From Actinomycetes bacterium (GTDB taxonomy: Bacteria; Actinomycetota; Acidimicrobiia; Acidimicrobiales; RAAP-2), in the NCBI GenBank assembly GCA_021778895.1, contig JAJYBR010000002.1:62001-126000 (forward strand): DNA of 64,000 bases, in the 5' to 3' direction. How positions within the stretch are numbered: the stretch's first letter is position 1; each line of letters opens with the position of its first letter. Shown here one piece after another: positions 1 through 64,000 of this stretch. The notes below the pieces were generated by a model, which worked only from the letters and a program-made list of their open reading frames with translations, ran no database searches and had not been told where the DNA came from. Both the position numbers and the translations under genes were made by a program.

Positions 1-1
1 C

Positions 2-352
2 GTCCCGATCTTCAGCCAGTACACGCTCTGTGAGGTCGTGGGACGTCCGGTGTGGTGGCTGATCTGGCTCCTGATCCCCTACGTCAGCATCGTGTTCTGG
101 CTGATCTTCGCCATCGACCTGGCGCGGTCCTTCGGCCGCTCGACCGGCTTCGGCGTCGGCATGTGGCTCCTGCCGATCATCTTCGTGCCGATCCTGGGCT
201 ACGGCTCGTCCCCCTACCTCGGGCCCCGAGCCGTCGGCCCCGGTCTCGACGACCACGTCCGCACCGGCTACACGACGTGCCCGACCTGCGGGCGCCTGCC
301 CCTGCCCGGTGAGCGCTTCTGTGCCCAGTGCGGGACCGCCGTCGGGAGCTGA
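2..352 (+). CDS. Membrane protein with C-terminal zinc ribbon (DUF5684-like), 5' end missing
   Basis: The reading frame is open to the left edge, so the true start lies outside the window. Residues upstream of the first internal ATG still fit the family (VPIFSQYTL before GRPVWWL), a pattern typical of DUF5684-like small membrane proteins. Two or three hydrophobic segments follow. The C-terminus carries a CPTCG...CAQCG pair, a zinc-ribbon 'double Cys' tail. The role is unknown; such proteins are usually annotated as inner-membrane proteins of unknown function. It converges on the amidase gene, and its stop abuts the amidase stop with no gap. Confidence 0.6.
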   Translation, partial: VPIFSQYTLCEVVGRPVWWLIWLLIPYVSIVFWLIFAIDLARSFGRSTGFGVGMWLLPIIFVPILGYGSSPYLGPRAVGPGLDDHVRTGYTTCPTCGRLPLPGERFCAQCGTAVGS

Positions 353-1837
353 CTAGCCCCGCGTGGCGCCCGTGAACCGCGGCCGCCCGACGGCGCCCGC
401 GACGATGTGCTCGATCCAACTGGCCGCCTCGAGCAGCTGCCACTCGGATCCCGGGCGCCCGAGCAGGGCCGCGCCGACGGGGAGCCCGCCGGCGAGACCC
501 AGCGGCACGGTCGCGATCGGCCAGCCGGCGATGGCCGCGGGCATGGTGGCGGGGCTGGCCGCCGCGTGGTCGCCGAGCACCAGGTCGCACTTCCAGGCCG
601 GGCCGTAGAGCGGCGCCAGGAGCACCTCGACCTGGTCGAGGGCGGGCTCCAGGCACGTGGTGCGAGCCCACGCCAAATTGCGCTCGCGCGCCGGGCCGTA
701 GAGGGCCCCGGCGCGCCCGCCCGTCGTCAGGGCCCGCTCGAACAGGTCGTGGCCGAAGTGGCGCATCTCGATCTGCGGGTGCGCGTCCTCGTAGGCGACC
801 ACCTCGGCCAGGGACGCTACGCCCTCGCCGGGCCGTCCCGCCAGGTACCCCGACAGGTCGTCGACCAGCTCAGCCAAAAGGACCGTGAGCTCGTCGTCCT
901 GCTCGGTCTCGCCCGGCACGGCGACCGCGCGGGCGACGACCGGGTGCACCGCCGCCAGTTCCGCGACCACGGCATCGAAGAGGGCATCCGTCGCGGCGTG
1001 CCCGGTGCGCCAGGTGGTCGCGACAGCCAGGCGCGGAACGCTCGGGGCGGCGGGTGCCGTGCCCGTCAGGACCGACAGCAGGAGGCGCACGTCTTCCACG
1101 CTGCGCCCGAGGGGCCCCGGGCTGTCCTGGCTGGCGCTGATGGGCACCACGTGCTCGGCCGGCACCGCGCCGACGGTCGGCTTGATCCCGACGAGGCCGC
1201 ACAGGGACCCCGGACACATGATCGACCCGTCGGTCTCGGTCCCCACGGCCAACGGCGCCAGGCCCGCCGCGACCGCGGCGCCCGAGCCCGAGGACGAGCC
1301 TCCCGCCGAACGGTCCAGGGCGTAGGGGTTGGCGACCAGTCCACCCGTCGCCGAGTACCCGCTCGTCGATCGCGTCGAGCGGATGTTGGCCCACTGACTC
1401 AGATTGGTGCTGGCCAGGATCACCGCTCCCGCCTCGCGCAGTCGCGACACCAGGGGCGCGTCACGGCTCGGGCGGCTCACGAGGGCGCTCGATCCGGCCC
1501 ACCCGGGCAGACCGACAGCCTCGATGTTGTCCTTGATCACGACGGGCAGCCCGTGGAGGGGCCCGCGGGAGCGCTTCGCGCGGGTCTCCTCGTCGCGCTC
1601 GGCGGCGACCGCCATGGCCGCCGGGTCGAGGGCCGCCCACGCGTTCAGACCGATCGACCCGGCCGGGTCGTCGATGACGGCCGCCCGTTCGACCAGGGAG
1701 GACACCAGGTCCGTGGAGCGCACGTCGCCGCGCGCCAGCGCGTCGCGCAGCGCCACGGCGCCTTGCCAGGCCAGGTCGGCCGAGGCGGGGTGGGGATCGG
1801 GGGGCCCGGAGACCGGGCCGGTCGCGACGTCGCTCAT
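353..1837 (-). CDS. Amidase signature family hydrolase
   Basis: A 494-residue amidase that would hydrolyse an amide bond, substrate unknown. The Ser-cisSer-Lys triad is visible: Lys102 in VVIKDN, the Gly/Ser-rich stretch GGSSSGSG with cis-Ser181, and the nucleophile Ser205 in ETDGSI, with the family's 24-residue spacing between the two serines. The frame extends far upstream, but that extension is antisense to the acyl-CoA dehydrogenase gene. The ATG at 1837 is preferred because a TACGCT -10 box lies exactly 6 nt before it, implying a leaderless transcript. It is divergent from the acyl-CoA dehydrogenase. Family assignment is firm; the substrate (amino-acid amide, nitrile-derived amide or other) cannot be read. 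Confidence 0.9.
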   Translation of the reverse strand: MSDVATGPVSGPPDPHPASADLAWQGAVALRDALARGDVRSTDLVSSLVERAAVIDDPAGSIGLNAWAALDPAAMAVAAERDEETRAKRSRGPLHGLPVVIKDNIEAVGLPGWAGSSALVSRPSRDAPLVSRLREAGAVILASTNLSQWANIRSTRSTSGYSATGGLVANPYALDRSAGGSSSGSGAAVAAGLAPLAVGTETDGSIMCPGSLCGLVGIKPTVGAVPAEHVVPISASQDSPGPLGRSVEDVRLLLSVLTGTAPAAPSVPRLAVATTWRTGHAATDALFDAVVAELAAVHPVVARAVAVPGETEQDDELTVLLAELVDDLSGYLAGRPGEGVASLAEVVAYEDAHPQIEMRHFGHDLFERALTTGGRAGALYGPARERNLAWARTTCLEPALDQVEVLLAPLYGPAWKCDLVLGDHAAASPATMPAAIAGWPIATVPLGLAGGLPVGAALLGRPGSEWQLLEAASWIEHIVAGAVGRPRFTGATRG

Positions 1838-1843
1838 CGCCGC

Positions 1844-1849
1844 AGCGTA
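1844..1849 (-). promoter_or_regulatory. -10 box of a leaderless promoter for the amidase
   Basis: TACGCT on the minus strand ends 6 nt before the amidase ATG, so transcription would start at or next to the start codon. The same geometry recurs at nine other genes in the window. No clear -35 element is visible. Confidence 0.55.
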
Positions 1850-1904
1850 GCGGCGTGGGTCCGCCCAGGCCCGCCGAGTACGCTCGAATCCGCGAGGAGG
1901 GGAC

Positions 1905-3083
1905 ATGGGCGAGAACGCGCATCCACCACGGGGCCTGCTGGCTCCGGTGACGGTGGCCGTCCCACCGGGCGTCGTCCCGGAGGACGACCCGCGTCGCGGC
2001 GAGCTGCGCGCGTGGCTGGCGGCCCATCCGGAGCCCTCCGCCGACGCGCTAGCCGACGCCGGCCTGGTCGCTCCGGCCTGGCCGCATCCCTGGGGGCGTG
2101 GCGCTGACGCCCTCGAGCAGCTGCTGATCGACGACGAGCTCGAGCGGGCCGGGGTCACGCGCCCGTCGAACCCGATCGGATTGGGCTGGGCCGGCCCGAC
2201 GATCCTCGAGGCCGGCACCGAGGAGCAGAAGCAGCGCTGGCTGCCCGGCATCCTGCGCGGCACCGAGATCTGGTGCCAGCTGTTCAGCGAGCCCGACGCG
2301 GGCAGCGACCTGTCCTCCCTGCAGACCCGGGCGGTGCGCGACGGCGACGAGTGGGTCGTCAGCGGCCAGAAGGTCTGGACGACCTACGCCCACCTGTCAC
2401 GGTGGGGGATCCTCCTCGCGCGCACCGGTGAGCCCCCGGGGCGCATCAGCTACTTCATCTGCCCGATGGACGCCCCGGGCGTCGAGATCCGTGCGCTGCC
2501 CGACATGACGGGCCTCCACGCCTTCAACGAAGTCTTCTTGCACGAGGTGCGGCTGCCCGCCGACGCCCTGCTCGGCGCCGAGGGCGACGGGTGGCGCCTG
2601 GCCAAGGTGACTCTCTCCAACGAGCGCACCGCGCTGTCGGGCGAGGGCGTCCTGTGGGGCCGCGGCCCGACCGCCGCCGACCTGGTGGGCGTGGTGCGCC
2701 GCCTGGGGCTCTCGCCCGCACCGGTGCTGCGCGACCGACTCGTCCAGGCCTGGATCCACGGCGAGGTCCTGCGCCTGTTGCGCTTGGGGATGCTCCACGC
2801 GGCCGTGGCGGGACGGGCGCCGGGTCCCGAGGCCAGCCTGCGCAAGGCGATGGCCGACGACCACGGGCAAGAGGTCATGAACCTGGCCGAGGACCTGGCG
2901 GGAACGGCGGGCCTCCTCGCGGGCCGGGGCCCGGGGGGCCTCGACGGCAACGCCGGCGACGAGTGGGCCTTCGGCTTCCTGTACGCGCCGGCGCTCACGA
3001 TCGGCGGGGGAACCTTCGCCGTCCAGCGCAACATCATCGCGGAGAAAATCCTCGGGCTGCCCCCCGAACCACGCGCCCGGTGA
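1905..3083 (+). CDS. Acyl-CoA dehydrogenase family protein
   Basis: A 392-residue FAD flavoprotein of the acyl-CoA dehydrogenase fold, predicted to introduce an alpha-beta double bond into an acyl-CoA. Visible signatures are the flavin-binding stretch CQLFSEPDAGSDL, the central beta-domain motif VSGQKVWTT, and the C-terminal QRNIIAEKILGLP ending typical of actinobacterial FadE proteins. The start at 1905 has a strong ribosome site (GAGGAGGGG, 1893-1901) and a TACGCT -10 box at 1879-1884. It heads a co-oriented run with the VOC and dehydrogenase-like genes. Acyl substrate unknown; branched or ring-derived acyl-CoA is possible. Confidence 0.9.
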   Translation: MGENAHPPRGLLAPVTVAVPPGVVPEDDPRRGELRAWLAAHPEPSADALADAGLVAPAWPHPWGRGADALEQLLIDDELERAGVTRPSNPIGLGWAGPTILEAGTEEQKQRWLPGILRGTEIWCQLFSEPDAGSDLSSLQTRAVRDGDEWVVSGQKVWTTYAHLSRWGILLARTGEPPGRISYFICPMDAPGVEIRALPDMTGLHAFNEVFLHEVRLPADALLGAEGDGWRLAKVTLSNERTALSGEGVLWGRGPTAADLVGVVRRLGLSPAPVLRDRLVQAWIHGEVLRLLRLGMLHAAVAGRAPGPEASLRKAMADDHGQEVMNLAEDLAGTAGLLAGRGPGGLDGNAGDEWAFGFLYAPALTIGGGTFAVQRNIIAEKILGLPPEPRAR

Positions 3084-3101
3084 CGTGCTAGACCCAGGGC
3101 C

Positions 3102-3851
3102 ATGGACGTCCCGACCGGCCCCGGCAACCCCTGCTGGCTCGACCTCATGGTCCCCAGCCTCGACCAGCACGAGGCGCTGCGGGCCTTCCTGACGGCGCTG
3201 CACGGCTGGGAGTGGCAGCTCGGCGGCGAGGAGAGGGGCTGGTACTCCCAGGCCACCGTCGAGGGTGATCCGGTGCTGGGACTCGGCGTCAGCGCTGACG
3301 CCACGGCGCTGCCTCTGGTCCACTTCGCGGTCGCGGACATCGCGGCGGCCGCGGCCCGCACCGAGGAGCTGGGCGCGACCGTCCTGATGGTGCCCCAGCA
3401 GGTCGGGGATCTCGGCACCACGGCGATCGTGCGCGACCCCCTGGGGGTAGCGACGGGGCTGTGGCAGGCGGGATCCTTCGCCGGCTTCGGCCGGATGTTC
3501 GAGGTGGGCACGCCAGGGTGGTTTGACCACGTGTCGCGCGACGGGGCGGCCGCGGCCGCCTTCTACTGCGGGCTGACCGGGGCCACGACGATGTCCCCGG
3601 ACCCCGCCATGCGGATCCTGGCCCACGGGGAGCGGTGGTTCGCCAGCCTGACCGAGGAAGCCGACGCCGGCGACGGGCAGTGGATGCCCGTCTACATCGC
3701 GGCGGACCTCGACGCCGCACGCGCGACCACCGTGGCCCACGGTGGCACCGTGCTGATCCACGAGATGCCGGTGCCAGGCAGCGTCATCACGGTCGTCGCC
3801 GACCCGGTGGTGCACGCCAGCTGGACGCTGATGGCTCCCGGCGCGCCCTGA
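3102..3851 (+). CDS. Two-domain VOC (glyoxalase/dioxygenase fold) protein
   Basis: A 249-residue protein of two tandem vicinal-oxygen-chelate domains, about residues 5-120 and 130-247. The first begins NPCWLDLMVPSL; the second begins at GWFDHVSRD. This resembles the tandem-glyoxalase CFP32-type proteins common in actinobacteria, whose biochemical roles are mostly unassigned. It starts 18 nt after the acyl-CoA dehydrogenase stop and is probably in the same transcript, though a TAGACC hexamer 7 nt before the ATG could give a weak leaderless start. The metal-ligand set is not complete enough to predict a reaction. Confidence 0.8.
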   Translation: MDVPTGPGNPCWLDLMVPSLDQHEALRAFLTALHGWEWQLGGEERGWYSQATVEGDPVLGLGVSADATALPLVHFAVADIAAAAARTEELGATVLMVPQQVGDLGTTAIVRDPLGVATGLWQAGSFAGFGRMFEVGTPGWFDHVSRDGAAAAAFYCGLTGATTMSPDPAMRILAHGERWFASLTEEADAGDGQWMPVYIAADLDAARATTVAHGGTVLIHEMPVPGSVITVVADPVVHASWTLMAPGAP

Positions 3852-3873
3852 GCCAGGCGTGAGAAACTAGACC

Positions 3874-4956
3874 ATGACCACCCGACCCACCATCGTCGTC
3901 TGCGACGGGGACCAGACCGGCCAGGAGCTCCTCGAAGAGGCCCTGCGGGTTCTTCGTCCCGAACTGCTCGGCATCGAGGTGGACCTCGTCCACTTCGACC
4001 TGTCGCTCGCCCACCGGCGCGCCACGCGCAACGCGGTCGTCTACGAGGCGGCCGCCGCCATGGTGGCCCATGGCCTGGGCCTGAAGGCGGCCACCATCAC
4101 GCCGCCCGAGATCGGCGGGGTGGGCTCGCCCAACCGGATCCTGCGCGAGGGCATCGGCGGCTCGGTGATCGAGCGCACCGGGCGACGCATCCCGGGCGTC
4201 TCGCCGGTCGTGGCGACCAACCGGCCCATCGTCGTCATCCGCATGGCCGTCGGTGACGCCTACGGCGCCGAGGAGGGACGCGACGGGGGCAGCGGCGAGA
4301 TGGCCGAGGTGGCCTGGCGCACCGAGCGCATCGAGCGCGCGGTGTGCCGCCACGTGGCCGAGTACGCCTTCCAGGCGGCCGACCAGCTCGACGGCATCGT
4401 CTACGGCGGTCCCAAGTGGACGGTCTCTCCCGTCTACGAGGGGATGCTGAAAGAGGAGATGGACGCGGCCTCGGCGCGCCACCCCCACGTGACCTACCGG
4501 CCCACCCTGATCGACGCCGCCTACGCCGGCTTGCTGACCGACGTCCACGAGCGCGCGCTGGTGATCCCGTCGCTCAACCGTGACGGCGACTGCCTCAGCG
4601 ACCTGGTGCTGGCGATGTTCGGCTCGATCGCCGGCGCCGAGTCGGTGCTGCTGGCCCTCGATGAGCGCCTGCACCCGGTCGTGGCCATGGCCGAGGCGCC
4701 CCACGGGACGGCCCCCGCCCTCGAGGGCAAAAACGTGGCCAACCCGATGGCCATGCTGCTCGCCGAGGCGGCGCTGCTGGACCAGGCGGCCATGCTGCTC
4801 GACGACCCGGCATTTCGCGTGGCGGCCGGGCGCCTGCGCACCGCAACCCTCGACGGCGCCGCTGACGGCGTGCGCACCTTCGACCTGGGCGGCGAGGCCT
4901 CGACCAGTGACGTCGTCGACGACGTGATCGCACGGCTGCGCGCCACCGCGTCCTGA
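3874..4956 (+). CDS. Isocitrate/isopropylmalate dehydrogenase family protein, divergent
   Basis: A 360-residue member of the beta-decarboxylating dehydrogenase fold. The N-terminus reads CDGDQTGQEL where the canonical family has DGDGIGPEV. Later conserved blocks are present: YGGPKW with the catalytic-type Lys, PSLNRDGDCLSDL replacing the TGNLFGDILSDE block, and APHGTAPALEGKNVANP matching the NAD-binding HGSAPDIAGKGIANP loop. The substrate-arginine loop looks changed, so it may not use isocitrate or isopropylmalate. It lies 22 nt after the VOC gene on the same strand. Fold confident, substrate unknown. Confidence 0.75.
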   Translation: MTTRPTIVVCDGDQTGQELLEEALRVLRPELLGIEVDLVHFDLSLAHRRATRNAVVYEAAAAMVAHGLGLKAATITPPEIGGVGSPNRILREGIGGSVIERTGRRIPGVSPVVATNRPIVVIRMAVGDAYGAEEGRDGGSGEMAEVAWRTERIERAVCRHVAEYAFQAADQLDGIVYGGPKWTVSPVYEGMLKEEMDAASARHPHVTYRPTLIDAAYAGLLTDVHERALVIPSLNRDGDCLSDLVLAMFGSIAGAESVLLALDERLHPVVAMAEAPHGTAPALEGKNVANPMAMLLAEAALLDQAAMLLDDPAFRVAAGRLRTATLDGAADGVRTFDLGGEASTSDVVDDVIARLRATAS

Positions 4957-4978
4957 GGACTTTTGGCCTCACTGTCGC

Positions 4979-4996
4979 GATACCCCACCGGGTATC
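4979..4996. promoter_or_regulatory. CsoR/CstR-like operator overlapping a -10 box
   Basis: A perfect inverted repeat GATACCC-CACC-GGGTATC (7-bp arms, 4-nt spacer) lies 23 nt upstream of the small YgaP-type gene. Its right arm runs into TATCCT (4993-4998), a good -10 box, so a bound repressor would block transcription. The arms match the C-rich ATACCC/GGGTAT half-sites of CsoR-family regulators (copper-sensing CsoR, persulfide-sensing CstR). No regulator of this family is encoded in the window. Confidence 0.6.
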
Positions 4997-5019
4997 CTGA
5001 CAGCAGGAGGTGGTCGACA

Positions 5020-5235
5020 ATGAAGAAGAACGAGAGCACCATCGATCGGGTCATCCGCCTGGTGCTGGCGGTCGTGGCCGCGATCGTGGCCATCGCAGTG
5101 GGCTCGGGCAGCGTGGGGGGCATCATCCTGTGGGTGGTCGCCGCCGTCTTGGCCGTCACGGCCGCCACGGGGTTCTGCCTGATCTATCTGCCCTTCGGCA
5201 TCAGCACCCGCAAGACGACACCGCACACCCACTGA
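5020..5235 (+). CDS. Small YgaP-type transmembrane protein (DUF2892-like)
   Basis: A 71-residue protein with a short polar N-terminus (MKKNESTIDRVIR), then two hydrophobic helices (about 13-29 and 33-58) and a basic tail. This matches DUF2892, the membrane module found alone or fused to rhodaneses as in YgaP, often in sulfide or persulfide loci. A longer in-frame start at 4963 is rejected because it overlaps the operator and lacks a ribosome site; the ATG at 5020 has AGGAGG 9 nt upstream. Regulation by a CsoR/CstR-type repressor is inferred from the palindrome just upstream. Confidence 0.75.
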   Translation: MKKNESTIDRVIRLVLAVVAAIVAIAVGSGSVGGIILWVVAAVLAVTAATGFCLIYLPFGISTRKTTPHTH

Positions 5236-5607
5236 TCGGCCGCCCCGGATGACACGGGGTGCCGCGCGTGCAGCAAGAGAGACCGACCTCGCGAGATGAC
5301 AGATGTCGGCCTTCGGCGGATGACCGCGTCGGCGCCGGACCGGAACAGCAGCTCAGGGGGGGGAAAGCCACTGCTCCAGGACGGTCACCGCGCGGTCACC
5401 CTCCATTGACTAGCGAGCGCTCGCCGCGTTACCACGCCGCGTCGCCCGCCAGATGCCCAGGCGCACCGCCCGCCCTCGTGAGCGGTGCGACCTCGGAACT
5501 TCACAGCTGCCTGCACCGGTGTCGGTCAGGCAGCCTGCGCCGACGCGAACCGACGTGCTGCGGTGCGCGTCAACCGCCTCACGTGTCGGAAACACCTAAT
5601 CGACTGG
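5236..5607. other. Intergenic region, no gene seen
   Basis: About 370 bases between the YgaP-type gene and the small secreted gene. The open frames here are short, lack ribosome sites and have no recognisable protein features. GC is somewhat lower near 5,570-5,650. No hairpin followed by a T-run is visible. Confidence 0.5.
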
Positions 5608-5913
5608 CTAACTCTGCAGTCCGCAGACATCCATATAAGTGTTCAGGACGGCGAGGCACATGCCGTAGTCGCCGAGGGGATTGTTGACCGACATCGCGAA
5701 CCACATCCCGGAAGTTGGATTGCCATTTGCGTCGAAGTGGAGGGACGAAGCGTTCACATGGGTCATGTTGAACGCACCAGTCAGATCGTAATGACCGTGA
5801 GCTGAGGGGCCGGTAGTTGTGGGAGCTGCGGAGGCGAGGCCAGTGCCGAGGAACACGGTTCCGGCCAAGGCCAGTGCGGGGATGACGGCCAGGAGAGCCT
5901 TGGTCGTTTTCAT
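5608..5913 (-). CDS. Small secreted protein with C-terminal cysteine pair
   Basis: A 101-residue protein of no recognised family. It has a classical signal peptide (MKTTK, hydrophobic core, cleavage probably after ASA near residue 29) and a roughly 70-residue mature part ending in a short loop bounded by Cys86 and Cys97, which could form a disulfide. The ribosome site AAGGAGGAA lies just upstream. Its ATG overlaps the stop of the 92-codon gene (ATGA), so the two are translationally coupled. It is the last of three co-directional genes led by a large LuxR-type regulator. Function unknown; a secreted signal or envelope peptide is possible but unproven. Confidence 0.65.
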   Translation of the reverse strand: MKTTKALLAVIPALALAGTVFLGTGLASAAPTTTGPSAHGHYDLTGAFNMTHVNASSLHFDANGNPTSGMWFAMSVNNPLGDYGMCLAVLNTYMDVCGLQS

Positions 5914-6188
5914 GGGAGGATTCCTCCTTGTCTTGGGGCGGCCGAGACCGCCATGTGCGCGATCGGCTGCAGTGTTCGCGTTGCCTCGTGGGAGCCGCCG
6001 AGAGCTTCAATGGCGGCGCCGGAGCGAGCGGGATCGAACGCCCAGCCTTCCAGGATGATGGCCGTGGTGTGCTGGTCCGCCGCCAGTGAGACGGTCGTCA
6101 CACCGAGGCGCGCAAGCGCCTCGATGGCTGACGAGCCGATCGGCACATCGGCCGATTCTGTCGGTACCAGCAACACCAGATGTCCCAT
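5910..6188 (-). CDS. Uncharacterised 92-residue protein
   Basis: A small cytosolic-looking protein with no signal peptide or membrane segment and alternating beta/alpha character (HLVLLVPT..., TTVSLAADQHTTAIILEGWAFD). I do not recognise the family. It starts 34 nt after the LuxR-type regulator stop and overlaps the secreted-protein gene by 4 nt. A TAGGGT hexamer at 6198-6203, 9 nt before the ATG, could act as an internal -10 box for this two-gene unit. The fold may be a small ligand- or partner-binding domain, by shape only. Confidence 0.55.
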   Translation of the reverse strand: MGHLVLLVPTESADVPIGSSAIEALARLGVTTVSLAADQHTTAIILEGWAFDPARSGAAIEALGGSHEATRTLQPIAHMAVSAAPRQGGILP

Positions 6189-6222
6189 CGGCGACGAACC
6201 CTACGGACCTCGTGAGAGCGGA

Positions 6223-9078
6223 TCATCCGGCAGGTCCCTCATCTTGGTGCGAGAGCAGCGCCGCCAGCTCGACGCGGTTGCGGGCGCCGAGCTTGGCCAG
6301 GATGTGGGAGACGTGGCGCTCGACGGTCTTTCGCGACAAGAACAAGGTGGCGGCGATCTCGGGGTTGGTCGCCCCCCGCACCACCGCATCGGCAATGTCG
6401 CGCTCGCGCTCGCTGAGCTCGGCCGGTGAGGTGGTCGGGCCCCGGCGCCACGTGTGCACGCCGAGTCCGCGCAGGCGGGCCTCGGCCAGCTGGAGCTCGC
6501 TGCGCGCACCCATCTCGTCGGCCTCGCCGGCCACCCGCACGAAGGCGCGGATGCCCGCCGCTCGGTCCACCTGGGCGAGAGCGGCCGCGGCGTCGAGCTC
6601 GATCCACAGGCGCATCAGCCGGTAGCCGATCGACTCGGCCGCCTGGGCGGCCTCGGCAAAGAGAGCGGCGCTGGCGCCCGGGTCGCGCCGGGCGATCAGG
6701 AGGGCCTCGATGTAGGCGCGGCGGACGGTCGCCCCTCCGGGGCGCGGGTCGGGGTGCGTCACGTCCCAGTGCTGAGCTGCGTCCGCTGCGGCCTCGACCG
6801 AGCCGATCCGCGCACAGGCCTCCGCTGCCTCGAGGGTCGACTCCCACAGGCACCGCCGGCAGCCGGCGATGCCCGCGTCCACTGCGACGGCGTCCCGGAG
6901 TGACGGCAGGTCGCTGGCGTCGGGCGACACGAAGCGGCCGACCAGGCCGATGTGGAGGGTCCGGATGACGAGGCGGAAGTGGGGGTCGGCTTCCGCCGCG
7001 ATCAGGCCCTCGAGGGCCGCGATGTTCGACGGGACGTCGGTACGGCTGGCCTCGACCGCGTGCAGCACCGCCCGCAGCTGGGAAATCGTGAAACGGCGAG
7101 GCGGGCCGACCCGCTCGGCGAGCGCCACTGCTTCGTGCAACAACTCCGAGGCCTCGTCGAGGCGGCCGAGGTGGTGGTCGATCCATCCGACCCAGTGAGT
7201 GGCCTCCACCTCCAGACCGGGCAGCGTCAGGCGGCGGGACTCCTCCAGCGCCCGGCGGGCCCGAGGCTCGGCAGGTCGCGGCAGCCCCTCCAGCTGCAGC
7301 AGTGAGAAGATCCCGTCACAGGCCGCCGCGAGGACCTCGGCGGGCTCGCGCGCGGCCCGCTGGATCAACTCGGCGCACTGATGGACGGTGCCGGCATCGG
7401 CGCGGCGGATCGCCGCGTCGAGCGTGACGCGGACGGCCCGGGTGTAGGCGGCGCACTCCCGGTCCCCCAGCATCGTCGTCCCGCCAGCCTCATCGACCAG
7501 CATGGTCGCAGCGGTCCACGCGCGCTCGACGAGCGGCTGGGCCTCCCCGGCCTCTTCCTCGAGCCACAGCAGGGACTGCGCGTCCAGGCAGTCGGCCTCG
7601 ATCGACAGCACCGGGTCGTGGGTGCCGACCTCCCGGACGGTGGCCGCGAACGCGTGCACATCGAAGGACCGCCCCAGCTTGAGAGCGGCTTCGGCCGCAG
7701 CGAGTGCCGCCCGCGCCCGCTCCGCGCCGGCAGCGGCGCGGTCGGTGAGCGTCGACCACCTCTCCAGCGCCATCGCCCAGGCGCCCAGCTCGGACGCGAG
7801 GACCGCCACCTCCTCTCGCAGAGCGCGTCCTCGAGAGTCGCTCGCGGCGTCCGCGATCTGGCCGAGCAGGACCAGCCCCTCGGTGCCGACGAGCCGCCGC
7901 TGGGGTGAGCGCACGATCCGCAAAGCGAGCTCGCTGCTGTCGAGCCCCGCAGCCAGCCGGTGCTCCAGCGCCTTCATCAGCCGGCGGACACTCTCGCCCG
8001 CCAGTGTCTCGAGCCACTCCGCCAGGCGGCGATGCATGCGGATCCGGGCGTCGTCGGCGAGCTCGGTCGATGCCGTCTCGCCGATGAGGTCGTGGGCAAT
8101 CGAGACGGACGCACTGCGTTCGAGCACGAGGGCTCGATTGACGAGCTCTCCCACGGCGTCGCGCACACGACTGTTCGGCCACTCCAGCAGCTCGCCGATC
8201 CCCTCCACGCTGAGGGGGTAGGCCGCCACCAAGATCAGCTCGAACAGCGCGGCCGGATCGGCGCCCAGATCGGCGCAGCGCGCACGGATGACGTGCCGGG
8301 GCGAGAGGTGACTCGTGTCGTCGCCCGACGCGTAGTCCGCGGCCAGCGCCGTCATCCAGAATGGCGATCCCGCCGCCCGGCGCCACACCTCGGTCGCCCC
8401 GCTCGACCCGAGGCCCGGAGCCAGGGTGTGCAGCAGCTGGACACCGTCGGGCTCGTCGAGCGGCCCCAGCTCGATCTGCGAGAAGTGACCAGCCGGGAAG
8501 GCCGTGGCGCATTGGGCGGCGAACGACGCGGACCCCGGTGCCGGCCGGCTGGCGCAGAGCACGAAGATCGGTGCTCCCGCACTGGTGGCGGCCACGGCGA
8601 GGTAGTGCAGGAGCGAGAGGGTCTCCCGGTCGGCCCACTGCAGGTCGTCGGCGACGATGCCGATCGGACCGACCTGCAGCACGCAGCGGAAGGCCATCTC
8701 GAACAGGCGCACGAACTCGGGGGCCAGCGGCCGCGCCGCTTCACCGACGAGCAGCGCGTCGAGGCGTTCACCCACGGTCGGAACGCGGCTGAGCTCGCGC
8801 AGCATTCCTCCCGCCGCGCCCAGGGCGATGCCGCGCGCGTTCTGGTAACCCTGGATCCGCAAGCAGGGCCACTCCAGGGCTTGGACCACTTCGGCGAGCA
8901 GCCGTGACTTGCCCACGCCGGGCGTGCCGACGACCACGGCTCCGCCGGGACCCCCGCTGGCGACCGCCGCAGCCAGTGTGCTCAGCTCGTGCAGCTGCGC
9001 CGCCCGACCGACGAACGGCCCCGCCGGCCGTTCCGCGCCGGTGCGCCCCGTGCCGTCACGCTGCGTCGGACGCGACAC
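6223..9078 (-). CDS. LAL-type LuxR-family ATPase transcriptional regulator
   Basis: A 951-residue large ATP-binding LuxR regulator. An N-terminal AAA/STAND ATPase module carries Walker A GTPGVGKS (51-58) and a Walker B-like IVADDLQWAD; a long helical, TPR-like middle follows; a C-terminal LuxR helix-turn-helix starts at LSERERD (about 888) and includes RKTVERHVSHILAKLG. Such MalT-like proteins activate transcription when a small ligand binds. The start is a GTG with no strong ribosome site. The downstream pair of small genes on the same strand is the most likely local target or partner. Ligand unknown. Confidence 0.9.
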   Translation of the reverse strand: MSRPTQRDGTGRTGAERPAGPFVGRAAQLHELSTLAAAVASGGPGGAVVVGTPGVGKSRLLAEVVQALEWPCLRIQGYQNARGIALGAAGGMLRELSRVPTVGERLDALLVGEAARPLAPEFVRLFEMAFRCVLQVGPIGIVADDLQWADRETLSLLHYLAVAATSAGAPIFVLCASRPAPGSASFAAQCATAFPAGHFSQIELGPLDEPDGVQLLHTLAPGLGSSGATEVWRRAAGSPFWMTALAADYASGDDTSHLSPRHVIRARCADLGADPAALFELILVAAYPLSVEGIGELLEWPNSRVRDAVGELVNRALVLERSASVSIAHDLIGETASTELADDARIRMHRRLAEWLETLAGESVRRLMKALEHRLAAGLDSSELALRIVRSPQRRLVGTEGLVLLGQIADAASDSRGRALREEVAVLASELGAWAMALERWSTLTDRAAAGAERARAALAAAEAALKLGRSFDVHAFAATVREVGTHDPVLSIEADCLDAQSLLWLEEEAGEAQPLVERAWTAATMLVDEAGGTTMLGDRECAAYTRAVRVTLDAAIRRADAGTVHQCAELIQRAAREPAEVLAAACDGIFSLLQLEGLPRPAEPRARRALEESRRLTLPGLEVEATHWVGWIDHHLGRLDEASELLHEAVALAERVGPPRRFTISQLRAVLHAVEASRTDVPSNIAALEGLIAAEADPHFRLVIRTLHIGLVGRFVSPDASDLPSLRDAVAVDAGIAGCRRCLWESTLEAAEACARIGSVEAAADAAQHWDVTHPDPRPGGATVRRAYIEALLIARRDPGASAALFAEAAQAAESIGYRLMRLWIELDAAAALAQVDRAAGIRAFVRVAGEADEMGARSELQLAEARLRGLGVHTWRRGPTTSPAELSERERDIADAVVRGATNPEIAATLFLSRKTVERHVSHILAKLGARNRVELAALLSHQDEGPAG

Positions 9079-9436
9079 CAGTGCCGCCAGCGATTGACCG
9101 GAACGGAGGGAGAGTCAGTCCGAGATGCCATGACCGGTCCGGAGACCACCTGAGCCATTGGGGCCGTACATCATCCCGTCGTGACGTCCCGACGCCCGCA
9201 GAGGCGGCGTCTCGCTGGACTAGGCCCCGAATCATCTCGATTCGGCCCGAGCATACCCAACACGCGCTGATCATCCAGGAAGATCCGTATCCCACGCTCC
9301 AGCACTCGACGGCGCGTCCCGGGGCACGAGCGACCGCCCGCGACATCTCCAACCGGTCGAAGGACGGACCGTCCAGCGCGTCACCGTTCCCGGGGAGGGC
9401 ACCCGCCGTCCGACCGGCAGGTCCGCGACCCGGGGG
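9079..9436. other. Intergenic region upstream of the LuxR-type regulator
   Basis: About 360 bases between thiE and the regulator start. It must hold the regulator's promoter. An open frame on the minus strand here (9056-9352) has atypical composition and overlaps the regulator start; I do not call it a gene. No riboswitch or clear hairpin is visible. Confidence 0.5.
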
Positions 9437-9982
9437 TCAGCGCCGCGCCAGGGCCGCGTCCACGACCGCGCGCAGTTGCGGATCGCGCGCCGCGCGGATC
9501 ACCGCCACCCCGGCCGCTCCCGCCTCGATGCACGCCGCGGCCGTCGTCGCGTCCACACCCCCGATGGCGATCACCGGGACCGAGACCGCCTGGCAGATCC
9601 GGGCCAGCTCGGCCAGACCCAGCGGTGGCGCGGCGTCGGCCTTCGAGGGTGTCGACCAGATCGGCCCGACCCCGAGGTAGTCGGCATCGGCCACCACAGC
9701 CTCGTCGAAGGTCGTCGCGGAGCGCCCGAGGAGCAGCCCGCTGGCCCGCGCGCGCTCGGCCCCCGCGTCGCCCTGGCCCAGGTGCACCCCGTCGGCCCCG
9801 AGGGCCAGCGCCGCCTCGACGTCGTCGTTGACGACGAAGAGAGCCGCCAGATCCCGGAATCCCCGGCCGCGCGCGATGAGTTCGTCGGTGGGCACCTTGG
9901 CGCGCAACTGGATGACCGTCGCCCCCGCGGCGAGCGCCCGCTCGGCACCGGCCAGATCCTCGACCAGGGCGTGCACCCTCAC
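9437..9982 (-). CDS. thiE: Thiamine-phosphate synthase
   Basis: A 181-residue TIM-barrel enzyme joining HMP-pyrophosphate and thiazole phosphate to thiamine phosphate. Motifs include QLRAK near the N-terminus, FVVNDD, DGVHLGQ, GVGPIWSTPSKADA and IGGVDATTAAACIEAGAAGVAV for phosphate binding. The start is taken as the GTG at 9982, which overlaps the thiM stop (GTGA); longer frames run through thiM. It is slightly short against the usual ~210 residues. Coupling with thiM indicates thiazole salvage; no thiD or thiC is in the window. Confidence 0.92.
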   Translation of the reverse strand: MRVHALVEDLAGAERALAAGATVIQLRAKVPTDELIARGRGFRDLAALFVVNDDVEAALALGADGVHLGQGDAGAERARASGLLLGRSATTFDEAVVADADYLGVGPIWSTPSKADAAPPLGLAELARICQAVSVPVIAIGGVDATTAAACIEAGAAGVAVIRAARDPQLRAVVDAALARR

Positions 9983-10761
9983 GCCAGGCGCGCCCGCTCG
10001 TCGAGGGTGTCCGGGTCCAGCCCGGCCAGAGCATCGAACAGCCGCACCTGGAAGGTGCCGGGACCCGGCGCGCCCACGGCGGCGTCCTCGCCGGCCACGC
10101 CCAGGGCGACCAGGGCGGCGACCGCCCCCTCGAGGGGGGACGGCGCGACCGCGAGGAAACAGCCCGTGAGGGCGCTGGCCACGCAGCCGGTGCCGGTGAT
10201 GGTGGCCAAGCGCGGATCGCCGTTGGCGATCGCCACCACGCGGTCGGTGCTGGCCACGTGGTCGACCGGCCCGGTCACCGCCGCCACGACCCCGTAGCGC
10301 CGGGCGACCTGCGTCGCCAGGTCGCCGGCGTCGAGGGCGTCCATCGACTCGACGCCGCGCATCTGGGCGCGCACGTCGACGAGCGCCGCCATCTCGCCCG
10401 CATTCGCGCGCACCACGGTCACGGCAACTTCGTCGAGCAGGCGGCGCGCGGTCGCGGTGCGAAAGGCCGTCGCCCCGGCACCGACCGGGTCCAGCACGAC
10501 GGGGACGCCGTGCTCGCTCGCCGCGCGGCCGGCCAGCACCATCGCCTCGATCCACGGAGCGCTCAGCGTCCCGATGTTGAGCACCAGCGCGCCGGCCATG
10601 GCGACCATCTCGGCCACCTCCTCGGGCGCGTGCGCCATGACCGGCAGGGCACCCAAGGCCAGCGTGGCGTTGGCCGTCTCGTTCATCACCACGAAGTTGG
10701 TGATCTGGTGGACCAGAGGCCGCCGGGACCGCATCTCGCGCAACTGCCCACCGATGTCCAT
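9979..10761 (-). CDS. thiM: Hydroxyethylthiazole kinase
   Basis: A 260-residue ribokinase-like kinase that phosphorylates 4-methyl-5-hydroxyethylthiazole for thiamine salvage. Motifs: PLVHQITNFVVMNETAN, LDPVGAGAT, RANAGEM and the anion-hole ITGTGCVASALTG near the C-terminus. A leader of about 20 nt with GGGAGGCGG precedes the ATG, and TAGAGT about 25 nt upstream is a plausible -10. It is divergent from the DUF302 gene. The upstream gap (70 nt) is too short for a TPP riboswitch and lacks its conserved elements. Confidence 0.93.
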   Translation of the reverse strand: MDIGGQLREMRSRRPLVHQITNFVVMNETANATLALGALPVMAHAPEEVAEMVAMAGALVLNIGTLSAPWIEAMVLAGRAASEHGVPVVLDPVGAGATAFRTATARRLLDEVAVTVVRANAGEMAALVDVRAQMRGVESMDALDAGDLATQVARRYGVVAAVTGPVDHVASTDRVVAIANGDPRLATITGTGCVASALTGCFLAVAPSPLEGAVAALVALGVAGEDAAVGAPGPGTFQVRLFDALAGLDPDTLDERARLA

Positions 10762-10819
10762 GCCGCCTCCCGTGCCGTGTCGGGGGACTCTAGCAAGGCG
10801 CGCGGCGCACCAGCACCGC

Positions 10820-10825
10820 TAGCCT
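10820..10825 (+). promoter_or_regulatory. -10 box, leaderless promoter of the DUF302 gene
   Basis: TAGCCT ends 6 nt before the ATG at 10832, the spacing expected when transcription begins at the start codon. No ribosome site lies between. Confidence 0.5.
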
Positions 10826-10831
10826 GCGCTC

Positions 10832-11212
10832 ATGGACGACCTTCGCTGTGAGATCGACCAGCCCCTGGCCGACGTGGAGCCACGCGTGCGCGCGGCCCTG
10901 GCCGCCGAGGGATTCGGCATCCTGACCGAGATTGACGTCGCGGCCACGCTGCACGCCAAGCTGGGGGTGGACCGAGCACCCCTGCGCGTGCTCGGGGCCT
11001 GCAACCCCGCCCTGATCAACGAGGCGCTGGCGCGCGACCCCGACGTGGCTCTGGCCCTACCGTGCAACGTGGTCCTCGAGGCACTCGACGAGAACACGAC
11101 CCGGGTCGCCATCGCCGACCCGGCGCAACTGATGGACGACCCGCGCCTGGCCGACCTGGTGGCCGACGCCCGCCAGCGCCTGCGGCGCGCCCTCGACGAG
11201 ATCACCTCGTGA
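10832..11212 (+). CDS. DUF302 domain protein
   Basis: A 126-residue single-domain DUF302 protein. Recognisable features are LAAEGFGILTEIDVAATL, RVLGACNPALINEAL and LPCNVVLEAL. The domain folds as a small alpha-beta unit and is often found near sulfur or redox genes; its biochemical role is not established. It appears leaderless and is followed at once by the methyltransferase gene, probably co-transcribed. It carries the conserved Cys of the GACNP motif. Confidence 0.85.
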   Translation: MDDLRCEIDQPLADVEPRVRAALAAEGFGILTEIDVAATLHAKLGVDRAPLRVLGACNPALINEALARDPDVALALPCNVVLEALDENTTRVAIADPAQLMDDPRLADLVADARQRLRRALDEITS

Positions 11213-11252
11213 GGTGCGGCCCGCGAGCCCGGCGCAGGCCGTGGGCGGGCCG

Positions 11253-11870
11253 ATGAACTGGTACGACGAGCGCGTCGCCCCGCGCCTCATCGATGCGGTG
11301 TGCTCCTGGGGGGGCCTCGAGCGCTACCGGCGCGAGGTCACCGCGGGCCTGGCCGGCACGGTGCTGGAGATCGGCTTCGGCTCGGGCCGCAACCTGCCCT
11401 ACTACCCCGCGAGCGTCACCCACGTCTACGCGGTGGAGCCCTCGCCCCAGGCCTGGCACGACGCCCAGGCGCACGTGGCGGCCTTCCCCGGCGTCGTCGA
11501 GCTCATCGGGACCGAGGCCGCCGACCTCGCGCTGCCCGACGCCAGTTGTGACCACGTTGTGAGCACCTTCACCCTGTGCTCGGTCGCCGACGAGCGGGGA
11601 ACGGTCACCGAGCTGGCCCGGGTCCTGCGACCCGGCGGGACGCTGCGCCTGGTCGAGCACGGTCTCGCCCCGAGCCCCCGCGTGGCGCGCTGGCAGTGGC
11701 GCCTCGACGGGCTCGAGCGGCGGATCGCCGGGGGCTGCTACCTGACCCGGGATCCCGTCGCCGCATTGACGCGCGTCGGCTTCGAGGGCCGCTGGTCGCG
11801 CTCGGGATTCCGCGTGGCCCACACACCGTGGAGCTACGTCACTGTCGCCGAGCTGGCCCGCCCGAGCTAG
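11253..11870 (+). CDS. Class I SAM-dependent methyltransferase
   Basis: A 205-residue Rossmann methyltransferase. Motif I is VLEIGFGSGRNLPYY, the acidic ribose-binding strand end is VEPS, and the post-motif block is LARVLRPGGTLRLVEHG. The organisation fits the UbiE/Methyltransf_11 group acting on a small molecule. A GTG at 11214 gives a longer form with an unlikely proline-rich extension; ATG 11253 (MNWYDERVAPRLID) is preferred because it fits the usual family start. It follows DUF302 by about 40 nt and overlaps the next, convergent gene by 4 nt. Substrate unknown. Confidence 0.85.
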   Translation: MNWYDERVAPRLIDAVCSWGGLERYRREVTAGLAGTVLEIGFGSGRNLPYYPASVTHVYAVEPSPQAWHDAQAHVAAFPGVVELIGTEAADLALPDASCDHVVSTFTLCSVADERGTVTELARVLRPGGTLRLVEHGLAPSPRVARWQWRLDGLERRIAGGCYLTRDPVAALTRVGFEGRWSRSGFRVAHTPWSYVTVAELARPS

Positions 11871-12223
11871 TGATCGCCGCCGCTCACCCGGTGGATCGCG
11901 GCGTGGTCGGTCTTGTCCGTGCTCAGCGGTGAGCGGTCGAGCACCTCGACCTCGTGCTCCCGCTCCCGGATGGCGTGGGCCAGGGCGTCGCGCAGCCGGT
12001 TGCGCGCGATGATCCGGTCCGAGGCGCTGCGCGCGTGCATCTCGGCCACGCGGTAGCGGTGGTTGGCCACGGCGATGGCGTGCGCGAAGACGGCGTCGAT
12101 GTGCGTCATCACGGTCGTGTAGTCGCGGTGGGCCTTGTTCCCGCCCGCGCCCACCGGCCCTGCCAGACCCAGCGATGCCACGACCACCGTGGCGATCGCC
12201 ATCGCTCGTCGTGCTGCTCCCAT
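11867..12223 (-). CDS. Small secreted protein, unknown family
   Basis: A 118-residue protein with a signal peptide (basic MGAARRA, hydrophobic core, cleavage after VGA near residue 26) and a helical, charged mature part rich in His, Arg and Glu (AHAIREREHEVEVLD). The ATG is preceded by GGAGGT, and TACGCT at 12240-12245 is a plausible -10. It is convergent with the methyltransferase and divergent from the two-component system. No family recognised. Confidence 0.6.
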   Translation of the reverse strand: MGAARRAMAIATVVVASLGLAGPVGAGGNKAHRDYTTVMTHIDAVFAHAIAVANHRYRVAEMHARSASDRIIARNRLRDALAHAIREREHEVEVLDRSPLSTDKTDHAAIHRVSGGDH

Positions 12224-12309
12224 CTGGACCTCCGCGCGCAGCGTACCCGGCCGAGTTGAGAGGGCGCTGTGAAATGCGTGCCGTTCTCGTGTGAGCCGAC
12301 GGCGCTAGG

Positions 12310-12315
12310 TACGCT
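12310..12315 (+). promoter_or_regulatory. -10 box, leaderless promoter of the two-component system
   Basis: TACGCT ends 6 nt before the GTG start at 12322. It has the same geometry as at nine other genes here, and no ribosome site lies between. Confidence 0.55.
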
Positions 12316-12321
12316 TCGCAC

Positions 12322-13011
12322 GTGAGCGAACACACGACGATCCTGGTGGTGGACGACGAGGTGGGGGTGCGCGAGCTGCTCGGCGACGCGCTGCGGATCG
12401 CCGGCTACCAGACCGTCCTGGCGGCCGACGGCGCGGCCGCGCTAGCCGCCTGGCACCGCGAGCACGTCGACCTGGCGATCGTCGACATCAACCTGCCCGA
12501 CGTGGACGGGTTCAGCTTCGTCGAGACGGTGCGCGCGGCCGACACGGCGACCCCGATCCTCCTGCTGTCGGCGCGCGACGCGCCCGTCGACGTCGCGCGC
12601 GGCCTGCGCGGGGGGGCCGACGACTACGTGCGCAAGCCCTTCAGCCTCGAAGAGCTCCTGTTACGGGTGGCCGCCATCCTGCGGCGCACCGCGCCGACCG
12701 AGGACGGGCGGATCCTGCGGTGCGGCCCCCTGGTGCTCGACGCCGACCGCCACGAGGTCCACGTGGGCGACGAGCCCGTCGAGGTGTCGGCGACCGAGTT
12801 CCGCCTGCTCGAGGCGCTGATGGCCAAGAAGGAGCGCGTCCTGACGCGCGAGCAGCTGCTGCGTGACGTGTGGGACATCACCTTCGAGTCCGAGACCTCG
12901 GTCCTCGACACGTACATCTCGTACCTGCGCAAGAAGATCCACCGCGACGGGTTCGCGCCCATCACGACGGTGCGCGGCGTGGGCTACAAGCTCGTCGAAC
13001 CGCGCGCGTGA
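12322..13011 (+). CDS. OmpR/PhoB-family response regulator
   Basis: A 229-residue regulator: receiver domain (about 6-118) with acidic pair Asp11-Asp12, phosphoacceptor Asp55 (VDINLPD), switch Ser83 and Lys105 (VRKPF), then a winged-helix DNA-binding domain (about 130-227) with REQLLRDVWD and the C-terminal TVRGVGYKL hairpin. It is paired with the histidine kinase whose GTG overlaps its stop. The organisation resembles actinobacterial MprA/PrrA/TcrX regulators; the inducing signal is unknown. Confidence 0.95.
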   Translation: MSEHTTILVVDDEVGVRELLGDALRIAGYQTVLAADGAAALAAWHREHVDLAIVDINLPDVDGFSFVETVRAADTATPILLLSARDAPVDVARGLRGGADDYVRKPFSLEELLLRVAAILRRTAPTEDGRILRCGPLVLDADRHEVHVGDEPVEVSATEFRLLEALMAKKERVLTREQLLRDVWDITFESETSVLDTYISYLRKKIHRDGFAPITTVRGVGYKLVEPRA

Positions 13012-14399
13012 GACTGTTCAGCCGTCTGACGCTGCTGCTGGTCGCCGTCACCACCCTCCTGGCCCTGGTCGTGGGCGGCTACGCCCTGGCCCAGGCCCGT
13101 CGCGCCCAGTTCGTCACCTTGGACGACGCCATCCGCACCGTCGCCACGGCGGGCATCCACCGCCCGGTGAGCGCGCTGTCCGACGCCGTCAACCTGGTCC
13201 AGCAGGACAACTTGAACCTGACCCTGGTGGTCGTCAGCGTCAGCGGCCAGGCGACCGTCGTGACCCAGGGCGCGACGCCCCTGCGGGCGAGCCCGACGCT
13301 GGCCGACGCGCGTGCCGCCCAGGACGCGACGCGCAGCTCGGCCGACCTGCCCGGCTTCATCTACCGGGCCATCCCGATCGGCGGTGGCGACTTCCTGGTG
13401 ATCGCGGGATCGACGGCAGCGATCAACGCCGCGAACGGCACCCTGGTGATGCGCACCGCCCTGGTGGCCCTGGGCGCCGTCATCATCACCGTGCTGTCCG
13501 CGCGACTGATCCTGGGGCGGGACCTGCGCACGTTCGCCGCGCTGACCGACTTCGCGACCGCCGTCGCCGACGGGGACCTGGAGCGGCCCACCCCGCCGAC
13601 GGCCACGCCCAGCCGGGACGTCCGCGCCCTGGCCGCGGCGCTCGCCGACATGGTGGCCACGTTGCGCACGACCATCGCGACCGAGCAGCGGGCCTCCGAG
13701 ACCATGCAGCGCTTCGTCGGCGACGCCTCCCACGAGTTGCGCACACCCCTCACCGTGATCCGCGGATCGGCCGAGTTGCTGGCCCGGCCCGGGCTCGACG
13801 CCGAGGTGCGCGACCGGGCCGCCGCGCGCATCAGCCGGGAGTCGGCCCGCATGAGCGTCCTGATCGACGACCTGCTCTTCTTGGCCGAGGTCCGCGAGGC
13901 CCCCGAGCGGGCCTCCGAGCTGATCGACGTCAGCGCGCTGGTCGGGGAGGCGGCCCGCACCTTCGCGCGCGACCATCCCGATCGCTCCGTCGCGATCGAC
14001 GTGGCACCCGGGGCGGTCGTCCAGGGACGCGCCGACTACCTGGAGCGCCTGGTGGCCAACGCGCTGGCCAACATCGAGCGCCACACCCGGTCGAGCGACG
14101 CCGTGGCGATCGCGGTGCGCGGCGACGACCCGATCCTCGTGCGCATCGAGGACGCCGGGCCCGGCCTGCCCGACGGCTCGTACGGCTCGGCCCCCGAGCA
14201 GTTCGTGCGCTTCGACCCGTCGCGCTCCCGAGCGACCGGCGGCTCGGGCCTCGGAATGAGCATCATGGCCGACGTCGCCCGGGCCCTCGGCGGGAGCCTC
14301 ACGACCGAGCCGAGCGTGCTGGGGGGGCTGGCGCTGGTGGTGCGGCTGCCCGCGGCTAGGGCGTCGGACGCTGCTCCAGCAGCGCCAGTCGCCGGGTGA
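13008..14399 (+). CDS. Sensor histidine kinase
   Basis: A 463-residue membrane kinase. TM1 is about residues 8-28, an extracytoplasmic sensor about 29-146, TM2 about 147-169, then HAMP, HisKA with phospho-acceptor His242 in GDASHELRTPL, and HATPase_c with N box (ANALANIERHT), G1 (EDAGPGLPDG) and G2 (GGSGLGMSI). The start is GTG 13008, overlapping the regulator stop, since longer frames overlap the regulator. Its last 44 nt overlap the convergent SHOCT gene, an unusually long convergent overlap. The sensed signal cannot be read. Confidence 0.94.
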   Translation: MRLFSRLTLLLVAVTTLLALVVGGYALAQARRAQFVTLDDAIRTVATAGIHRPVSALSDAVNLVQQDNLNLTLVVVSVSGQATVVTQGATPLRASPTLADARAAQDATRSSADLPGFIYRAIPIGGGDFLVIAGSTAAINAANGTLVMRTALVALGAVIITVLSARLILGRDLRTFAALTDFATAVADGDLERPTPPTATPSRDVRALAAALADMVATLRTTIATEQRASETMQRFVGDASHELRTPLTVIRGSAELLARPGLDAEVRDRAAARISRESARMSVLIDDLLFLAEVREAPERASELIDVSALVGEAARTFARDHPDRSVAIDVAPGAVVQGRADYLERLVANALANIERHTRSSDAVAIAVRGDDPILVRIEDAGPGLPDGSYGSAPEQFVRFDPSRSRATGGSGLGMSIMADVARALGGSLTTEPSVLGGLALVVRLPAARASDAAPAAPVAG

Positions 14400-14643
14400 A
14401 CTCGTCCTCGTCGATCTCGCCCTTGGCGAAGCGCAGCTTGAGCGTCGCGACTGCGGCGCTCTCGGAGAAGGGACCCGGACCGTGCATCATCGCGTGGTCG
14501 TGGTGGACACTGCCGCGGAAGTGTCGCAGCGACATCAGGACACCGAGCACGATGACCGACCAGAACAGGATCATGAAGATGACCATCACGATCCACCATC
14601 CGTGCCCGGGCCCCATTCCGTACTGCCAGTGGCCGACCCACAT
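14356..14643 (-). CDS. SHOCT-domain small membrane protein
   Basis: A 95-residue protein with one membrane helix (about 16-39), a His/Met-rich linker (VHHDHAMMHGPG) and a C-terminal SHOCT motif (LKLRFAKGEIDEDEFTRRLALLE). SHOCT tails are short amphipathic C-terminal helices of unproven function, common in small membrane proteins. The ribosome site AAGGAGGT is near-perfect. The His/Met linker could bind metal, a speculation. The 3' end overlaps the kinase gene by 44 nt on the opposite strand. Confidence 0.8.
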   Translation of the reverse strand: MWVGHWQYGMGPGHGWWIVMVIFMILFWSVIVLGVLMSLRHFRGSVHHDHAMMHGPGPFSESAAVATLKLRFAKGEIDEDEFTRRLALLEQRPTP

Positions 14644-14767
14644 GGGGACCTCCTTGTCCTAGTGGCAGGGTAGACCCGGTTTGTGCGGGCTTTAGCCTCT
14701 TCTTAGCGCCTTCCTGGAGACCGGTCGGCTCGACGCACGAGGCGAGCCCGAGGGCCGTGGTGCCCGG

Positions 14768-14773
14768 TACGCT
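14768..14773 (+). promoter_or_regulatory. -10 box, leaderless promoter of a VOC gene
   Basis: TACGCT ends 6 nt before the ATG at 14780, with no ribosome site between. Confidence 0.5.
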
Positions 14774-14779
14774 CGCCCG

Positions 14780-15154
14780 ATGGACTACGAACTGTCCCTG
14801 ACGGTGCTCGACTGCCCGGAGCCCGCGCGCCTCGCCGCCTTCTACCACGATCTCCTCGGCGGGGAGATCGCCGTCGAGGCCGACGGCGGCTGGGCCGAGG
14901 TCGTGCCCGAGCGCGGGGGCGCGCTGGCCTTCCAGCGCGTGGCGCACTTCGTGGCCCCGACGTGGCCCGAGGGCCCGGTGCCCCAGCAGCTGCACCTCGA
15001 CCTGCTGGTCGACGACCTCGACGCCGGCGAGGCCGACGTCCTCGCGCGCGGGGCCCAGTTGGCGCCGGTCCAGCCCGGCACCACCTTCCGGGTCTTCCTC
15101 GACCCGGCCGGACACCCCTTCTGCCTCGTCTTGCGCCGCGAGGACGGCGACTGA
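14780..15154 (+). CDS. Single-domain VOC family protein
   Basis: A 124-residue glyoxalase/bleomycin-resistance-fold protein. It opens with LSLTVLDCPEPARLAAFYHDLLGG and ends with FRVFLDPAGHPFCLV, the typical beta-alpha-beta-beta-beta pattern. HLDLLVDD supplies one candidate metal ligand. Actinobacterial genomes hold many such paralogues of unknown substrate. It is apparently leaderless and monocistronic, before two tRNA genes. Confidence 0.8.
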   Translation: MDYELSLTVLDCPEPARLAAFYHDLLGGEIAVEADGGWAEVVPERGGALAFQRVAHFVAPTWPEGPVPQQLHLDLLVDDLDAGEADVLARGAQLAPVQPGTTFRVFLDPAGHPFCLVLRREDGD

Positions 15155-15261
15155 GACTGCGGGTCGGCGCCGCAGCCGTCCGGGGGCTCACGCCGCTGCC
15201 GACCCCGCGTCGCCTGCACTAGACTGGCCCTCCGCGTCGTCGGGTCATCCCTCGGCGCCGT

Positions 15262-15336
15262 GGACCTGTGGTGCAGCTCGGAGTGCACGCCGCCCTGTCA
15301 AGGCGGAGGTCGCGGGTTCAAATCCCGTCAGGTCCG
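15262..15336 (+). tRNA. tRNA-Asp (GTC)
   Basis: The cloverleaf is complete: acceptor GGACCTG/CAGGTCC, anticodon stem CCGCC/GGCGG around loop CTGTCAA with anticodon GTC at 15297-15299, T-arm GCGGG-TTCAAAT-CCCGT, discriminator G. CCA is not encoded (CTC follows), unlike the next tRNA. Confidence 0.96.
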
Positions 15337-15362
15337 CTCGGCACCCTCGGGTGACGAGGTTT

Positions 15363-15438
15363 GGTCGAGTAGCTCAGTTGGTAGAGCACACGCCTGAAAA
15401 GCGTGGGGTCACCGGATCGACGCCGGTCTCGACCACCA
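15363..15438 (+). tRNA. tRNA-Phe (GAA), with encoded CCA and an unusual T-loop
   Basis: Acceptor GGTCGAG/CTCGACC, anticodon stem CACGC/GCGTG around CTGAAAA with anticodon GAA at 15396-15398, discriminator A, and CCA encoded at 15436-15438. The T-arm is ACCGG-ATCGACG-CCGGT: loop position 54 is A rather than the near-universal T, so the usual T54-A58 pair cannot form. All stems are otherwise perfect. Confidence 0.95.
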
Positions 15439-15443
15439 GAACC

Positions 15444-15995
15444 TCAGGCGCCTTCGAACGGCAGCCCGAGGTCGCCCGCGGTGAAGACGCTCACCGCCTC
15501 GAGGCCCTGGGCCGCGGCCAGCGCGCCGACGGTCCCGCCCCGATCCACCAGGGCGACCAGGCGCACCACCGTCGCCCCGAAGTCGCGCACCACCGCGGCC
15601 GCCTCGAGCAGGCTGGTCCCCCGGGTCACCGCGTCCTCGGTGATGACGACCCGGTCACCGGCCTCGAGCCAGCCGGCGATGCGGCCCCCGCCCCCGTGGT
15701 CCTTGACCTCCTTGCGCACCGAGAAGGCCCGCAGCGCCCGCCCGCGCGTGGCCGCCACGCCGGCGGTGATGAAGGTCACCGAGTCGGCGCCCATCGTCAA
15801 CCCGCCGAGCGCGGTCGCCGAGTCGGGGACCAGCGCGAGCACCAGCTCGGCCACGTCGACCATGACCGCCGGGTCACAGACGGTGCGCTTGGCGTCGATG
15901 AACCACGACGAGGTGCGCCCGGACTTCAAGGTGAAGGTCCCGTGGGCCACCGCGTGGGCCAGCAGGTGGTCGCGCACGCGCTCGCGCGCACTCAT
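15444..15995 (-). CDS. pyrE: Orotate phosphoribosyltransferase
   Basis: A 183-residue type I PRTase converting orotate and PRPP to OMP in pyrimidine synthesis. Motifs: FTLKSGRTSSWFIDAK for orotate, the LGGLTMGAD phosphate loop, SVRKEVKDHG flexible catalytic loop and the PRPP signature VVITEDAVTRGTS. The ATG overlaps the purM stop by 4 nt, so pyrE is co-translated with purM and purF, tying the PRPP-consuming steps of purine and pyrimidine synthesis together. Its 3' end lies 5 bases from the opposite-strand tRNA-Phe. Confidence 0.93.
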   Translation of the reverse strand: MSARERVRDHLLAHAVAHGTFTLKSGRTSSWFIDAKRTVCDPAVMVDVAELVLALVPDSATALGGLTMGADSVTFITAGVAATRGRALRAFSVRKEVKDHGGGGRIAGWLEAGDRVVITEDAVTRGTSLLEAAAVVRDFGATVVRLVALVDRGGTVGALAAAQGLEAVSVFTAGDLGLPFEGA

Positions 15996-17050
15996 CGCAC
16001 GTGCACCTTTCCCGTCCCGGGCGTGACCTGGCCGACGCGGGCCGCCGGGATGCCGGCCGCCTCGGCGACGGCCACCGCCGGGGCCGCCGACTCCGGGTCG
16101 GTCACCAGCACCAGGCCGAGTCCGCAGTTGAAGACCCGGACCATCTCGGCGGTGCTCACCGGGCCCCGCCGCTGGATCTCGAGGAAGATCTCGGGGGTGT
16201 CGACGTGGTCGAGCTCGACGACCGCGTCGCGGTCCGGGGGCAGCACCCGGGCCACGTTGCCGACGATCCCGCCGCCCGTGATGTGGGCCGCGGCGCGCAA
16301 CGCGTCGCCGAGGGCCGCGCGCACGGCCAGCACGGCGGGCGCGTAGATCACCGAGGGCGCGAGCAGCTCCTCGCCCAGCGTGTGGGGCGCCCCGGGGTAG
16401 GCCGGGGCGGCCAGGTCGGACCCCTCGCCCGCCAGCACCCGGCGCACCAGGGAGAAGCCGTTGGAGCGCAGGTTGGGCGAGGCCAGGGCGACCAGGGCGT
16501 CACCGTCTTTCACGCGGGCCGGGCCGAGCTCGGCGCCGCGCTCGAGGACCCCGACGGCAAATCCCGCCAGGTCCACCTCGTCGGGCGCCATGACCCCGGC
16601 GTGCTCGGCCGTCTCGCCACCCAGCAGCGCGGCCCCGGCCGTGCGGCAGCCCGCGGCGACGCCGGCCACCAGGGCCGCCTCACGCTCGGGGTCGAGGCGC
16701 CCCACCGCCACGTAGTCGAGCACGAAGAGGGGCTCGGCGCCCAGGCACACCAGGTCGTCGACCAGCATGGCGACGAGGTCGATGCCCACCGTGTCGTAGC
16801 GACGCAGGCGGCGCGCGATCTCCAGCTTGGTCCCCACGCCGTCGGCCGAGGCCACCAGCACGGGGTCGCGGTAGGCGCGCGGGACGCCGATCATGCCGGC
16901 GAAGCCGCCAATCCCGCCCAGCACCTCGGGGCGCGTCGCGGCGGCGGCCAGCGGCGCGAAGCGGGCGACCGCCGCGTCCCCGGCCGCGATGGAGACGCCC
17001 GCGGCGTCGTAGGTCAGCCCGCCGGAGCCCACGTCGAGCAGCCGGCTCAC
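15992..17050 (-). CDS. purM: Phosphoribosylformylglycinamidine cyclo-ligase (AIR synthetase)
   Basis: A 352-residue ATP-dependent enzyme closing the imidazole ring (FGAM to AIR). Motifs: GGFAGMIG, ASADGVGTKLEIA, GIDLVAMLVDDLV, GGETAEHAGVM, SNGFSLVRR and HITGGGIVGNVARVLP. The start is the GTG at 17050, which forms a GTGA overlap with the purF stop; a longer frame is antisense-free but runs into purF. It lies between purF and pyrE in one operon. Confidence 0.95.
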   Translation of the reverse strand: MSRLLDVGSGGLTYDAAGVSIAAGDAAVARFAPLAAAATRPEVLGGIGGFAGMIGVPRAYRDPVLVASADGVGTKLEIARRLRRYDTVGIDLVAMLVDDLVCLGAEPLFVLDYVAVGRLDPEREAALVAGVAAGCRTAGAALLGGETAEHAGVMAPDEVDLAGFAVGVLERGAELGPARVKDGDALVALASPNLRSNGFSLVRRVLAGEGSDLAAPAYPGAPHTLGEELLAPSVIYAPAVLAVRAALGDALRAAAHITGGGIVGNVARVLPPDRDAVVELDHVDTPEIFLEIQRRGPVSTAEMVRVFNCGLGLVLVTDPESAAPAVAVAEAAGIPAARVGQVTPGTGKVHVR

Positions 17051-18498
17051 CAGCGCCCCCGACTGGCGCCCACAGTCACCGGCACCGGGGCCGGGTAGTT
17101 CCCCGTCAGGCACGCGTCACAGCAGCCCTCGGCCACGCCGACCGCCCGGCGCAGGTCCTCGAGCGAGAGGAAGGCCAGGGAGTCAGCCCCGACGAACGCG
17201 CACATCCCGGCCAGGTCGAAGCGCGTGGCCAGCAGCTCGTCACGCGTGGGCGTGTCGATGCCGTAGTGGCACGGCCAGCCGAAGGGCGGCGAGGAGATCC
17301 GCAGGTGCACCTCGCGCGCGCCGGCGTCGCGCAGCATGCGCACCAGGGCGCGTGTGGTGGTGCCGCGCACCACCGAGTCGTCGACGACGACCAAGCGCTG
17401 GCCGGCGATCGTGTCGCGCAGCGGGTTGAGCTTGCGGCGCACCCCGGCCGCGCGCTGGTCCTGATCGGGGGTGATGAAGGTGCGGCCGATGTAGCGGTTC
17501 TTCACCAGGCCCTGGCCGAAGGGCGTGCCCGAGGCCTGGGCGTAGCCCTCGGCGGCCGGGATGCCCGAGTCGGGGACGCCGATCACCAGGTCGGCGGCGA
17601 CCGGGGCGGTCGCGGCCAGGAGCGAGCCCATGCGCCGGCGCGTCGAGTGGACCTGGTGGTCGAGCAGGTAGGCGTCGGGACGCGCGAAGTAGACGAACTC
17701 GAAGATGCACAGCCGCTGGGGGCCGGCCGCTGGCTCGAGGAGGCGCGTCGAGTCGGCCCCCGCGGCACGCAGGGTGACCATCTCGCCCGGGGCCACCTCG
17801 CGCACGAAGGTCGCGCCCATGACGTCGAGCGCCGGGGTCTCGGAGGCGACGACCCAGCCCGCCGGCGCCTCGGCGGGGCCCAGGCGCCCCAGGCACAGCG
17901 GCCGGAAGCCGTAGGGGTCGCGCACGGCGTAGATCGCGTCGGCCTCGGCGACGACCAGGGAGAAGGCGCCCTCGGCGCGGCGCAACACGTCGTGGAGCGC
18001 CTCGGGGAGGGTCGCCCCCGCCTCGACGACGCGCCCGATGAGCTCGGCCAGCAGGTCGGAGTCCGACAGGAGGCTGCGCGAGTCGAGGCCGGCGGCGTCG
18101 GCCAGCTCGTGGGTGTTGGTCAGGTTGCCGTTGTGGGCCAGGGCGAAGCCCGCGGGCCCGGCGGACCGGAAGGCCGGCTGGGCCGCCGTCCAGTTGGCCG
18201 ACCCCGAGGTCGAGTACCGGGTGTGGCCGATGGCCAGCGAGCCCTTCAGGGCCTGGAGGGTGTTCTCGGTGAAGACGTGGCTGACCAGCCCGTTGTCCTT
18301 GACCACGGTGATCTGGCGGCCGTCCGAGGCGGCCATGCCGGCCGACTCCTGGCCCCGGTGCTGGAGCGCGTAGAGGCCGTCGTAGCAGCCGTGGGCGACG
18401 TCGCGGCCGGGCGCGACCACCCCGACGACCCCGCAGGCCTCCTTCACCGGCGCACGGCCCCCGAGAATGTCGCCGCCTTCACTGGTCCAGTCTCGCAT
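17047..18498 (-). CDS. purF: Amidophosphoribosyltransferase
   Basis: A 483-residue glutamine-PRPP amidotransferase, first committed step of purine synthesis. The ATG at 18498 leaves a 21-residue propeptide before the nucleophile Cys22 (KEACGVVG), as expected for the cleaved, Bacillus-type enzyme. The PRPP motif VVVDDSVVRGTTT is present. Fe-S ligands fit that type: Cys in LCIFEFVYFARP, Cys in GWPCHYG and the pair in GCCDACLTG. It is transcribed divergently from the PHP phosphoesterase and coupled to purM. Confidence 0.95.
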   Translation of the reverse strand: MRDWTSEGGDILGGRAPVKEACGVVGVVAPGRDVAHGCYDGLYALQHRGQESAGMAASDGRQITVVKDNGLVSHVFTENTLQALKGSLAIGHTRYSTSGSANWTAAQPAFRSAGPAGFALAHNGNLTNTHELADAAGLDSRSLLSDSDLLAELIGRVVEAGATLPEALHDVLRRAEGAFSLVVAEADAIYAVRDPYGFRPLCLGRLGPAEAPAGWVVASETPALDVMGATFVREVAPGEMVTLRAAGADSTRLLEPAAGPQRLCIFEFVYFARPDAYLLDHQVHSTRRRMGSLLAATAPVAADLVIGVPDSGIPAAEGYAQASGTPFGQGLVKNRYIGRTFITPDQDQRAAGVRRKLNPLRDTIAGQRLVVVDDSVVRGTTTRALVRMLRDAGAREVHLRISSPPFGWPCHYGIDTPTRDELLATRFDLAGMCAFVGADSLAFLSLEDLRRAVGVAEGCCDACLTGNYPAPVPVTVGASRGRW

Positions 18499-18530
18499 AC
18501 CGGACGCCCGACCACGACGGCTGGGCTGAC

Positions 18531-18536
18531 TACGCT
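18531..18536 (+). promoter_or_regulatory. -10 box, leaderless promoter of the PHP gene
   Basis: TACGCT ends 7 nt before the ATG at 18544 in the 45-bp purF/PHP divergent gap. Confidence 0.55.
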
Positions 18537-18543
18537 GCTTTCG

Positions 18544-19485
18544 ATGATCGACCTGCACACCCACTCGACCTACTCGGACGGCTCGGATTCGCCTTCCGAG
18601 TTGGCCCGTCGGGCGCGCGAGGCCGGGCTGCACGCCATCGCGCTCACCGACCACGACACGATCGCCGGTCACGAGGAGATGGCGGCCGCCTGCGCGACCG
18701 AGGGCGTCGACTTCGTGCCCGGCCTCGAGGTGTCCCTGCGCGACACCGAGTTCCCCAAGCGCCTCCCCGACGGCTCGACCATCGCGCGCAACGTGCACGT
18801 GCTGGCCTACTTCGTGCCCGCGGATCCGACCCACCCGATCCACGAGAGCCTGGCCGAGCTGCGCGCCGACCGCGACGTGCGCAACGTGGAGCTGGTCGCG
18901 GTGCTGCGCGAGCAGGGCTTCACGCGCCTGGACCTCGACTACCTGGCGGGCCTGGCGGGCTCGGTGCACTCGGTCGGGCGCCCGCACTTCGCGCGCGCCA
19001 TGTTCGAGCTGCACCCCGAGATCGTGGGTCCGCGCACCGTGGAGTCGTGGAACCAGCTCTTCCGCGACTGGCTGGGCGTGGACGGCCGCGCCTACATCCC
19101 CAAGGCCTCCATCACCGTCGCCTCGTTCCTCGAGGCCGTCGCCGGCTCGGGCGTCGTGGTGTCGATCGCTCACCCCCTCGACAACTACCTCGACGACCAG
19201 CCCCTCGCGGCGGCGTCCCGGGTGATGCCCGCCGTCTTGGAGTCCCTGGCCGCCCGCGGCGTCACCGGGGTCGAGGCCTACTACGGCAGCCTCGACGAGG
19301 CGACGCGCCAGCTCATGGTCCACCTGACCCGCCAGGCCGGACTGGTACCGACGGGCGGCTCGGACTACCACGGCAGCTACAAGACCGACATCGCCCTCGG
19401 CCGCGGGCGCACCGGCGATCTGGCCGTGCCCGACAGCGTGCTCGACGAGCTGCGCCGCGCCCACGCCGCGGCCCTGGTGTCCTGA
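18544..19485 (+). CDS. PHP-domain metal-dependent phosphoesterase
   Basis: A 313-residue polymerase-and-histidinol-phosphatase fold. Metal ligands are visible: DLHTHSTYSDG at the N-terminus, LTDHDT, a middle Glu in PGLEVS, VSIAHP, and C-terminal GGSDYHG. Related enzymes (YciV/RnaAM and Trp-operon RNase types) hydrolyse nucleotides or short RNA, but the activity here is not assignable. The frame extends far upstream antisense to purF; ATG 18544 is preferred for its -10 spacing and because MIDLHTHS is the family start. Confidence 0.85.
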   Translation: MIDLHTHSTYSDGSDSPSELARRAREAGLHAIALTDHDTIAGHEEMAAACATEGVDFVPGLEVSLRDTEFPKRLPDGSTIARNVHVLAYFVPADPTHPIHESLAELRADRDVRNVELVAVLREQGFTRLDLDYLAGLAGSVHSVGRPHFARAMFELHPEIVGPRTVESWNQLFRDWLGVDGRAYIPKASITVASFLEAVAGSGVVVSIAHPLDNYLDDQPLAAASRVMPAVLESLAARGVTGVEAYYGSLDEATRQLMVHLTRQAGLVPTGGSDYHGSYKTDIALGRGRTGDLAVPDSVLDELRRAHAAALVS

Positions 19486-19528
19486 GCCATGGGCGCTCCG
19501 CGCCTCGACGTGCTGACCTGAGGGGCCC

Positions 19529-20467
19529 GTGCCGGCACGTCACCGACGACGCGGGGTCCACCGCGGCGCGTGGGGCAGCGCGCTGGCCCTCTTGGTCGCG
19601 GCGAGTGCCCTGATCGCCTGGTCGGCGTCGCGGGACCCCGCAGACCCGGGGGCGACCGCGACGACCAGCGCGCCCCCGTCCACCGCCACCACCACGTCAG
19701 TCGCCGTGACGACCACCGCGCCCGCGCCCGCGACGACGGCACCACCGCGGGCCCGCATCCAGAACCCCTTCACCACCCCGGCCGCGCGGGCCTTCCTCGC
19801 GGGCGTCACCGGCAACCTGACGGCCGGCGTCTACGACCTGACCAGCCACGTCACCTACCTCTACCGCCCCGGGATCCCCGAGTACACGGCCTCCTTGGTC
19901 AAGATCGACATCCTGGCGACCTTGCTCCACGAGGCCCAGGTCGCCGGCCACCCCCTGAGCGCGCGCCAGCAGCGCTTCGCCACCTCGATGATCGAGGCCT
20001 CCTCCAATCCGGCCGCCTCGGTGCTGTGGGCCCAGGCCGGGGGCCGCGACGCGGTGGCCGCCTTCGACCAGGCGGTCGGCATGACCCAGACGATCCCCAG
20101 CTGGACGTGGGGCGCCATCGCGACCACCCCGCGCGACCAGCTGCGGCTGCTGCGCGTCATCACCCAGCCCAACGCGCTCCTGGGCCCGGCGGCCCGGGCC
20201 TACGAGGGGTCCCTCATGGCCCAGGTCGTGGGGTTCGAGCGCTTCGGGGTGGGCTGGGGTGTGCGCGCGGGGGCAGTCGTCGAGATGAAGGACGGCTGGT
20301 ACCACGAGCCCCGCGTGGGCTGGCAGGTCAACAGCGCCGGCCTGGTGCGCGAGGGCGCGCGCGCCTACCTGGTCGCGATGATGATCAATCGCGGGCCCTC
20401 CGAGGGCGCCGACATGACGACGCTGACCACGCTCGCGCACCTCATCGACCAGGGCCTGCGGCCCTGA
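19529..20467 (+). CDS. Secreted class A beta-lactamase-fold serine hydrolase
   Basis: A 312-residue exported protein: an N-terminal membrane anchor or signal (about 13-32), a Thr/Ala-rich linker (41-75), then a penicillin-binding-fold domain. The catalytic Ser-x-x-Lys is Ser122-Leu-Val-Lys125 and the SxN motif is Ser158-Ser-Asn160. The expected KTG triad appears as Lys-Asp-Gly (MKDGWYHEP). The modified triad suggests a peptidoglycan-related or other esterase rather than a true beta-lactamase, but resistance activity cannot be excluded. GTG start with a weak AGGGG site; 43 nt after the PHP gene. Confidence 0.78.
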   Translation: MPARHRRRGVHRGAWGSALALLVAASALIAWSASRDPADPGATATTSAPPSTATTTSVAVTTTAPAPATTAPPRARIQNPFTTPAARAFLAGVTGNLTAGVYDLTSHVTYLYRPGIPEYTASLVKIDILATLLHEAQVAGHPLSARQQRFATSMIEASSNPAASVLWAQAGGRDAVAAFDQAVGMTQTIPSWTWGAIATTPRDQLRLLRVITQPNALLGPAARAYEGSLMAQVVGFERFGVGWGVRAGAVVEMKDGWYHEPRVGWQVNSAGLVREGARAYLVAMMINRGPSEGADMTTLTTLAHLIDQGLRP

Positions 20468-21709
20468 TCAGCCTCCCTCGGCCGCGTAGGTGCCGGCGGT
20501 CGTGGGGAACAGGGCCTTGACGACCTTGAAGTGCGAGACGTCGGTCGTGCCGTCGGAGTGCAGGTTGATCAGGGCGTCGCGCAGGAACTTCTCGACGCCG
20601 ACCTCGAGCATCGCGCCGTAGCCCCCGTGGAGCTCGACGGCGTGCTGGCACACCGCGACGATCTCGCGGGCGGCGAACACCTTGGCCATGTTGGCCAGCG
20701 CGTCGACCTCGGGCCAGCCCTCATCGACCGCGCGCGCCGCGTGGCGCAGGAGCGCGGCCACGGCCTCGAGGCGCGTGGCCATGTCGGCGATGCGCCAGGC
20801 GACCGCCTGGTGCTCGATGAGCGGCCGGCCGCCCTGGACGCGGTCGTGGACCCAGGCGACGGTCTCCTCGTAGGCACCCAGACCGATGCCCAGGCTCTTG
20901 GCCGCGACGAGCACCTTGCCGGGGCGAAAGTAGATGCCCGCCTGGGCGAGCGCCACCCCCTCGACCAGCAGGTGGTCGGCTGGCACGGCGCAGTCGGTGA
21001 AGGTGATCTCCCCGTTGTTCATGAAGCGCCCGCCGATGGTCTCGTTGCAGCGCGTCACCTCCAGGCCCGGCGTGTCGCGCGGCACCAGGAACGACGAGGT
21101 CCCCCGCGACATCGGCTGGTCGTCGTCGGTCGTGGCGTAGACGACGTAGAGCGTCGCGTCGTAGCCGTTCGAGATGAACTGCTTGCGCCCGTTGATCACC
21201 CAGGTGTCGCCGCGGCGCTCGGCCCGGGTGTCCATGTTGGTCGCGACGACGTCGTAGGGGAGCCAGCGGTCCGAGGCCCCGCGCGGCTCGGTCAGGCAGT
21301 GGGCCATCAGGAACTGGGGCTCGGCCAGGTAGCGCGCGAACCAGTGGGCCTGGAGCTCCTCGGTCGCGAAGCGCCCCAGCAGCACGCTGATCTTCCAGTT
21401 CTGGACCAGCTTGTCGGCCAGCCCCGAGTCGCCCCGGGCGATCTCGGCCGCGACCATGGCCAGGGTCTGGGAGGCCGTCGCCGGGTCGAGGGGGACGCCG
21501 CCGAAGCGCTCGGGCACCCCGAGCGCGCGCAGCCCGGCGGCGTCGGCCTCCTCGAGCAGGTGCGGGGCCAGGCGTCGGGTCGGGTCCATCTCCCACTCGC
21601 GCAAGCGGTCCGCGGCGATGAAGGGCCGCACCACGGTGTCCACGTAGCGGCGCACCGTCTCGCGCATGGCGCGCTGCTCGTCACTCAGATACGACGCATC
21701 GGCAACCAT
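20468..21709 (-). CDS. Acyl-CoA dehydrogenase
   Basis: A 413-residue acyl-CoA dehydrogenase. Motifs: AHCLTEPRGASDR (flavin loop, with Arg-Gly where Pro-Asp is common), VINGRKQFISNG, the family stretch FGIG-like SLGIGLGAYEETVAWV, and HGGYGAMLEVGVEKFLRDALI near the C-terminus. The ATG at 21709 has a GGGAGGGA ribosome site; upstream extension overlaps purL antisense. It stops right where the serine hydrolase stops (convergent). A role in fatty- or dicarboxylic-acid breakdown is inferred, with no pathway neighbours. Confidence 0.9.
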   Translation of the reverse strand: MVADASYLSDEQRAMRETVRRYVDTVVRPFIAADRLREWEMDPTRRLAPHLLEEADAAGLRALGVPERFGGVPLDPATASQTLAMVAAEIARGDSGLADKLVQNWKISVLLGRFATEELQAHWFARYLAEPQFLMAHCLTEPRGASDRWLPYDVVATNMDTRAERRGDTWVINGRKQFISNGYDATLYVVYATTDDDQPMSRGTSSFLVPRDTPGLEVTRCNETIGGRFMNNGEITFTDCAVPADHLLVEGVALAQAGIYFRPGKVLVAAKSLGIGLGAYEETVAWVHDRVQGGRPLIEHQAVAWRIADMATRLEAVAALLRHAARAVDEGWPEVDALANMAKVFAAREIVAVCQHAVELHGGYGAMLEVGVEKFLRDALINLHSDGTTDVSHFKVVKALFPTTAGTYAAEGG

Positions 21710-21743
21710 CGTCCCTCCCCCCGGGGTGACTCCGGCTTGGACC

Positions 21744-23990
21744 CTACGCCAGGTCGAGGGCCTCGGGGAGCGCGCGGTCCCGGCGGGTGGCCAGGGGTGC
21801 CAGCGCCACGTCGAGGGGGCCGACGCTGATGCGGTCGCCGCCCGCGGTGCCGAGCACCTCGGCGTCCACGCCGGCCGCCCGCGCGCGCGCCAGCAGGCCG
21901 GCCGCGTCACTCGTCGCCACGACGAAGCGCCCGGGATGCTCGCTGAAGAGCTCGGCGGGCTCCGCCAGCGCCACGCGCACGCCGACACCAGCGACCACGG
22001 CCATCTCGGCCAAGGCGACGGCGAGTCCCCCGCCCGCCACGTCGTGGACCCCGTGCAGGCCCCGGTCCTCGCCGGCCGTGACGGCCGCCACCTCGGCGGC
22101 CACGAAGGCACTGGCCGCGCGCGACGCCGCGTAGTCCGGGAGGACTGGGCGGCCGCCCCGGGCTCCGTGCAGCGCCGCCCAGGCGGTGCCGGCCAGGGGG
22201 AACGGTACCGCACCGGCGGCCCGGCGCGACCCGACCAGGACCACCGCGTCGTCGGCGCGCAGGGCCCAGCCCGGGGGCGGCGCGACGACCTGGTCGACCA
22301 GGCCCAGGACCCCGAGCACCGGGGTCGGGTCGATGTCGACGCCGCGCGACTCGTTGTAGAGCGAGACGTTGCCGCCGATCACTGGCAGGTCGTAGGCGCG
22401 GCAGGCCTCGGCCAGCCCGTCGACGGTCTCGGAGAGCTGCCACATGACCTCGGGGTGCTCGGGGTTCCCGAAGTTGAGGCAGTTGACGACGGCCTGCGGG
22501 GTGGCGCCCACGCAGGCCAGGTTGGCCACCGACTCGACCAGCGTCAGCGCGACGCCCCGGGCCGGGTCGAGCGCGCACCAGCGCGGGTTGGAGTCGGTCG
22601 TCAGGCCGAGCCCGCGCTCCGAGGCGGGCAGGCCGGGCCCGCCCAGGCGCAGCAGCGAGGCGTCGCGGCCCGGGCCCACGACCGTGTTCAAGAAGAGCTG
22701 CGAGTCGTACTGCCGGTAGACCCAGGCCGGGTCGACCAGCAGGGCGGCCAGGTCGGCCGCCGGGTCGACCAGGGCCGCGGGGTCAGGTTCGTCGGCCCAG
22801 CGGGCGGCCAGACCCGCCGGCTCGCGGCGGGGCCGGTCGTAGAGCGGCGCCTCGTCGGCCAGCGAGGCGGCCGGCATCTCGGCCAGCACCGGCCCGTCCA
22901 GCCCGTCCCGCACGCGCAGCCAGCCCACGGTGCGTCCCGCCGCGTCGGACTCGGCGCCCCGCACGCGGCCCACGACCGTCGCGCGGACCTCCCAGCGCGC
23001 GCACAGCGCCGCCACCGCCCCCCAGCTCTCCGGGGTCACGATGGCCAGCATCCGCTCCTGGCTCTCGGAGGTCATGATCTCGGCGGGGTCCATGCCCGCC
23101 TCGCGCAGGGGCACGGCCCGTACGTCGACGTCCATCCCGACCCCGCCGCGCGCGGCCGTCTCGGAGGTCGCACAGATCAGCCCGGCGCCCCCGAGGTCCT
23201 GGATGCCCACGACCAGACCGGCGTCGAGCAGGGCCAGGCACGCCTCGATGAGGCGCTTCTCCTCGTAGGGGTCGCCCACCTGGACGCTCGGCCGCTTGGC
23301 CGCGTCGGCGGCCTCGGCCCCGAAGCCCGCCGAGGCCAGCACCGAGACGCCGCCGATCCCGTCGCGACCGGTGGTCGAGCCGAGCAGGACGGCCAGGTTG
23401 CCCGGGCCCGAGGCGATGCCCAGCACCAGGCGGCTGACCGGCAGGGCCCCCGCGCACAGCACGTTGACCAGCGGGTTGCCCGTGTAGGTCGGGTCGAAGG
23501 TCAGCTCGCCGCCGACCGTCGGCACGCCCACCGAGTTTCCGTAGCCCGAGACCCCCGCGACCACGCCCTCGACGAGCCAGCGCTGGCGCGCGTCGTCGGG
23601 CGGGCCGAAGAAGAGCGGGTCCATCACGGCGAGCGGCCGCGCGCCCATGGTGAAGACGTCGCGCAGGATCCCCCCGACGCCGGTCGCGGCTCCCTGGTAG
23701 GGCTCGATGGCCGAGGGATGGTTGTGGCTCTCGATGCGCACCGCGACGGCGATGCCGTCGCCCGCGTCGATGACCCCGGCATTCTCGCCCGGACCGACGA
23801 GGACGCGCTCACCGGTCGTGGGCAGCCGGCGCAGGTGCAGGCGCGACGACTTGTAGGAGCAGTGCTCGCTCCACATCACGCCGTAGCAGGACAGCTCCAA
23901 GAAGTTGGGCTCGCGCCCGAGGACCTCGACGATGGCGTCGAGCTCGTCGTCGGTCAGCCCGAGGGCGCGGTGCGGCGGCTCCTGGGTCAC
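21744..23990 (-). CDS. purL: Phosphoribosylformylglycinamidine synthase large subunit
   Basis: A 748-residue small-type PurL, the ATP-binding synthetase part of the PurLQS complex (FGAR to FGAM). Visible blocks: SEHCSYKSSR, GPGENAGVID, RIESHNHPSAIEPYQGAATGVGG, RDVFTMGARP, GGELTFDP and the C-terminal half-repeat with GGGLAVALAEM. The start is put at the second of two GTG codons because TAGGTT ends exactly 6 nt before it; the alternative GTG 23993 adds one residue. It is separated from purSQ by two unrelated genes, so it seems to have its own promoter. Confidence 0.95.
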   Translation of the reverse strand: MTQEPPHRALGLTDDELDAIVEVLGREPNFLELSCYGVMWSEHCSYKSSRLHLRRLPTTGERVLVGPGENAGVIDAGDGIAVAVRIESHNHPSAIEPYQGAATGVGGILRDVFTMGARPLAVMDPLFFGPPDDARQRWLVEGVVAGVSGYGNSVGVPTVGGELTFDPTYTGNPLVNVLCAGALPVSRLVLGIASGPGNLAVLLGSTTGRDGIGGVSVLASAGFGAEAADAAKRPSVQVGDPYEEKRLIEACLALLDAGLVVGIQDLGGAGLICATSETAARGGVGMDVDVRAVPLREAGMDPAEIMTSESQERMLAIVTPESWGAVAALCARWEVRATVVGRVRGAESDAAGRTVGWLRVRDGLDGPVLAEMPAASLADEAPLYDRPRREPAGLAARWADEPDPAALVDPAADLAALLVDPAWVYRQYDSQLFLNTVVGPGRDASLLRLGGPGLPASERGLGLTTDSNPRWCALDPARGVALTLVESVANLACVGATPQAVVNCLNFGNPEHPEVMWQLSETVDGLAEACRAYDLPVIGGNVSLYNESRGVDIDPTPVLGVLGLVDQVVAPPPGWALRADDAVVLVGSRRAAGAVPFPLAGTAWAALHGARGGRPVLPDYAASRAASAFVAAEVAAVTAGEDRGLHGVHDVAGGGLAVALAEMAVVAGVGVRVALAEPAELFSEHPGRFVVATSDAAGLLARARAAGVDAEVLGTAGGDRISVGPLDVALAPLATRRDRALPEALDLA

Positions 23991-23996
23991 CACTCC

Positions 23997-24002
23997 AACC
24001 TA
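23997..24002 (-). promoter_or_regulatory. -10 box, leaderless promoter of purL
   Basis: TAGGTT on the minus strand ends 6 nt before the purL GTG at 23990, supporting independent, leaderless transcription of purL. Confidence 0.45.
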
Positions 24003-24034
24003 CGCGACCGGCTGCGAACCCCGCGAAGCCGGGC

Positions 24035-24580
24035 CTAGCGGTCGACGAGGGTGCCGGCGAAGGTGGCGCTGCTCGCGTGGCCCAGCCCCAGAGCGACGCC
24101 CAGGGCGTCGGTGAAGTCCGGGCTGGCGCGCCGGGCGGTCCCGGCTCCCGTGACGAACTGGCAGCCGGTGGCGTCGTAGGAGACGGGCCGCACCGTGAGC
24201 GCTCCCCGGGAGGGGTCGGGCGCGAGGGAGAACTGCAGCGTGTAGGTCACCCCGAGGTCGATCGGGCAGTTGAAGACGCCTCGGGGGACGGGTGGCAGGG
24301 CGCACAGCGCCGCGGCCAGGGTGCGCACCTCGGGGACGCGCGCGCTCCAAGCAAGTGCCGGGAAGGCGAAGCGCTCCGGGTTGAGCGGGCGGGATCGCGT
24401 GACGCGCAGGCGCTCGACGCGCGCGGCCAGCGGCCCGTCGCACAGGTCCACCGACCCCACCGCACGCGCGCTGCGGTGCCCCCCGACCGACGTCGCCGAG
24501 CCGGCGCAGATCGCCGCACCCGCCGGGGCCGCGGCCACCATGAGGCACGCTCCCAGGGCCGCCAGCCGCATTGATCGCAC
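24035..24580 (-). CDS. Secreted cysteine-containing protein, unknown family
   Basis: A 181-residue protein with a signal peptide (MRSMRLAALGACLMVAAAPAGAAICAG) and about 155 mature residues with paired cysteines (Cys47, Cys92, Cys104, Cys139 approximately), suggesting extracytoplasmic disulfides. No family recognised. Starts are GTG 24580 or ATG 24571; an AAGGGGGG stretch upstream could serve either. It lies co-directionally upstream of purL but has no evident link to purine synthesis. Confidence 0.6.
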   Translation of the reverse strand: MRSMRLAALGACLMVAAAPAGAAICAGSATSVGGHRSARAVGSVDLCDGPLAARVERLRVTRSRPLNPERFAFPALAWSARVPEVRTLAAALCALPPVPRGVFNCPIDLGVTYTLQFSLAPDPSRGALTVRPVSYDATGCQFVTGAGTARRASPDFTDALGVALGLGHASSATFAGTLVDR

Positions 24581-24747
24581 ACCGCCCCCCTTATACGCAC
24601 ACCCGGCACTTTCGCACCACCAATGCCCCGTTCCCCCATTCTGGCGCGTGACGCGGTCGTATGGGTGTTGGGAACCGATAGCATGTCAAGAAAATTACTT
24701 GCGTTTTATGCATCAAAACAGTAGAACGTGATTAAAGTGACAGTTCG

Positions 24748-24763
24748 TGACACGTTGGTGTCA
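24748..24763. promoter_or_regulatory. Palindrome TGACAC-GTTG-GTGTCA, candidate operator
   Basis: Six-bp arms with a 4-nt spacer lie 29 nt upstream of the ATG at 24793, in a locally AT-rich stretch (24,660-24,740) rare for this genome. Its position fits an operator or a site next to a promoter; the regulator is unknown. Confidence 0.4.
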
Positions 24764-24792
24764 ATGCGCACTCGGCATTTGAATGGAGCAAC

Positions 24793-25233
24793 ATGGCAAC
24801 GACAACTCGCAAGCCCGCAGCGAAGAAGCCCGTAAAGCGGCAAATGTCCGATGAGCACAAGGCCAAGTTGGCGCAGGGGCGCCTCGAGTATCGGGTGGTC
24901 AGCCGCTACCTGGAGGCTGTGGCTGTGGGTAAGGGAAAGCGCGGCCGCAAACGGACACCCGAGTCCATCAGCATGCTCATCGCCCGGATCGACCAGCGGC
25001 TGGCCACGGCAACGCCCATCCAGCAGCTCGAGCTCGTCCAGCGCCGCATGGATCTGGTCGCGGAGCGCGAGCGCCTGAGCGCACGGGTGGACCTCGACAA
25101 GCTGGAGGCCGACTTCGTGAAAGTCGCCAAGTCCTACTCCACCCGAAACGCCATTACGTACAGCGCATTTCGCGAACTCGGCGTCCCCGCAGAAGTTTTG
25201 CGGCGCGCCAGTGTTTCGCGCTCAGGCCGCTAA
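24793..25233 (+). CDS. Basic helical protein, uncharacterised actinobacterial family
   Basis: A 146-residue protein with a lysine-rich N-terminus (KPAAKKPVKRQMSDEHKAKLAQG), a basic KGKRGRKRTPESI segment and a helical, charge-rich remainder (QRRMDLVAERERLSARVDLDKLE), ending ISYxAFRELGVPAEVLRRA-like. I recognise the look of a conserved actinobacterial hypothetical but no function; nucleic-acid or nucleoid binding is suggested only by the basic GRKR stretch. GGAG precedes the ATG. Its last 12 nt overlap the end of purQ on the opposite strand. Confidence 0.7.
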   Translation: MATTTRKPAAKKPVKRQMSDEHKAKLAQGRLEYRVVSRYLEAVAVGKGKRGRKRTPESISMLIARIDQRLATATPIQQLELVQRRMDLVAERERLSARVDLDKLEADFVKVAKSYSTRNAITYSAFRELGVPAEVLRRASVSRSGR

Positions 25234-25893
25234 GACGGTCGACTCGATAAACGCGCTCAGCAGGCCGCGTCCATCGGCGCTGCCGAGCAGTGACGACATC
25301 GCGCGCTCGGGATGGGGCATGAGCCCGACCACGTTGCCGGCCGCATTGGCGATGCCGGCGATGTCCCCGCGCGACCCATTGGGATTGTCCTCGTAGGTCA
25401 GCACGACCTGGCCGCCCGCGACGAGCTGCGCGTAGGTCGCGTCGTCGCACGTGTAGGCGCCCGAGAAGTGGTTGATCGGGATCACCAGGCGCGTGCCCAC
25501 GGGCGTGGTGCGCGTGAGGACCGACTGGTTCGACGAGACGCGCAGGGCGACCGGGCGCGAGATGAAGGTCAGCCCGGTGTTCTGCTGCAGGGCCCCCGGC
25601 AGCAGGCCGGCCTCGGTGAGGATCTGGAAGCCGTTGCAGATGCCCAGGACCGGCCGGCCCTGGGCGGCCGCGTCGGCCACCGCTCCCATCACCGGGGAGA
25701 ACCGGGCCAGGGCCCCGGGGCGCAGGTAGTCGCCGTGGGCGAACCCGCCGGGGAGCACCAGGCCGTCGTAGCCCGACAGGTCGGTCTCGGCGTGCCAGAC
25801 CAGTTCGGCCGGGGCTCCGAGCTCGCCCAGAGCGCGCACCACGTCGTGCTCGCAGTTCGAACCCGGGAAGACGAGGACGCCGACGGGCCTCAC
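25222..25893 (-). CDS. purQ: Phosphoribosylformylglycinamidine synthase, glutaminase subunit
   Basis: A 223-residue class I glutamine amidotransferase that supplies ammonia to PurL. Motifs: VLVFPGSNCEHD, VLPGGFAHGDYLRPG, nucleophile Cys in GICNGFQIL, and the His-Glu pair in GLMPHPERA. GTG start at 25893 overlaps the purS stop (GTGA). It is the last gene of the purA-D-B-C-S-Q operon, with convergent overlap into the preceding basic-protein gene. Confidence 0.95.
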   Translation of the reverse strand: MRPVGVLVFPGSNCEHDVVRALGELGAPAELVWHAETDLSGYDGLVLPGGFAHGDYLRPGALARFSPVMGAVADAAAQGRPVLGICNGFQILTEAGLLPGALQQNTGLTFISRPVALRVSSNQSVLTRTTPVGTRLVIPINHFSGAYTCDDATYAQLVAGGQVVLTYEDNPNGSRGDIAGIANAAGNVVGLMPHPERAMSSLLGSADGRGLLSAFIESTVLAA

Positions 25894-26141
25894 GAAACGT
25901 CCCCGCGCACGCGCGCGTCCTCGATGACGGGGTTGGACAGCAGCCGCGCGGCGAGATCGGCCGCGATGGCGCGGGCCGCCGCCTCGTCGGGCGCCTCGAC
26001 GGCGAAGAGGAACGTCTTGCCCGCGCGCATGCGGTGCACCCCGGAGAACCCCAGGGCCGGCAGCGCGCGCTCGATGGTCGCCCCGGCCGGGTCGGCGATG
26101 CCCTCGCGCAAGGTCACGTCCACTTGCAGGGCGAACTCCAC
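25890..26141 (-). CDS. purS: Phosphoribosylformylglycinamidine synthase subunit PurS
   Basis: An 83-residue small subunit that bridges PurL and PurQ. Its beta-alpha-beta pattern and VDVTLREGIADPAGATIERALPALGF segment, shortened here, are typical (key part DPAGATIERALPALGF). Its stop is coupled to purQ and its start abuts the purC stop. Length matches the family (80-90). Confidence 0.92.
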   Translation of the reverse strand: MEFALQVDVTLREGIADPAGATIERALPALGFSGVHRMRAGKTFLFAVEAPDEAAARAIAADLAARLLSNPVIEDARVRGDVS

Positions 26142-27028
26142 CTACGCACCGTACCAGTCGCCTAATGGGCTCCCGGTCACGAGCTCGTAGGCGCGCTCGT
26201 AGCGCTCCTGGGTACTCGCGATGACCTGCGCGGGAACGGGAGGTGGCGGCGGCTGGCGGTCCCAGCCCGCGGCGTCCAGCCAGTCGCGGAAGGGCTGCTT
26301 GTCGAACGAGGGCGGGACCTCGCCGCGCCGCACCTCGCCCGCGGGCCACAGTCGCGAGGAGTCCGGAGTCACGACTTCGTCGCACAGGACCAGCTCGCCT
26401 TCCAGCACGCCCAGCTCGAACTTGGTGTCGGCCAGCACCAGGCCGCGGCTCGCCAGATCGGCGGCGGCCTGGGTGAAGAGGCGCAGGCACACCGCGGCGG
26501 CCGCCTCGTAGGTCGCGTCGCCGACCCGGGCGCGCGCCTCGGCCCGGCTGAGGTTCTGGTCGTGGCCCGACTCGGCCTTGGTCGAGGGCGTGAAGATCGG
26601 CTCGGGGAACGGATCGGTCAGCTCCATCCCGGTGGGCGCCGGGTCCCCGTGCACGGTGCCGTGCTGCCGGTACTCCTCGTAGGCGCCACCGGCCAGGCGG
26701 CCGCGTACGATGCACTCGAGCGGCAGCATCTCGGCGCGACGCACCAGCATCGCGCGGCCCGCCCAGCCCGCCTCGCCCGCCAGGGCCGGCACGGCGCGCT
26801 CGATGACCGCGGGGTCGCAACTGACCAGGGCCGCGGGCACGTCGGCGAAGCGGCGCACCCAGTAGTCGGTGATGCCGGTCAGCACGCGGCCCTTGCCGGG
26901 CACCGGCTCGGCCATCACGACGTCGAAGGCGCTCAGGCGGTCCGAGGCGATCATCAACAGCTGGTCCTCGCCCACCGCGTAGAGGTCGCGGACCTTGCCG
27001 CGGTAGCGCGGCGCACCGAGGGCATCAC

Positions 27029-27038
<10 letters not shown>
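26142..27038 (-). CDS. purC: SAICAR synthetase
   Basis: A 298-residue ligase adding aspartate to CAIR. Motifs: YRGKVRDLYAVG, SDRLSAFDVV, ECIVRGRLAGGAYEEY, STKAESGHDQNLS, and LADTKFELG followed by DEVVTPDSSRLWP. The ATG at 27038 overlaps the purB 3' end by 10 nt. Upstream frame extension is purB antisense-free shadow and is excluded. Confidence 0.95.
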
Positions 27039-28326
<1,288 letters not shown>

Positions 28327-28330
<4 letters not shown>

Positions 28331-29568
28331 GCGGCCCCCGCGGCGATGTCGTGGCGCCAGACCATGCCGGGCAAGTCGATGCGGCCGGCCGCCTCGTAGG
28401 CGCGCGCCCGCGCCGCGGCGAGCGTCGGCGCGTGCGCCGTCACCGACAGCACGCGGCCCCCCGCGGCGACGAATCCCCCCGACCCGTCCGCACGGGTCCC
28501 CGCGTGGAAGACCACGACGCCCTCGAGCGGGTCGGCCAGCTGGCCGTCGGCGCCGAGGCCCGAGATCGGCCCGCCGGGCTGGGGTGCCTCGGGGTAGCCC
28601 GGGGCGGCCAGCACGACGGTCACCGCGGCGCCCGTGCCGTTGGCCGGCGCGTCGCTCACGCGGCCGGCCGCGGTCGCCGACAGCGTCGCCAGCAGGTCGT
28701 CGCGCACCAGGGGCACCAGGACCTGGGTCTCGGGATCGCCGAAGCGCACGTTGTACTCGAGGAGCTTGGGCCCCTGCTCGGTCAGCATGAGCCCGGCGTA
28801 GAGGACCCCGCGGTAGTCGATGTGGCGCCGGCGCAGCTCGGCCAGGGTGGGCGCGACGATCTCGTCGTCCACGCGGGCCCGGGTGGCCGCGTCGAGGGCC
28901 AGGGGGGCGAAGGCGCCCATGCCCCCGGTGTTGGCACCCCGGTCCCCGTCCCCGACCCGCTTGAAGTCCTGGGCCGGCACCAGGGCCGTGGCGCGTTCGC
29001 CATCGCACAGCAGCATCAGCGAGCACTCGGTGCCCTCGAGGCCCTCCTCGATCACGACGCGGCGCCCGGCCTCCCCGAAGGCCGCGCCCGAGAGCTTGGC
29101 CCGCACGTCGGCCTCGGCCTCGGCGCGGCTGCGCGTCACCAGGACGCCCTTGCCCGCGGCCAGGCCGTCGGTCTTGATCACGTAGGGCGGTGCCATCGAC
29201 CCCAGGTAGGCGAGCGCCGCATCGACGTCGTCGAAGGTGCCGTGGGCCGCCGTGGCGACGCCCGCCGCGGCCAGGAACTCCTTCAGGTAGGCCTTCGACC
29301 CCTCGAGACGGGCCCCGGCCGCGCCGGGGCCGAGCACGGCCACGCCGCGCGCGCGCAGCTCGTCGGCCAGGCCCGCGACCAGGGGCGCCTCGGGACCCAC
29401 GACCACCAGGTCGGCGTCGATCGCGGTCGCCGGCGCACTCGTGCAGGCGATCCCGTGGGCGGCGATCCCGTCGTTGCCCGGGGTCACCACGACGTCGGCC
29501 GACGCGCTCAGCCCCCAGGCCAGCGCGTGCTCGCGGCCCCCGCCGCCCACCACGACGACGCGGATCAC
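28327..29568 (-). CDS. purD: Phosphoribosylamine-glycine ligase
   Basis: A 413-residue ATP-grasp ligase making GAR. Motifs: [85 protein letters not shown]. The start is the GTG at 29568, overlapping the purA stop (GTGA); the longer reading frame is a shadow of purA. Confidence 0.95.
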
Positions 29569-30842
29569 GAGGGTCGCACGAACTGGTCGCGGCCCGGTCC
29601 GACGCCCACGACCGAGATCGGCACCCCGATGGTCGTGGCCAGGAAGTCGACGTAGTCGCGGGCGGCCGGCGGCAACTGGGCGGCGTCGGTCACGCCGGTC
29701 AGGTCCTGGTGCCAGCCCGGCAGCGTCTCGTAGACCGGGGTGACCTCGTGGAGGACCGACTGGTGGTAGGGCGGGTAGTCGTAGCGCCGGCCGCCGGCCT
29801 CGTAGGCGACGCACACCTTGATCTCGTCGAAGGCGTCGAGCACGTCCAGCTTGGTCAGGGCGATCTCGGTCAGGGAGTTCAGGCGGCGCGCCTGGCGCGC
29901 CAGCACCGCGTCGAACCAGCCAACCCGGCGGCGGCGCCCGGTGTTGGTCCCGAACTCGTGGCCGCGCGCGACCAGCGCGTCGGCCAGGTCGCCGTCGAGC
30001 TCGGTCGGGAAGGGACCGGCGCCCACGCGGGTCACGTAGGCCTTGGCGATGCCGACGATGGCGGTCAGGTCGCGCGGGCCGAGGCCCGAGCCGGTGCAGG
30101 CCCCGCCGGCGACCGGGTTGGACGACGTGACGAAGGGGTAGGTCCCGTGGTCGAGGTCGAGGAACGTCGCCTGGGCGCCCTCGAGCAGCAGGCGCTCGCC
30201 GCGGGCCAGGGCGTCGTGGAGGAAGCCGACCGAGTCGCCGATCATGGGGGCCAGGCGCGGCGCGTAGTCGTCGAGGTAGGTCGCGGCCAGCTGATCGGCC
30301 GACAGCGGGAGGCGGTTGTAGACGCGTGACAGGAGCTGGTTCTTCTCGGTCAGGGCGACGTCGAGCTTGGCCCGGAAGATCTTGCGGTCCAGCAGGTCCT
30401 GGACGCGCAGGCCGACGCGCCAGGCCTTGTCGCCGTAGGCCGGCCCGATGCCGCGCTTGGTCGTGCCCAGGGCGTTCTTGCCCAAGAACCGCTCGTTCAG
30501 CCGGTCGAGCTCCTGGTGGTAGGGCATGATCAGGTGGGCGTTGCCCGACACCAGCAGGCGCGAGACGTCGACCCCCTTGGCGCTCAGCGCGTCGATCTCG
30601 GCCAGCAGGACGGCCGGGTCGACGACGACGCCGTTGCCGATCACCGGGGTCACCCCGGGGTACAGGACGCCCGAGGGCACCAGCTGGAGGGCGAAGGCCT
30701 CGCCGCCCACGACGATGCGGTGGCCGGCGTTGTGGCCGCCCTGGTAGCGCACCACCACGTCCATGTCGGCGGCCAGCAGGTCCGTGAGTTTGCCCTTGCC
30801 CTCGTCCCCCCACTGTGTTCCAACGACGACGGTTGCGGGCAC
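29565..30842 (-). CDS. purA: Adenylosuccinate synthetase
   Basis: A 425-residue GTP-dependent synthetase, first step from IMP to AMP and first gene of the downstream pur operon. Motifs: [60 protein letters not shown] (first part) and TKLDVLD. GTG start with a G-rich ribosome site and a TACGCT -10 box about 35 nt upstream. The operon then runs purD-purB-purC-purS-purQ. Confidence 0.96.
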
Positions 30843-30876
30843 GGCACCCCCAGGAGGACTCGGCGGCTACCGGTCA

Positions 30877-30882
30877 AGCGTA
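30877..30882 (-). promoter_or_regulatory. -10 box of the purA-purQ operon
   Basis: TACGCT on the minus strand lies 34 nt before the purA GTG, giving a leader of about 28 nt. No PurR-like palindrome or riboswitch is seen in the 67-bp gap to the asparaginase gene. Confidence 0.45.
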
Positions 30883-30909
30883 CTGGACGGCGCGCCGGGC
30901 CTCGTTCGC

Positions 30910-31914
30910 TCAGCCGGCTTCGACGGCGGCGAACCACGCGGCGACCTGCGCGCGCGAGGCCCCGGCCGCGAGCAGCACCCGCAGGGCGACGCGCGCGTGG
31001 CGCGCGTCGAGCGATCCGGCGGGGATGAGTCCCCGGGACAGCAGGTCGACCTCGCCTCCCGGGTAGCCGTAGGTCGAGGTGAGCACGGGTCCCGCCCCGG
31101 TGCGCGAGGCCAGCACCACGGGACCCCGCTCGACGAGGTCCGCGAGTACGGAGACCAGGACTTGGGGCACGTGCCCACCCCCGACCCCCTCGACGACCAC
31201 ACCGGCGTGTCCGAGGTCCCCAAGGGCGCGCACCACGCGCCCGTCGTCGTCGAGGCTGATCGAGACCAGCGCCACGGGCGGGAAGGGCGGCTCGGGGTGC
31301 CGGCCCGGCAGACCGGGCAGGGCCGGCACGCGGGCGCGCAGGCGCACGCGTCCCTCGACCACCTCGCCGAGGGGCCCGAGGGACGGTGAGGTGAAGGAGG
31401 CCGGGCTCGCGGTGTGGTACTTGCGCACGTAGCGCGCGGCGTGGATCTGGTCACCGAGCACGACCAGCGCGCCGAGATCCGCGGCCCCCGGTGCCGCCGC
31501 CACCCGCAAGGCGGCGAGCAGGTTGGCAGCGCCGTCGCTGCCCGGCACACCCGGTGGCCGCATGGCACCGGTCACGACGACCGGTCCGGGTGGGGCGAGC
31601 AGGTCGAGGGCGAAGGCCGCCTCCTCGAGGGTGTCGGTCCCGGTCACGACGACGGCGCCCACGGCACCGTGGTCGCGCGCGGCCCCGATGCGCTCGGCGA
31701 CGGCCGCCAGGTCGGCCAGCGTGACCTCGACCGAGGGCACGCGCGCCAGGTCGTGGACCTCGAGGGACACGCCCGCGGCGGCCGCCAGGCCGTCGAAGAG
31801 CTCGCGGGCCCCGAGGGTCGGATGGACGGGGGCCCCGGCGGGGCCCGCCGAGGCGATCGTCCCGCCGAGCGTCACCACCACCACGCGCGGGGCGTCGGCG
31901 GCGGTCGCGGTCAC
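30910..31914 (-). CDS. Asparaginase/glutaminase family protein
   Basis: A 334-residue type I/II asparaginase fold. Catalytic threonines are seen in TLGGTIAS (Thr19) and in TGTDTLEE (Thr93, with Asp94). VTGAMRPPG and AANLLAALRVA follow as in the family. No signal peptide, so probably cytoplasmic. The GTG start lies 9 nt after the clpB stop, so it may be transcribed as the last gene of the heat-shock operon, which is unusual. It is also possible that it is an amidase-like relative with different substrate. Confidence 0.88.
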   Translation of the reverse strand: MTATAADAPRVVVVTLGGTIASAGPAGAPVHPTLGARELFDGLAAAAGVSLEVHDLARVPSVEVTLADLAAVAERIGAARDHGAVGAVVVTGTDTLEEAAFALDLLAPPGPVVVTGAMRPPGVPGSDGAANLLAALRVAAAPGAADLGALVVLGDQIHAARYVRKYHTASPASFTSPSLGPLGEVVEGRVRLRARVPALPGLPGRHPEPPFPPVALVSISLDDDGRVVRALGDLGHAGVVVEGVGGGHVPQVLVSVLADLVERGPVVLASRTGAGPVLTSTYGYPGGEVDLLSRGLIPAGSLDARHARVALRVLLAAGASRAQVAAWFAAVEAG

Positions 31915-31923
31915 CCGCTCAGG

Positions 31924-34424
<2,501 letters not shown>

Positions 34425-34425
<1 letters not shown>

Positions 34426-34814
34426 TACTCTCCTTGGCGACGGCGGTGCGGCGTGACGAAGAGAGCCAGCGCGCTGCGCACCGGGACCAGGTCGCGCCGG
34501 TAGGCCCGATGGGTGGCCTCGACGGCGGCCCGCCGCTCGACCTCGAGGTCGTGCACGCGCTCGCGGGTCTCGGCGAGCTCGTGCTCCAGGGCCAGGATGC
34601 GCTTGACGCCCTCGAGGTTGACGCCCTCGGCGGTCAGCTCCTGGATGCGGCGCAGGGTGTCGAGGTCCTGGTCGGAGAAGCGCCGCGAGCCGCCGCGGGT
34701 GCGCTGCGGGCTGAGCAGCCCGGTGCGCTCGTAGTTGCGCAGGGTCTGGGGGTGGACCCCGGCCATCTGGGCGAAGACGGAGATGACGTAGCGGGCGGGG
34801 AGCGGCTCACGCAT
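34425..34814 (-). CDS. hspR: MerR-family heat-shock repressor HspR
   Basis: A 129-residue MerR-type repressor. The N-terminal helix-turn-helix (residues 9-36: [20 protein letters not shown]) and [14 protein letters not shown] are characteristic of HspR. The C-terminal part is a charged coiled coil. HspR binds an inverted repeat (HAIR) upstream of dnaK with DnaK as co-repressor, giving feedback control. A good HAIR match lies over the dnaK -35. Overlaps dnaJ by 8 nt and clpB by 1 nt. Confidence 0.94.
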
Positions 34815-35874
34815 CGTCGCTCTCCAGCGCCGTCGCCAGGCGTTCGACCAGCCCGCGGGCCTCCCGGGTGAGGTCGGTGGGCACGATCACGTTGACCGTC
34901 ACGAGCAGGTCGCCGGCCGCGTGCTTGGGCGCGGCGGGCACCCCCCGCCCGCGCACGCGCAGCGTGGTGCCGGGCTGGGTCCCGGGGCTCAGGCGCACCG
35001 TCACCGGGTCGTCCAGCGTGTCGACCTGCACCGTGGCCCCGAGGATCGCCTGGGTCACGGGGACGTCGACCGTCGTCGTGACGTGGCGGCCCCGGCGGCC
35101 GAAGCGCGGATCGGGCGTGACGTGCACGTCGACGAACAGGTCGCCCGGCGGGCCCCCCCGCACGCCCGGCGCCCCCTTGGCCTTCAGGCGGATCCGCTGG
35201 GCGTCGACCACGCCGGCGGGCACGCGCACGTTGACACGTCGCGAGGACGGCTCGTGGCCCGTGCCGTGGCAGGTCGGGCACGGCGTGACGATCCGGCCGC
35301 CGCGGCCCTGGCAGACCGGGCAGACGCTCGACATGGCGAAGGGGCCCTGGTCGGCCTGGATGAACCCGGAGCCCCCGCAGCGCTCGCAGGTCACGAACCC
35401 GGTGCCCGGGGCGGCTCCCGAGCCCCCACAGGTGTGGCAGGCGTCGGTGGAGGGCAGCGTCACGGTGGTGGTGACGCCGTTGACCGCGTCGCGGAAGCTC
35501 AGGTGCAGCGCGGTCTCGAGGTCCTGGCCCCGCTGGCGCTGGGGACGCCGGCCGCCGAAGAGACCCCCGAACAGGTCGCCGAGGTCCCCGATGTTCCCGC
35601 CGGCGTGGAACCCCCCGGCCCCCGGCCCGCCGAAGCCCCCGGCTATCGGGCCGAGCCGGCGCACCTCGTCGTACTCGGTGCGCTTGGTCTTGTCGCCCAG
35701 GACGTCGTAGGCGGCCGAGATCTCCTTGAAGCGCTCCTCGGAGCCCGGATTGGCGTCGGGGTGGTGCTGCTTGGCCAGCTTGCGGTAGGCGCGCGTGATC
35801 TCCTGGTCGCTGGCCGTGGCCGACAGGCCCAGGATCTTGTAGTAGTCCTTCTCGAACCACTCGCGCTCGGCCAT
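34807..35874 (-). CDS. dnaJ: Chaperone DnaJ
   Basis: A 355-residue Hsp40: J-domain (5-70) with HPD at 38-40, a Gly/Phe region (about 75-110), four zinc motifs CxxCxGxG (CHTCGGSG, CERCGGSG, CPVCQGRG, CPTCHGTG) and the C-terminal substrate domains. Works with DnaK/GrpE. It starts 10 nt after grpE and overlaps hspR by 8 nt. Second J-domain protein in the window; the other (near 59 kb) lacks zinc motifs. Confidence 0.96.
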   Translation of the reverse strand: MAEREWFEKDYYKILGLSATASDQEITRAYRKLAKQHHPDANPGSEERFKEISAAYDVLGDKTKRTEYDEVRRLGPIAGGFGGPGAGGFHAGGNIGDLGDLFGGLFGGRRPQRQRGQDLETALHLSFRDAVNGVTTTVTLPSTDACHTCGGSGAAPGTGFVTCERCGGSGFIQADQGPFAMSSVCPVCQGRGGRIVTPCPTCHGTGHEPSSRRVNVRVPAGVVDAQRIRLKAKGAPGVRGGPPGDLFVDVHVTPDPRFGRRGRHVTTTVDVPVTQAILGATVQVDTLDDPVTVRLSPGTQPGTTLRVRGRGVPAAPKHAAGDLLVTVNVIVPTDLTREARGLVERLATALESDDA

Positions 35875-35884
35875 CGAGTCCTTC

Positions 35885-36420
35885 CTAGCCCCGCACGCGC
35901 ACCATGGCCGCGCGCAGCACCGTTCCGCGCCACTGGTAGCCCGCCCGCAGCACCTCGGCCACGTGCTGGTCGCCGCCCTCGTCGTCCGCCTCGTGGCTCA
36001 CCGCCTCGTGGACCGTGGGGTCGAAGGACACCCCGGTGGCATCGATGCGGTCGAGCCCCTCCTTGGCCAGCGTCGTCACGAGCAGGTCGCGCGTCTGGCG
36101 CAGGGCGACGGCCTCCTCGCTCTCGAGCGCGCCGAGGTGCTCTTCGGCCAGGTCGAGCGCGTCGAGGACCGGCAGCAGGGCGCGGACCAGCGAGCCCGCG
36201 GCCCGGTCCGCGGCCTCGTCGGCCGCGCGCACCACGCGCTTGCGGTAGTTCTCGAAGTCCGCCTGCAGGCGCTGGAGCGCGTCGATGTAGTCGTCACGCT
36301 GGCGCTCGGCGTCGTTGCGCTCGTCGACGACCTCACCGGACGCGACGGGCAGCTCGGCCTCCTCGACGACCATCAGCTCGTCGTCGGCGTGCGGGACCGC
36401 CCCGGTCGTCTCGGCGTCGC

Positions 36421-36424
<4 letters not shown>
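35885..36424 (-). CDS. grpE: Nucleotide exchange factor GrpE
   Basis: A 179-residue exchange factor for DnaK. Acidic N-terminus, long coiled coil ([24 protein letters not shown]), then a beta domain with [15 protein letters not shown] and the ending [25 protein letters not shown] start overlaps the dnaK stop (GTGA). Confidence 0.95.
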
Positions 36425-38253
<1,829 letters not shown>

Positions 38254-38310
38254 GGTGCTCCTTCGTCGTGACCGCGCTAGTCCATCCACCGCGGCAAGAT
38301 TCGCTCAACC

Positions 38311-38340
38311 AGTATACGGACTTGAGCCTCATCGTGTCAA
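38311..38340 (-). promoter_or_regulatory. dnaK operon promoter (housekeeping sigma type)
   Basis: On the minus strand -35 TTGACA (38335-38340) and -10 TATACT (38311-38316) are spaced by 18 bp, near consensus for the main sigma factor. Transcription should start about 38,304, giving a leader of about 50 nt. This is the strongest classical promoter seen in the window. Confidence 0.8.
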
Positions 38341-38341
38341 G
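38321..38341. promoter_or_regulatory. HAIR: HspR-binding inverted repeat
   Basis: CTTGAGC-N7-TGTCAAG matches the HspR consensus CTTGAGT-N7-ACTCAAG at 11 of 14 arm positions, with the exact 7-nt spacer. It covers the -35 element of the dnaK promoter, so HspR binding would block RNA polymerase. A further half-site-like GCTCAA lies at 38303-38308 near the -10. Confidence 0.75.
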
Positions 38342-38421
38342 AAAGTGGATAGCACTGGTTACAACTCTGGCCCATCCCTGGTCAGGTGCCCCTTCCCCAC
38401 GGTGATCGATCCGCCAACGGC

Positions 38422-39015
38422 TCAGACGCGGCGGCGGGCGACCAGCTCTCCCTTGCCGATGGGCACGACGACGGCGTCGACGCGCTCGTCGGCGAGCACC
38501 GTGTCGCGGAAGGGGGCGAGCTCCTCGGCGTGGCTGAGGATGTTGTCGGCCACCAGCAGCCCGCCGGGCACCAGGGCGTCGGCGATCTCGTGCCAGACGT
38601 CGAGGTACACCTCCTTTTCGGCGTCGAGGAAGCAGAAGCCGATCGCGGGCCCGGTGCTCAAGAACTCACGGGCGTCCCCGACCACCAGGTCGACCACGTC
38701 GGTGACCCCGGCGACGGCGAAGGTCTCGCGGGCCCGGGCGGCCTTGGCCTCGAGCACCTCGTAGGTCGTGACGTGGCACCCGCGCTGGCGGGCGGCCAGC
38801 GCCAGCCAGAGCGTCGAGTACCCCGCGCTGGTGCCGATCTCGACCAGGGCACCCTCGGGGGCGCCGGCGGCCAGGAGCGCGAGGAACCGCCCGGTGTCGG
38901 GCGGGATCTGGCGCAGGCGCTCGGGCCGGGGCGTCCCGTCGTGGCGGTCGAGAGCGTCAGCGGATTCGAGCGCCCGCATGCGGGCGGCGATGGCGGGTGG
39001 CAGGTCGTGGAACAT
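38422..39015 (-). CDS. O-methyltransferase (class I SAM)
   Basis: A 197-residue Methyltransf_24/O-methyltransferase of the catechol-type group. Motifs: [16 protein letters not shown] (SAM), [25 protein letters not shown] and [13 protein letters not shown] with the metal-ligand region, then [15 protein letters not shown]. It is divergent from phosphoglycerate mutase with a 71-bp gap. Substrate unknown; related proteins act on phenolics or are of unknown role. Confidence 0.85.
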
Positions 39016-39073
39016 GGCCCCAGCCTGGCATCACGCGCCAACCCGTGCACCGCACCGGGTTCGGCCATCTCAC

Positions 39074-39079
39074 TACGCT
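39074..39079 (+). promoter_or_regulatory. -10 box, leaderless promoter of gpmA
   Basis: TACGCT ends 7 nt before the gpmA ATG at 39087; only a G-run lies between. Confidence 0.55.
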
Positions 39080-39086
39080 GGGGGCG

Positions 39087-39842
39087 ATGCCCGATCTCGT
39101 GCTGCTCCGCCATGGTCAGTCGACCTGGAATGCGCTGAACCTGTTCACCGGCTGGCAGGACGTGGACCTGAGCCCCGAAGGCGAGGCCGAGGCGGTCGCC
39201 GCCGGCCGCCTGCTGGCCGCCGCCGACGGGCTCGACCTGCGAGTCGTGCACACGTCCCTGCTCACCCGGGCGATCCGCACCGCGGAGATCGCCCTGCACG
39301 AGGCCGGCCGCTCCTGGCTGCCGGTGCGCCGCTCGTGGCGCCTCAACGAGCGCCACTACGGCGACCTCACCGGGCGCGACAAGAAGGAGACGGCCCAGCG
39401 CTACGGCGCCGAGCAGCTCCACGCGTGGCGCCGCTCCTACGCGGTGCCACCGCCCGTCCTGCCCGAGGGCGACGACCGCTCGGTCGCCGGCGATCCGCGC
39501 TACCGCGACGTGCCGGCCGAGCTCCTGCCGCGCACCGAGTGCCTGAAGGACGTCGTCGCCCGCGTGACGCCGTACCTGCGCGACGTGCTGAGCGAGGACC
39601 TGTCGCGCGAGTCGGTGCGCGGCGGCGCCGTCTTGGTGGTGGCCCACGGCAACTCGCTGCGCGCGCTGCGCATGGTCCTCCAGCACATCGACGAGGCCGA
39701 CATCCCCGACCTCGAGATCCCCACCGGCATCCCCTATCGCATCCAGCTCGACGACGACCTCGGCGTCCTCAGCGCCGCCTACCTCGGGGACCCGGCCGCG
39801 GCGCGCGCCGCCGCCGAGGCGGTCGCGCGCCAGGCCGGCTAG
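39087..39842 (+). CDS. gpmA: 2,3-bisphosphoglycerate-dependent phosphoglycerate mutase
   Basis: A 251-residue glycolytic mutase. LLRHGQSTWN carries the phosphohistidine His9; NLFTGWQDVDLSPEG, ERHYGDLTGRDK and VVAHGNSLRALRM follow. A longer frame begins at 38997 but the ATG at 39087 matches the family start and promoter spacing. Convergent with glnB, overlapping by 4 nt. Confidence 0.95.
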   Translation: MPDLVLLRHGQSTWNALNLFTGWQDVDLSPEGEAEAVAAGRLLAAADGLDLRVVHTSLLTRAIRTAEIALHEAGRSWLPVRRSWRLNERHYGDLTGRDKKETAQRYGAEQLHAWRRSYAVPPPVLPEGDDRSVAGDPRYRDVPAELLPRTECLKDVVARVTPYLRDVLSEDLSRESVRGGAVLVVAHGNSLRALRMVLQHIDEADIPDLEIPTGIPYRIQLDDDLGVLSAAYLGDPAAARAAAEAVARQAG

Positions 39843-40177
39843 AGAGCCTCGGGCCCCCGCTCGTTGGTGCGCACGCGCACCACCTTCTCGATGCTCGTGA
39901 CCCACGCCTTGCCGTCACCCACTGAGCCCGTGTGGGCGGCCGCGACGATCGCGTCGAGGACCGACTCCACCTGCTCGTCGGTGCACGCGACGTCGATGCG
40001 AATCTTGTCGACGAAGTCGAACTCGTACTCGCGACCCCGGTAGATCTCGATGTGCCCGCCCTGGCGGCCGAAGCCCCGGGCCTGCGTGACCGTCATGCCC
40101 GAGATCCCGAGCTTGGTCAGGGCGACCTTCACCTCGTCGAGCTTGAACGGCTTGACGACTGCGGTTACCAGCTTCAT
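39839..40177 (-). CDS. glnB: Nitrogen regulatory protein P-II
   Basis: A 112-residue PII trimer subunit sensing 2-oxoglutarate and ATP/ADP and gating the ammonium transporter. T-loop residues Tyr46 and Tyr51 (YRGREYEFDF) are present, the latter being the uridylylation/adenylylation site. Other landmarks: MKLVTAVVKPFKLDEVK, VTQARGFGRQGG and TGSVGDGKAWV. It follows amt by 9 nt, the standard amt-glnB/K pair. Confidence 0.95.
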   Translation of the reverse strand: MKLVTAVVKPFKLDEVKVALTKLGISGMTVTQARGFGRQGGHIEIYRGREYEFDFVDKIRIDVACTDEQVESVLDAIVAAAHTGSVGDGKAWVTSIEKVVRVRTNERGPEAL

Positions 40178-40186
40178 GGTCTCTCC

Positions 40187-41596
40187 TTAGACGTTGTCGG
40201 AGTGCAGGTGGCTCGGCGTGAGCAGCGGCTCGCCGAAGGTGGGCTCGGGGAAGGCCTCCTCCTCGTGGATCGCGATGTCCCCCAGGGACAGTACTTCGTC
40301 GCTCTCGCGCAGACCACGGAGGACGAGCTTCACGATCCAGAAGATGAACGCGGTCCCGATGGCGGTGTAGCCGATGATCCAGAGGGCCGCCAGGAACTGC
40401 TCCCAGAGCTGGTGGAACGAGTGGGTGTAGAACCAGCCGCCGACCGAGAACTGGCCGGCGCCCTTGAAGTGGGACCCGGCGACCCCGTACTCGGTCATGC
40501 CCGGGTCGGCGAGCACCCCGACCAGCAGGCCGCCGAGCAGGCCCGCGATGCCGTGGGTGTAGACGACCCCCATGGCGTCGTCCACCTTGGAGAAGGGGCG
40601 GACCTTGGACAGGTAGTTCCACGCGACCCACACGACGCTGGCCGCGATCAGCCCGACGAGCATCGCGCCCGTCCCGTTCACCCAGCCGGCCGACGGCGTG
40701 ATCGCGACCAGGCCGCAGAGCATCCCGTTCAAGGCGCCGAGGAACGTCGGCTTCTTCTGGTCGCTGAACAGCATGTCCATCAGCAGCCACGTCACCACCC
40801 CGACCGCCGTGGCGACATTGGTGTTGAGCACGGCGGCCGCCGCGTCCGCGCCGGCGTAGAACGGGTCACCCCCGTTGAAGCCGTTCCAGCCCAGCCACAG
40901 GATGCCCATCCCGATGGCCACCATCATCAGGTTGCTCGGGAACGCGTTCTCCCGGTCCTGCCAGCGGCGCGGACCGACCATCCACGCTCCCACGAAGGCC
41001 GCCACCCCGGCCGACAGGTGGATGACGTAGCCACCCGAGTAGTCGACCGCGCCCTTGAGCGCGAAGAATCCCCCACCCCACAGGAGCTTCGCGTTGACCG
41101 TGTAGATCAGCGTGATCCACAGCGGCACGATGAGCAGCCACGCCTTGAACTTGATGCGGCCCACCAGCGCCCCGAGGAACAGGAGCGGGGTGATCGCGGC
41201 GAACACGAACTGGAAGTAGGCCAGGGTCGCCGTGGGGAAGTGGAACGGGATCAAGGTGTTGGCCCCCGAGACCGCTTGGCCCTGCTCGGCGCCCGCCGTC
41301 GAGAGCGGCGTGAAGTGGCCGACGAGGTTGGCGAAGAACGACCCGGTCGGACCGAAGTGGGCGGCCGGCCCGAAGGCCATGTTGTAGCCCCAGAGCATCC
41401 ACACGATCAGGGTCACCGAGAAACCGGAGAAGGCCATCAGCATCGTGTTGACGATCCACTTCTTGCGCACCAGCCCGCCGTAGAGGACGGCGATCCCCGG
41501 CAGGTTCATGAGGCCGACCAAGGTTGCGGCCACCAGCTGCCAGGTATTGTCCGCCGGGTTCAGCCAGCTCGGATAGGGGATGTTCGCCGCCAGCAT
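40187..41596 (-). CDS. amt: Ammonium transporter
   Basis: A 469-residue Amt/Rh channel with about 11 membrane helices. Conserved elements: GFNGGDPFYAG, DDAMGVVYTHGIAGLLGG with the pore His, AFVGAWMVGPR and HLSAGVAAFVG. Cytoplasmic tail about 40 residues. SD AGGAGAGAGGAG precedes the ATG. A four-part GlnR-type box lies 63 nt upstream, indicating nitrogen-limited induction together with glnB. Confidence 0.95.
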   Translation of the reverse strand: MLAANIPYPSWLNPADNTWQLVAATLVGLMNLPGIAVLYGGLVRKKWIVNTMLMAFSGFSVTLIVWMLWGYNMAFGPAAHFGPTGSFFANLVGHFTPLSTAGAEQGQAVSGANTLIPFHFPTATLAYFQFVFAAITPLLFLGALVGRIKFKAWLLIVPLWITLIYTVNAKLLWGGGFFALKGAVDYSGGYVIHLSAGVAAFVGAWMVGPRRWQDRENAFPSNLMMVAIGMGILWLGWNGFNGGDPFYAGADAAAAVLNTNVATAVGVVTWLLMDMLFSDQKKPTFLGALNGMLCGLVAITPSAGWVNGTGAMLVGLIAASVVWVAWNYLSKVRPFSKVDDAMGVVYTHGIAGLLGGLLVGVLADPGMTEYGVAGSHFKGAGQFSVGGWFYTHSFHQLWEQFLAALWIIGYTAIGTAFIFWIVKLVLRGLRESDEVLSLGDIAIHEEEAFPEPTFGEPLLTPSHLHSDNV

Positions 41597-41658
41597 CGTG
41601 CTCCTCTCTCCTGGAGGGCGCCGTTGACCTCGGTGTGAGGCCAGTGTCGCAAGCGGGG

Positions 41659-41696
41659 GTTTCGCCTCTGTTAGTGCCGTGTTTCCGCGCTGTGAA
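41659..41696 (-). promoter_or_regulatory. GlnR-type box upstream of amt
   Basis: On the minus strand the order is TTCAC-N6-GAAAC-N6-CTAAC-N6-GAAAC, matching the actinobacterial GlnR consensus (GTNAC-N6-GAAAC twice) in both spacing and the two exact GAAAC sites; the a-sites match 4 of 5. It supports activation of amt-glnB by a GlnR orthologue under nitrogen limitation. Confidence 0.75.
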
Positions 41697-41729
41697 CAAC
41701 GTGACGTCGAGACCCGCGCTCGGCGTCGC

Positions 41730-41735
41730 TAGCGT
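41730..41735 (+). promoter_or_regulatory. -10 box, leaderless promoter of the PPOX gene
   Basis: TAGCGT ends 7 nt before the ATG at 41743. Confidence 0.5.
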
Positions 41736-41742
41736 CAGCCCC

Positions 41743-42147
41743 ATGAGCACCGCCATCCCCGAGTCCCACCGCGACCTCCTCGGCGCGGCCACCGCCGTCT
41801 TGGGCACCATCGGCCCCGACGGGCGTCCCCAACTGTCCGCGGTCTGGTTTCTCGCCGAGGGCGACACCGTGCGGATCTCGCTGCACACCTCGCGCCAGAA
41901 GACGCGGAACCTGCAGGCCAATCCGGCCGTCAACCTCTTCATCCACGACCCGGCGGCCCCGACGCGCTACCTGGAGATCCGCGGGGACGCCGTGCTCACC
42001 GAGGACGCCGACTACTCCTTCGCGTCGCGGGTGGGCGAGAAGTACCACGCCAACCTGCGCGACTTCGACGGGCCGAGCGGCCGCCGCGTGATCGTGACGA
42101 TCCAGCCCACGCGGGTCAACGCGATCGACCTGCTCGCTGCCGCGTGA
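41743..42147 (+). CDS. Pyridoxamine 5'-phosphate oxidase-fold flavin/F420 protein
   Basis: A 134-residue split-barrel protein of the PPOX class. Typical blocks: AVLGTIGPDGRPQLSAVWF, LHTSRQKTRNLQANPAVNLFIHDP and RYLEIRGDAVLTED. Such proteins bind F420 or FMN and reduce small substrates. Longer frames start inside the amt promoter; the ATG at 41743 is preferred. It ends directly at the Fe-S oxidoreductase stop (convergent). Confidence 0.8.
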   Translation: MSTAIPESHRDLLGAATAVLGTIGPDGRPQLSAVWFLAEGDTVRISLHTSRQKTRNLQANPAVNLFIHDPAAPTRYLEIRGDAVLTEDADYSFASRVGEKYHANLRDFDGPSGRRVIVTIQPTRVNAIDLLAAA

Positions 42148-44235
42148 TCACGACAGCGAGCGCTCGACCACCTGGCTGATGTCGAGCACGGCGACGTCGT
42201 CGCCGCGCCCCTGGGCCTTGACGGCGTCGTCCAGCATGATCATGCAGAAGGGGCAGGCCGTCGACACCACGTCGGCCCCGGTCGAGAGGGCCTCCTCGGT
42301 GCGCTCCATGTTGACGCGCTTGCCGATGTGCTCTTCCATCCACATGCGCGAGCCGCCCGCGCCGCAGCAAAAGCCGCGCTCGCGGTGGCGCGCCATCTCG
42401 ACGGTGGTGACGCCGGGCACCGCGGCCAGCACGGCGCGGGGCTCGTCGAAGACGCGGTTGTGGCGCCCGAGGTAGCACGGGTCGTGGTAGGTGACCGTGC
42501 CGGTGAAGCTCACGCCGGGGGTGAGGCGGCCCTCGGCGACCAGGTGGCCGAGCAGCTCGCTGTGGTGGATGACCTCGTAGGAGCCGCCGAGGTCCGGGTA
42601 CTCGTTCTTGATCGTGTTGAAGCAGTGGGGACAGCTGGCGACGATCTTCTTCGCCCCCACCGAATCGAGCGTCGCCACGTTCGCCTTGGCCATCTCCTGG
42701 AACAGGTACTCGTTGCCGAGGCGCCGCGCTGGGTCACCGGTGCACGACTCGCGCTCGCCCAGGATCCCGAAACTCACGCCGGCCCGGTGCAGCATGCGGG
42801 CCGTCGAGACGATCTGCTGGCGACCCCGCTCGTCGAGCGATCCGGCACAGCCCACCCAGTAGAGGTACTCGACGTCGTCGGGGATCGTGCCAGTGAAGAC
42901 GGGCACCTCGAAGTCGAGGGCGCCCAGCCACTCAGTGCGCTTGGAGGACCCCAGGCCCCACGGGTCGCCCTGGTTCTCGAGGTTGCGCAGCAAGAGGGCA
43001 GCCTCGGAGGGGAAGCGCGACTCCATGAGCACCTCGTAGCGGCGCATGTCGACGATGGCGTCCACGTGCTCGATGTCGACCGGGCACTGCTCCACACAGC
43101 TGCCACACGTCGTGCACGACCACAGGACGTCGGGGTCGATGACCCCGGGCACCAGGCGCTCGACCTCACCCTCGCCGCCGAGCAGCGAGTTGGCCGAGGA
43201 GAAGAGGTTCTCGCGCAGGCCCATGATGAGGAGCTTCGGCGAGAGGGGCTTGCCAGTGGTCCAGGCCGGGCACACGGACTGGCAGCGGCCACACTCGGTG
43301 CAGGTGGTGAAGTCCAGCATCTGCTTCCAGGTGAAGTCCTTGATGGTCCCCACCCCGAACACGGTGTCCTCGGTGACGTGCTCCATGTCCATGTCGGGCG
43401 TCTTGTCGAGGGCCCCGAGGGCCCGGGGACGGCGCGAGAAGGCGATGTTCACCGGCGCCATGAAGATGTGCAGGTGCTTGGAGTACGAGACGAACACCAG
43501 GAAGCCGAGGATCACGGCGATGTTGGCCAGGAGGAAGACGACCTCGAGGACGTTCGCCACGCCCAGGCCGAGCGGCGCGAACCAGTGGGCGACGATCTGG
43601 GAGGCGAAGGCCCACGGTGAGGCGTGCAGCTCGTTGGCCGCAACGTTGATCGGGCCGCTGAGCGAGCTGTGGTACACGGCGCCGATCGTGCGGGGGAACG
43701 GGAAGTGGCCGCTCGCGATCTGGGCGCCGCGGTAGCCGAGCAAGGTGATGATGACCAAGGCGATCATCGCCAGGGTGAACCACGCCGCCTTCAGATGGCT
43801 GCCGTAGAAGCGGCTGGCCCGGTCGCGCCGCGAGGGTGCCTGGCGGATGCGGATGATGGTGAAGACACACAGGGACACCAGCACCGCGACCGAGAAGAAG
43901 TCCTCGAGGAAGGCCAGCCAGTTGTCCTGGCCGATGAGGGGGATGTGGAAGCTGCGCGAGAAGAGGGCCCCGTAGGCCTCGACGATCGTGGCGAGCAAGA
44001 TCGCGAAGCCCCACATCGTGAAGAAGTGCGCCACGCCGGGCACGGTCCAGCGCAGGAGCTTGCGTTGCCCGGCGACCTCCACGACCTCGGCTTCCGCCGT
44101 GCGCGCCAGGCTGTTGCGGCGTCGGGGTGCCGGTTGGCCCGAACGCACGAGCCGCGAGAGCCACCAGAAGCGCCTTCCGGCGACCGCCCCACCCACCAGC
44201 GTGATCAACAGCCCGATGATGATCCGTGCGGCCAC
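42148..44235 (-). CDS. Membrane-anchored Fe-S oxidoreductase (heterodisulfide-reductase-like)
   Basis: A 695-residue protein: about five N-terminal membrane helices resembling a cytochrome b/NarI-type domain (1-250), two 4Fe-4S motifs ([12 protein letters not shown] and [12 protein letters not shown], about 310-395) and two C-terminal CCG-type cysteine blocks (CAGS..., [31 protein letters not shown]). Such fusions pass electrons between quinones and a soluble partner, often for beta-oxidation or lactate/glycolate metabolism. GGAGGGCGCC precedes the ATG. Partner unknown; next to dcd by chance or co-transcribed (15 nt). Confidence 0.88.
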
Positions 44236-44250
44236 GGCGCCCTCCTGGTG

Positions 44251-44826
44251 CTAGTCCGTCTCGCGGCGGAAGTTCTCGTAGTACCGGCTAGCCGTCGGTC
44301 CCCGCTGGCCCCGGTACTTGGACCCCAGCCCGGCCGCCCCGTAGGGGCGCTCGGCCGGAGTCGTCATCTCGAAGAAGCTGATCTGGCCGATCTTCATGCC
44401 CGGATACAGAGTGATCGGCAAGTTGGCCACATTGGACAGCTCGAGAGTGAGGTGCCCGTCCCACCCGGCGTCGACGAATCCCGCAGTCGAGTGGATCAGC
44501 AGGCCCAGGCGACCCAGCGAGCTCTTGCCCTCGAGTCGGGCCACGAGGTCGTCGGGGAGAGCGACCCGCTCGATCGTCGATCCCAGCAGGAACTCGCCGG
44601 GGTGCAGGATCATGGGATTGTCGGGACCCACGTCGATGAGTTCGGTCAGGTCCTCTTGGGCCTCGCGCACGTCGATGACGCGCTGCGAGTGGTTGCGAAA
44701 CACCCGGAACAGCTGGTCGACGTGCAGGTCCACCGAGGACGGCTGGATGCACTGGTCACCCAGGGGGTCGATGACGATGCGGCCCACTTCCAGAGCCTCG
44801 CGGATCGATCGGTCGGAGAGCACCAT
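44251..44826 (-). CDS. dcd: dCTP deaminase (possibly dUMP-forming)
   Basis: A 191-residue trimeric deaminase converting dCTP to dUTP or, in many actinobacteria, directly to dUMP. Motifs: [66 protein letters not shown] and [22 protein letters not shown], matching the family including the catalytic Glu of LTLELSN. ATG 44826 has AAGGA upstream; longer starts are not supported. Confidence 0.93.
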
Positions 44827-45009
44827 AGTCCTTGTCACCATAGCCGTTACCGGTGAGTAACTCCGAAGACTACTGGCGCACCCTCGCAGCATCCGGTGCC
44901 GACGGAACGAGGATGCCCATCCCCAGGCGCAATCGGACGACCAGATTCTCAGGTCGATAGGTCGGCCGCTCGGACCGAGTCACTAGGGTCCGCGCAGGAA
45001 GGGGGAACC

Positions 45010-45417
45010 ATGGACTCTCCTCTGTCGGGCATCGGGGTCACCGTCTTGTTCTGTGCCGATCTCGATGCGAGCACTGCCTTCTACCGCGATGCGCTGGGAG
45101 CGACCCTCGTCAACACCGACGCGCAATCGGCCTTCTTGGATCTTGCCGGCAGCAAGGTGCTCCTGCTGTCTCCTGAGGGGGCTGTCGACCTGGTCGACGA
45201 CAGCATCGCCACGGGCGCGGGAACGCCAGCGACCGGCGAACTCGTCTGCCTCGTCGACGACATCGACGAGGTCGTGATCACGCTGGCCCAGCGCGGCGTC
45301 GCCTTCCTGCGCGGACCGGAGGACCGCCGCTGGGGCATGCGCACGGCGCACTTTACTGACCCCGATGGGCACGTCTGGGAACTCGCCCAGAACATCGAGG
45401 GCGGTAGCCCGGCCTAG
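45010..45417 (+). CDS. VOC family protein
   Basis: A 135-residue single-domain VOC protein: GVTVLFCADLDASTAFYRDALG at the N-terminus (first half), FTDPDGHVWELAQ at the C-terminus, the metal-ligand Glu in WELAQ. A GGAAGGGGG ribosome site and TAGGGT -10 (44984-44989) precede the ATG. Fourth VOC-fold gene in the window; substrate unknown. It ends 26 nt before tRNA-Gly. Confidence 0.8.
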   Translation: MDSPLSGIGVTVLFCADLDASTAFYRDALGATLVNTDAQSAFLDLAGSKVLLLSPEGAVDLVDDSIATGAGTPATGELVCLVDDIDEVVITLAQRGVAFLRGPEDRRWGMRTAHFTDPDGHVWELAQNIEGGSPA

Positions 45418-45443
45418 GCACCCCGGCTACGATGGGTGGCCAC

Positions 45444-45517
45444 GCGGGTGTAGTTCAGCGGCAGAACATCAGCTTCCCAAGCTGAGAACGCGGGTTCGAT
45501 TCCCGTCGCCCGCTCCA
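45444..45517 (+). tRNA. tRNA-Gly (CCC)
   Basis: Acceptor GCGGGTG pairs with CGCCCGC (one G-U), anticodon stem TCAGC/GCTGA around TTCCCAA with anticodon CCC at 45476-45478, T-loop TTCGATT normal, CCA encoded at 45515-45517. It marks the start of an accessory region with lower GC and mobile elements, a common integration position, although no matching direct repeat of its 3' end was found downstream. Confidence 0.95.
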
Positions 45518-45998
45518 AGACGAGTTGGACGTAATCCCTTCATTCGTAAGGGTTTCGTGGTGTCCGCCACGCTCCGTGAGTCACCCCCACTGTCCTCTGC
45601 TACCTGCCCGAAACCTGCCCAACGACGCCATGACTCCATCCTTGTTTCCAAAGTCGGGAGCCTCCAACCAACCCAGGGCGATTCAGGGCGTCGTCCCGAG
45701 AAGATCACCGCGAGGCAGGCCTGTAATGGGCCACGACCTGTAGTCACGGGTCGGGCTAGCTTCTGATCAAGCCATCGGAGTGAGCAACCTGGTCGACGTC
45801 GTCCACCACGCGGTGCGAACAGATCCTGGTAAAGGCGCCCCCGAGGGGCCAGGCGATTCATGAGTCACGCGCCACACAGCAGACGATGTCAACCCTGCCG
45901 CAGCCAGCCCCAGGCCGGCTATCGCAACACTTGCAGGCGGTTCAGTCCGAGAACTTCCGGAATCGCCAAGACTTGCGGAACATCAGCAAATGCAGTCC
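45518..45998. other. Island boundary region, no gene called
   Basis: About 480 bases after tRNA-Gly. A minus-strand open frame (45469-45861) overlaps the tRNA and looks spurious. A weak hairpin AATCCCTT-N7-AAGGGTTT with a short T-run (45533-45555) could terminate the tRNA transcript. The stretch may hold a degraded integrase remnant, but nothing is recognisable. Confidence 0.45.
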
Positions 45999-47252
45999 TC
46001 ACAGGACTTTGAGGACAATGAACAAACTAGTCGCGGTGCATAGAAGACTCACGATTGACACAAGCACAGCGATGCGTGTCAGCTGAAAATCCCAAACTCG
46101 ATCCAACTCACTATCCATCATGTCGGCGTATTCGCGAATTCGGTTCTCGTAGCGAAGAACGCCCGACTTCTCCGTGATGAGGTGCAGCATGTCATTGACC
46201 TCTTCAACGTCCGAGTCTCTCAGGGAGTCCAAGTAGCCTCGTACACGAATGTGGGCTGACTGCAGATTCGAGGTGACCAGCTCACGCCACACCACATGAC
46301 TTCGAGGAAACAGGCTCCTTCTCTTGGCTGTTTGCCGCTTGGCCTGCTCGGCCCTGATGTCCGTCACCAATGTATCCGCCAGCACAATTCGCTCGAGAGC
46401 GTTCTCACACGCGAAGAAGACACCGTGGTCCAGTCCCGCCACGTCGAACTCCGTTCCGAAGTACTCCTTCGCAGAACCGAACCTCTCCAAAAAGAATCCC
46501 TGCTGCCGCTCCGCGTAGTCAGCGGTCTTCGTATTGAATGCCACGACGGCGCGCCCATATGCCATCACCTGCAGAAACTCGCGAGAACTCCAGAAGTTGG
46601 ACACCACCGCCTTGGCTCGGGAACTTGGCACGTGGCGCCATCCTTCGTCGCCCGTCAGTAGACCGTATGTCACACGATGCACTTCGGACTGGAGGGCATC
46701 GGACTCGAAGCGATCCAGCATGCAGTCTGGTCCACGCAGCTCGAGAATGCGATAGCCGTAGTGCCGCCCCAACGCTTCCTCACTACAGTCGAAGAACTCG
46801 CTCATGCATGAGACCAGCAGATGAGCGATGGACGATCGTCCAATGCCAGCGACTTCGGCCGATCCCTTGGTGGGCGTCTCCCATGAGAGACCACCGTGGC
46901 TATGTATCAGGCTGATGAGCAAGTCGACGTCAGCCCGGTCGGCCAGATCGATGGCGAGCGTCTCCATCACGAAGCCCGTGAACATATTGCAGCTGAGCAC
47001 CAGGGATCCCGAGAGCGTTACGCCAGGGAGCGCGATCGCTGGGGAATCGGCGAAGATGTAGCGGGTGATGTCCCTGGCCATGTCTCCAACTGCCGACTGG
47101 ATCACGAGGTCGAATTCGCGACCCAGCGGTATCTGGAGACCGACAGGGTTGATCCTGCCTTCACCGAGTCGCTGCTGCACCGCCTGCTCGAGCACCGCCG
47201 GATCCCGGTGCCAGGCCAGCGAGAAGCACGCCAGCGAACGTTCGATGTCCAT
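45999..47252 (-). CDS. Uncharacterised protein with C-terminal membrane anchor
   Basis: A 417-residue protein not recognised as any family. The N-terminal two thirds are soluble and helical (GREFDLVIQSAVGDMARDITRYIF; SGSLVLSCNMFTG), then a charged coiled-coil segment (EVNDMLHLITEKSGVLRYENRIREYADMM, partly listed) and one C-terminal membrane helix (about 391-414: IAVLVSIVSLLCTATSLFIV). This tail-anchored shape resembles CorA- or RMD1-like topology without clear homology. It follows the methyltransferase by 8 nt in the same direction. GC is about 55%, well below neighbours, suggesting transfer with its partner. Function unknown. Confidence 0.65.
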   Translation of the reverse strand: MDIERSLACFSLAWHRDPAVLEQAVQQRLGEGRINPVGLQIPLGREFDLVIQSAVGDMARDITRYIFADSPAIALPGVTLSGSLVLSCNMFTGFVMETLAIDLADRADVDLLISLIHSHGGLSWETPTKGSAEVAGIGRSSIAHLLVSCMSEFFDCSEEALGRHYGYRILELRGPDCMLDRFESDALQSEVHRVTYGLLTGDEGWRHVPSSRAKAVVSNFWSSREFLQVMAYGRAVVAFNTKTADYAERQQGFFLERFGSAKEYFGTEFDVAGLDHGVFFACENALERIVLADTLVTDIRAEQAKRQTAKRRSLFPRSHVVWRELVTSNLQSAHIRVRGYLDSLRDSDVEEVNDMLHLITEKSGVLRYENRIREYADMMDSELDRVWDFQLTRIAVLVSIVSLLCTATSLFIVLKVL

Positions 47253-47260
47253 GATCGCCT

Positions 47261-48028
47261 TCAGCCTTTGGGAAGTCGCTCGGCAATGACAGCCACGTCT
47301 CGGAAGCCCTCCGGTGCCCCCGAGGCATCTACGAGCGCGTGGAAGGGCAGTACGTCCGTCACGGTGAAGCCGCTACCTTCGACCGTGGCTACCAGCCGCT
47401 CCCGCGTGAAGAAGTGAACGGGCAGTTGGCCCTCAACCGACGCACCCGCCAGTCGCTCGAACGTGTCCCTATCAATAGCAGTCTCCTCCCACATACGTCG
47501 CGCATTGAATCGATTCAGTGTGAATCTCTCCTCGGCCAATGCTTCGAAGCAGGTCGCGATGTACAAGAGCCCTCCGGGCCTCAGTTGCGTACTCACGTCT
47601 GTCATGATGCCCGTCATGGTGGTTTCGGTGACGTGCTGGAAGACGTGACTTATCAGGACCACGTCATATGGGGCGTCTACGCACCCGTTGGGCCAGTGCT
47701 TTGTTACCTTGAATCTGCTTGCAGGCAATCCAATGGCCCGGCACCCTTTCGTGAGGCCGGCGCGGCGGTTGTCGTCAGGCTCAACGAGCCTTCCCCGCTC
47801 AAAATAGGGAGCGAGCTGAAAAGCGAGTCGACCCAGTCCCGCACCAAGGTCAAGCACATTTCTCGGTGTCGGAAGCTCCAGGATTCGCTGTGCTAAGGCG
47901 AGAATAACGCGCTGCTCCTGGTCAGTCCATTGCTGGAAATCACTGATGGAAGTGATCATCGTTGCGGTGATCTCGTCATTAAGGTCAGGATAGAAGTATT
48001 CAGTTGGTTGGGACTCGTGACGGCGCAT
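47261..48028 (-). CDS. Class I SAM-dependent methyltransferase, island cassette
   Basis: A 255-residue methyltransferase: motif I NVLDLGAGLGRLAFQLAPYF (core DLGAGLGR), acidic ribose contact in VEPDDNRR, and motif LRPGGLLYIATCFE. An N-terminal segment (YFYPDLNDEITATMITSISDFQ) precedes the SAM domain. It heads a two-gene unit with the membrane-anchored protein. GC near 55%. The upstream region ends 72 nt away at the left end of an IS3-type element, which may supply or disrupt its promoter. Target (protein, lipid, nucleic acid) unknown. Confidence 0.75.
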   Translation of the reverse strand: MRRHESQPTEYFYPDLNDEITATMITSISDFQQWTDQEQRVILALAQRILELPTPRNVLDLGAGLGRLAFQLAPYFERGRLVEPDDNRRAGLTKGCRAIGLPASRFKVTKHWPNGCVDAPYDVVLISHVFQHVTETTMTGIMTDVSTQLRPGGLLYIATCFEALAEERFTLNRFNARRMWEETAIDRDTFERLAGASVEGQLPVHFFTRERLVATVEGSGFTVTDVLPFHALVDASGAPEGFRDVAVIAERLPKG

Positions 48029-48100
48029 TGGACCGAGTATAGAGTCACGCCTAACGCCACAGAAACCGGCGGTTCAGCCATTCGTTTCTGCGTTCGGGTC

Positions 48101-48127
48101 TGGGAGCCTGACCCGCTAACTCGGACA
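48101..48127. repeat. IS3 element left terminal inverted repeat
   Basis: 27-bp repeat starting TGGGAGCCTGACCC; it matches the right end inverted with one inserted base in the G-run. Confidence 0.85.
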
Positions 48128-48142
48128 GGTTGGTTGTGGTGA

Positions 48143-49004
48143 TCATGCCAGGAGATCACGGACGTGCGCTTCGAAGGATACCTCGAGCTCGATCGGGCTG
48201 ACGTTCCCGATCGAGGTGTGTCGGCGGACCGGGATGAAGAAAGCCTCGATCCACTCAAAGATGGCCGCCGCGAGTTCGGCCTTGGTCTCCCAGGTGTCGC
48301 GCTCCAGCAACTCGCGCTGCATCGTCGACCAGAAGCTCTCCATCATCGTGTTGTCGACGGACGAGGCAACCTGGCCCATCGAGCCGAGGTGTTGCGAGGG
48401 CCGGTTGAATCCACCCTAGGCGCCTCTATCGGCGTGGACGATGCCGCCGGCGTCGGGCTGGCGGCGCCAGATCGCCATCTGCAGGGCGTCGACGACCAAC
48501 TCGCTGCGCACGTGGTCCGCGATCGACCAGCCCACGATCCGCCGGCTGAAGACATCGAGCACCGCGCCGCAGTAGACGCGTCCGTCGCTCGCGCGGTGTT
48601 CGGTGATGTCCGTGACCCAGAGTCGGTTCGGCTCGTGGGGAACGAAGCGACGCTTGACGAGGTCGTCGTGGGTCGCCGGCGCCGCTCGCCGTCCTCGCTT
48701 GCGGCGGTGACAGACCCCTTTGGATGCCCGCGCGGCGCATCAACCGCGCGATGCGCTTGCGCCCGACGTGGTGCCCCCGACCAAGACGCAGTTCGGCGTG
48801 GACACTCGGGGCCCCGTAGGTTTCGCGGGACAGGGCGTGGATCTCGGTGATCTCGGCCAGGAGCCCCTCGTCGGCCGCGTCCCTCGCCGATGGCGAGCGG
48901 GTGTCGCGGTCGTAGAAGGTGGAGCGAGGCAGGTTGAGCACCCGGCAGGTCAGCGCGACGGGGAAGCCCTCGTGCGCCAGCTCTCGGACCAGCGGGAACT
49001 TCAT
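48143..49004 (-). pseudogene. IS3 transposase orfB, broken
   Basis: The N-terminal part (ATG 49004, MKFPLVRELAHEGFPVAL) is the IS3 HTH_21 region. At about 48,720 one extra base (A-run CCAAAGG on the minus strand) shifts the frame: the intended GVCHRRKRGRR becomes GLSPPQ. The continuing core frame, with VTDITEH and the second Asp in HADRG, is then stopped in frame by TAG near 48,415. The last part, GSMGQVASSVDNTMMESFWS with the DDE glutamate, lies in the same frame after that stop. All three catalytic acids exist but not in one protein. Confidence 0.88.
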
Positions 49005-49008
49005 TTTG
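49001..49008. repeat. 8-bp target duplication, left copy
   Basis: TCATTTTG immediately left of the ISL3 element, repeated at 50381-50388. It is the IS3 orfA/orfB junction sequence; 8-bp duplications are standard for ISL3 elements. Confidence 0.92.
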
Positions 49009-50380
49009 GGCTCTCCTGCCGTTCATGTGGGTAGGTGGGGGCGCTGACCACTGAGTGTGAGCCTCGCGAGGGCGATGAGGGCACCAACGTGATGGAAGCC
49101 GAAGGCTCGACGGGCGATGAGTCGTATCTTCGTGTTGAACGACTCGACGAGCGCGTTGGTGAGACCGACCTCGATCGTGGCGATGATCGCCGCTCGGTGG
49201 TTGCGGATCTTCCTGGCGAGCTCGGTAAAGGAGGGGATTCGACTGCGCTGAGCCCAGGCGATCCACCGATCCAATGCGACGACGGCCCCGGGGCCGTGAC
49301 CGGTGACGGCGGTGCGCAACCCCTCCTTCAGCGCCCACGCCCGGTGCAGTCGCGGATGGGTGGCGGCGATGTAGTCGAGTCGAGCCCGGTCCTGGTCGCT
49401 CCAGTTCTCGGGATTCTTCCAGAGGGCGAAGCGCGCGTCCTTGAGCACCTTGCCGGCACCGCGGGGCTTGCGGTGCACGTGGCGCGGACGGTGGACGCGG
49501 ACCTCGTTCCACGTCTCTCGGCGCACTCGGTCGAGTGCCTCGGCCGCCCAGGTGACGACGTGGAAGGTGTCGAGGCAGATGATGGCGTGAGGGCAGTGAT
49601 CAGCGACCGCGGCGTTGATCCAGGGTGCCCCGTCGCAGCTGACGTGGGTGATCTGCTCACGGCCGTCCTCCCCGAGTCGGTCGAAGAACGCTCCCAGCGT
49701 CTCGAGGTTGGCGCCCTTCACGGCGTGCACGAGGCGTCGCCGATCGTGGTCGACCACGACGAGCAGGTAGCGGTGGTGCTTGCGATAGCTGATCTCGTCG
49801 ATCCCGATGCGCCGCAGGCCCACGAGGAGCTCCTCGTCGCTCAACCCTTCGGCGACGCGGGCCACGATCGAACCGATCGTGCGCCACGTGCAGCGAAGTA
49901 GGCGGCTGGCCGCGCTGGCGGACATCTCAACGCCGCACCAGGCGGCGAGCTGCTCGAAGGCACGAGTATGTCGGGCAGCGTGCCGCGCGAACGGCACGCT
50001 CGCCACGACGACCCCGTGGTCGGCGCACTCGACCCTGGGCACCGTCGCGACTACGAAGACCTTGGAACGTCCCCAGTCGATCGCTCGCCAGCGGCGCTCG
50101 CGCCCGGCGTCATAGCCGGGGCACCGCTCGGCGCAGTGCGGACATCGCCAGCGATGCCGGATTCGCGGTCGAAGGCGGATAACGATGTGGTCATCGACGA
50201 GCTCGACTGACTCCACACGAACGCTCCTGGCATCGACGCCCAGCGTCCGGGCCAATAGTCTTTGGGACAGCACGCCGTCTCCTCCTTGTTCTCAGGCTTC
50301 AAGCACCCGAAAACCTAAGGCAGGGACGGCGTGTTCTACGTCACTGGCTCCATTCGACCCACACCATTGGCAGGAGAGCC
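49009..50380 (-). mobile_element. ISL3-family insertion sequence
   Basis: A 1,372-bp element with terminal inverted repeats starting GGCTCTCCTGCC (12 perfect bases, about 20 of 24 overall), one transposase gene and a perfect 8-bp target duplication. It sits between IS3 orfA and orfB. The intact ends and intact transposase imply a recent insertion, and it may be active. Confidence 0.92.
49023..50273 (-). CDS. ISL3-family transposase
   Basis: A 416-residue DDE transposase. An N-terminal zinc-finger-like CPHCAERCPGYD is followed by a helix-turn-helix region and the ISL3 catalytic core: Asp in IGIDEISYRK, Asp in HVSCDGAPW and Glu in LVESFNTKIRLI near the C-terminus. GTG start at 50273; the stop is 14 nt from the left repeat, a normal compact layout. 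No frameshift. Terminal repeat ends flank it. Confidence 0.92.
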   Translation of the reverse strand: MLSQRLLARTLGVDARSVRVESVELVDDHIVIRLRPRIRHRWRCPHCAERCPGYDAGRERRWRAIDWGRSKVFVVATVPRVECADHGVVVASVPFARHAARHTRAFEQLAAWCGVEMSASAASRLLRCTWRTIGSIVARVAEGLSDEELLVGLRRIGIDEISYRKHHRYLLVVVDHDRRRLVHAVKGANLETLGAFFDRLGEDGREQITHVSCDGAPWINAAVADHCPHAIICLDTFHVVTWAAEALDRVRRETWNEVRVHRPRHVHRKPRGAGKVLKDARFALWKNPENWSDQDRARLDYIAATHPRLHRAWALKEGLRTAVTGHGPGAVVALDRWIAWAQRSRIPSFTELARKIRNHRAAIIATIEVGLTNALVESFNTKIRLIARRAFGFHHVGALIALARLTLSGQRPHLPT

Positions 50381-50388
50381 TCATTTTG
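50381..50388. repeat. 8-bp target duplication, right copy
   Basis: TCATTTTG directly right of the ISL3 element, identical to 49001-49008. Confidence 0.92.
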
Positions 50389-50668
50389 GGAGAACGTTCT
50401 CCCTCGCGAAGAACGCCGACGCGCGCTTGAGGATCTCGATCTCCATGTCCTTCACGCGAAGCTCGCGTCGGAGGCGCACCAGTTCTGCGCGCTCGTCAGT
50501 CGTCAGGCCTTCACTGCGGCCTTCGTCCATGTCGGCCTGGCGGATCCAATTGCGCAGACAGCTCTCCGAGATGCCGAGGTCCGCAGCGATCTGGGCGATT
50601 GGCTTGACCTTGGCGCGGGCGAGATCGATGGCTCGACGCCGGAACTCCGGTGGGTGAGCACGGGGCAT
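50381..50668 (-). CDS. IS3 transposase orfA
   Basis: A 95-residue HTH_Tnp_1 protein (MPRAHPPEFRRRAIDLARAK, ISESCLRNWIRQADM, leucine-zipper-like RRELRVKDMEIEILKRASAF). The ATG at 50668 has AGGAG upstream; a start at 50698 adds ten residues. Its stop TGA lies in the 8-bp sequence duplicated by the ISL3 insertion, so orfA is complete. In the uninterrupted element orfA's stop overlaps the orfB ATG (ATGA). Confidence 0.88.
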   Translation of the reverse strand: MPRAHPPEFRRRAIDLARAKVKPIAQIAADLGISESCLRNWIRQADMDEGRSEGLTTDERAELVRLRRELRVKDMEIEILKRASAFFARENVLPK

Positions 50669-50709
50669 CTGGACTCCTCGCTCAGCTGGGCGTCCCAACT
50701 GAAGTTAGG

Positions 50710-50735
50710 TGTCCGAGTTAGCGGGTCAGGCTCCA
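50710..50735. repeat. IS3 element right terminal inverted repeat
   Basis: 26 bp starting TGTCCGAG and ending GGCTCCA, inverse of 48101-48127. Confidence 0.85.
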
Positions 50736-50846
50736 GAGCGAATCCAACAACTTCATCGTGTGCGGGGTAATAGTGAGGTGGCACAAGCAGTCATCTTCTA
50801 TTTGCGCCTGGCCCGCTCGCTACTTAGTGGCGGGCGGACTTTCACC

Positions 50847-51536
50847 TCATTCAAACCGGACGCGAGTGGCAGATGCTTCGAGCACCGAACCATCCTTCGC
50901 CGAGCGCGTGTACACGACGAGGACTCCATAAGAGCTCGTTGGCTCGGGGTAGGCGAGGGTTCTGGCGAACGGCGCCATTTTGCCCATGGATCCACCCATC
51001 GCCGTACCTTGAGCGAGGGCTGCCGTCGAGTCATCTTGGTACAGAGCGAGGTTGATCACTGCCTCGAAGGCCGTGCTGCGACCGCTCACCCGTAACGGCG
51101 ACGAGACCGTCGCGAACTGCTCGGGTACGTCGATCTGCACCTCGCCCGCGATCGAACCGAGGACCCACCAGCTGGTATCGCTCGCGAGCTGGCGCACGAG
51201 AACGATCGTCGTCGGCCCGGTCGCGTCGGGTTGGATCGGCACCTCGCCCGAGCGCGAGTCGCCCTGCTGGAAGGACTGGGCCACCGGGCTCGCCATCTTC
51301 AGCACGTGACGCGCGAAGGCGAGAGCGGCCGACGTCGGACTCCCGTACCGCAGCGCCGTCGCGGGGTTGGGCCACAAGGACATCCACGTCCCGTCGCCCG
51401 TCGTCGTGGTGACCGGTGCCGTGGTCGTCGGCGTCGTCGTGCGCGGAACCTGGTGCAGCGCGTAGCCACCGGCGAAGGCCCCACCCATCAGCACGACCAC
51501 CAGCAGGATGAGTGACGCGCGTCGTGCGCCGGTCAT
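50847..51536 (-). CDS. Membrane-anchored protein with Gmad2 immunoglobulin-like domain
   Basis: A 229-residue protein: N-terminal membrane helix (about 7-27), Thr/Pro-rich linker, an intermediate domain, and a C-terminal Gmad2-type domain (about 135-229: VPEQFATVSSPLRVSGRS ... FEAVINLALYQD ... GVLVVYTRSAKDGS). Gmad2 domains are extracellular Ig-like folds seen in sporulation and cell-surface proteins. A TAGGGT -10 box ends 6 nt before the ATG (leaderless). It lies next to the island but has host-like GC. Confidence 0.8.
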   Translation of the reverse strand: MTGARRASLILLVVVLMGGAFAGGYALHQVPRTTTPTTTAPVTTTTGDGTWMSLWPNPATALRYGSPTSAALAFARHVLKMASPVAQSFQQGDSRSGEVPIQPDATGPTTIVLVRQLASDTSWWVLGSIAGEVQIDVPEQFATVSSPLRVSGRSTAFEAVINLALYQDDSTAALAQGTAMGGSMGKMAPFARTLAYPEPTSSYGVLVVYTRSAKDGSVLEASATRVRFE

Positions 51537-51542
51537 GACCTC

Positions 51543-51548
51543 ACCCTA
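51543..51548 (-). promoter_or_regulatory. -10 box, leaderless promoter of the Gmad2 protein
   Basis: TAGGGT on the minus strand ends 6 nt before the ATG at 51536. Confidence 0.5.
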
Positions 51549-51669
51549 TGAAAGGGTCCCCGCCACTGCCAAGAGATTGTCCCTATCGCCGCGATCGGAG
51601 TTGCCATGGGTGGTCCCGTCCCGTCCCCGCTTGCACCGCAGGTGGACGCGGCGGCTGTGGCGCTGCTCG

Positions 51670-52335
51670 TCAGGTCTCGCGCGGATCCTCGACGTCTGTG
51701 CCTGCGCCGCGACGTGCGCTGGGAGCGACGGGAAGCTGGATGTTGAAGCGGAGGCCCACGATCCGGATGGCGAAGCAGACGATGAATCCGACGAGGGGGA
51801 AGACCAGGCTGTGCGAGCCGGCGGCGTGTGCCCCGACCACGACGGCGGCACCCGCGAGCGCGGGCACAGCGTAGAGATCGTGCGTCAGCACGGTGGGGAT
51901 CTGGCGGAGCAAGACGTCGCGGAGCATGCCCCCGCCGATGCCGGTGATCGCTCCGAGGATGATCGCCTGGGCCGGACCCAGACGGAACTGGATCGCCTTG
52001 TCTGCCCCCGTCACGCAGAACAGCGCCAGCCCCGCGGCGTCGAAGACCTGGATGACGTTCCAGATCCGCTCGAGGACCTGCCGGGCGACGAACGTGGCGA
52101 GCCCGGCACCCCCGGCGACGGCCAGGTAGCGCCAGTCGCGGAACGTGGCCGGGGGGGATCCAATCAGCAGATCCCGGATGATGCCTCCGGCAACGGCGAC
52201 GACCAGGGCCAGGACGAGCACCCCGAACAGATCGAGACGCGCCCGGACCGCGGCGAGCCCGCCGCTGAGGCCGAACACGAAGGTGCCGATCAGATTCAGC
52301 CAAAGGATCAGCGTGGGGTCGAAGCCCTGGACCAT
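51670..52335 (-). CDS. TRIC-family (UPF0126) membrane protein
   Basis: A 221-residue protein of two homologous three-helix repeats plus an extra helix: DLFGVLVLALVVAVAGGIIRDLLI (first repeat core) and DAAGLALFCVTGADKAI then ITGIGGGMLRDVLL (second). This is the YicG/TRIC fold, a trimeric intracellular cation (K+) channel type. ATG 52335 chosen with AAGGA upstream; a longer frame into the M20 gene is a shadow. Divergent from the M20 gene. Confidence 0.88.
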   Translation of the reverse strand: MVQGFDPTLILWLNLIGTFVFGLSGGLAAVRARLDLFGVLVLALVVAVAGGIIRDLLIGSPPATFRDWRYLAVAGGAGLATFVARQVLERIWNVIQVFDAAGLALFCVTGADKAIQFRLGPAQAIILGAITGIGGGMLRDVLLRQIPTVLTHDLYAVPALAGAAVVVGAHAAGSHSLVFPLVGFIVCFAIRIVGLRFNIQLPVAPSARRGAGTDVEDPRET

Positions 52336-52365
52336 ACGTGGCATCCTTGCCCAAAGGAGGTGACC

Positions 52366-53634
52366 ATGTCTATTGACGACGCGATCCAGACCGTCCTCGG
52401 TGGGCTCGACGGTCTCACGCCCGATCTCGAGGACTTCTACCGCGACCTCCACTCCCACCCGGAGCTGTCGCTGCAGGAGCACCACACGGCAGACCGAGCG
52501 GCCGCGTGGCTTCGCCGCGCCCGCTTCGAGGTCACGACCGGCGTCGGGGGGACTGGCGTGGTGGCGGTGCTGGCCAACGGCAGCGGACCAACGGTGATGC
52601 TGCGCGCCGACATGGACGCCCTACCGGTGCAAGAAGCGACTGGTCTTCCCTACGCCAGCGTCGCGGTCGGTACCGACGGCGAGGGCAACCAGGTGTCCGT
52701 CATGCACGCGTGCGGGCACGACATGCACGTGACCTGGCTGGCCGGCGCCGCGAGCCTCCTCGCCGCAGCGCCCGACGCGTGGCACGGCACGGTGCTGGCC
52801 GTGTTCCAGCCGGCCGAGGAGACGGCGCAAGGTGCGCGAGCGATGGTCGATGACGACCTGTTCCAACGCTTCCCCACACCCGAGGTGGTTCTCGGCCAGC
52901 ACGTCATGCCCGACGAGGCCGGCCAGATCACACTTCGACCGGGGACGACGCAAGCCGCGGCCGACAGCCTGCACGTGCGCATGTTCGGGCGCGGAGCCCA
53001 CGGCTCGATGCCCGAGTCGAGCGTCGACCCCGTGGTCATGGCAGCAGCAACGGTCATGCGGTTGCAGACGATCGTGTCGCGGGAGACCGCGCCGACCCAG
53101 GCCGTGGTGGTCACCATCGGCGCCCTCGCGGCCGGCACCAAGGACAACGTCATCCCCGACGAGGCAGTGCTGAAGATCAATGTCCGCAGCTTCGATGAGG
53201 ACGCGCGGCACCGGACCCTCGACGCCATCGCGCGCATCGTCACGGCCGAGGCCCAGGCCTCGGAGGCACCGCGGACGCCGGAGATCACCGCCACCGAGCA
53301 CTACCCCCTGACCGTGAACGACCCCGAGCGCACCGGCCGCGTGGCCAACGCCCTGCGGGCCCACTTCGGTGACGACCACGTCGCCGAGCTGGCCGCACCG
53401 AAGTCCGCCAGCGAGGACTTCGGCACCTACGGCAGCGAACTCGGCGTCCCGTCGGTGTTCTGGTACGTCGGGGGCGTCGATCCCAGCGTCTACCGTGCCG
53501 CCCAAGCGGCGGGGCGCATCGCCCAGGACATCCCCACGAACCACAACCCGGCCTTCGCCCCCGTGCTGCACCCCACCCTCGAGACGGGTGTCCGGGCCAT
53601 GGTCGTCGCCGCCCTCGACGCCCTGGCCACGTGA
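52366..53634 (+). CDS. M20-family metal-dependent amidohydrolase
   Basis: A 422-residue M20D-type hydrolase (N-acyl amino acid amidohydrolase or IAA-amino-acid hydrolase-like). Metal and catalytic sites: HACGHDMH at 114-121, PAEETAQGA with Glu151-Glu152, and the dimerisation domain with GAHGSMPE. A perfect AAAGGAGGT at 52353-52361 sets the ATG 52366. The long upstream frame crosses the TRIC gene and is excluded. Substrate unknown. Confidence 0.9.
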   Translation: MSIDDAIQTVLGGLDGLTPDLEDFYRDLHSHPELSLQEHHTADRAAAWLRRARFEVTTGVGGTGVVAVLANGSGPTVMLRADMDALPVQEATGLPYASVAVGTDGEGNQVSVMHACGHDMHVTWLAGAASLLAAAPDAWHGTVLAVFQPAEETAQGARAMVDDDLFQRFPTPEVVLGQHVMPDEAGQITLRPGTTQAAADSLHVRMFGRGAHGSMPESSVDPVVMAAATVMRLQTIVSRETAPTQAVVVTIGALAAGTKDNVIPDEAVLKINVRSFDEDARHRTLDAIARIVTAEAQASEAPRTPEITATEHYPLTVNDPERTGRVANALRAHFGDDHVAELAAPKSASEDFGTYGSELGVPSVFWYVGGVDPSVYRAAQAAGRIAQDIPTNHNPAFAPVLHPTLETGVRAMVVAALDALAT

Positions 53635-53728
53635 ACACTCGGGCCACGTCCCGGGTCGATGCTGCTACCAGCACCGCACCCACTACCTCCTACGCGGTGA
53701 GCCCACGGTCCGGGAACCGGTTCACGCG

Positions 53729-54208
53729 CTAGGGCGCGGTGTCGTCCGAGACGACCTTCCATCCCGTCGGCAGGTGGACCACGGTAGCCCAGGTCACCGT
53801 CGACCCGACGACCGGGTACGGACGATGCCGCACCTGGACGAGGACGGCCGCGTTAGCCGTCTTTGGCACGACACCCGTGTAGCCGGCCCGGCCCCCGCCC
53901 GAGTTGAGGCACCAGTGAACACCGGTGCGCTCGAGCACGGGGTTGAGGATCCGCATGCGGTTGCCGATGACGGTCACGGGACTGAGGTGCCGGCGGGCGT
54001 AGTACCGCACCAGGGTGGACCGGACAACCGGGCTCACGGGCTTGATGTGCCAGGTCGCCAGAGTCGGGCAGCGCGGCAGCTTCGCGGCCAGCGCCGGGGT
54101 GCTGGCCACGGGCAGGACGAGGGGCAGGGCGAAAACGGCTCCGACGAGGGCGGCGACCGGGGCCGCGTGCCCACGGATGGACCGAACGGAAGCATGTCTA
54201 CCGAACAT
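53729..54208 (-). CDS. Secreted protein, unknown family
   Basis: A 159-residue protein with an N-terminal signal (MFGRHASVRSIRGHAAPVAALVGAVFALPLVLPVASTPALAAK, partly cited) and a mature part with two cysteines (LPRCPTLA and VHWCLNSGGG). GGAGG precedes ATG 54208; longer frames are unlikely. Looks like a small exported beta-rich protein. No family recognised. Confidence 0.6.
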   Translation of the reverse strand: MFGRHASVRSIRGHAAPVAALVGAVFALPLVLPVASTPALAAKLPRCPTLATWHIKPVSPVVRSTLVRYYARRHLSPVTVIGNRMRILNPVLERTGVHWCLNSGGGRAGYTGVVPKTANAAVLVQVRHRPYPVVGSTVTWATVVHLPTGWKVVSDDTAP

Positions 54209-54431
54209 GGCGCCTCCACTGTGACGAGGCCCCGGGCGGATTTTCCGTCTCATTCGCAAACTACGCCGTGGTGCCCCGGCAGTCCAGTCAGACGAGCGCG
54301 ATTCCGACTCAAGCTCGCCGCCCGGCGTCGGCACCTCCCCGCGAAGCAGGCGAGGACCGGTCGCTCGTGGATCAGCGGCGACCGGAGGCAGCCTGTTCGA
54401 GCATTGCCACCTAGAAGGGTGCCCGAGGACC

Positions 54432-56147
54432 GTGCCCTACCGCGTTCTCGCGCAAAGCCCGAGCTCGTTCGGCGTCCGTTATGTTGACCTCGTGGGGGTC
54501 CCCATCCGACATTTCGTCGTCCTCGGGACCCTTCTCGCCAGCACTCTCGTCACCCTGTCCTCCCGACCCGTTGTCACAGCCGGCGCGACCTCGCCCGGCG
54601 TGACGCCGGCGGCGGCGTTGACGTCGACCTCGCTCGGCCTCCACACGCAGATCGACTCGATCGACATGGTCACGGCGACCAGTGGCGTGGCGGTGGCCCG
54701 GGATGCCACTGCGGGCGGGCGTCATCGCTTCTACCTGGCGCGAACGACGACGGCAGGAACCAGCTGGCGCGTCGTCGGCTCGCTGCCGTATCCGCCGGTC
54801 ACCGGGGCGACGCTGACCACGAACCCCACGCTCCACTTCGTGAGCTCGTCGGTGGGCTACGTCTCGACGCCTGCCTCCGGACCGGTCTTCGTCACCACCA
54901 CCGGCGGTCGCCGGTGGGCGCGCGTCGCCATCCCGGGGCGCTGGCCGACCATTGCGGTGGGTACGTCCACCGTCTTAGTCGTGGGCGACCGCTGCTCTGG
55001 CCCGCTGCCCGACTACGGCCCCCTGCAGTGCCCGAGCGCCGTGTCGCTCTATCGCGCCGGTCACGCGACACCGGAGGCCACCTTCGCCGTCCCTGACGTG
55101 AGTCCCGGAGGCTGGCGTGCTGCCGTCGCCCTGGCTCTGCCTGCTCCCGCAACGCCGATCGTGCGCGAGGGCGGATCCCAGCCCGGTGCGCCCGGGATCC
55201 TGCTTGAGTCGACGAACGCGGGTCGGACGTGGTACCGGCTCGAAAATCCGTGCGGCCAGCTGCTCATCCAGCAGCTCCTGACGCCGTCGCCCCGGCGCTG
55301 GCTGCTCTCCTGCTTCCTCGACGGAGGCATGGAGCAGGGGACGAACCGGCTCTGGGCGTCGACCGACGGAGGTCAGCACTGGACCCTCCTGGCGTCATCC
55401 GGCGAGCAGCGGTTCTACGTGGGCAACATCGCCGACACTTGGAACACCCTCGCCGTCTCGGGCAACGGTCAAAAACTCTTCAGCGCGGTCGGAGGAGCGG
55501 GAGGCGGAGTCGAGGCCAGCCCGGACGGTCGGCACTGGACCTTCGCCCGATTCAACCCGCAGTCCGGTGGCGCACCGGAGTGGATCGACACCTTCGGGGC
55601 AACGGGAGCGCTGTTCGGCGCCCAGCTCGGCACGGTGTGGCGGACGCTGGATGGCGTCACGTGGTCGGCTCTCCGGCTGCCCGCGGGCCGCTATCGCGGG
55701 CTCTCGATCTGCACGCAGGGTGCGGGGGTCCACGCCGCCGTCGGACGTACCCGGGACGTGCAGGGGACGGCCTACCGCACCGTCGTCTTCACCAACCAGA
55801 GCCACGACAGCTGCTACCTGAGTGGAGTCCCCAATGTGCAGCCGGTGGCGGGCGTCTCGCACTCGACTGTCGGGCCCGAGGCCACGGCGAACTCCTCGGT
55901 GGGAGGCGGGTACGTGGTGTTGCCCGCGCGAGGGGGTCACGCGAGCATCTCCCTGGCGATGCAGCGTGCCACCAGCGTGCCGCGCGGGTCGTGCCGCGTT
56001 CGCTCGGCCACCGGTGCCGTCATCTCCTTTGACCCCCCGTCCCGCTTCTTCGTCTCGTCGGGTGGTCACCCGTGGCCGGTCTGCGCTCTGGTCGCGATGG
56101 TGCAGTCGACGGGCGTCGTGCCCACCACGGTGAGAGTTCCGTGGTAA
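54432..56147 (+). CDS. Secreted beta-propeller protein with C-terminal DUF4232
   Basis: A 571-residue exported protein. After a hydrophobic N-terminal stretch (VVLGTLLASTLVTLSS) come BNR/sortilin-like repeats with S-x-D/N-x-G-x-x-W cores (ESTNAGRTWY, ASTDGGQHWT, ASPDGRHWT), suggesting a propeller of about 350 residues. The C-terminus resembles DUF4232 (CTQGAGVHAAVG, FTNQSHDSCYLSGVPNVQP). A GTG at 54492 would start nearer the signal core; 54432 is used. Function unknown, perhaps surface sensing or binding. Confidence 0.72.
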   Translation: MPYRVLAQSPSSFGVRYVDLVGVPIRHFVVLGTLLASTLVTLSSRPVVTAGATSPGVTPAAALTSTSLGLHTQIDSIDMVTATSGVAVARDATAGGRHRFYLARTTTAGTSWRVVGSLPYPPVTGATLTTNPTLHFVSSSVGYVSTPASGPVFVTTTGGRRWARVAIPGRWPTIAVGTSTVLVVGDRCSGPLPDYGPLQCPSAVSLYRAGHATPEATFAVPDVSPGGWRAAVALALPAPATPIVREGGSQPGAPGILLESTNAGRTWYRLENPCGQLLIQQLLTPSPRRWLLSCFLDGGMEQGTNRLWASTDGGQHWTLLASSGEQRFYVGNIADTWNTLAVSGNGQKLFSAVGGAGGGVEASPDGRHWTFARFNPQSGGAPEWIDTFGATGALFGAQLGTVWRTLDGVTWSALRLPAGRYRGLSICTQGAGVHAAVGRTRDVQGTAYRTVVFTNQSHDSCYLSGVPNVQPVAGVSHSTVGPEATANSSVGGGYVVLPARGGHASISLAMQRATSVPRGSCRVRSATGAVISFDPPSRFFVSSGGHPWPVCALVAMVQSTGVVPTTVRVPW

Positions 56148-56418
56148 CGCGCCCCGGTTTCGTCTCGCTTCGACCCTGACCGCACCCCGTTCGCTCGCAG
56201 TGGCCCGCACTCAGCGGTCCTCACATCGCTCGACCATGGGACCTTCCAACGGATCGTGATGCAGACGTCGAGCGGTCGACCCGGCTGGTCCACTAGACCT
56301 GGGGCAGGCCGCACGCGCCAGGTTCTGCGCGGGATCGGAGGTGCGCGGCGCCTCGGGCGTCCGTCGTCGGCGTCGTCACGGTCGTCCCTGGTGCTGGCGT
56401 GGTCTGGAGGAGGCGAAG

Positions 56419-57450
56419 ATGAGTGTGCGCATCGGGCTCGTGGGCTATGGCCTGGGCGGACGCATCTTTCACACGCCATTCATCCGGGCCGCCGACAACT
56501 GCGAGCTCGTCGGTGTGGTCACCCGAGACCCCGACCGGGTCCGTCAAGCCATGTCCGACCTTCCCGGGATCACGGTCCACGCGTCGTTGTCGGAGCTCAT
56601 AGCCAGTGGCGTCGACGCTGTCGTGCTGTCGACTCCGCTCGCGACCCGAGAGAGTCTCGTCTTGGACGCCGTCGCTCGCGGAGTGCACGTCGTTGTCGAC
56701 AAGCCCTTCGCTCCGACAGCCGAACTCGGGCAAGAGTTCGCTGACGCGGCCCAAAGAGCAGGCGTGGTCCTGAGCGTCTTCCACAACCGCCGGTGGGATA
56801 CCGACGTCGTCACCTTGCGCCGCGTGCTCGAGAGCGGAAGCATCGGTCGGCCGTGGCGATTCGAGTCCCGACTGGATTCTCACGACCCGGCCTCCCTGGA
56901 TCCGGGGCCATCCGGTGGCTTGCTGCGGGACCTGGGAAGTCACCTCGTGGACCGCGCGATCGTGCTCATGGGTCCGGTGCGTCATGTCTCGGCCCAGGTG
57001 GAGGGGGTCGATCTCGGCGGCGGTCGCACGGAAGCCGGCTTCGTCGTCTCGTTGGAACACGTCGATGGCGCGAACTCGCACGTCTCGGCGAGCAGGGCCA
57101 GTCATCTCGTCTCGCGCCAGATGCGCGTGCTCGGGGATGCGGGAAGCTACGAGTCGGACTTCTCCGACGTGCAGGTGGACGACGTGCTTGCGGGCCGGCG
57201 CCCCGAGGGCGACCGTCGCGGGTGGGGCTTCGAGCACGCGGAGCGCTGGGGCCGTCTCTCCACAGTGGACGGCGTGCGAACGGTGCCCTCAGCCCAGGGC
57301 GACTACACACTCTTCTACGAGGCGTTCGCTCGGGCCATCACCGAGGGCACCCCGCCGCCGGTGCTTCCGAGTGAGGCCGTGGCCGTTCTCCGGGTCCTCG
57401 ATGCCGCGAGAACGAGTGCTCTCGAGCACCGCACCGTCACGCTGGGTTGA
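56419..57450 (+). CDS. Gfo/Idh/MocA-family oxidoreductase
   Basis: A 343-residue NAD(P)-dependent sugar oxidoreductase-like protein. Rossmann GLVGYGLGGRIFHTPF at the N-terminus, the catalytic-motif DKPFAP (variant of EKP) and GGLLRDLGSHLVDRAI with the Asp/His pair. ATG 56419 has GGAGGAGG upstream. Alone, no carbohydrate cluster around it; substrate unknown. Confidence 0.9.
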   Translation: MSVRIGLVGYGLGGRIFHTPFIRAADNCELVGVVTRDPDRVRQAMSDLPGITVHASLSELIASGVDAVVLSTPLATRESLVLDAVARGVHVVVDKPFAPTAELGQEFADAAQRAGVVLSVFHNRRWDTDVVTLRRVLESGSIGRPWRFESRLDSHDPASLDPGPSGGLLRDLGSHLVDRAIVLMGPVRHVSAQVEGVDLGGGRTEAGFVVSLEHVDGANSHVSASRASHLVSRQMRVLGDAGSYESDFSDVQVDDVLAGRRPEGDRRGWGFEHAERWGRLSTVDGVRTVPSAQGDYTLFYEAFARAITEGTPPPVLPSEAVAVLRVLDAARTSALEHRTVTLG

Positions 57451-57750
57451 CGGTTCCTCCACCACCAGCAACCCCGATGTCTCGCTAGGGCGCTGACGCA
57501 CCCGAGACGTGAGTTGCTACCGCATTGGCCGACCCGAGTGCAGGGATGACTCGGTCGCGCGAGCATGCGCTTCCACCGATCCGCGCCCGTGCAGACCGCC
57601 GAGCCCGCAGACCAGTTGCGCAATTCGATCTCGCACCCTCAACCGTGCTGGATGCGCGACCTCGTACGAAATGGCAACTGGTCGACTCGAGGTCCAAGTA
57701 CTCCTGTGTGACGGGTCTGCCAACCACCGTCGAGGCGACGTCTTACGACC
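57451..57750. other. Intergenic region, no gene seen
   Basis: About 300 bases between the oxidoreductase and the NERD gene. Open frames on both strands overlap one another and lack ribosome sites. Base composition falls toward the right, as at the edge of an accessory stretch. Confidence 0.45.
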
Positions 57751-58596
57751 TCAGTTCATCTTGGGCGGCAGCGCAGTGGCCAACGTGTCCGCGATGCGAA
57801 GGACTTCGTGAGAGTAGAGCAATCCTTCAGCACCGATCATCTGAGAGAGGTGGTGGCCGTGCGTTATCCAGACGCCACCGATCTGGAAGGGCTTGGTAAA
57901 GATTCCCCACTCGGCGTCAACGAAACAGAGCGCCCCGTGCACCGAAACTCGAATCTCCCCCAGACTCCGTTGCACCACCGCCAACTGCTTGGCCATGCTC
58001 GCGACCTTTGATGTCCTGTCTCGACCCCCAACGTAAAGGCGCTCGTCAGTTTCGAACCACCCGCCTTTGTCCCGTCGTTCTACACGTCCCGAGTAGGTCT
58101 TCGCGTCGATCACCCATACTCCTGTGGCAGAAACGGCAATGTGATCGATGTTGGCTGACGAGCCAGGTACGCGCCGATCATTGAGCAGTATCAGTCGGTC
58201 CCCCCCGCGACGCCGAAGGTCCTCCGCCAGGCGTCGCTCTCCGGCCGAGCCTGCATCCCAGGATCGCGTCGACTGCGGGTCGTCGAACAGGAACTTGATG
58301 ACACCCGACAGTCTCCCGAATCGCTCGTCCAGAATCGCCTCACGCTTCGCGTGGCGCCGTTCAAACTCTCGTCCGGCTGACCCACCAGCAACACCAGCAT
58401 CCGTCTTGGCGGGTGACAGTTCCGGACCCTCTGGAGATGACGTCGCGACGGGCGTCCCCGACGGTCGTGCTTCAAAGCACGTTAGGCACGTGGCAACGTG
58501 GGATGTCCGGTCATAGTGTGCGGTACTCCCGGCTGCTAATGCCTTACCGCAACGCGCACATGTTGTCCCATATCGGAGACGAATGCGATCGGTCAT
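57751..58596 (-). CDS. Nuclease-related (NERD) domain protein with N-terminal zinc ribbon
   Basis: A 281-residue protein: a four-cysteine ribbon (Cys13, Cys16, Cys37, Cys40), a Ser/Pro linker, and a NERD domain (about 112-225) with the PD-(D/E)xK-like residues Glu120 (GSAGERRL), Asp151 (NIDHIAVS) and Asp164-x-Lys166 (VIDAKTYSG). Such actinobacterial proteins are presumed DNA-processing nucleases, unproven. Start at 58596 (MTDRIRLRYGTTC) fits the family; TAGCAT lies 8 nt before it. Longer frame not supported. Confidence 0.83.
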   Translation of the reverse strand: MTDRIRLRYGTTCARCGKALAAGSTAHYDRTSHVATCLTCFEARPSGTPVATSSPEGPELSPAKTDAGVAGGSAGREFERRHAKREAILDERFGRLSGVIKFLFDDPQSTRSWDAGSAGERRLAEDLRRRGGDRLILLNDRRVPGSSANIDHIAVSATGVWVIDAKTYSGRVERRDKGGWFETDERLYVGGRDRTSKVASMAKQLAVVQRSLGEIRVSVHGALCFVDAEWGIFTKPFQIGGVWITHGHHLSQMIGAEGLLYSHEVLRIADTLATALPPKMN

Positions 58597-58905
58597 TTGA
58601 CAGCATGCTAGAGCACGGTCCCGCAGTGGAGAACTTGAGGCAGGTGTCATGGGGACGTGCTCATTGCTCAAATCAGTGACCCCGTTAGCGTCGACACTGC
58701 CTAGCTTCAAAGCTCGATGACAGAGGTACGGCAAGGCGTCTCGCAGCCATTCGGCGTCCCTTGGCGGGGGCTCGTCGCTACCGCTTTCCGAGTTCAAGTG
58801 TTCTATATCGCAAGATCGACGTCCAAGTTCAGTGGAACTCGCTCTGGCTCACAAACGGGGCACCGCCCTGTCACTGCATCGACTCGGCACACGTTAATCT
58901 TCCTG
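58597..58905. other. Lower-GC intergenic region, no gene seen
   Basis: About 310 bases (near 55% GC) between the NERD and J-domain genes, both on the minus strand. No protein-like frame or hairpin stands out. The low GC fits recent acquisition of the flanking genes. Confidence 0.45.
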
Positions 58906-60027
58906 CTATCTCCTGCGCCGACGACGGCCACCGCGACCCGACAGCATCGTCACGGCCGCACTGAGGGAGATGACGAGGAACGCCCTGAGCACGGTGGGCG
59001 CCCCGGCTCGCACTTCGTCGCCCAACAGACGGCCCCCCGTTCGCGGCGGATTCATGTCCTGGGTCGCGAGAAAGGAGACGATCCGCCGCCGATCCCAGAT
59101 CTCGACGTCACTCGACTGTGCGAGGTCGCCGGTTGCCATCGTCGGCCTGCCGGTGAAGCCGAGGATCGCGCGGTCCGCGCCGTAGCGCTCCCGACTGGCG
59201 ACCACTGCGCCAACCATGTCTGTCGCCTTCGTTGAGTGCGAGGTGGTGGCCCGCACGACGATGCGGCTGCCCGAGCCATCGAGCACCAGATGGACACCTG
59301 AGCCCACGCCCCTCTCCCCGTGGTACACGGCGAAACCAGCCAGCTCGAACGCAGTCGAGAGCTGCCACTCGAGCTGGGCATCGGTCAGCGTGTCGATGTC
59401 CTCGATACCCAGGCGTCGTGACAGCGCGCGTGCCAACCGGTGACGCCCCAGAACTCCCACCACACCGACGAGCGCAGCAACGAGGCCCAGGTTGATGAGG
59501 TCGGGGGCGGCGCCACCGAAGTCCGTCGCGACGGCGAGAAGGACGACACCGGCGATCAGCAGCGCCGTCGACGGGTTCCCCGAGATGCGTCGCCAACTCG
59601 TGCTGCCCTGGTCGCGACCTCCCGGACCTCGAGTCTCCTTCTCCCCCTGACCTCTACCTGGAGGAGGCCCTGCTCTGGGAGGCGGACCAGAAGCGGATCC
59701 CGGATCCTGCGCTCCCGTCGACCCCGGGGGAGACCCTCCTGCCGATCCGTCTTGCCGGCCGGAGCGTGCACCGGCACGCGACCACCCGGAAGCAGCGCCT
59801 TCCGCTCCGCTCGCCTGCTCGTCCACGCAGCCACTTCGGTCGTACGCCGCGCGCCGCACCGGATCGCTCAGGACTTCGTAGGCGAGATTCACCTGGCGAA
59901 AGAGGGCCTCCGAGCCGCCGGCATCGGGATGGACTTGCTTGGAGACCCGCAGGTACGCCGCGCGCACCTCCTCGGTGGAGGCCGATGGGTCCAGGCGAAG
60001 CAACTCGTAGTAGGTGAAGTCCACCAC
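58906..60027 (-). CDS. J-domain / membrane / Mrr-like endonuclease-fold fusion protein
   Basis: A 373-residue fusion. N-terminal J-domain with HPD at 33-35; Gly/Pro/Ser-rich linker (66-148); two membrane helices (about 153-170 and 176-194); C-terminal region (about 210-322) with the length and spacing of a restriction-endonuclease-like Mrr_cat domain (LEWQLSTAFELAGFAVYHGE). Catalytic positions appear lost: GVGSGVHL stands where GxD is expected, and VVRATT replaces the QxK motif. Start GTG 60027 (or GTG 60024). It could recruit DnaK at the membrane or bind DNA without cutting. Unrecognised as a named family. Confidence 0.75.
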   Translation of the reverse strand: MVDFTYYELLRLDPSASTEEVRAAYLRVSKQVHPDAGGSEALFRQVNLAYEVLSDPVRRAAYDRSGCVDEQASGAEGAASGWSRAGARSGRQDGSAGGSPPGSTGAQDPGSASGPPPRAGPPPGRGQGEKETRGPGGRDQGSTSWRRISGNPSTALLIAGVVLLAVATDFGGAAPDLINLGLVAALVGVVGVLGRHRLARALSRRLGIEDIDTLTDAQLEWQLSTAFELAGFAVYHGERGVGSGVHLVLDGSGSRIVVRATTSHSTKATDMVGAVVASRERYGADRAILGFTGRPTMATGDLAQSSDVEIWDRRRIVSFLATQDMNPPRTGGRLLGDEVRAGAPTVLRAFLVISLSAAVTMLSGRGGRRRRRR

Positions 60028-60178
60028 CGGTACCAGCCTCTCCCCGGCCTGTCACACCCGGACAGCCCCACCTCGCTGCAGTGATCGCTGAGGCCACGCG
60101 ACTGGGTGCGAGACAATCCGACGCAACCCCGTCACGACAAGACGCCCCTGATCGCGCACCGTCCTATTGGCGAACCAC

Positions 60179-60184
60179 TACGTT
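60179..60184 (+). promoter_or_regulatory. -10 box, leaderless promoter of the DUF1801 gene
   Basis: TACGTT ends 6 nt before the GTG at 60191 and not before the alternative TTG 60167, so it decides the start. Confidence 0.45.
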
Positions 60185-60190
60185 CGTGCC

Positions 60191-60544
60191 GTGTCCGCCA
60201 AGGAGATCGACGACTACCTGGCGGCGCTCGGCGAACCGCACCGCAGCACGCTCGAGCGCCTGCGTGAGGTCATCATGGAGCTCGAGCCGACCGCCGACCA
60301 GGGGATCTCGTACCGTGCGCCGGCGTTCCGCGTCAATGGCCAGGTCGTCGCCGGCTTCGCCGCCTTCAAGAACCATCTGAGCTACCTGCCCCACAGCGGG
60401 TCGGTGCTCGACACCGTGGGCGACGCCGTCGCGGGCTACGAGAGATCGAAGGGCGCCCTGCGCTTTCCGGTCGACCGTCCCTTGCCCAAAGCCCTCGTGC
60501 GCAAACTGATCGCGGCCAAGAAGCGGCTTCTCGCCCAGCGATAG
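60191..60544 (+). CDS. DUF1801 (YdhG/YjhX-like) protein
   Basis: A 117-residue protein with the DUF1801 pattern: DYLAALGEPHRSTLERLREVI, GISYRAPAFRVNGQVVAGFAAFKNHLSYLP (central part), LRFPVDRPLPKALVRKLIAAK. The fold is a small alpha/beta unit of unknown function common in bacteria. The GTG at 60191 is preferred for the -10 spacing over TTG 60167, which would add eight residues. Confidence 0.82.
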   Translation: MSAKEIDDYLAALGEPHRSTLERLREVIMELEPTADQGISYRAPAFRVNGQVVAGFAAFKNHLSYLPHSGSVLDTVGDAVAGYERSKGALRFPVDRPLPKALVRKLIAAKKRLLAQR

Positions 60545-60610
60545 TCCGTCGCGCCGACGGCAAGCGACGTCCATCTCGTTGGCGCACTGCGCAGCTGCCA
60601 TGATGCGACA

Positions 60611-61525
60611 GTGGACCTCGTTCGCGAGCGTGCAGTACGCGCAGCCCTCTTCGCGCATCTCGACTCCGTCGCGGCCATCGCCGACTCACGCGAGATGCCG
60701 TGGGACCAGACGGGCTCGTTCACCTTTGCCGGTGAGCGTTTCACTGTCCGCCAGGAGCGGGGCCGGGGCATTAACAAGCCGAAAAACCTCGAGGCGGCGC
60801 TGTCCATCACGACCGCCTACACCCCGGTAGGACAGCGGCCTCCGTACGACGACCCGGTCGGAGTCGACGGATTTCAGCGCTACCACTACGAAGGCAGCGA
60901 CCCGGAGCACTTCACGAATCGCGCGCTACGCGCGTGCTTCACGTACTCGCTCCCTCTCGTGTACTTCGTCGGGGTGGCGCGAGCCCTCTACGCGGCGATC
61001 TATCCCATCTACGTCGTGGCCGATGATCCGAAGAAGGCCGAAGTCACGCTCAGCAGCATTGAGATCAGCACTGACGCCAATATCGACCCGGTGATGCGCC
61101 AGTACGCACAGACACTGACCCGACGCCGGATCCACCAGTCCCTCTTTCGCGCGGACGTTCTGCGCGCCTACGAGTCGCAGTGCGCGATCTGCCGCATCCG
61201 CCACCGCACGCTTCTCGACGCCGCCCACATCATCCCCGACTCCCGACCTGAGGGCGATCCCGTCGTCCCCAACGGCATCGCACTGTGCAAGATCCATCAC
61301 CGGGCCTACGACGCGAACTACATCGGGATCCGACCCGATGGCCAAGTTCGCGTCCGAGCGGACATCCTCGACGAGCACGACGGACCCATGCTGCGCCACG
61401 GATTCCAGGAGATGCACGGGGTGCAGATGCTGACACCGCGCCGCGAGGAGCAACGGCCGGATCCCCTTCGGCTCGAAGAGAGGTTTGCCGAGTTCCTGGA
61501 CGCTTCCCAGGCTGGCAGCAACTGA
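60611..61525 (+). CDS. HNH endonuclease with uncharacterised N-terminal domain
   Basis: A 304-residue protein. The C-terminal HNH zinc nuclease (about 188-245) has Cys191-x-x-Cys194, His206 (DAAHIIP), Asn221, Cys226 and His229 (ALCKIHH). The N-terminal domain (about 60-150) with GFQRYHYEGSDPEH and LPLVYFVGVARALYAAIYPIYVV is seen in other bacterial HNH restriction-type enzymes; by analogy with SRA-HNH enzymes it may recognise modified DNA. GTG start 60611. Stand-alone; a type IV restriction role is inferred. Confidence 0.82.
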   Translation: MDLVRERAVRAALFAHLDSVAAIADSREMPWDQTGSFTFAGERFTVRQERGRGINKPKNLEAALSITTAYTPVGQRPPYDDPVGVDGFQRYHYEGSDPEHFTNRALRACFTYSLPLVYFVGVARALYAAIYPIYVVADDPKKAEVTLSSIEISTDANIDPVMRQYAQTLTRRRIHQSLFRADVLRAYESQCAICRIRHRTLLDAAHIIPDSRPEGDPVVPNGIALCKIHHRAYDANYIGIRPDGQVRVRADILDEHDGPMLRHGFQEMHGVQMLTPRREEQRPDPLRLEERFAEFLDASQAGSN

Positions 61526-61615
61526 CCTCGCATCGATCGAGACGCAGCACGCGCGCCGACTCCCCGACGCAGCACCGCGAGTCCCTGCGATGGATGCGGG
61601 GAGCCCTGGACGTGT

Positions 61616-63070
61616 CTAGAGATCGTTGCCCGCGTACGAGAGGTTGAAGCTCTTGTTGGCCAGGGGGAAGTCGGGCACGATGGTGTGGCGCAGGGCGATC
61701 GCCAGCGCCGGCCAATTGCCGAACGACGGATCCGTCACCGACCATCGCGCGACGCGCCCACCGGACAGGCTCACGCGATGGACGGCCATGCCGCGCCAGC
61801 CCTCGACGATGCCGAGCCCGTCACCGTCGGGACTCGCCGCCGCGTCGAACACGTCGACGTCGTCGCCCTCGGCCCAGCGCACCAGCAGTGCCAGAGCGTC
61901 TTGGGCCTCGACCACGCGCTGATCGAAGCGCGCGCGGACGTCACCGGACTCGCCGGTCCGCATCGTCGCGCCACCCGTCAGGGGATGACTGATGCGGGCG
62001 TCGACGGCCACCCCGGAGGCGCGAGCGACGACGCCCACGACGCCGAGACGGCGCGCGTCGTCGGACCCGAGTACCGCCGTGCCGGACAGACGGTCCGCGA
62101 CCACGGTGTTCGACGTCGCCAGGTCCACGAGATCCGCCAGCTGCTCGGCGACCTCGCGGTAGAGGGCGGCGTCGAGGGGCGCTCGCAGGACGCCCCCGCC
62201 CGGCGTGATCGCACCGCGGAGGAGCCGGTGGCCGGTCAGGTCGGCGCCGTGGCGCTGGAGCCGCTCGCTGAGGACCAGGGCGCGGGCCTGCACGACCGAG
62301 AAGCCGGTGTCGTTCACGATCGCCCCGATGTCGATGACGTGGTGGGTCGCGCGCTCCAGCTCCAGCAGGGCGCTGCGCGCGCGCCAGGCATCGCGCCCGG
62401 CCCGCTGCCCGGTCGCCTCCTCGATGGCCAGGGTCGCCGCCAGCCCGTGGGCCACGGCACTGTCGCCGCTCACGCGCTCGGCCAGCTCGAGGAGCTCCTC
62501 GGGACGCCGTCCCTCCCCCAGGCGCTCGAGCCCGCGCTGGAGGAACCACAGCCGGGGGGTCATCTTGAGGATCGTCTCGCCCACGACCGAGAAGCGGAAG
62601 TGGCCCGGCTCGATGAGGCCGGCGTGGACGGGCCCGACGGGGATCTCGTAGACGCCGGGTCCCTCGACCGCCGTGAAGGGGTATGCCAGGTCGTCACTCC
62701 CCAGGGTCGGCCGGGCCGGCGCGCCCCGACGCATCGGGTGGTAGTCCGCGGGCCAGTGGCCGTGGTGGGACAGGGGGCGCAGGGCCGGGTGCCCGACGGG
62801 CTCGATGCCGAAGCCGTCGTGCAGGGCCCGCTCGAAGCGCCCGGCGGGAAACGAGATCTCGGCCAGCGACGGCACCGCGGGGTGCTCAGCGTCGAGGGAG
62901 ACCACCAGGTCCACGCGGTCGTCGGGGGGGCCGGCGAGGAAGGTGTAGACGACGCGCAGCCTCTCGCCCTCGTCGTGGGCGACGATCACGGCGAGCCGGT
63001 GCGATGCCAGCAGCTCGCGGGCCCGGGCGACCAGGTCGTCCGCGGACACCGGGAAGACGCGACGGCTCAC
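61616..63070 (-). CDS. Hydrogenase-like large subunit (Ehr type) lacking nickel ligands
   Basis: A 484-residue fusion of a NuoC-like 30-kDa domain (about 10-110) and a NuoD/HycE-like large subunit. GPVHAGLIEPGHFRF (146-160) is typical of group 4 hydrogenase large subunits. The first Ni motif R-x-C-G-x-C is RVSGDS (199-204), with Ser for both Cys, and the C-terminal DPCxxC is replaced by SFNLSYAGNDL. It therefore cannot bind NiFe, as in energy-converting-hydrogenase-related (Ehr) and complex I subunits. GTG start overlaps the antiporter-like stop (GTGA). Confidence 0.85.
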   Translation of the reverse strand: MSRRVFPVSADDLVARARELLASHRLAVIVAHDEGERLRVVYTFLAGPPDDRVDLVVSLDAEHPAVPSLAEISFPAGRFERALHDGFGIEPVGHPALRPLSHHGHWPADYHPMRRGAPARPTLGSDDLAYPFTAVEGPGVYEIPVGPVHAGLIEPGHFRFSVVGETILKMTPRLWFLQRGLERLGEGRRPEELLELAERVSGDSAVAHGLAATLAIEEATGQRAGRDAWRARSALLELERATHHVIDIGAIVNDTGFSVVQARALVLSERLQRHGADLTGHRLLRGAITPGGGVLRAPLDAALYREVAEQLADLVDLATSNTVVADRLSGTAVLGSDDARRLGVVGVVARASGVAVDARISHPLTGGATMRTGESGDVRARFDQRVVEAQDALALLVRWAEGDDVDVFDAAASPDGDGLGIVEGWRGMAVHRVSLSGGRVARWSVTDPSFGNWPALAIALRHTIVPDFPLANKSFNLSYAGNDL

Positions 63071-64000
63071 GACAGCACTCCTGCCGCCGCGTGCAGCAGC
63101 GTCGCGAGCGGCCACGCCACCAGGCCGAGCGCCGCACAGACGACCAGTGCGCCGACGAGCGGGGCGATGGCGCGGTGCGGCGCCGGGTCGGCCGCGGGCT
63201 CCCCGGGTCCGAGCAGCATCTGGCGCCCCGCGCGCAACAGGCCCGCCGAGACGACCACGAGGAGGGCGAGGGCCAGACCCGCCGCCCAGCCCAGTCCGGC
63301 GCCGACCTCGGCGCGGAACATGGCGATCTCGCTCGCGAAGAGGGAGAAGGGTGGCAGACCCGCCAGGGCGACCAGCCCGGCGGCGAGCACGCCGCCGAGG
63401 GCCGCCCGCCGTCGCAGGAGCGAGCGGATGTTGGCGATCGTCGTCGTTGACTCGGCGTGGTGGACCTCGCCCGCACCGAGGAACAGCACTGACTTGACCA
63501 GGCCGTGGCCCATCACGTGGAGGAGGGCCGCCGCGATGGCCAGCGGGGTGCCGGCGGCCGTGGCCAGCGCGACGAGACCCATGTGCTCGATGCTCGAGTA
63601 GGCGAGCAGGCGCTTCAGATCCCGCTGCACGATCACCATCACCGCAGCGACCACCAAGCTGGCGAGACCCAGCACGACGAGCAGCGTGCGCAAGAAGCCC
63701 ACCCCGAGTGCCGCGTCGGCGATGGTGCGCACGCGCAGGATCGCGTAGAGCGCCACGGTGAGCAAGACGCCCGACATCAGGGCTGACACGGGCGCGGGCG
63801 CCTGGCTGTGGGCGTCGGGCAGCCAGGACTGGAGAGGGGCCAGCCCGACCTTGGTCCCAAAGCCCAGGACGATCAGGCCCACGGCCAGTCGGGTGACCTT
63901 CGGGTCCAGGTGCGGGGCGAGGGCCCGCAGCCCGGTCCAGTCGAGCGTCGCCGCTCGCGGCCCGGCTCCCGCGTGGGCCGACGCGAAGTACAGCAGCACC
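63067..64000 (-). CDS. Antiporter-like membrane subunit (HyfF/NuoL-M-N type), 5' end missing
   Basis: At least 311 residues, running off the right edge so the N-terminus is absent. Proton-antiporter-M family: GLAPLQSWLPDAHSQAPAPVSALMSG (core; pump helix with Lys at TKVGLAP), SIEHMGLVAL, HVMGHGLVKSVLFLGAGEV with Lys, and LPPFSLFASE. Several membrane helices. Pairs with the hydrogenase-like subunit by a 4-nt overlap; the rest of the complex should lie beyond the window. Proton or sodium translocation is presumed from family knowledge. Confidence 0.88.
   Translation of the reverse strand, partial: VLLYFASAHAGAGPRAATLDWTGLRALAPHLDPKVTRLAVGLIVLGFGTKVGLAPLQSWLPDAHSQAPAPVSALMSGVLLTVALYAILRVRTIADAALGVGFLRTLLVVLGLASLVVAAVMVIVQRDLKRLLAYSSIEHMGLVALATAAGTPLAIAAALLHVMGHGLVKSVLFLGAGEVHHAESTTTIANIRSLLRRRAALGGVLAAGLVALAGLPPFSLFASEIAMFRAEVGAGLGWAAGLALALLVVVSAGLLRAGRQMLLGPGEPAADPAPHRAIAPLVGALVVCAALGLVAWPLATLLHAAAGVLS

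What the first reader, a model, noticed from the sequence alone, without database searches (positions are those of the whole stretch)
45999..48028. Two-gene methyltransferase / tail-anchored protein cassette in a tRNA-Gly island
Seen: a class I SAM methyltransferase and an unrecognised 417-residue protein with coiled coil and one C-terminal membrane helix, 8 nt apart, at about 55% GC inside a ~70% GC chromosome, beginning right after tRNA-Gly(CCC) and ending at a transposon. Tight pairing of a modifying enzyme with a membrane-anchored partner in such a place is a common form of uncharacterised defence, immunity or surface-modification cassette. The function is inference only.
Basis: partly seen in the sequence, partly recalled or inferred. 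Interest (0 to 1): 0.62.

Follow-up and report, generated by a model that had tools for sequence, protein, structure and literature searches.

The report
Orphan methyltransferase–membrane protein island cargo
Two foreign genes of unknown function, one for a methyl-transferring enzyme and one for a protein tied to the cell membrane, sit beside a transfer-RNA gene where related bacteria keep swapping mobile cargo that often includes anti-virus and toxin–antitoxin genes; the pair itself was found in this genome only.

Summary
The two genes are real: a generic class I SAM methyltransferase (47261-48028, -) and, 8 nt later, a 417-aa orphan with one C-terminal membrane helix (45999-47252, -), both 58% GC. 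They lie between tRNA-Gly(CCC) and an IS3-type element carrying a nested ISL3. The 481 bp next to the tRNA are mobile-element debris: an attachment-arm region like that of a pSAM2-type element, an IS3 end and an IS110 end. In the genus this tRNA is an integration hotspot: its 3' end recurs downstream, in places as tandem 1-2 kb cassettes. In the nearest relative the same interval holds an Argonaute and an Mrr nuclease. The 417-aa family was found in one other genome only, elsewhere on its chromosome, truncated, with no methyltransferase detected. The shared 606 bp are 94.6% identical and under purifying selection (dN/dS 0.17), while flanking genes are more diverged, so it moved horizontally and was a working protein. 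Pairing beyond adjacency is not shown; structure prediction failed. Best reading: an undescribed conflict or defence module, cargo of a decayed tRNA-Gly element, inferred from location. The hotspot is of a known kind (AICE/CIME accretion).

The parts
45444..45517 (+). tRNA-Gly(CCC), attachment site of the hotspot
   Evidence: ARAGORN and Rfam; about 45 bp of its 3' part recur downstream in related genomes; no second copy found in the window genome
45518..45622 (+). attachment-arm-like region of an integrative element (inverted repeat AATCCC..GGGTTT; TGCCC repeats at 45605 and 45616)
   Evidence: 45427-45622 (tRNA included) is 81.6% identical to the tRNA-to-integrase region of the pSAM2-type element in G030 (L032); 45474-45555 is 85% identical to the tRNA fragment and its sequel in G696 (L063); repeats
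45628..45685 (-). remnant of an IS3-family terminus (58 bp)
   Evidence: four copies, 83-98% identical, in three other genomes of the genus (L069, L070, L040, L071); in L070 it overlaps the start of an ORF with a transposase HTH_Tnp_1 domain; two plasmid matches lie under IS3 transposase annotations
45687..45949 (-). remnant of the non-coding end of an IS110-family element
   Evidence: 72-75% identical to about 260 bp on Rhodococcus plasmids; on two of these (L073, L074) it lies about 40 bp from the start of a DEDD IS110 transposase fragment, on a third (L076) only the first residues of that transposase remain, on a Microbacterium plasmid (L075) none is seen
45999..47252 (-). 417-aa orphan protein with one C-terminal membrane helix (tail-anchored type)
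   Evidence: no Pfam, NCBIfam, PADLOC, plasmid or phage match, no significant PDB match, one PHROG at E 0.12; one relative, L002
47261..48028 (-). class I SAM methyltransferase (Methyltransf_23 type; motif DLGAGLG; no [NDS]PP[YFW] and no PC[QN])
   Evidence: Pfam E 7e-13; motif check
48103..50734 (-). IS3-type insertion sequence bounding the island, interrupted by the ISL3 element; no 3-bp target duplication seen
   Evidence: 25-bp perfect inverted repeats, HTH_21 in the 192-aa ORF, flanks
49009..50380 (-). ISL3-family element nested in the IS3-type element; 8-bp target duplication TCATTTTG
   Evidence: DDE_Tnp_ISL3 E 7e-67; imperfect 24-bp ends; duplication

Best explanation
The two genes are horizontally acquired cargo of a decayed integrative element at the 3' end of tRNA-Gly(CCC). 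Most likely they form a small accessory conflict module (anti-phage, anti-plasmid or toxin-antitoxin-like). Proposed mechanism: the cytosolic methyltransferase, translated first and probably coupled to the next gene, methylates a small molecule, RNA or protein, possibly its partner; the tail-anchored protein is the membrane-bound effector or sensor whose activity depends on that modification. Shown: gene anatomy, mobility of the 417-aa gene, island context, purifying selection on part of the 417-aa protein. Inferred: that the two act together, the defence role, and every biochemical step.
For: Same-interval comparison: in the closest relative found (G696/G1058) the same tRNA-Gly is followed by a PIWI/Argonaute (PADLOC pAgo_I, E 1e-143), and the same right flank (window 51677 onward, 80% DNA identity) is preceded by a tRNA fragment and an Mrr endonuclease (Mrr_cat, E 3e-22), in place of the pair; the two contigs are not joined. 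Of 20 cargo proteins that I picked from the hotspot in other genomes and scanned one by one, 8 matched PADLOC at E<=1e-8 (with the Argonaute, 9 of 21), against 2 of 20 picked chromosomal proteins of the window, both generic by Pfam: a ClpB-type AAA protein and an O-methyltransferase. Toxin-antitoxin genes (MazE, ParE, Phd/YefM) occur in the tandem cassettes of G028. Mobility: 606 bp are 94.6% identical in G696 at another site, dS 0.15, against 0.47 for dcd and 0.33-0.51 for three other flanking genes. Function maintained: dN/dS 0.17, bootstrap 95% 0.07-0.33. The methyltransferase stop codon overlaps a GAAGG ribosome-binding-like sequence before the 417-aa start.
Against: Neither protein hits a defence family specifically; the methyltransferase's mad2 hit (E 4e-12) is exceeded by an ordinary O-methyltransferase of the window (E 2e-13). 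The cargo-versus-control difference is not significant alone (8/20 v 2/20, Fisher p 0.065); I picked both sets, several loci because they showed att copies; some hits are generic helicase or ATPase matches, and two of the eight (L043, L047) look like relatives of each other. Other cargo is not defensive (S9 peptidase, PucR-type regulator). Co-occurrence of the two genes elsewhere was not found. No second att copy, integrase, Rep or FtsK was found in the window.
Confidence: 0.42

Rival explanations
1. Ordinary metabolic or envelope cargo: the methyltransferase modifies a metabolite, lipid or glycan, and the tail-anchored protein is a membrane scaffold or regulator of it, with no role in defence.
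For: The methyltransferase is of a generic type (Methyltransf_23; weak OvoA-C, UbiG and TehB similarity, all far below cut-off) and lacks DNA-methylase motifs. The hotspot also carries non-defence cargo (S9 peptidase, PucR-type regulator, ABC-transporter ATPase).
Against: No biosynthetic neighbour in the island; the same interval in the nearest relative carries Argonaute and Mrr.
Confidence: 0.3
2. Two unrelated cargo genes that happen to be neighbours in an island shaped by insertion sequences; only the 417-aa gene is a selected unit.
For: The 417-aa gene occurs in G696 at another locus, and no methyltransferase relative was detected there; the DNA beside the pair is a patchwork of IS remnants.
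Against: 8-nt spacing, overlapping ribosome-binding-like sequence, equal GC (58.2 and 58.1%). The G696 copy is cut near a contig end, so its upstream gene cannot be seen.
Confidence: 0.2
3. The pair is a toxin-antitoxin-like unit stabilising the element, with the membrane protein as toxin and the methyltransferase as its neutralising enzyme.
For: Toxin-antitoxin genes are among the cargo of the same hotspot.
Against: Both proteins are larger than usual toxins or antitoxins (general knowledge); no match to toxin families.
Confidence: 0.08

Closest known systems
Actinomycete integrative and conjugative elements (AICE, pSAM2 type)
   Same: tRNA 3' end as attachment site; the region beside the tRNA is homologous to the tRNA-to-integrase region of an element in G030 that has a tyrosine integrase, RepSA (Pfam E 1.3e-97) and FtsK/SpoIIIE. 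PMC3218068 (passages seen) reports that the vast majority of AICEs with tyrosine recombinases sit at the 3' end of a tRNA gene.
   Different: No integrase, RepSA, FtsK or second att copy was found in the window: a remnant only.
CIMEs (cis-mobilisable elements) and tandem accretion
   Same: Integrase-less cargo beside a tRNA att site; sibling genomes have tandem cassettes bounded by tRNA 3' fragments. CIME definition seen in passages of PMC5704250.
   Different: The window lacks the second att site that defines a CIME; the cassettes in G028 are only 0.9-1.9 kb.
MADS (methylation-associated defence system), protein Mad2
   Same: PADLOC mad2 hit over residues 38-168 of the methyltransferase (E 4e-12).
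   Different: Only the generic methyltransferase core matches; a chromosomal control O-methyltransferase scores better.

Membership tests
AICE (pSAM2-type element) | integrase next to the attachment site | tested here: not met
   tblastn of the G030 integrase finds nothing below E 2.7 in the window
AICE (pSAM2-type element) | replication initiator (RepSA type) and FtsK-like translocase | tested here: not met
   tblastn of the G030 RepSA and FtsK: best window E 6.8 and 1.4
AICE (pSAM2-type element) | integration at the 3' end of a tRNA gene | tested here: met
   tRNA-Gly plus arm region homologous to the G030 element
CIME | both attL and attR retained | tested here: not met
   one copy only in the whole assembled genome, up to 3 mismatches over 35 bp; assembly 94% complete
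CIME | no integrase or transfer genes | tested here: met
DNA restriction-modification methyltransferase | [NDS]PP[YFW] (amino) or PC[QN] (C5) catalytic motif | tested here: not met
   absent from the 255-aa protein; the motif definitions are recalled
MADS | specific Mad2-type match above generic methyltransferases | tested here: not met
   E 4e-12 against E 2e-13 for a chromosomal control methyltransferase
MADS | other mad genes adjacent | tested here: not met
   the 417-aa neighbour has no PADLOC hit; the ORFs on the other side are transposases
New two-gene defence system | conserved pairing across independent genomes | tested here: inconclusive
   417-aa family in 2 of 99 genus genomes and 2 of 172 family genomes, own genome included; the second copy is truncated near a contig end and no methyltransferase relative is found in that genome
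New two-gene defence system | protection against phage or plasmid | not testable with these tools
   needs an experiment

The most novel reading that the evidence does not exclude
A new membrane-associated defence module: a non-DNA methyltransferase paired with a tail-anchored protein of an undescribed family, exchanged through an integrase-based cassette hotspot at tRNA-Gly that works, in effect, like an integron without attC sites: 1-2 kb integrase-less cassettes, some with their own arm-like sequences, stacked in tandem and probably mobilised in trans by pSAM2-type integrases.
Probability: 0.2. Interest if true: 0.68.

Novelty: new member of a known kind. Interest (0 to 1): 0.38.

Why it matters
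The 417-aa family has no relative in the collections searched except one truncated copy, yet it is under purifying selection and moves horizontally, and it lies where the nearest relative keeps Argonaute and Mrr. It is therefore a fair candidate for an unknown immunity or conflict gene. The hotspot itself gives a direct way to find more such genes: read every interval between dcd/tRNA-Gly(CCC) and the next core genes in this genus.

Tried and rejected
Structure of the 417-aa protein: two AlphaFold2 runs (one sequence; two sequences) gave mean pLDDT 39.4 and 35.7, pTM 0.28 and 0.27, so no fold search was made. The order-wide hit G307 (E 4.9e-4, 35% over residues 18-106) lies in an ORF that I recognise by eye as encapsulin-like; among 397 genomes this is a chance-level match and I dropped it. 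The 12 weak genus hits (E 0.005 to 0.28, 35-111 residues each) were not pursued. PDB search: nothing significant for the 417-aa protein (best E 0.12), nothing at E<=1e-3 for the methyltransferase. Plasmid and phage protein searches: no match for either protein; viral contigs: no close relative of either, nor of the G030 integrase. Mad2 membership of the methyltransferase rejected by control. A sigma-70 promoter and terminator scan found nothing; a TATACT sequence 8 nt before the methyltransferase start could be a leaderless-type promoter but I see no good -35. No IS3 3-bp target duplication. I considered that the 263-bp intergenic match to Rhodococcus plasmids might be an RNA gene; Rfam gave nothing and its place beside IS110 transposase starts explains it. 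In the dS comparison I dropped one ORF (53369-54487; dS 0.31 but dN 0.33, probably not a real gene). Literature: four listing searches showed no description of this tRNA-Gly hotspot; I saw passages of two papers only.

Full report
What is there. The window lies on contig C5 of a 1.8-Mb assembly (94% complete). The nearest named record met is an Actinomycetes metagenome bin, DBS1-1.bin55; it appears as G696 and, at the same contig coordinates, as G1058 of the same genus, and I treat the two as one genome. On the minus strand run a 255-aa class I methyltransferase (47261-48028) and, 8 nt on, a 417-aa protein (45999-47252). The methyltransferase matches only generic models (Methyltransf_23 E 7e-13; 19 NCBIfam hits, all far below cut-off) and has no DNA-methylase motif. 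The 417-aa protein matches nothing in Pfam, PADLOC or NCBIfam and only a PHROG at E 0.12; it has one strong hydrophobic segment, at its C-terminus. Both genes have 58% GC, against 65-70% for the seven neighbouring genes compared.

Distribution. Searches for the 417-aa protein at E<=1e-3, own genome included, found 1 of 61 relatives; 2 of 397 of the order, the second a chance-level match; 1 of 395 of the class; 1 of 396 of the phylum; 2 of 172 of the family. In the genus, 14 of 99 reached E<=5, of which only the own genome and G1058 are convincing. These samples overlap. The genome-contig scan, which with a single protein finds close relatives only, gave one locus (L002). Plasmids, phages and viral contigs gave none. 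The methyltransferase has only superfamily-level matches: 29 of 61 relatives at E<=1e-3 (best other E 5e-6); in the genus 4 of 99 at E<=1e-5 including its own, best other E 2e-7, none in G1058.

The one relative. In L002/G696 the gene is cut near codon 225, about 120 bp from a contig end, where the sequence carries TGTACA-type repeats. Over 192 shared codons there are 30 nucleotide and 11 amino-acid differences, dN/dS 0.17 (bootstrap 95% 0.07-0.33). Its dS of 0.15 is below that of four genes from both flanks of the island in the same two genomes (dcd 0.47, 42148-44235 0.44, 51508-53634 0.33, 54432-56147 0.51; partial alignments). In G696 it stands beside a gene that I take by eye for an ABC-transporter substrate-binding protein, not at the tRNA. 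So it spread by a route other than the core genes, and it was a working protein for most of the time since the copies split.

The site. In G696 the same tRNA-Gly (C19) and the same right flank (window 51677-56145, 80% identity, on C9) bracket different content: an Argonaute beside the tRNA and, on C9 after a tRNA 3' fragment, an Mrr endonuclease. The two contigs are not joined, so the middle is unknown. DNA of the dcd/tRNA-Gly region matched 78 of 80 genus genomes (capped list), and copies of the tRNA 3' end lie downstream in several. Of 19 genomes from which I took stretches, 7 show extra copies in the stretch (one of them only 40 bp at 90%), plus G696; I chose some of them because one search had listed such copies, so this is not a frequency. 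In G028 (L034) four copies follow the tRNA at 0.9-1.9-kb steps, with a fifth at the contig end; between them lie a DUF4143 ATPase and toxin-antitoxin genes (MazE and ParE by Pfam, others by eye). G030 has the full machinery: a tyrosine integrase next to the tRNA, RepSA and FtsK/SpoIIIE. The window's 45427-45622 is 81.6% identical to that tRNA-to-integrase region.

The gap between tRNA and genes is debris: an arm-like region (to 45622), an IS3 end (45628-45685) and the non-coding end of an IS110 element (45687-45949), which on two Rhodococcus plasmids lies about 40 bp from a DEDD IS110 transposase start, on a third beside the first residues of one (there an annotated IS3 transposase follows), and on a Microbacterium plasmid beside none. 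No second att copy exists in the assembled genome and no integrase was found in the window. The far side is an IS3-type element with an ISL3 element inside it. So the island is a one-ended remnant.

Function. I picked 25 sizeable cargo ORFs (about 190 aa or more) downstream of the tRNA in the fetched loci, leaving out mobile-element genes and ORFs that looked spurious, cut or beyond the island. Twenty were scanned one by one with PADLOC: 8 hit at E<=1e-8. The Argonaute hit (9 of 21). The other four (L037:7928, L041:4437, L041:9064, L046:482) were scanned only in the pooled, whose capped table does not name members. Of 20 ORFs picked as chromosomal controls from the 32 listed, 2 hit, both generic; if some controls are not real genes, their rate is too low. 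Fisher p for 8/20 against 2/20 is 0.065: suggestive only. The inference for the pair rests on location, on selection and on the lack of any other lead; I put it at 0.42. That the two genes work together rests on spacing and the overlapping ribosome-binding-like sequence alone.

Known or new. The hotspot is of a known kind: AICEs at tRNA 3' ends (PMC3218068, passages) and tandem accretion of integrase-less CIMEs (PMC5704250, passages). The 417-aa family is undescribed in the libraries searched. The finding is a new member of a known kind (island cargo) with an orphan at its core.

Noticed in passing
L034:4195-9263 (G028), also L033, L035, L036, L040: Cassettes bounded by about 45-bp copies of the tRNA-Gly 3' end, tandem in L034; several copies are followed by arm-like repeats (TGACC, TGCCC) although no integrase was recognised in the cassettes. 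Looks like repeated accretion of integrase-less elements carrying toxin-antitoxin and other genes.
   Followed up: partly
L030:2-1162 and L063:779-1786: Nearest relative G696 has an Argonaute (cut at the contig end) and an Mrr endonuclease at the equivalent tRNA-Gly island.
   Followed up: partly
L032:3720-7711: pSAM2-type element at tRNA-Gly in G030 (integrase, RepSA, FtsK), a possible source of the recombinase for the hotspot.
   Followed up: partly
window 45687-45949: Non-coding end of an IS110-family element preserved as a 263-bp remnant, 72-75% identical to Rhodococcus plasmid copies; by general knowledge such ends can encode bridge RNA, which was not tested.
   Followed up: partly
L049:3484-7274: Several gene pairs that look by eye like toxin-antitoxin modules, with integrase fragments, between dcd and tRNA-Gly in G007, that is upstream of the tRNA rather than downstream.
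   Followed up: no
L041:6512-8640; L035:3532-5272: Hotspot cargo proteins with no Pfam hit at E<=1e-3 and no PADLOC hit at E<=1e-8: 398, 311, 373 and 214 aa, further orphan candidates at the same site.
   Followed up: no
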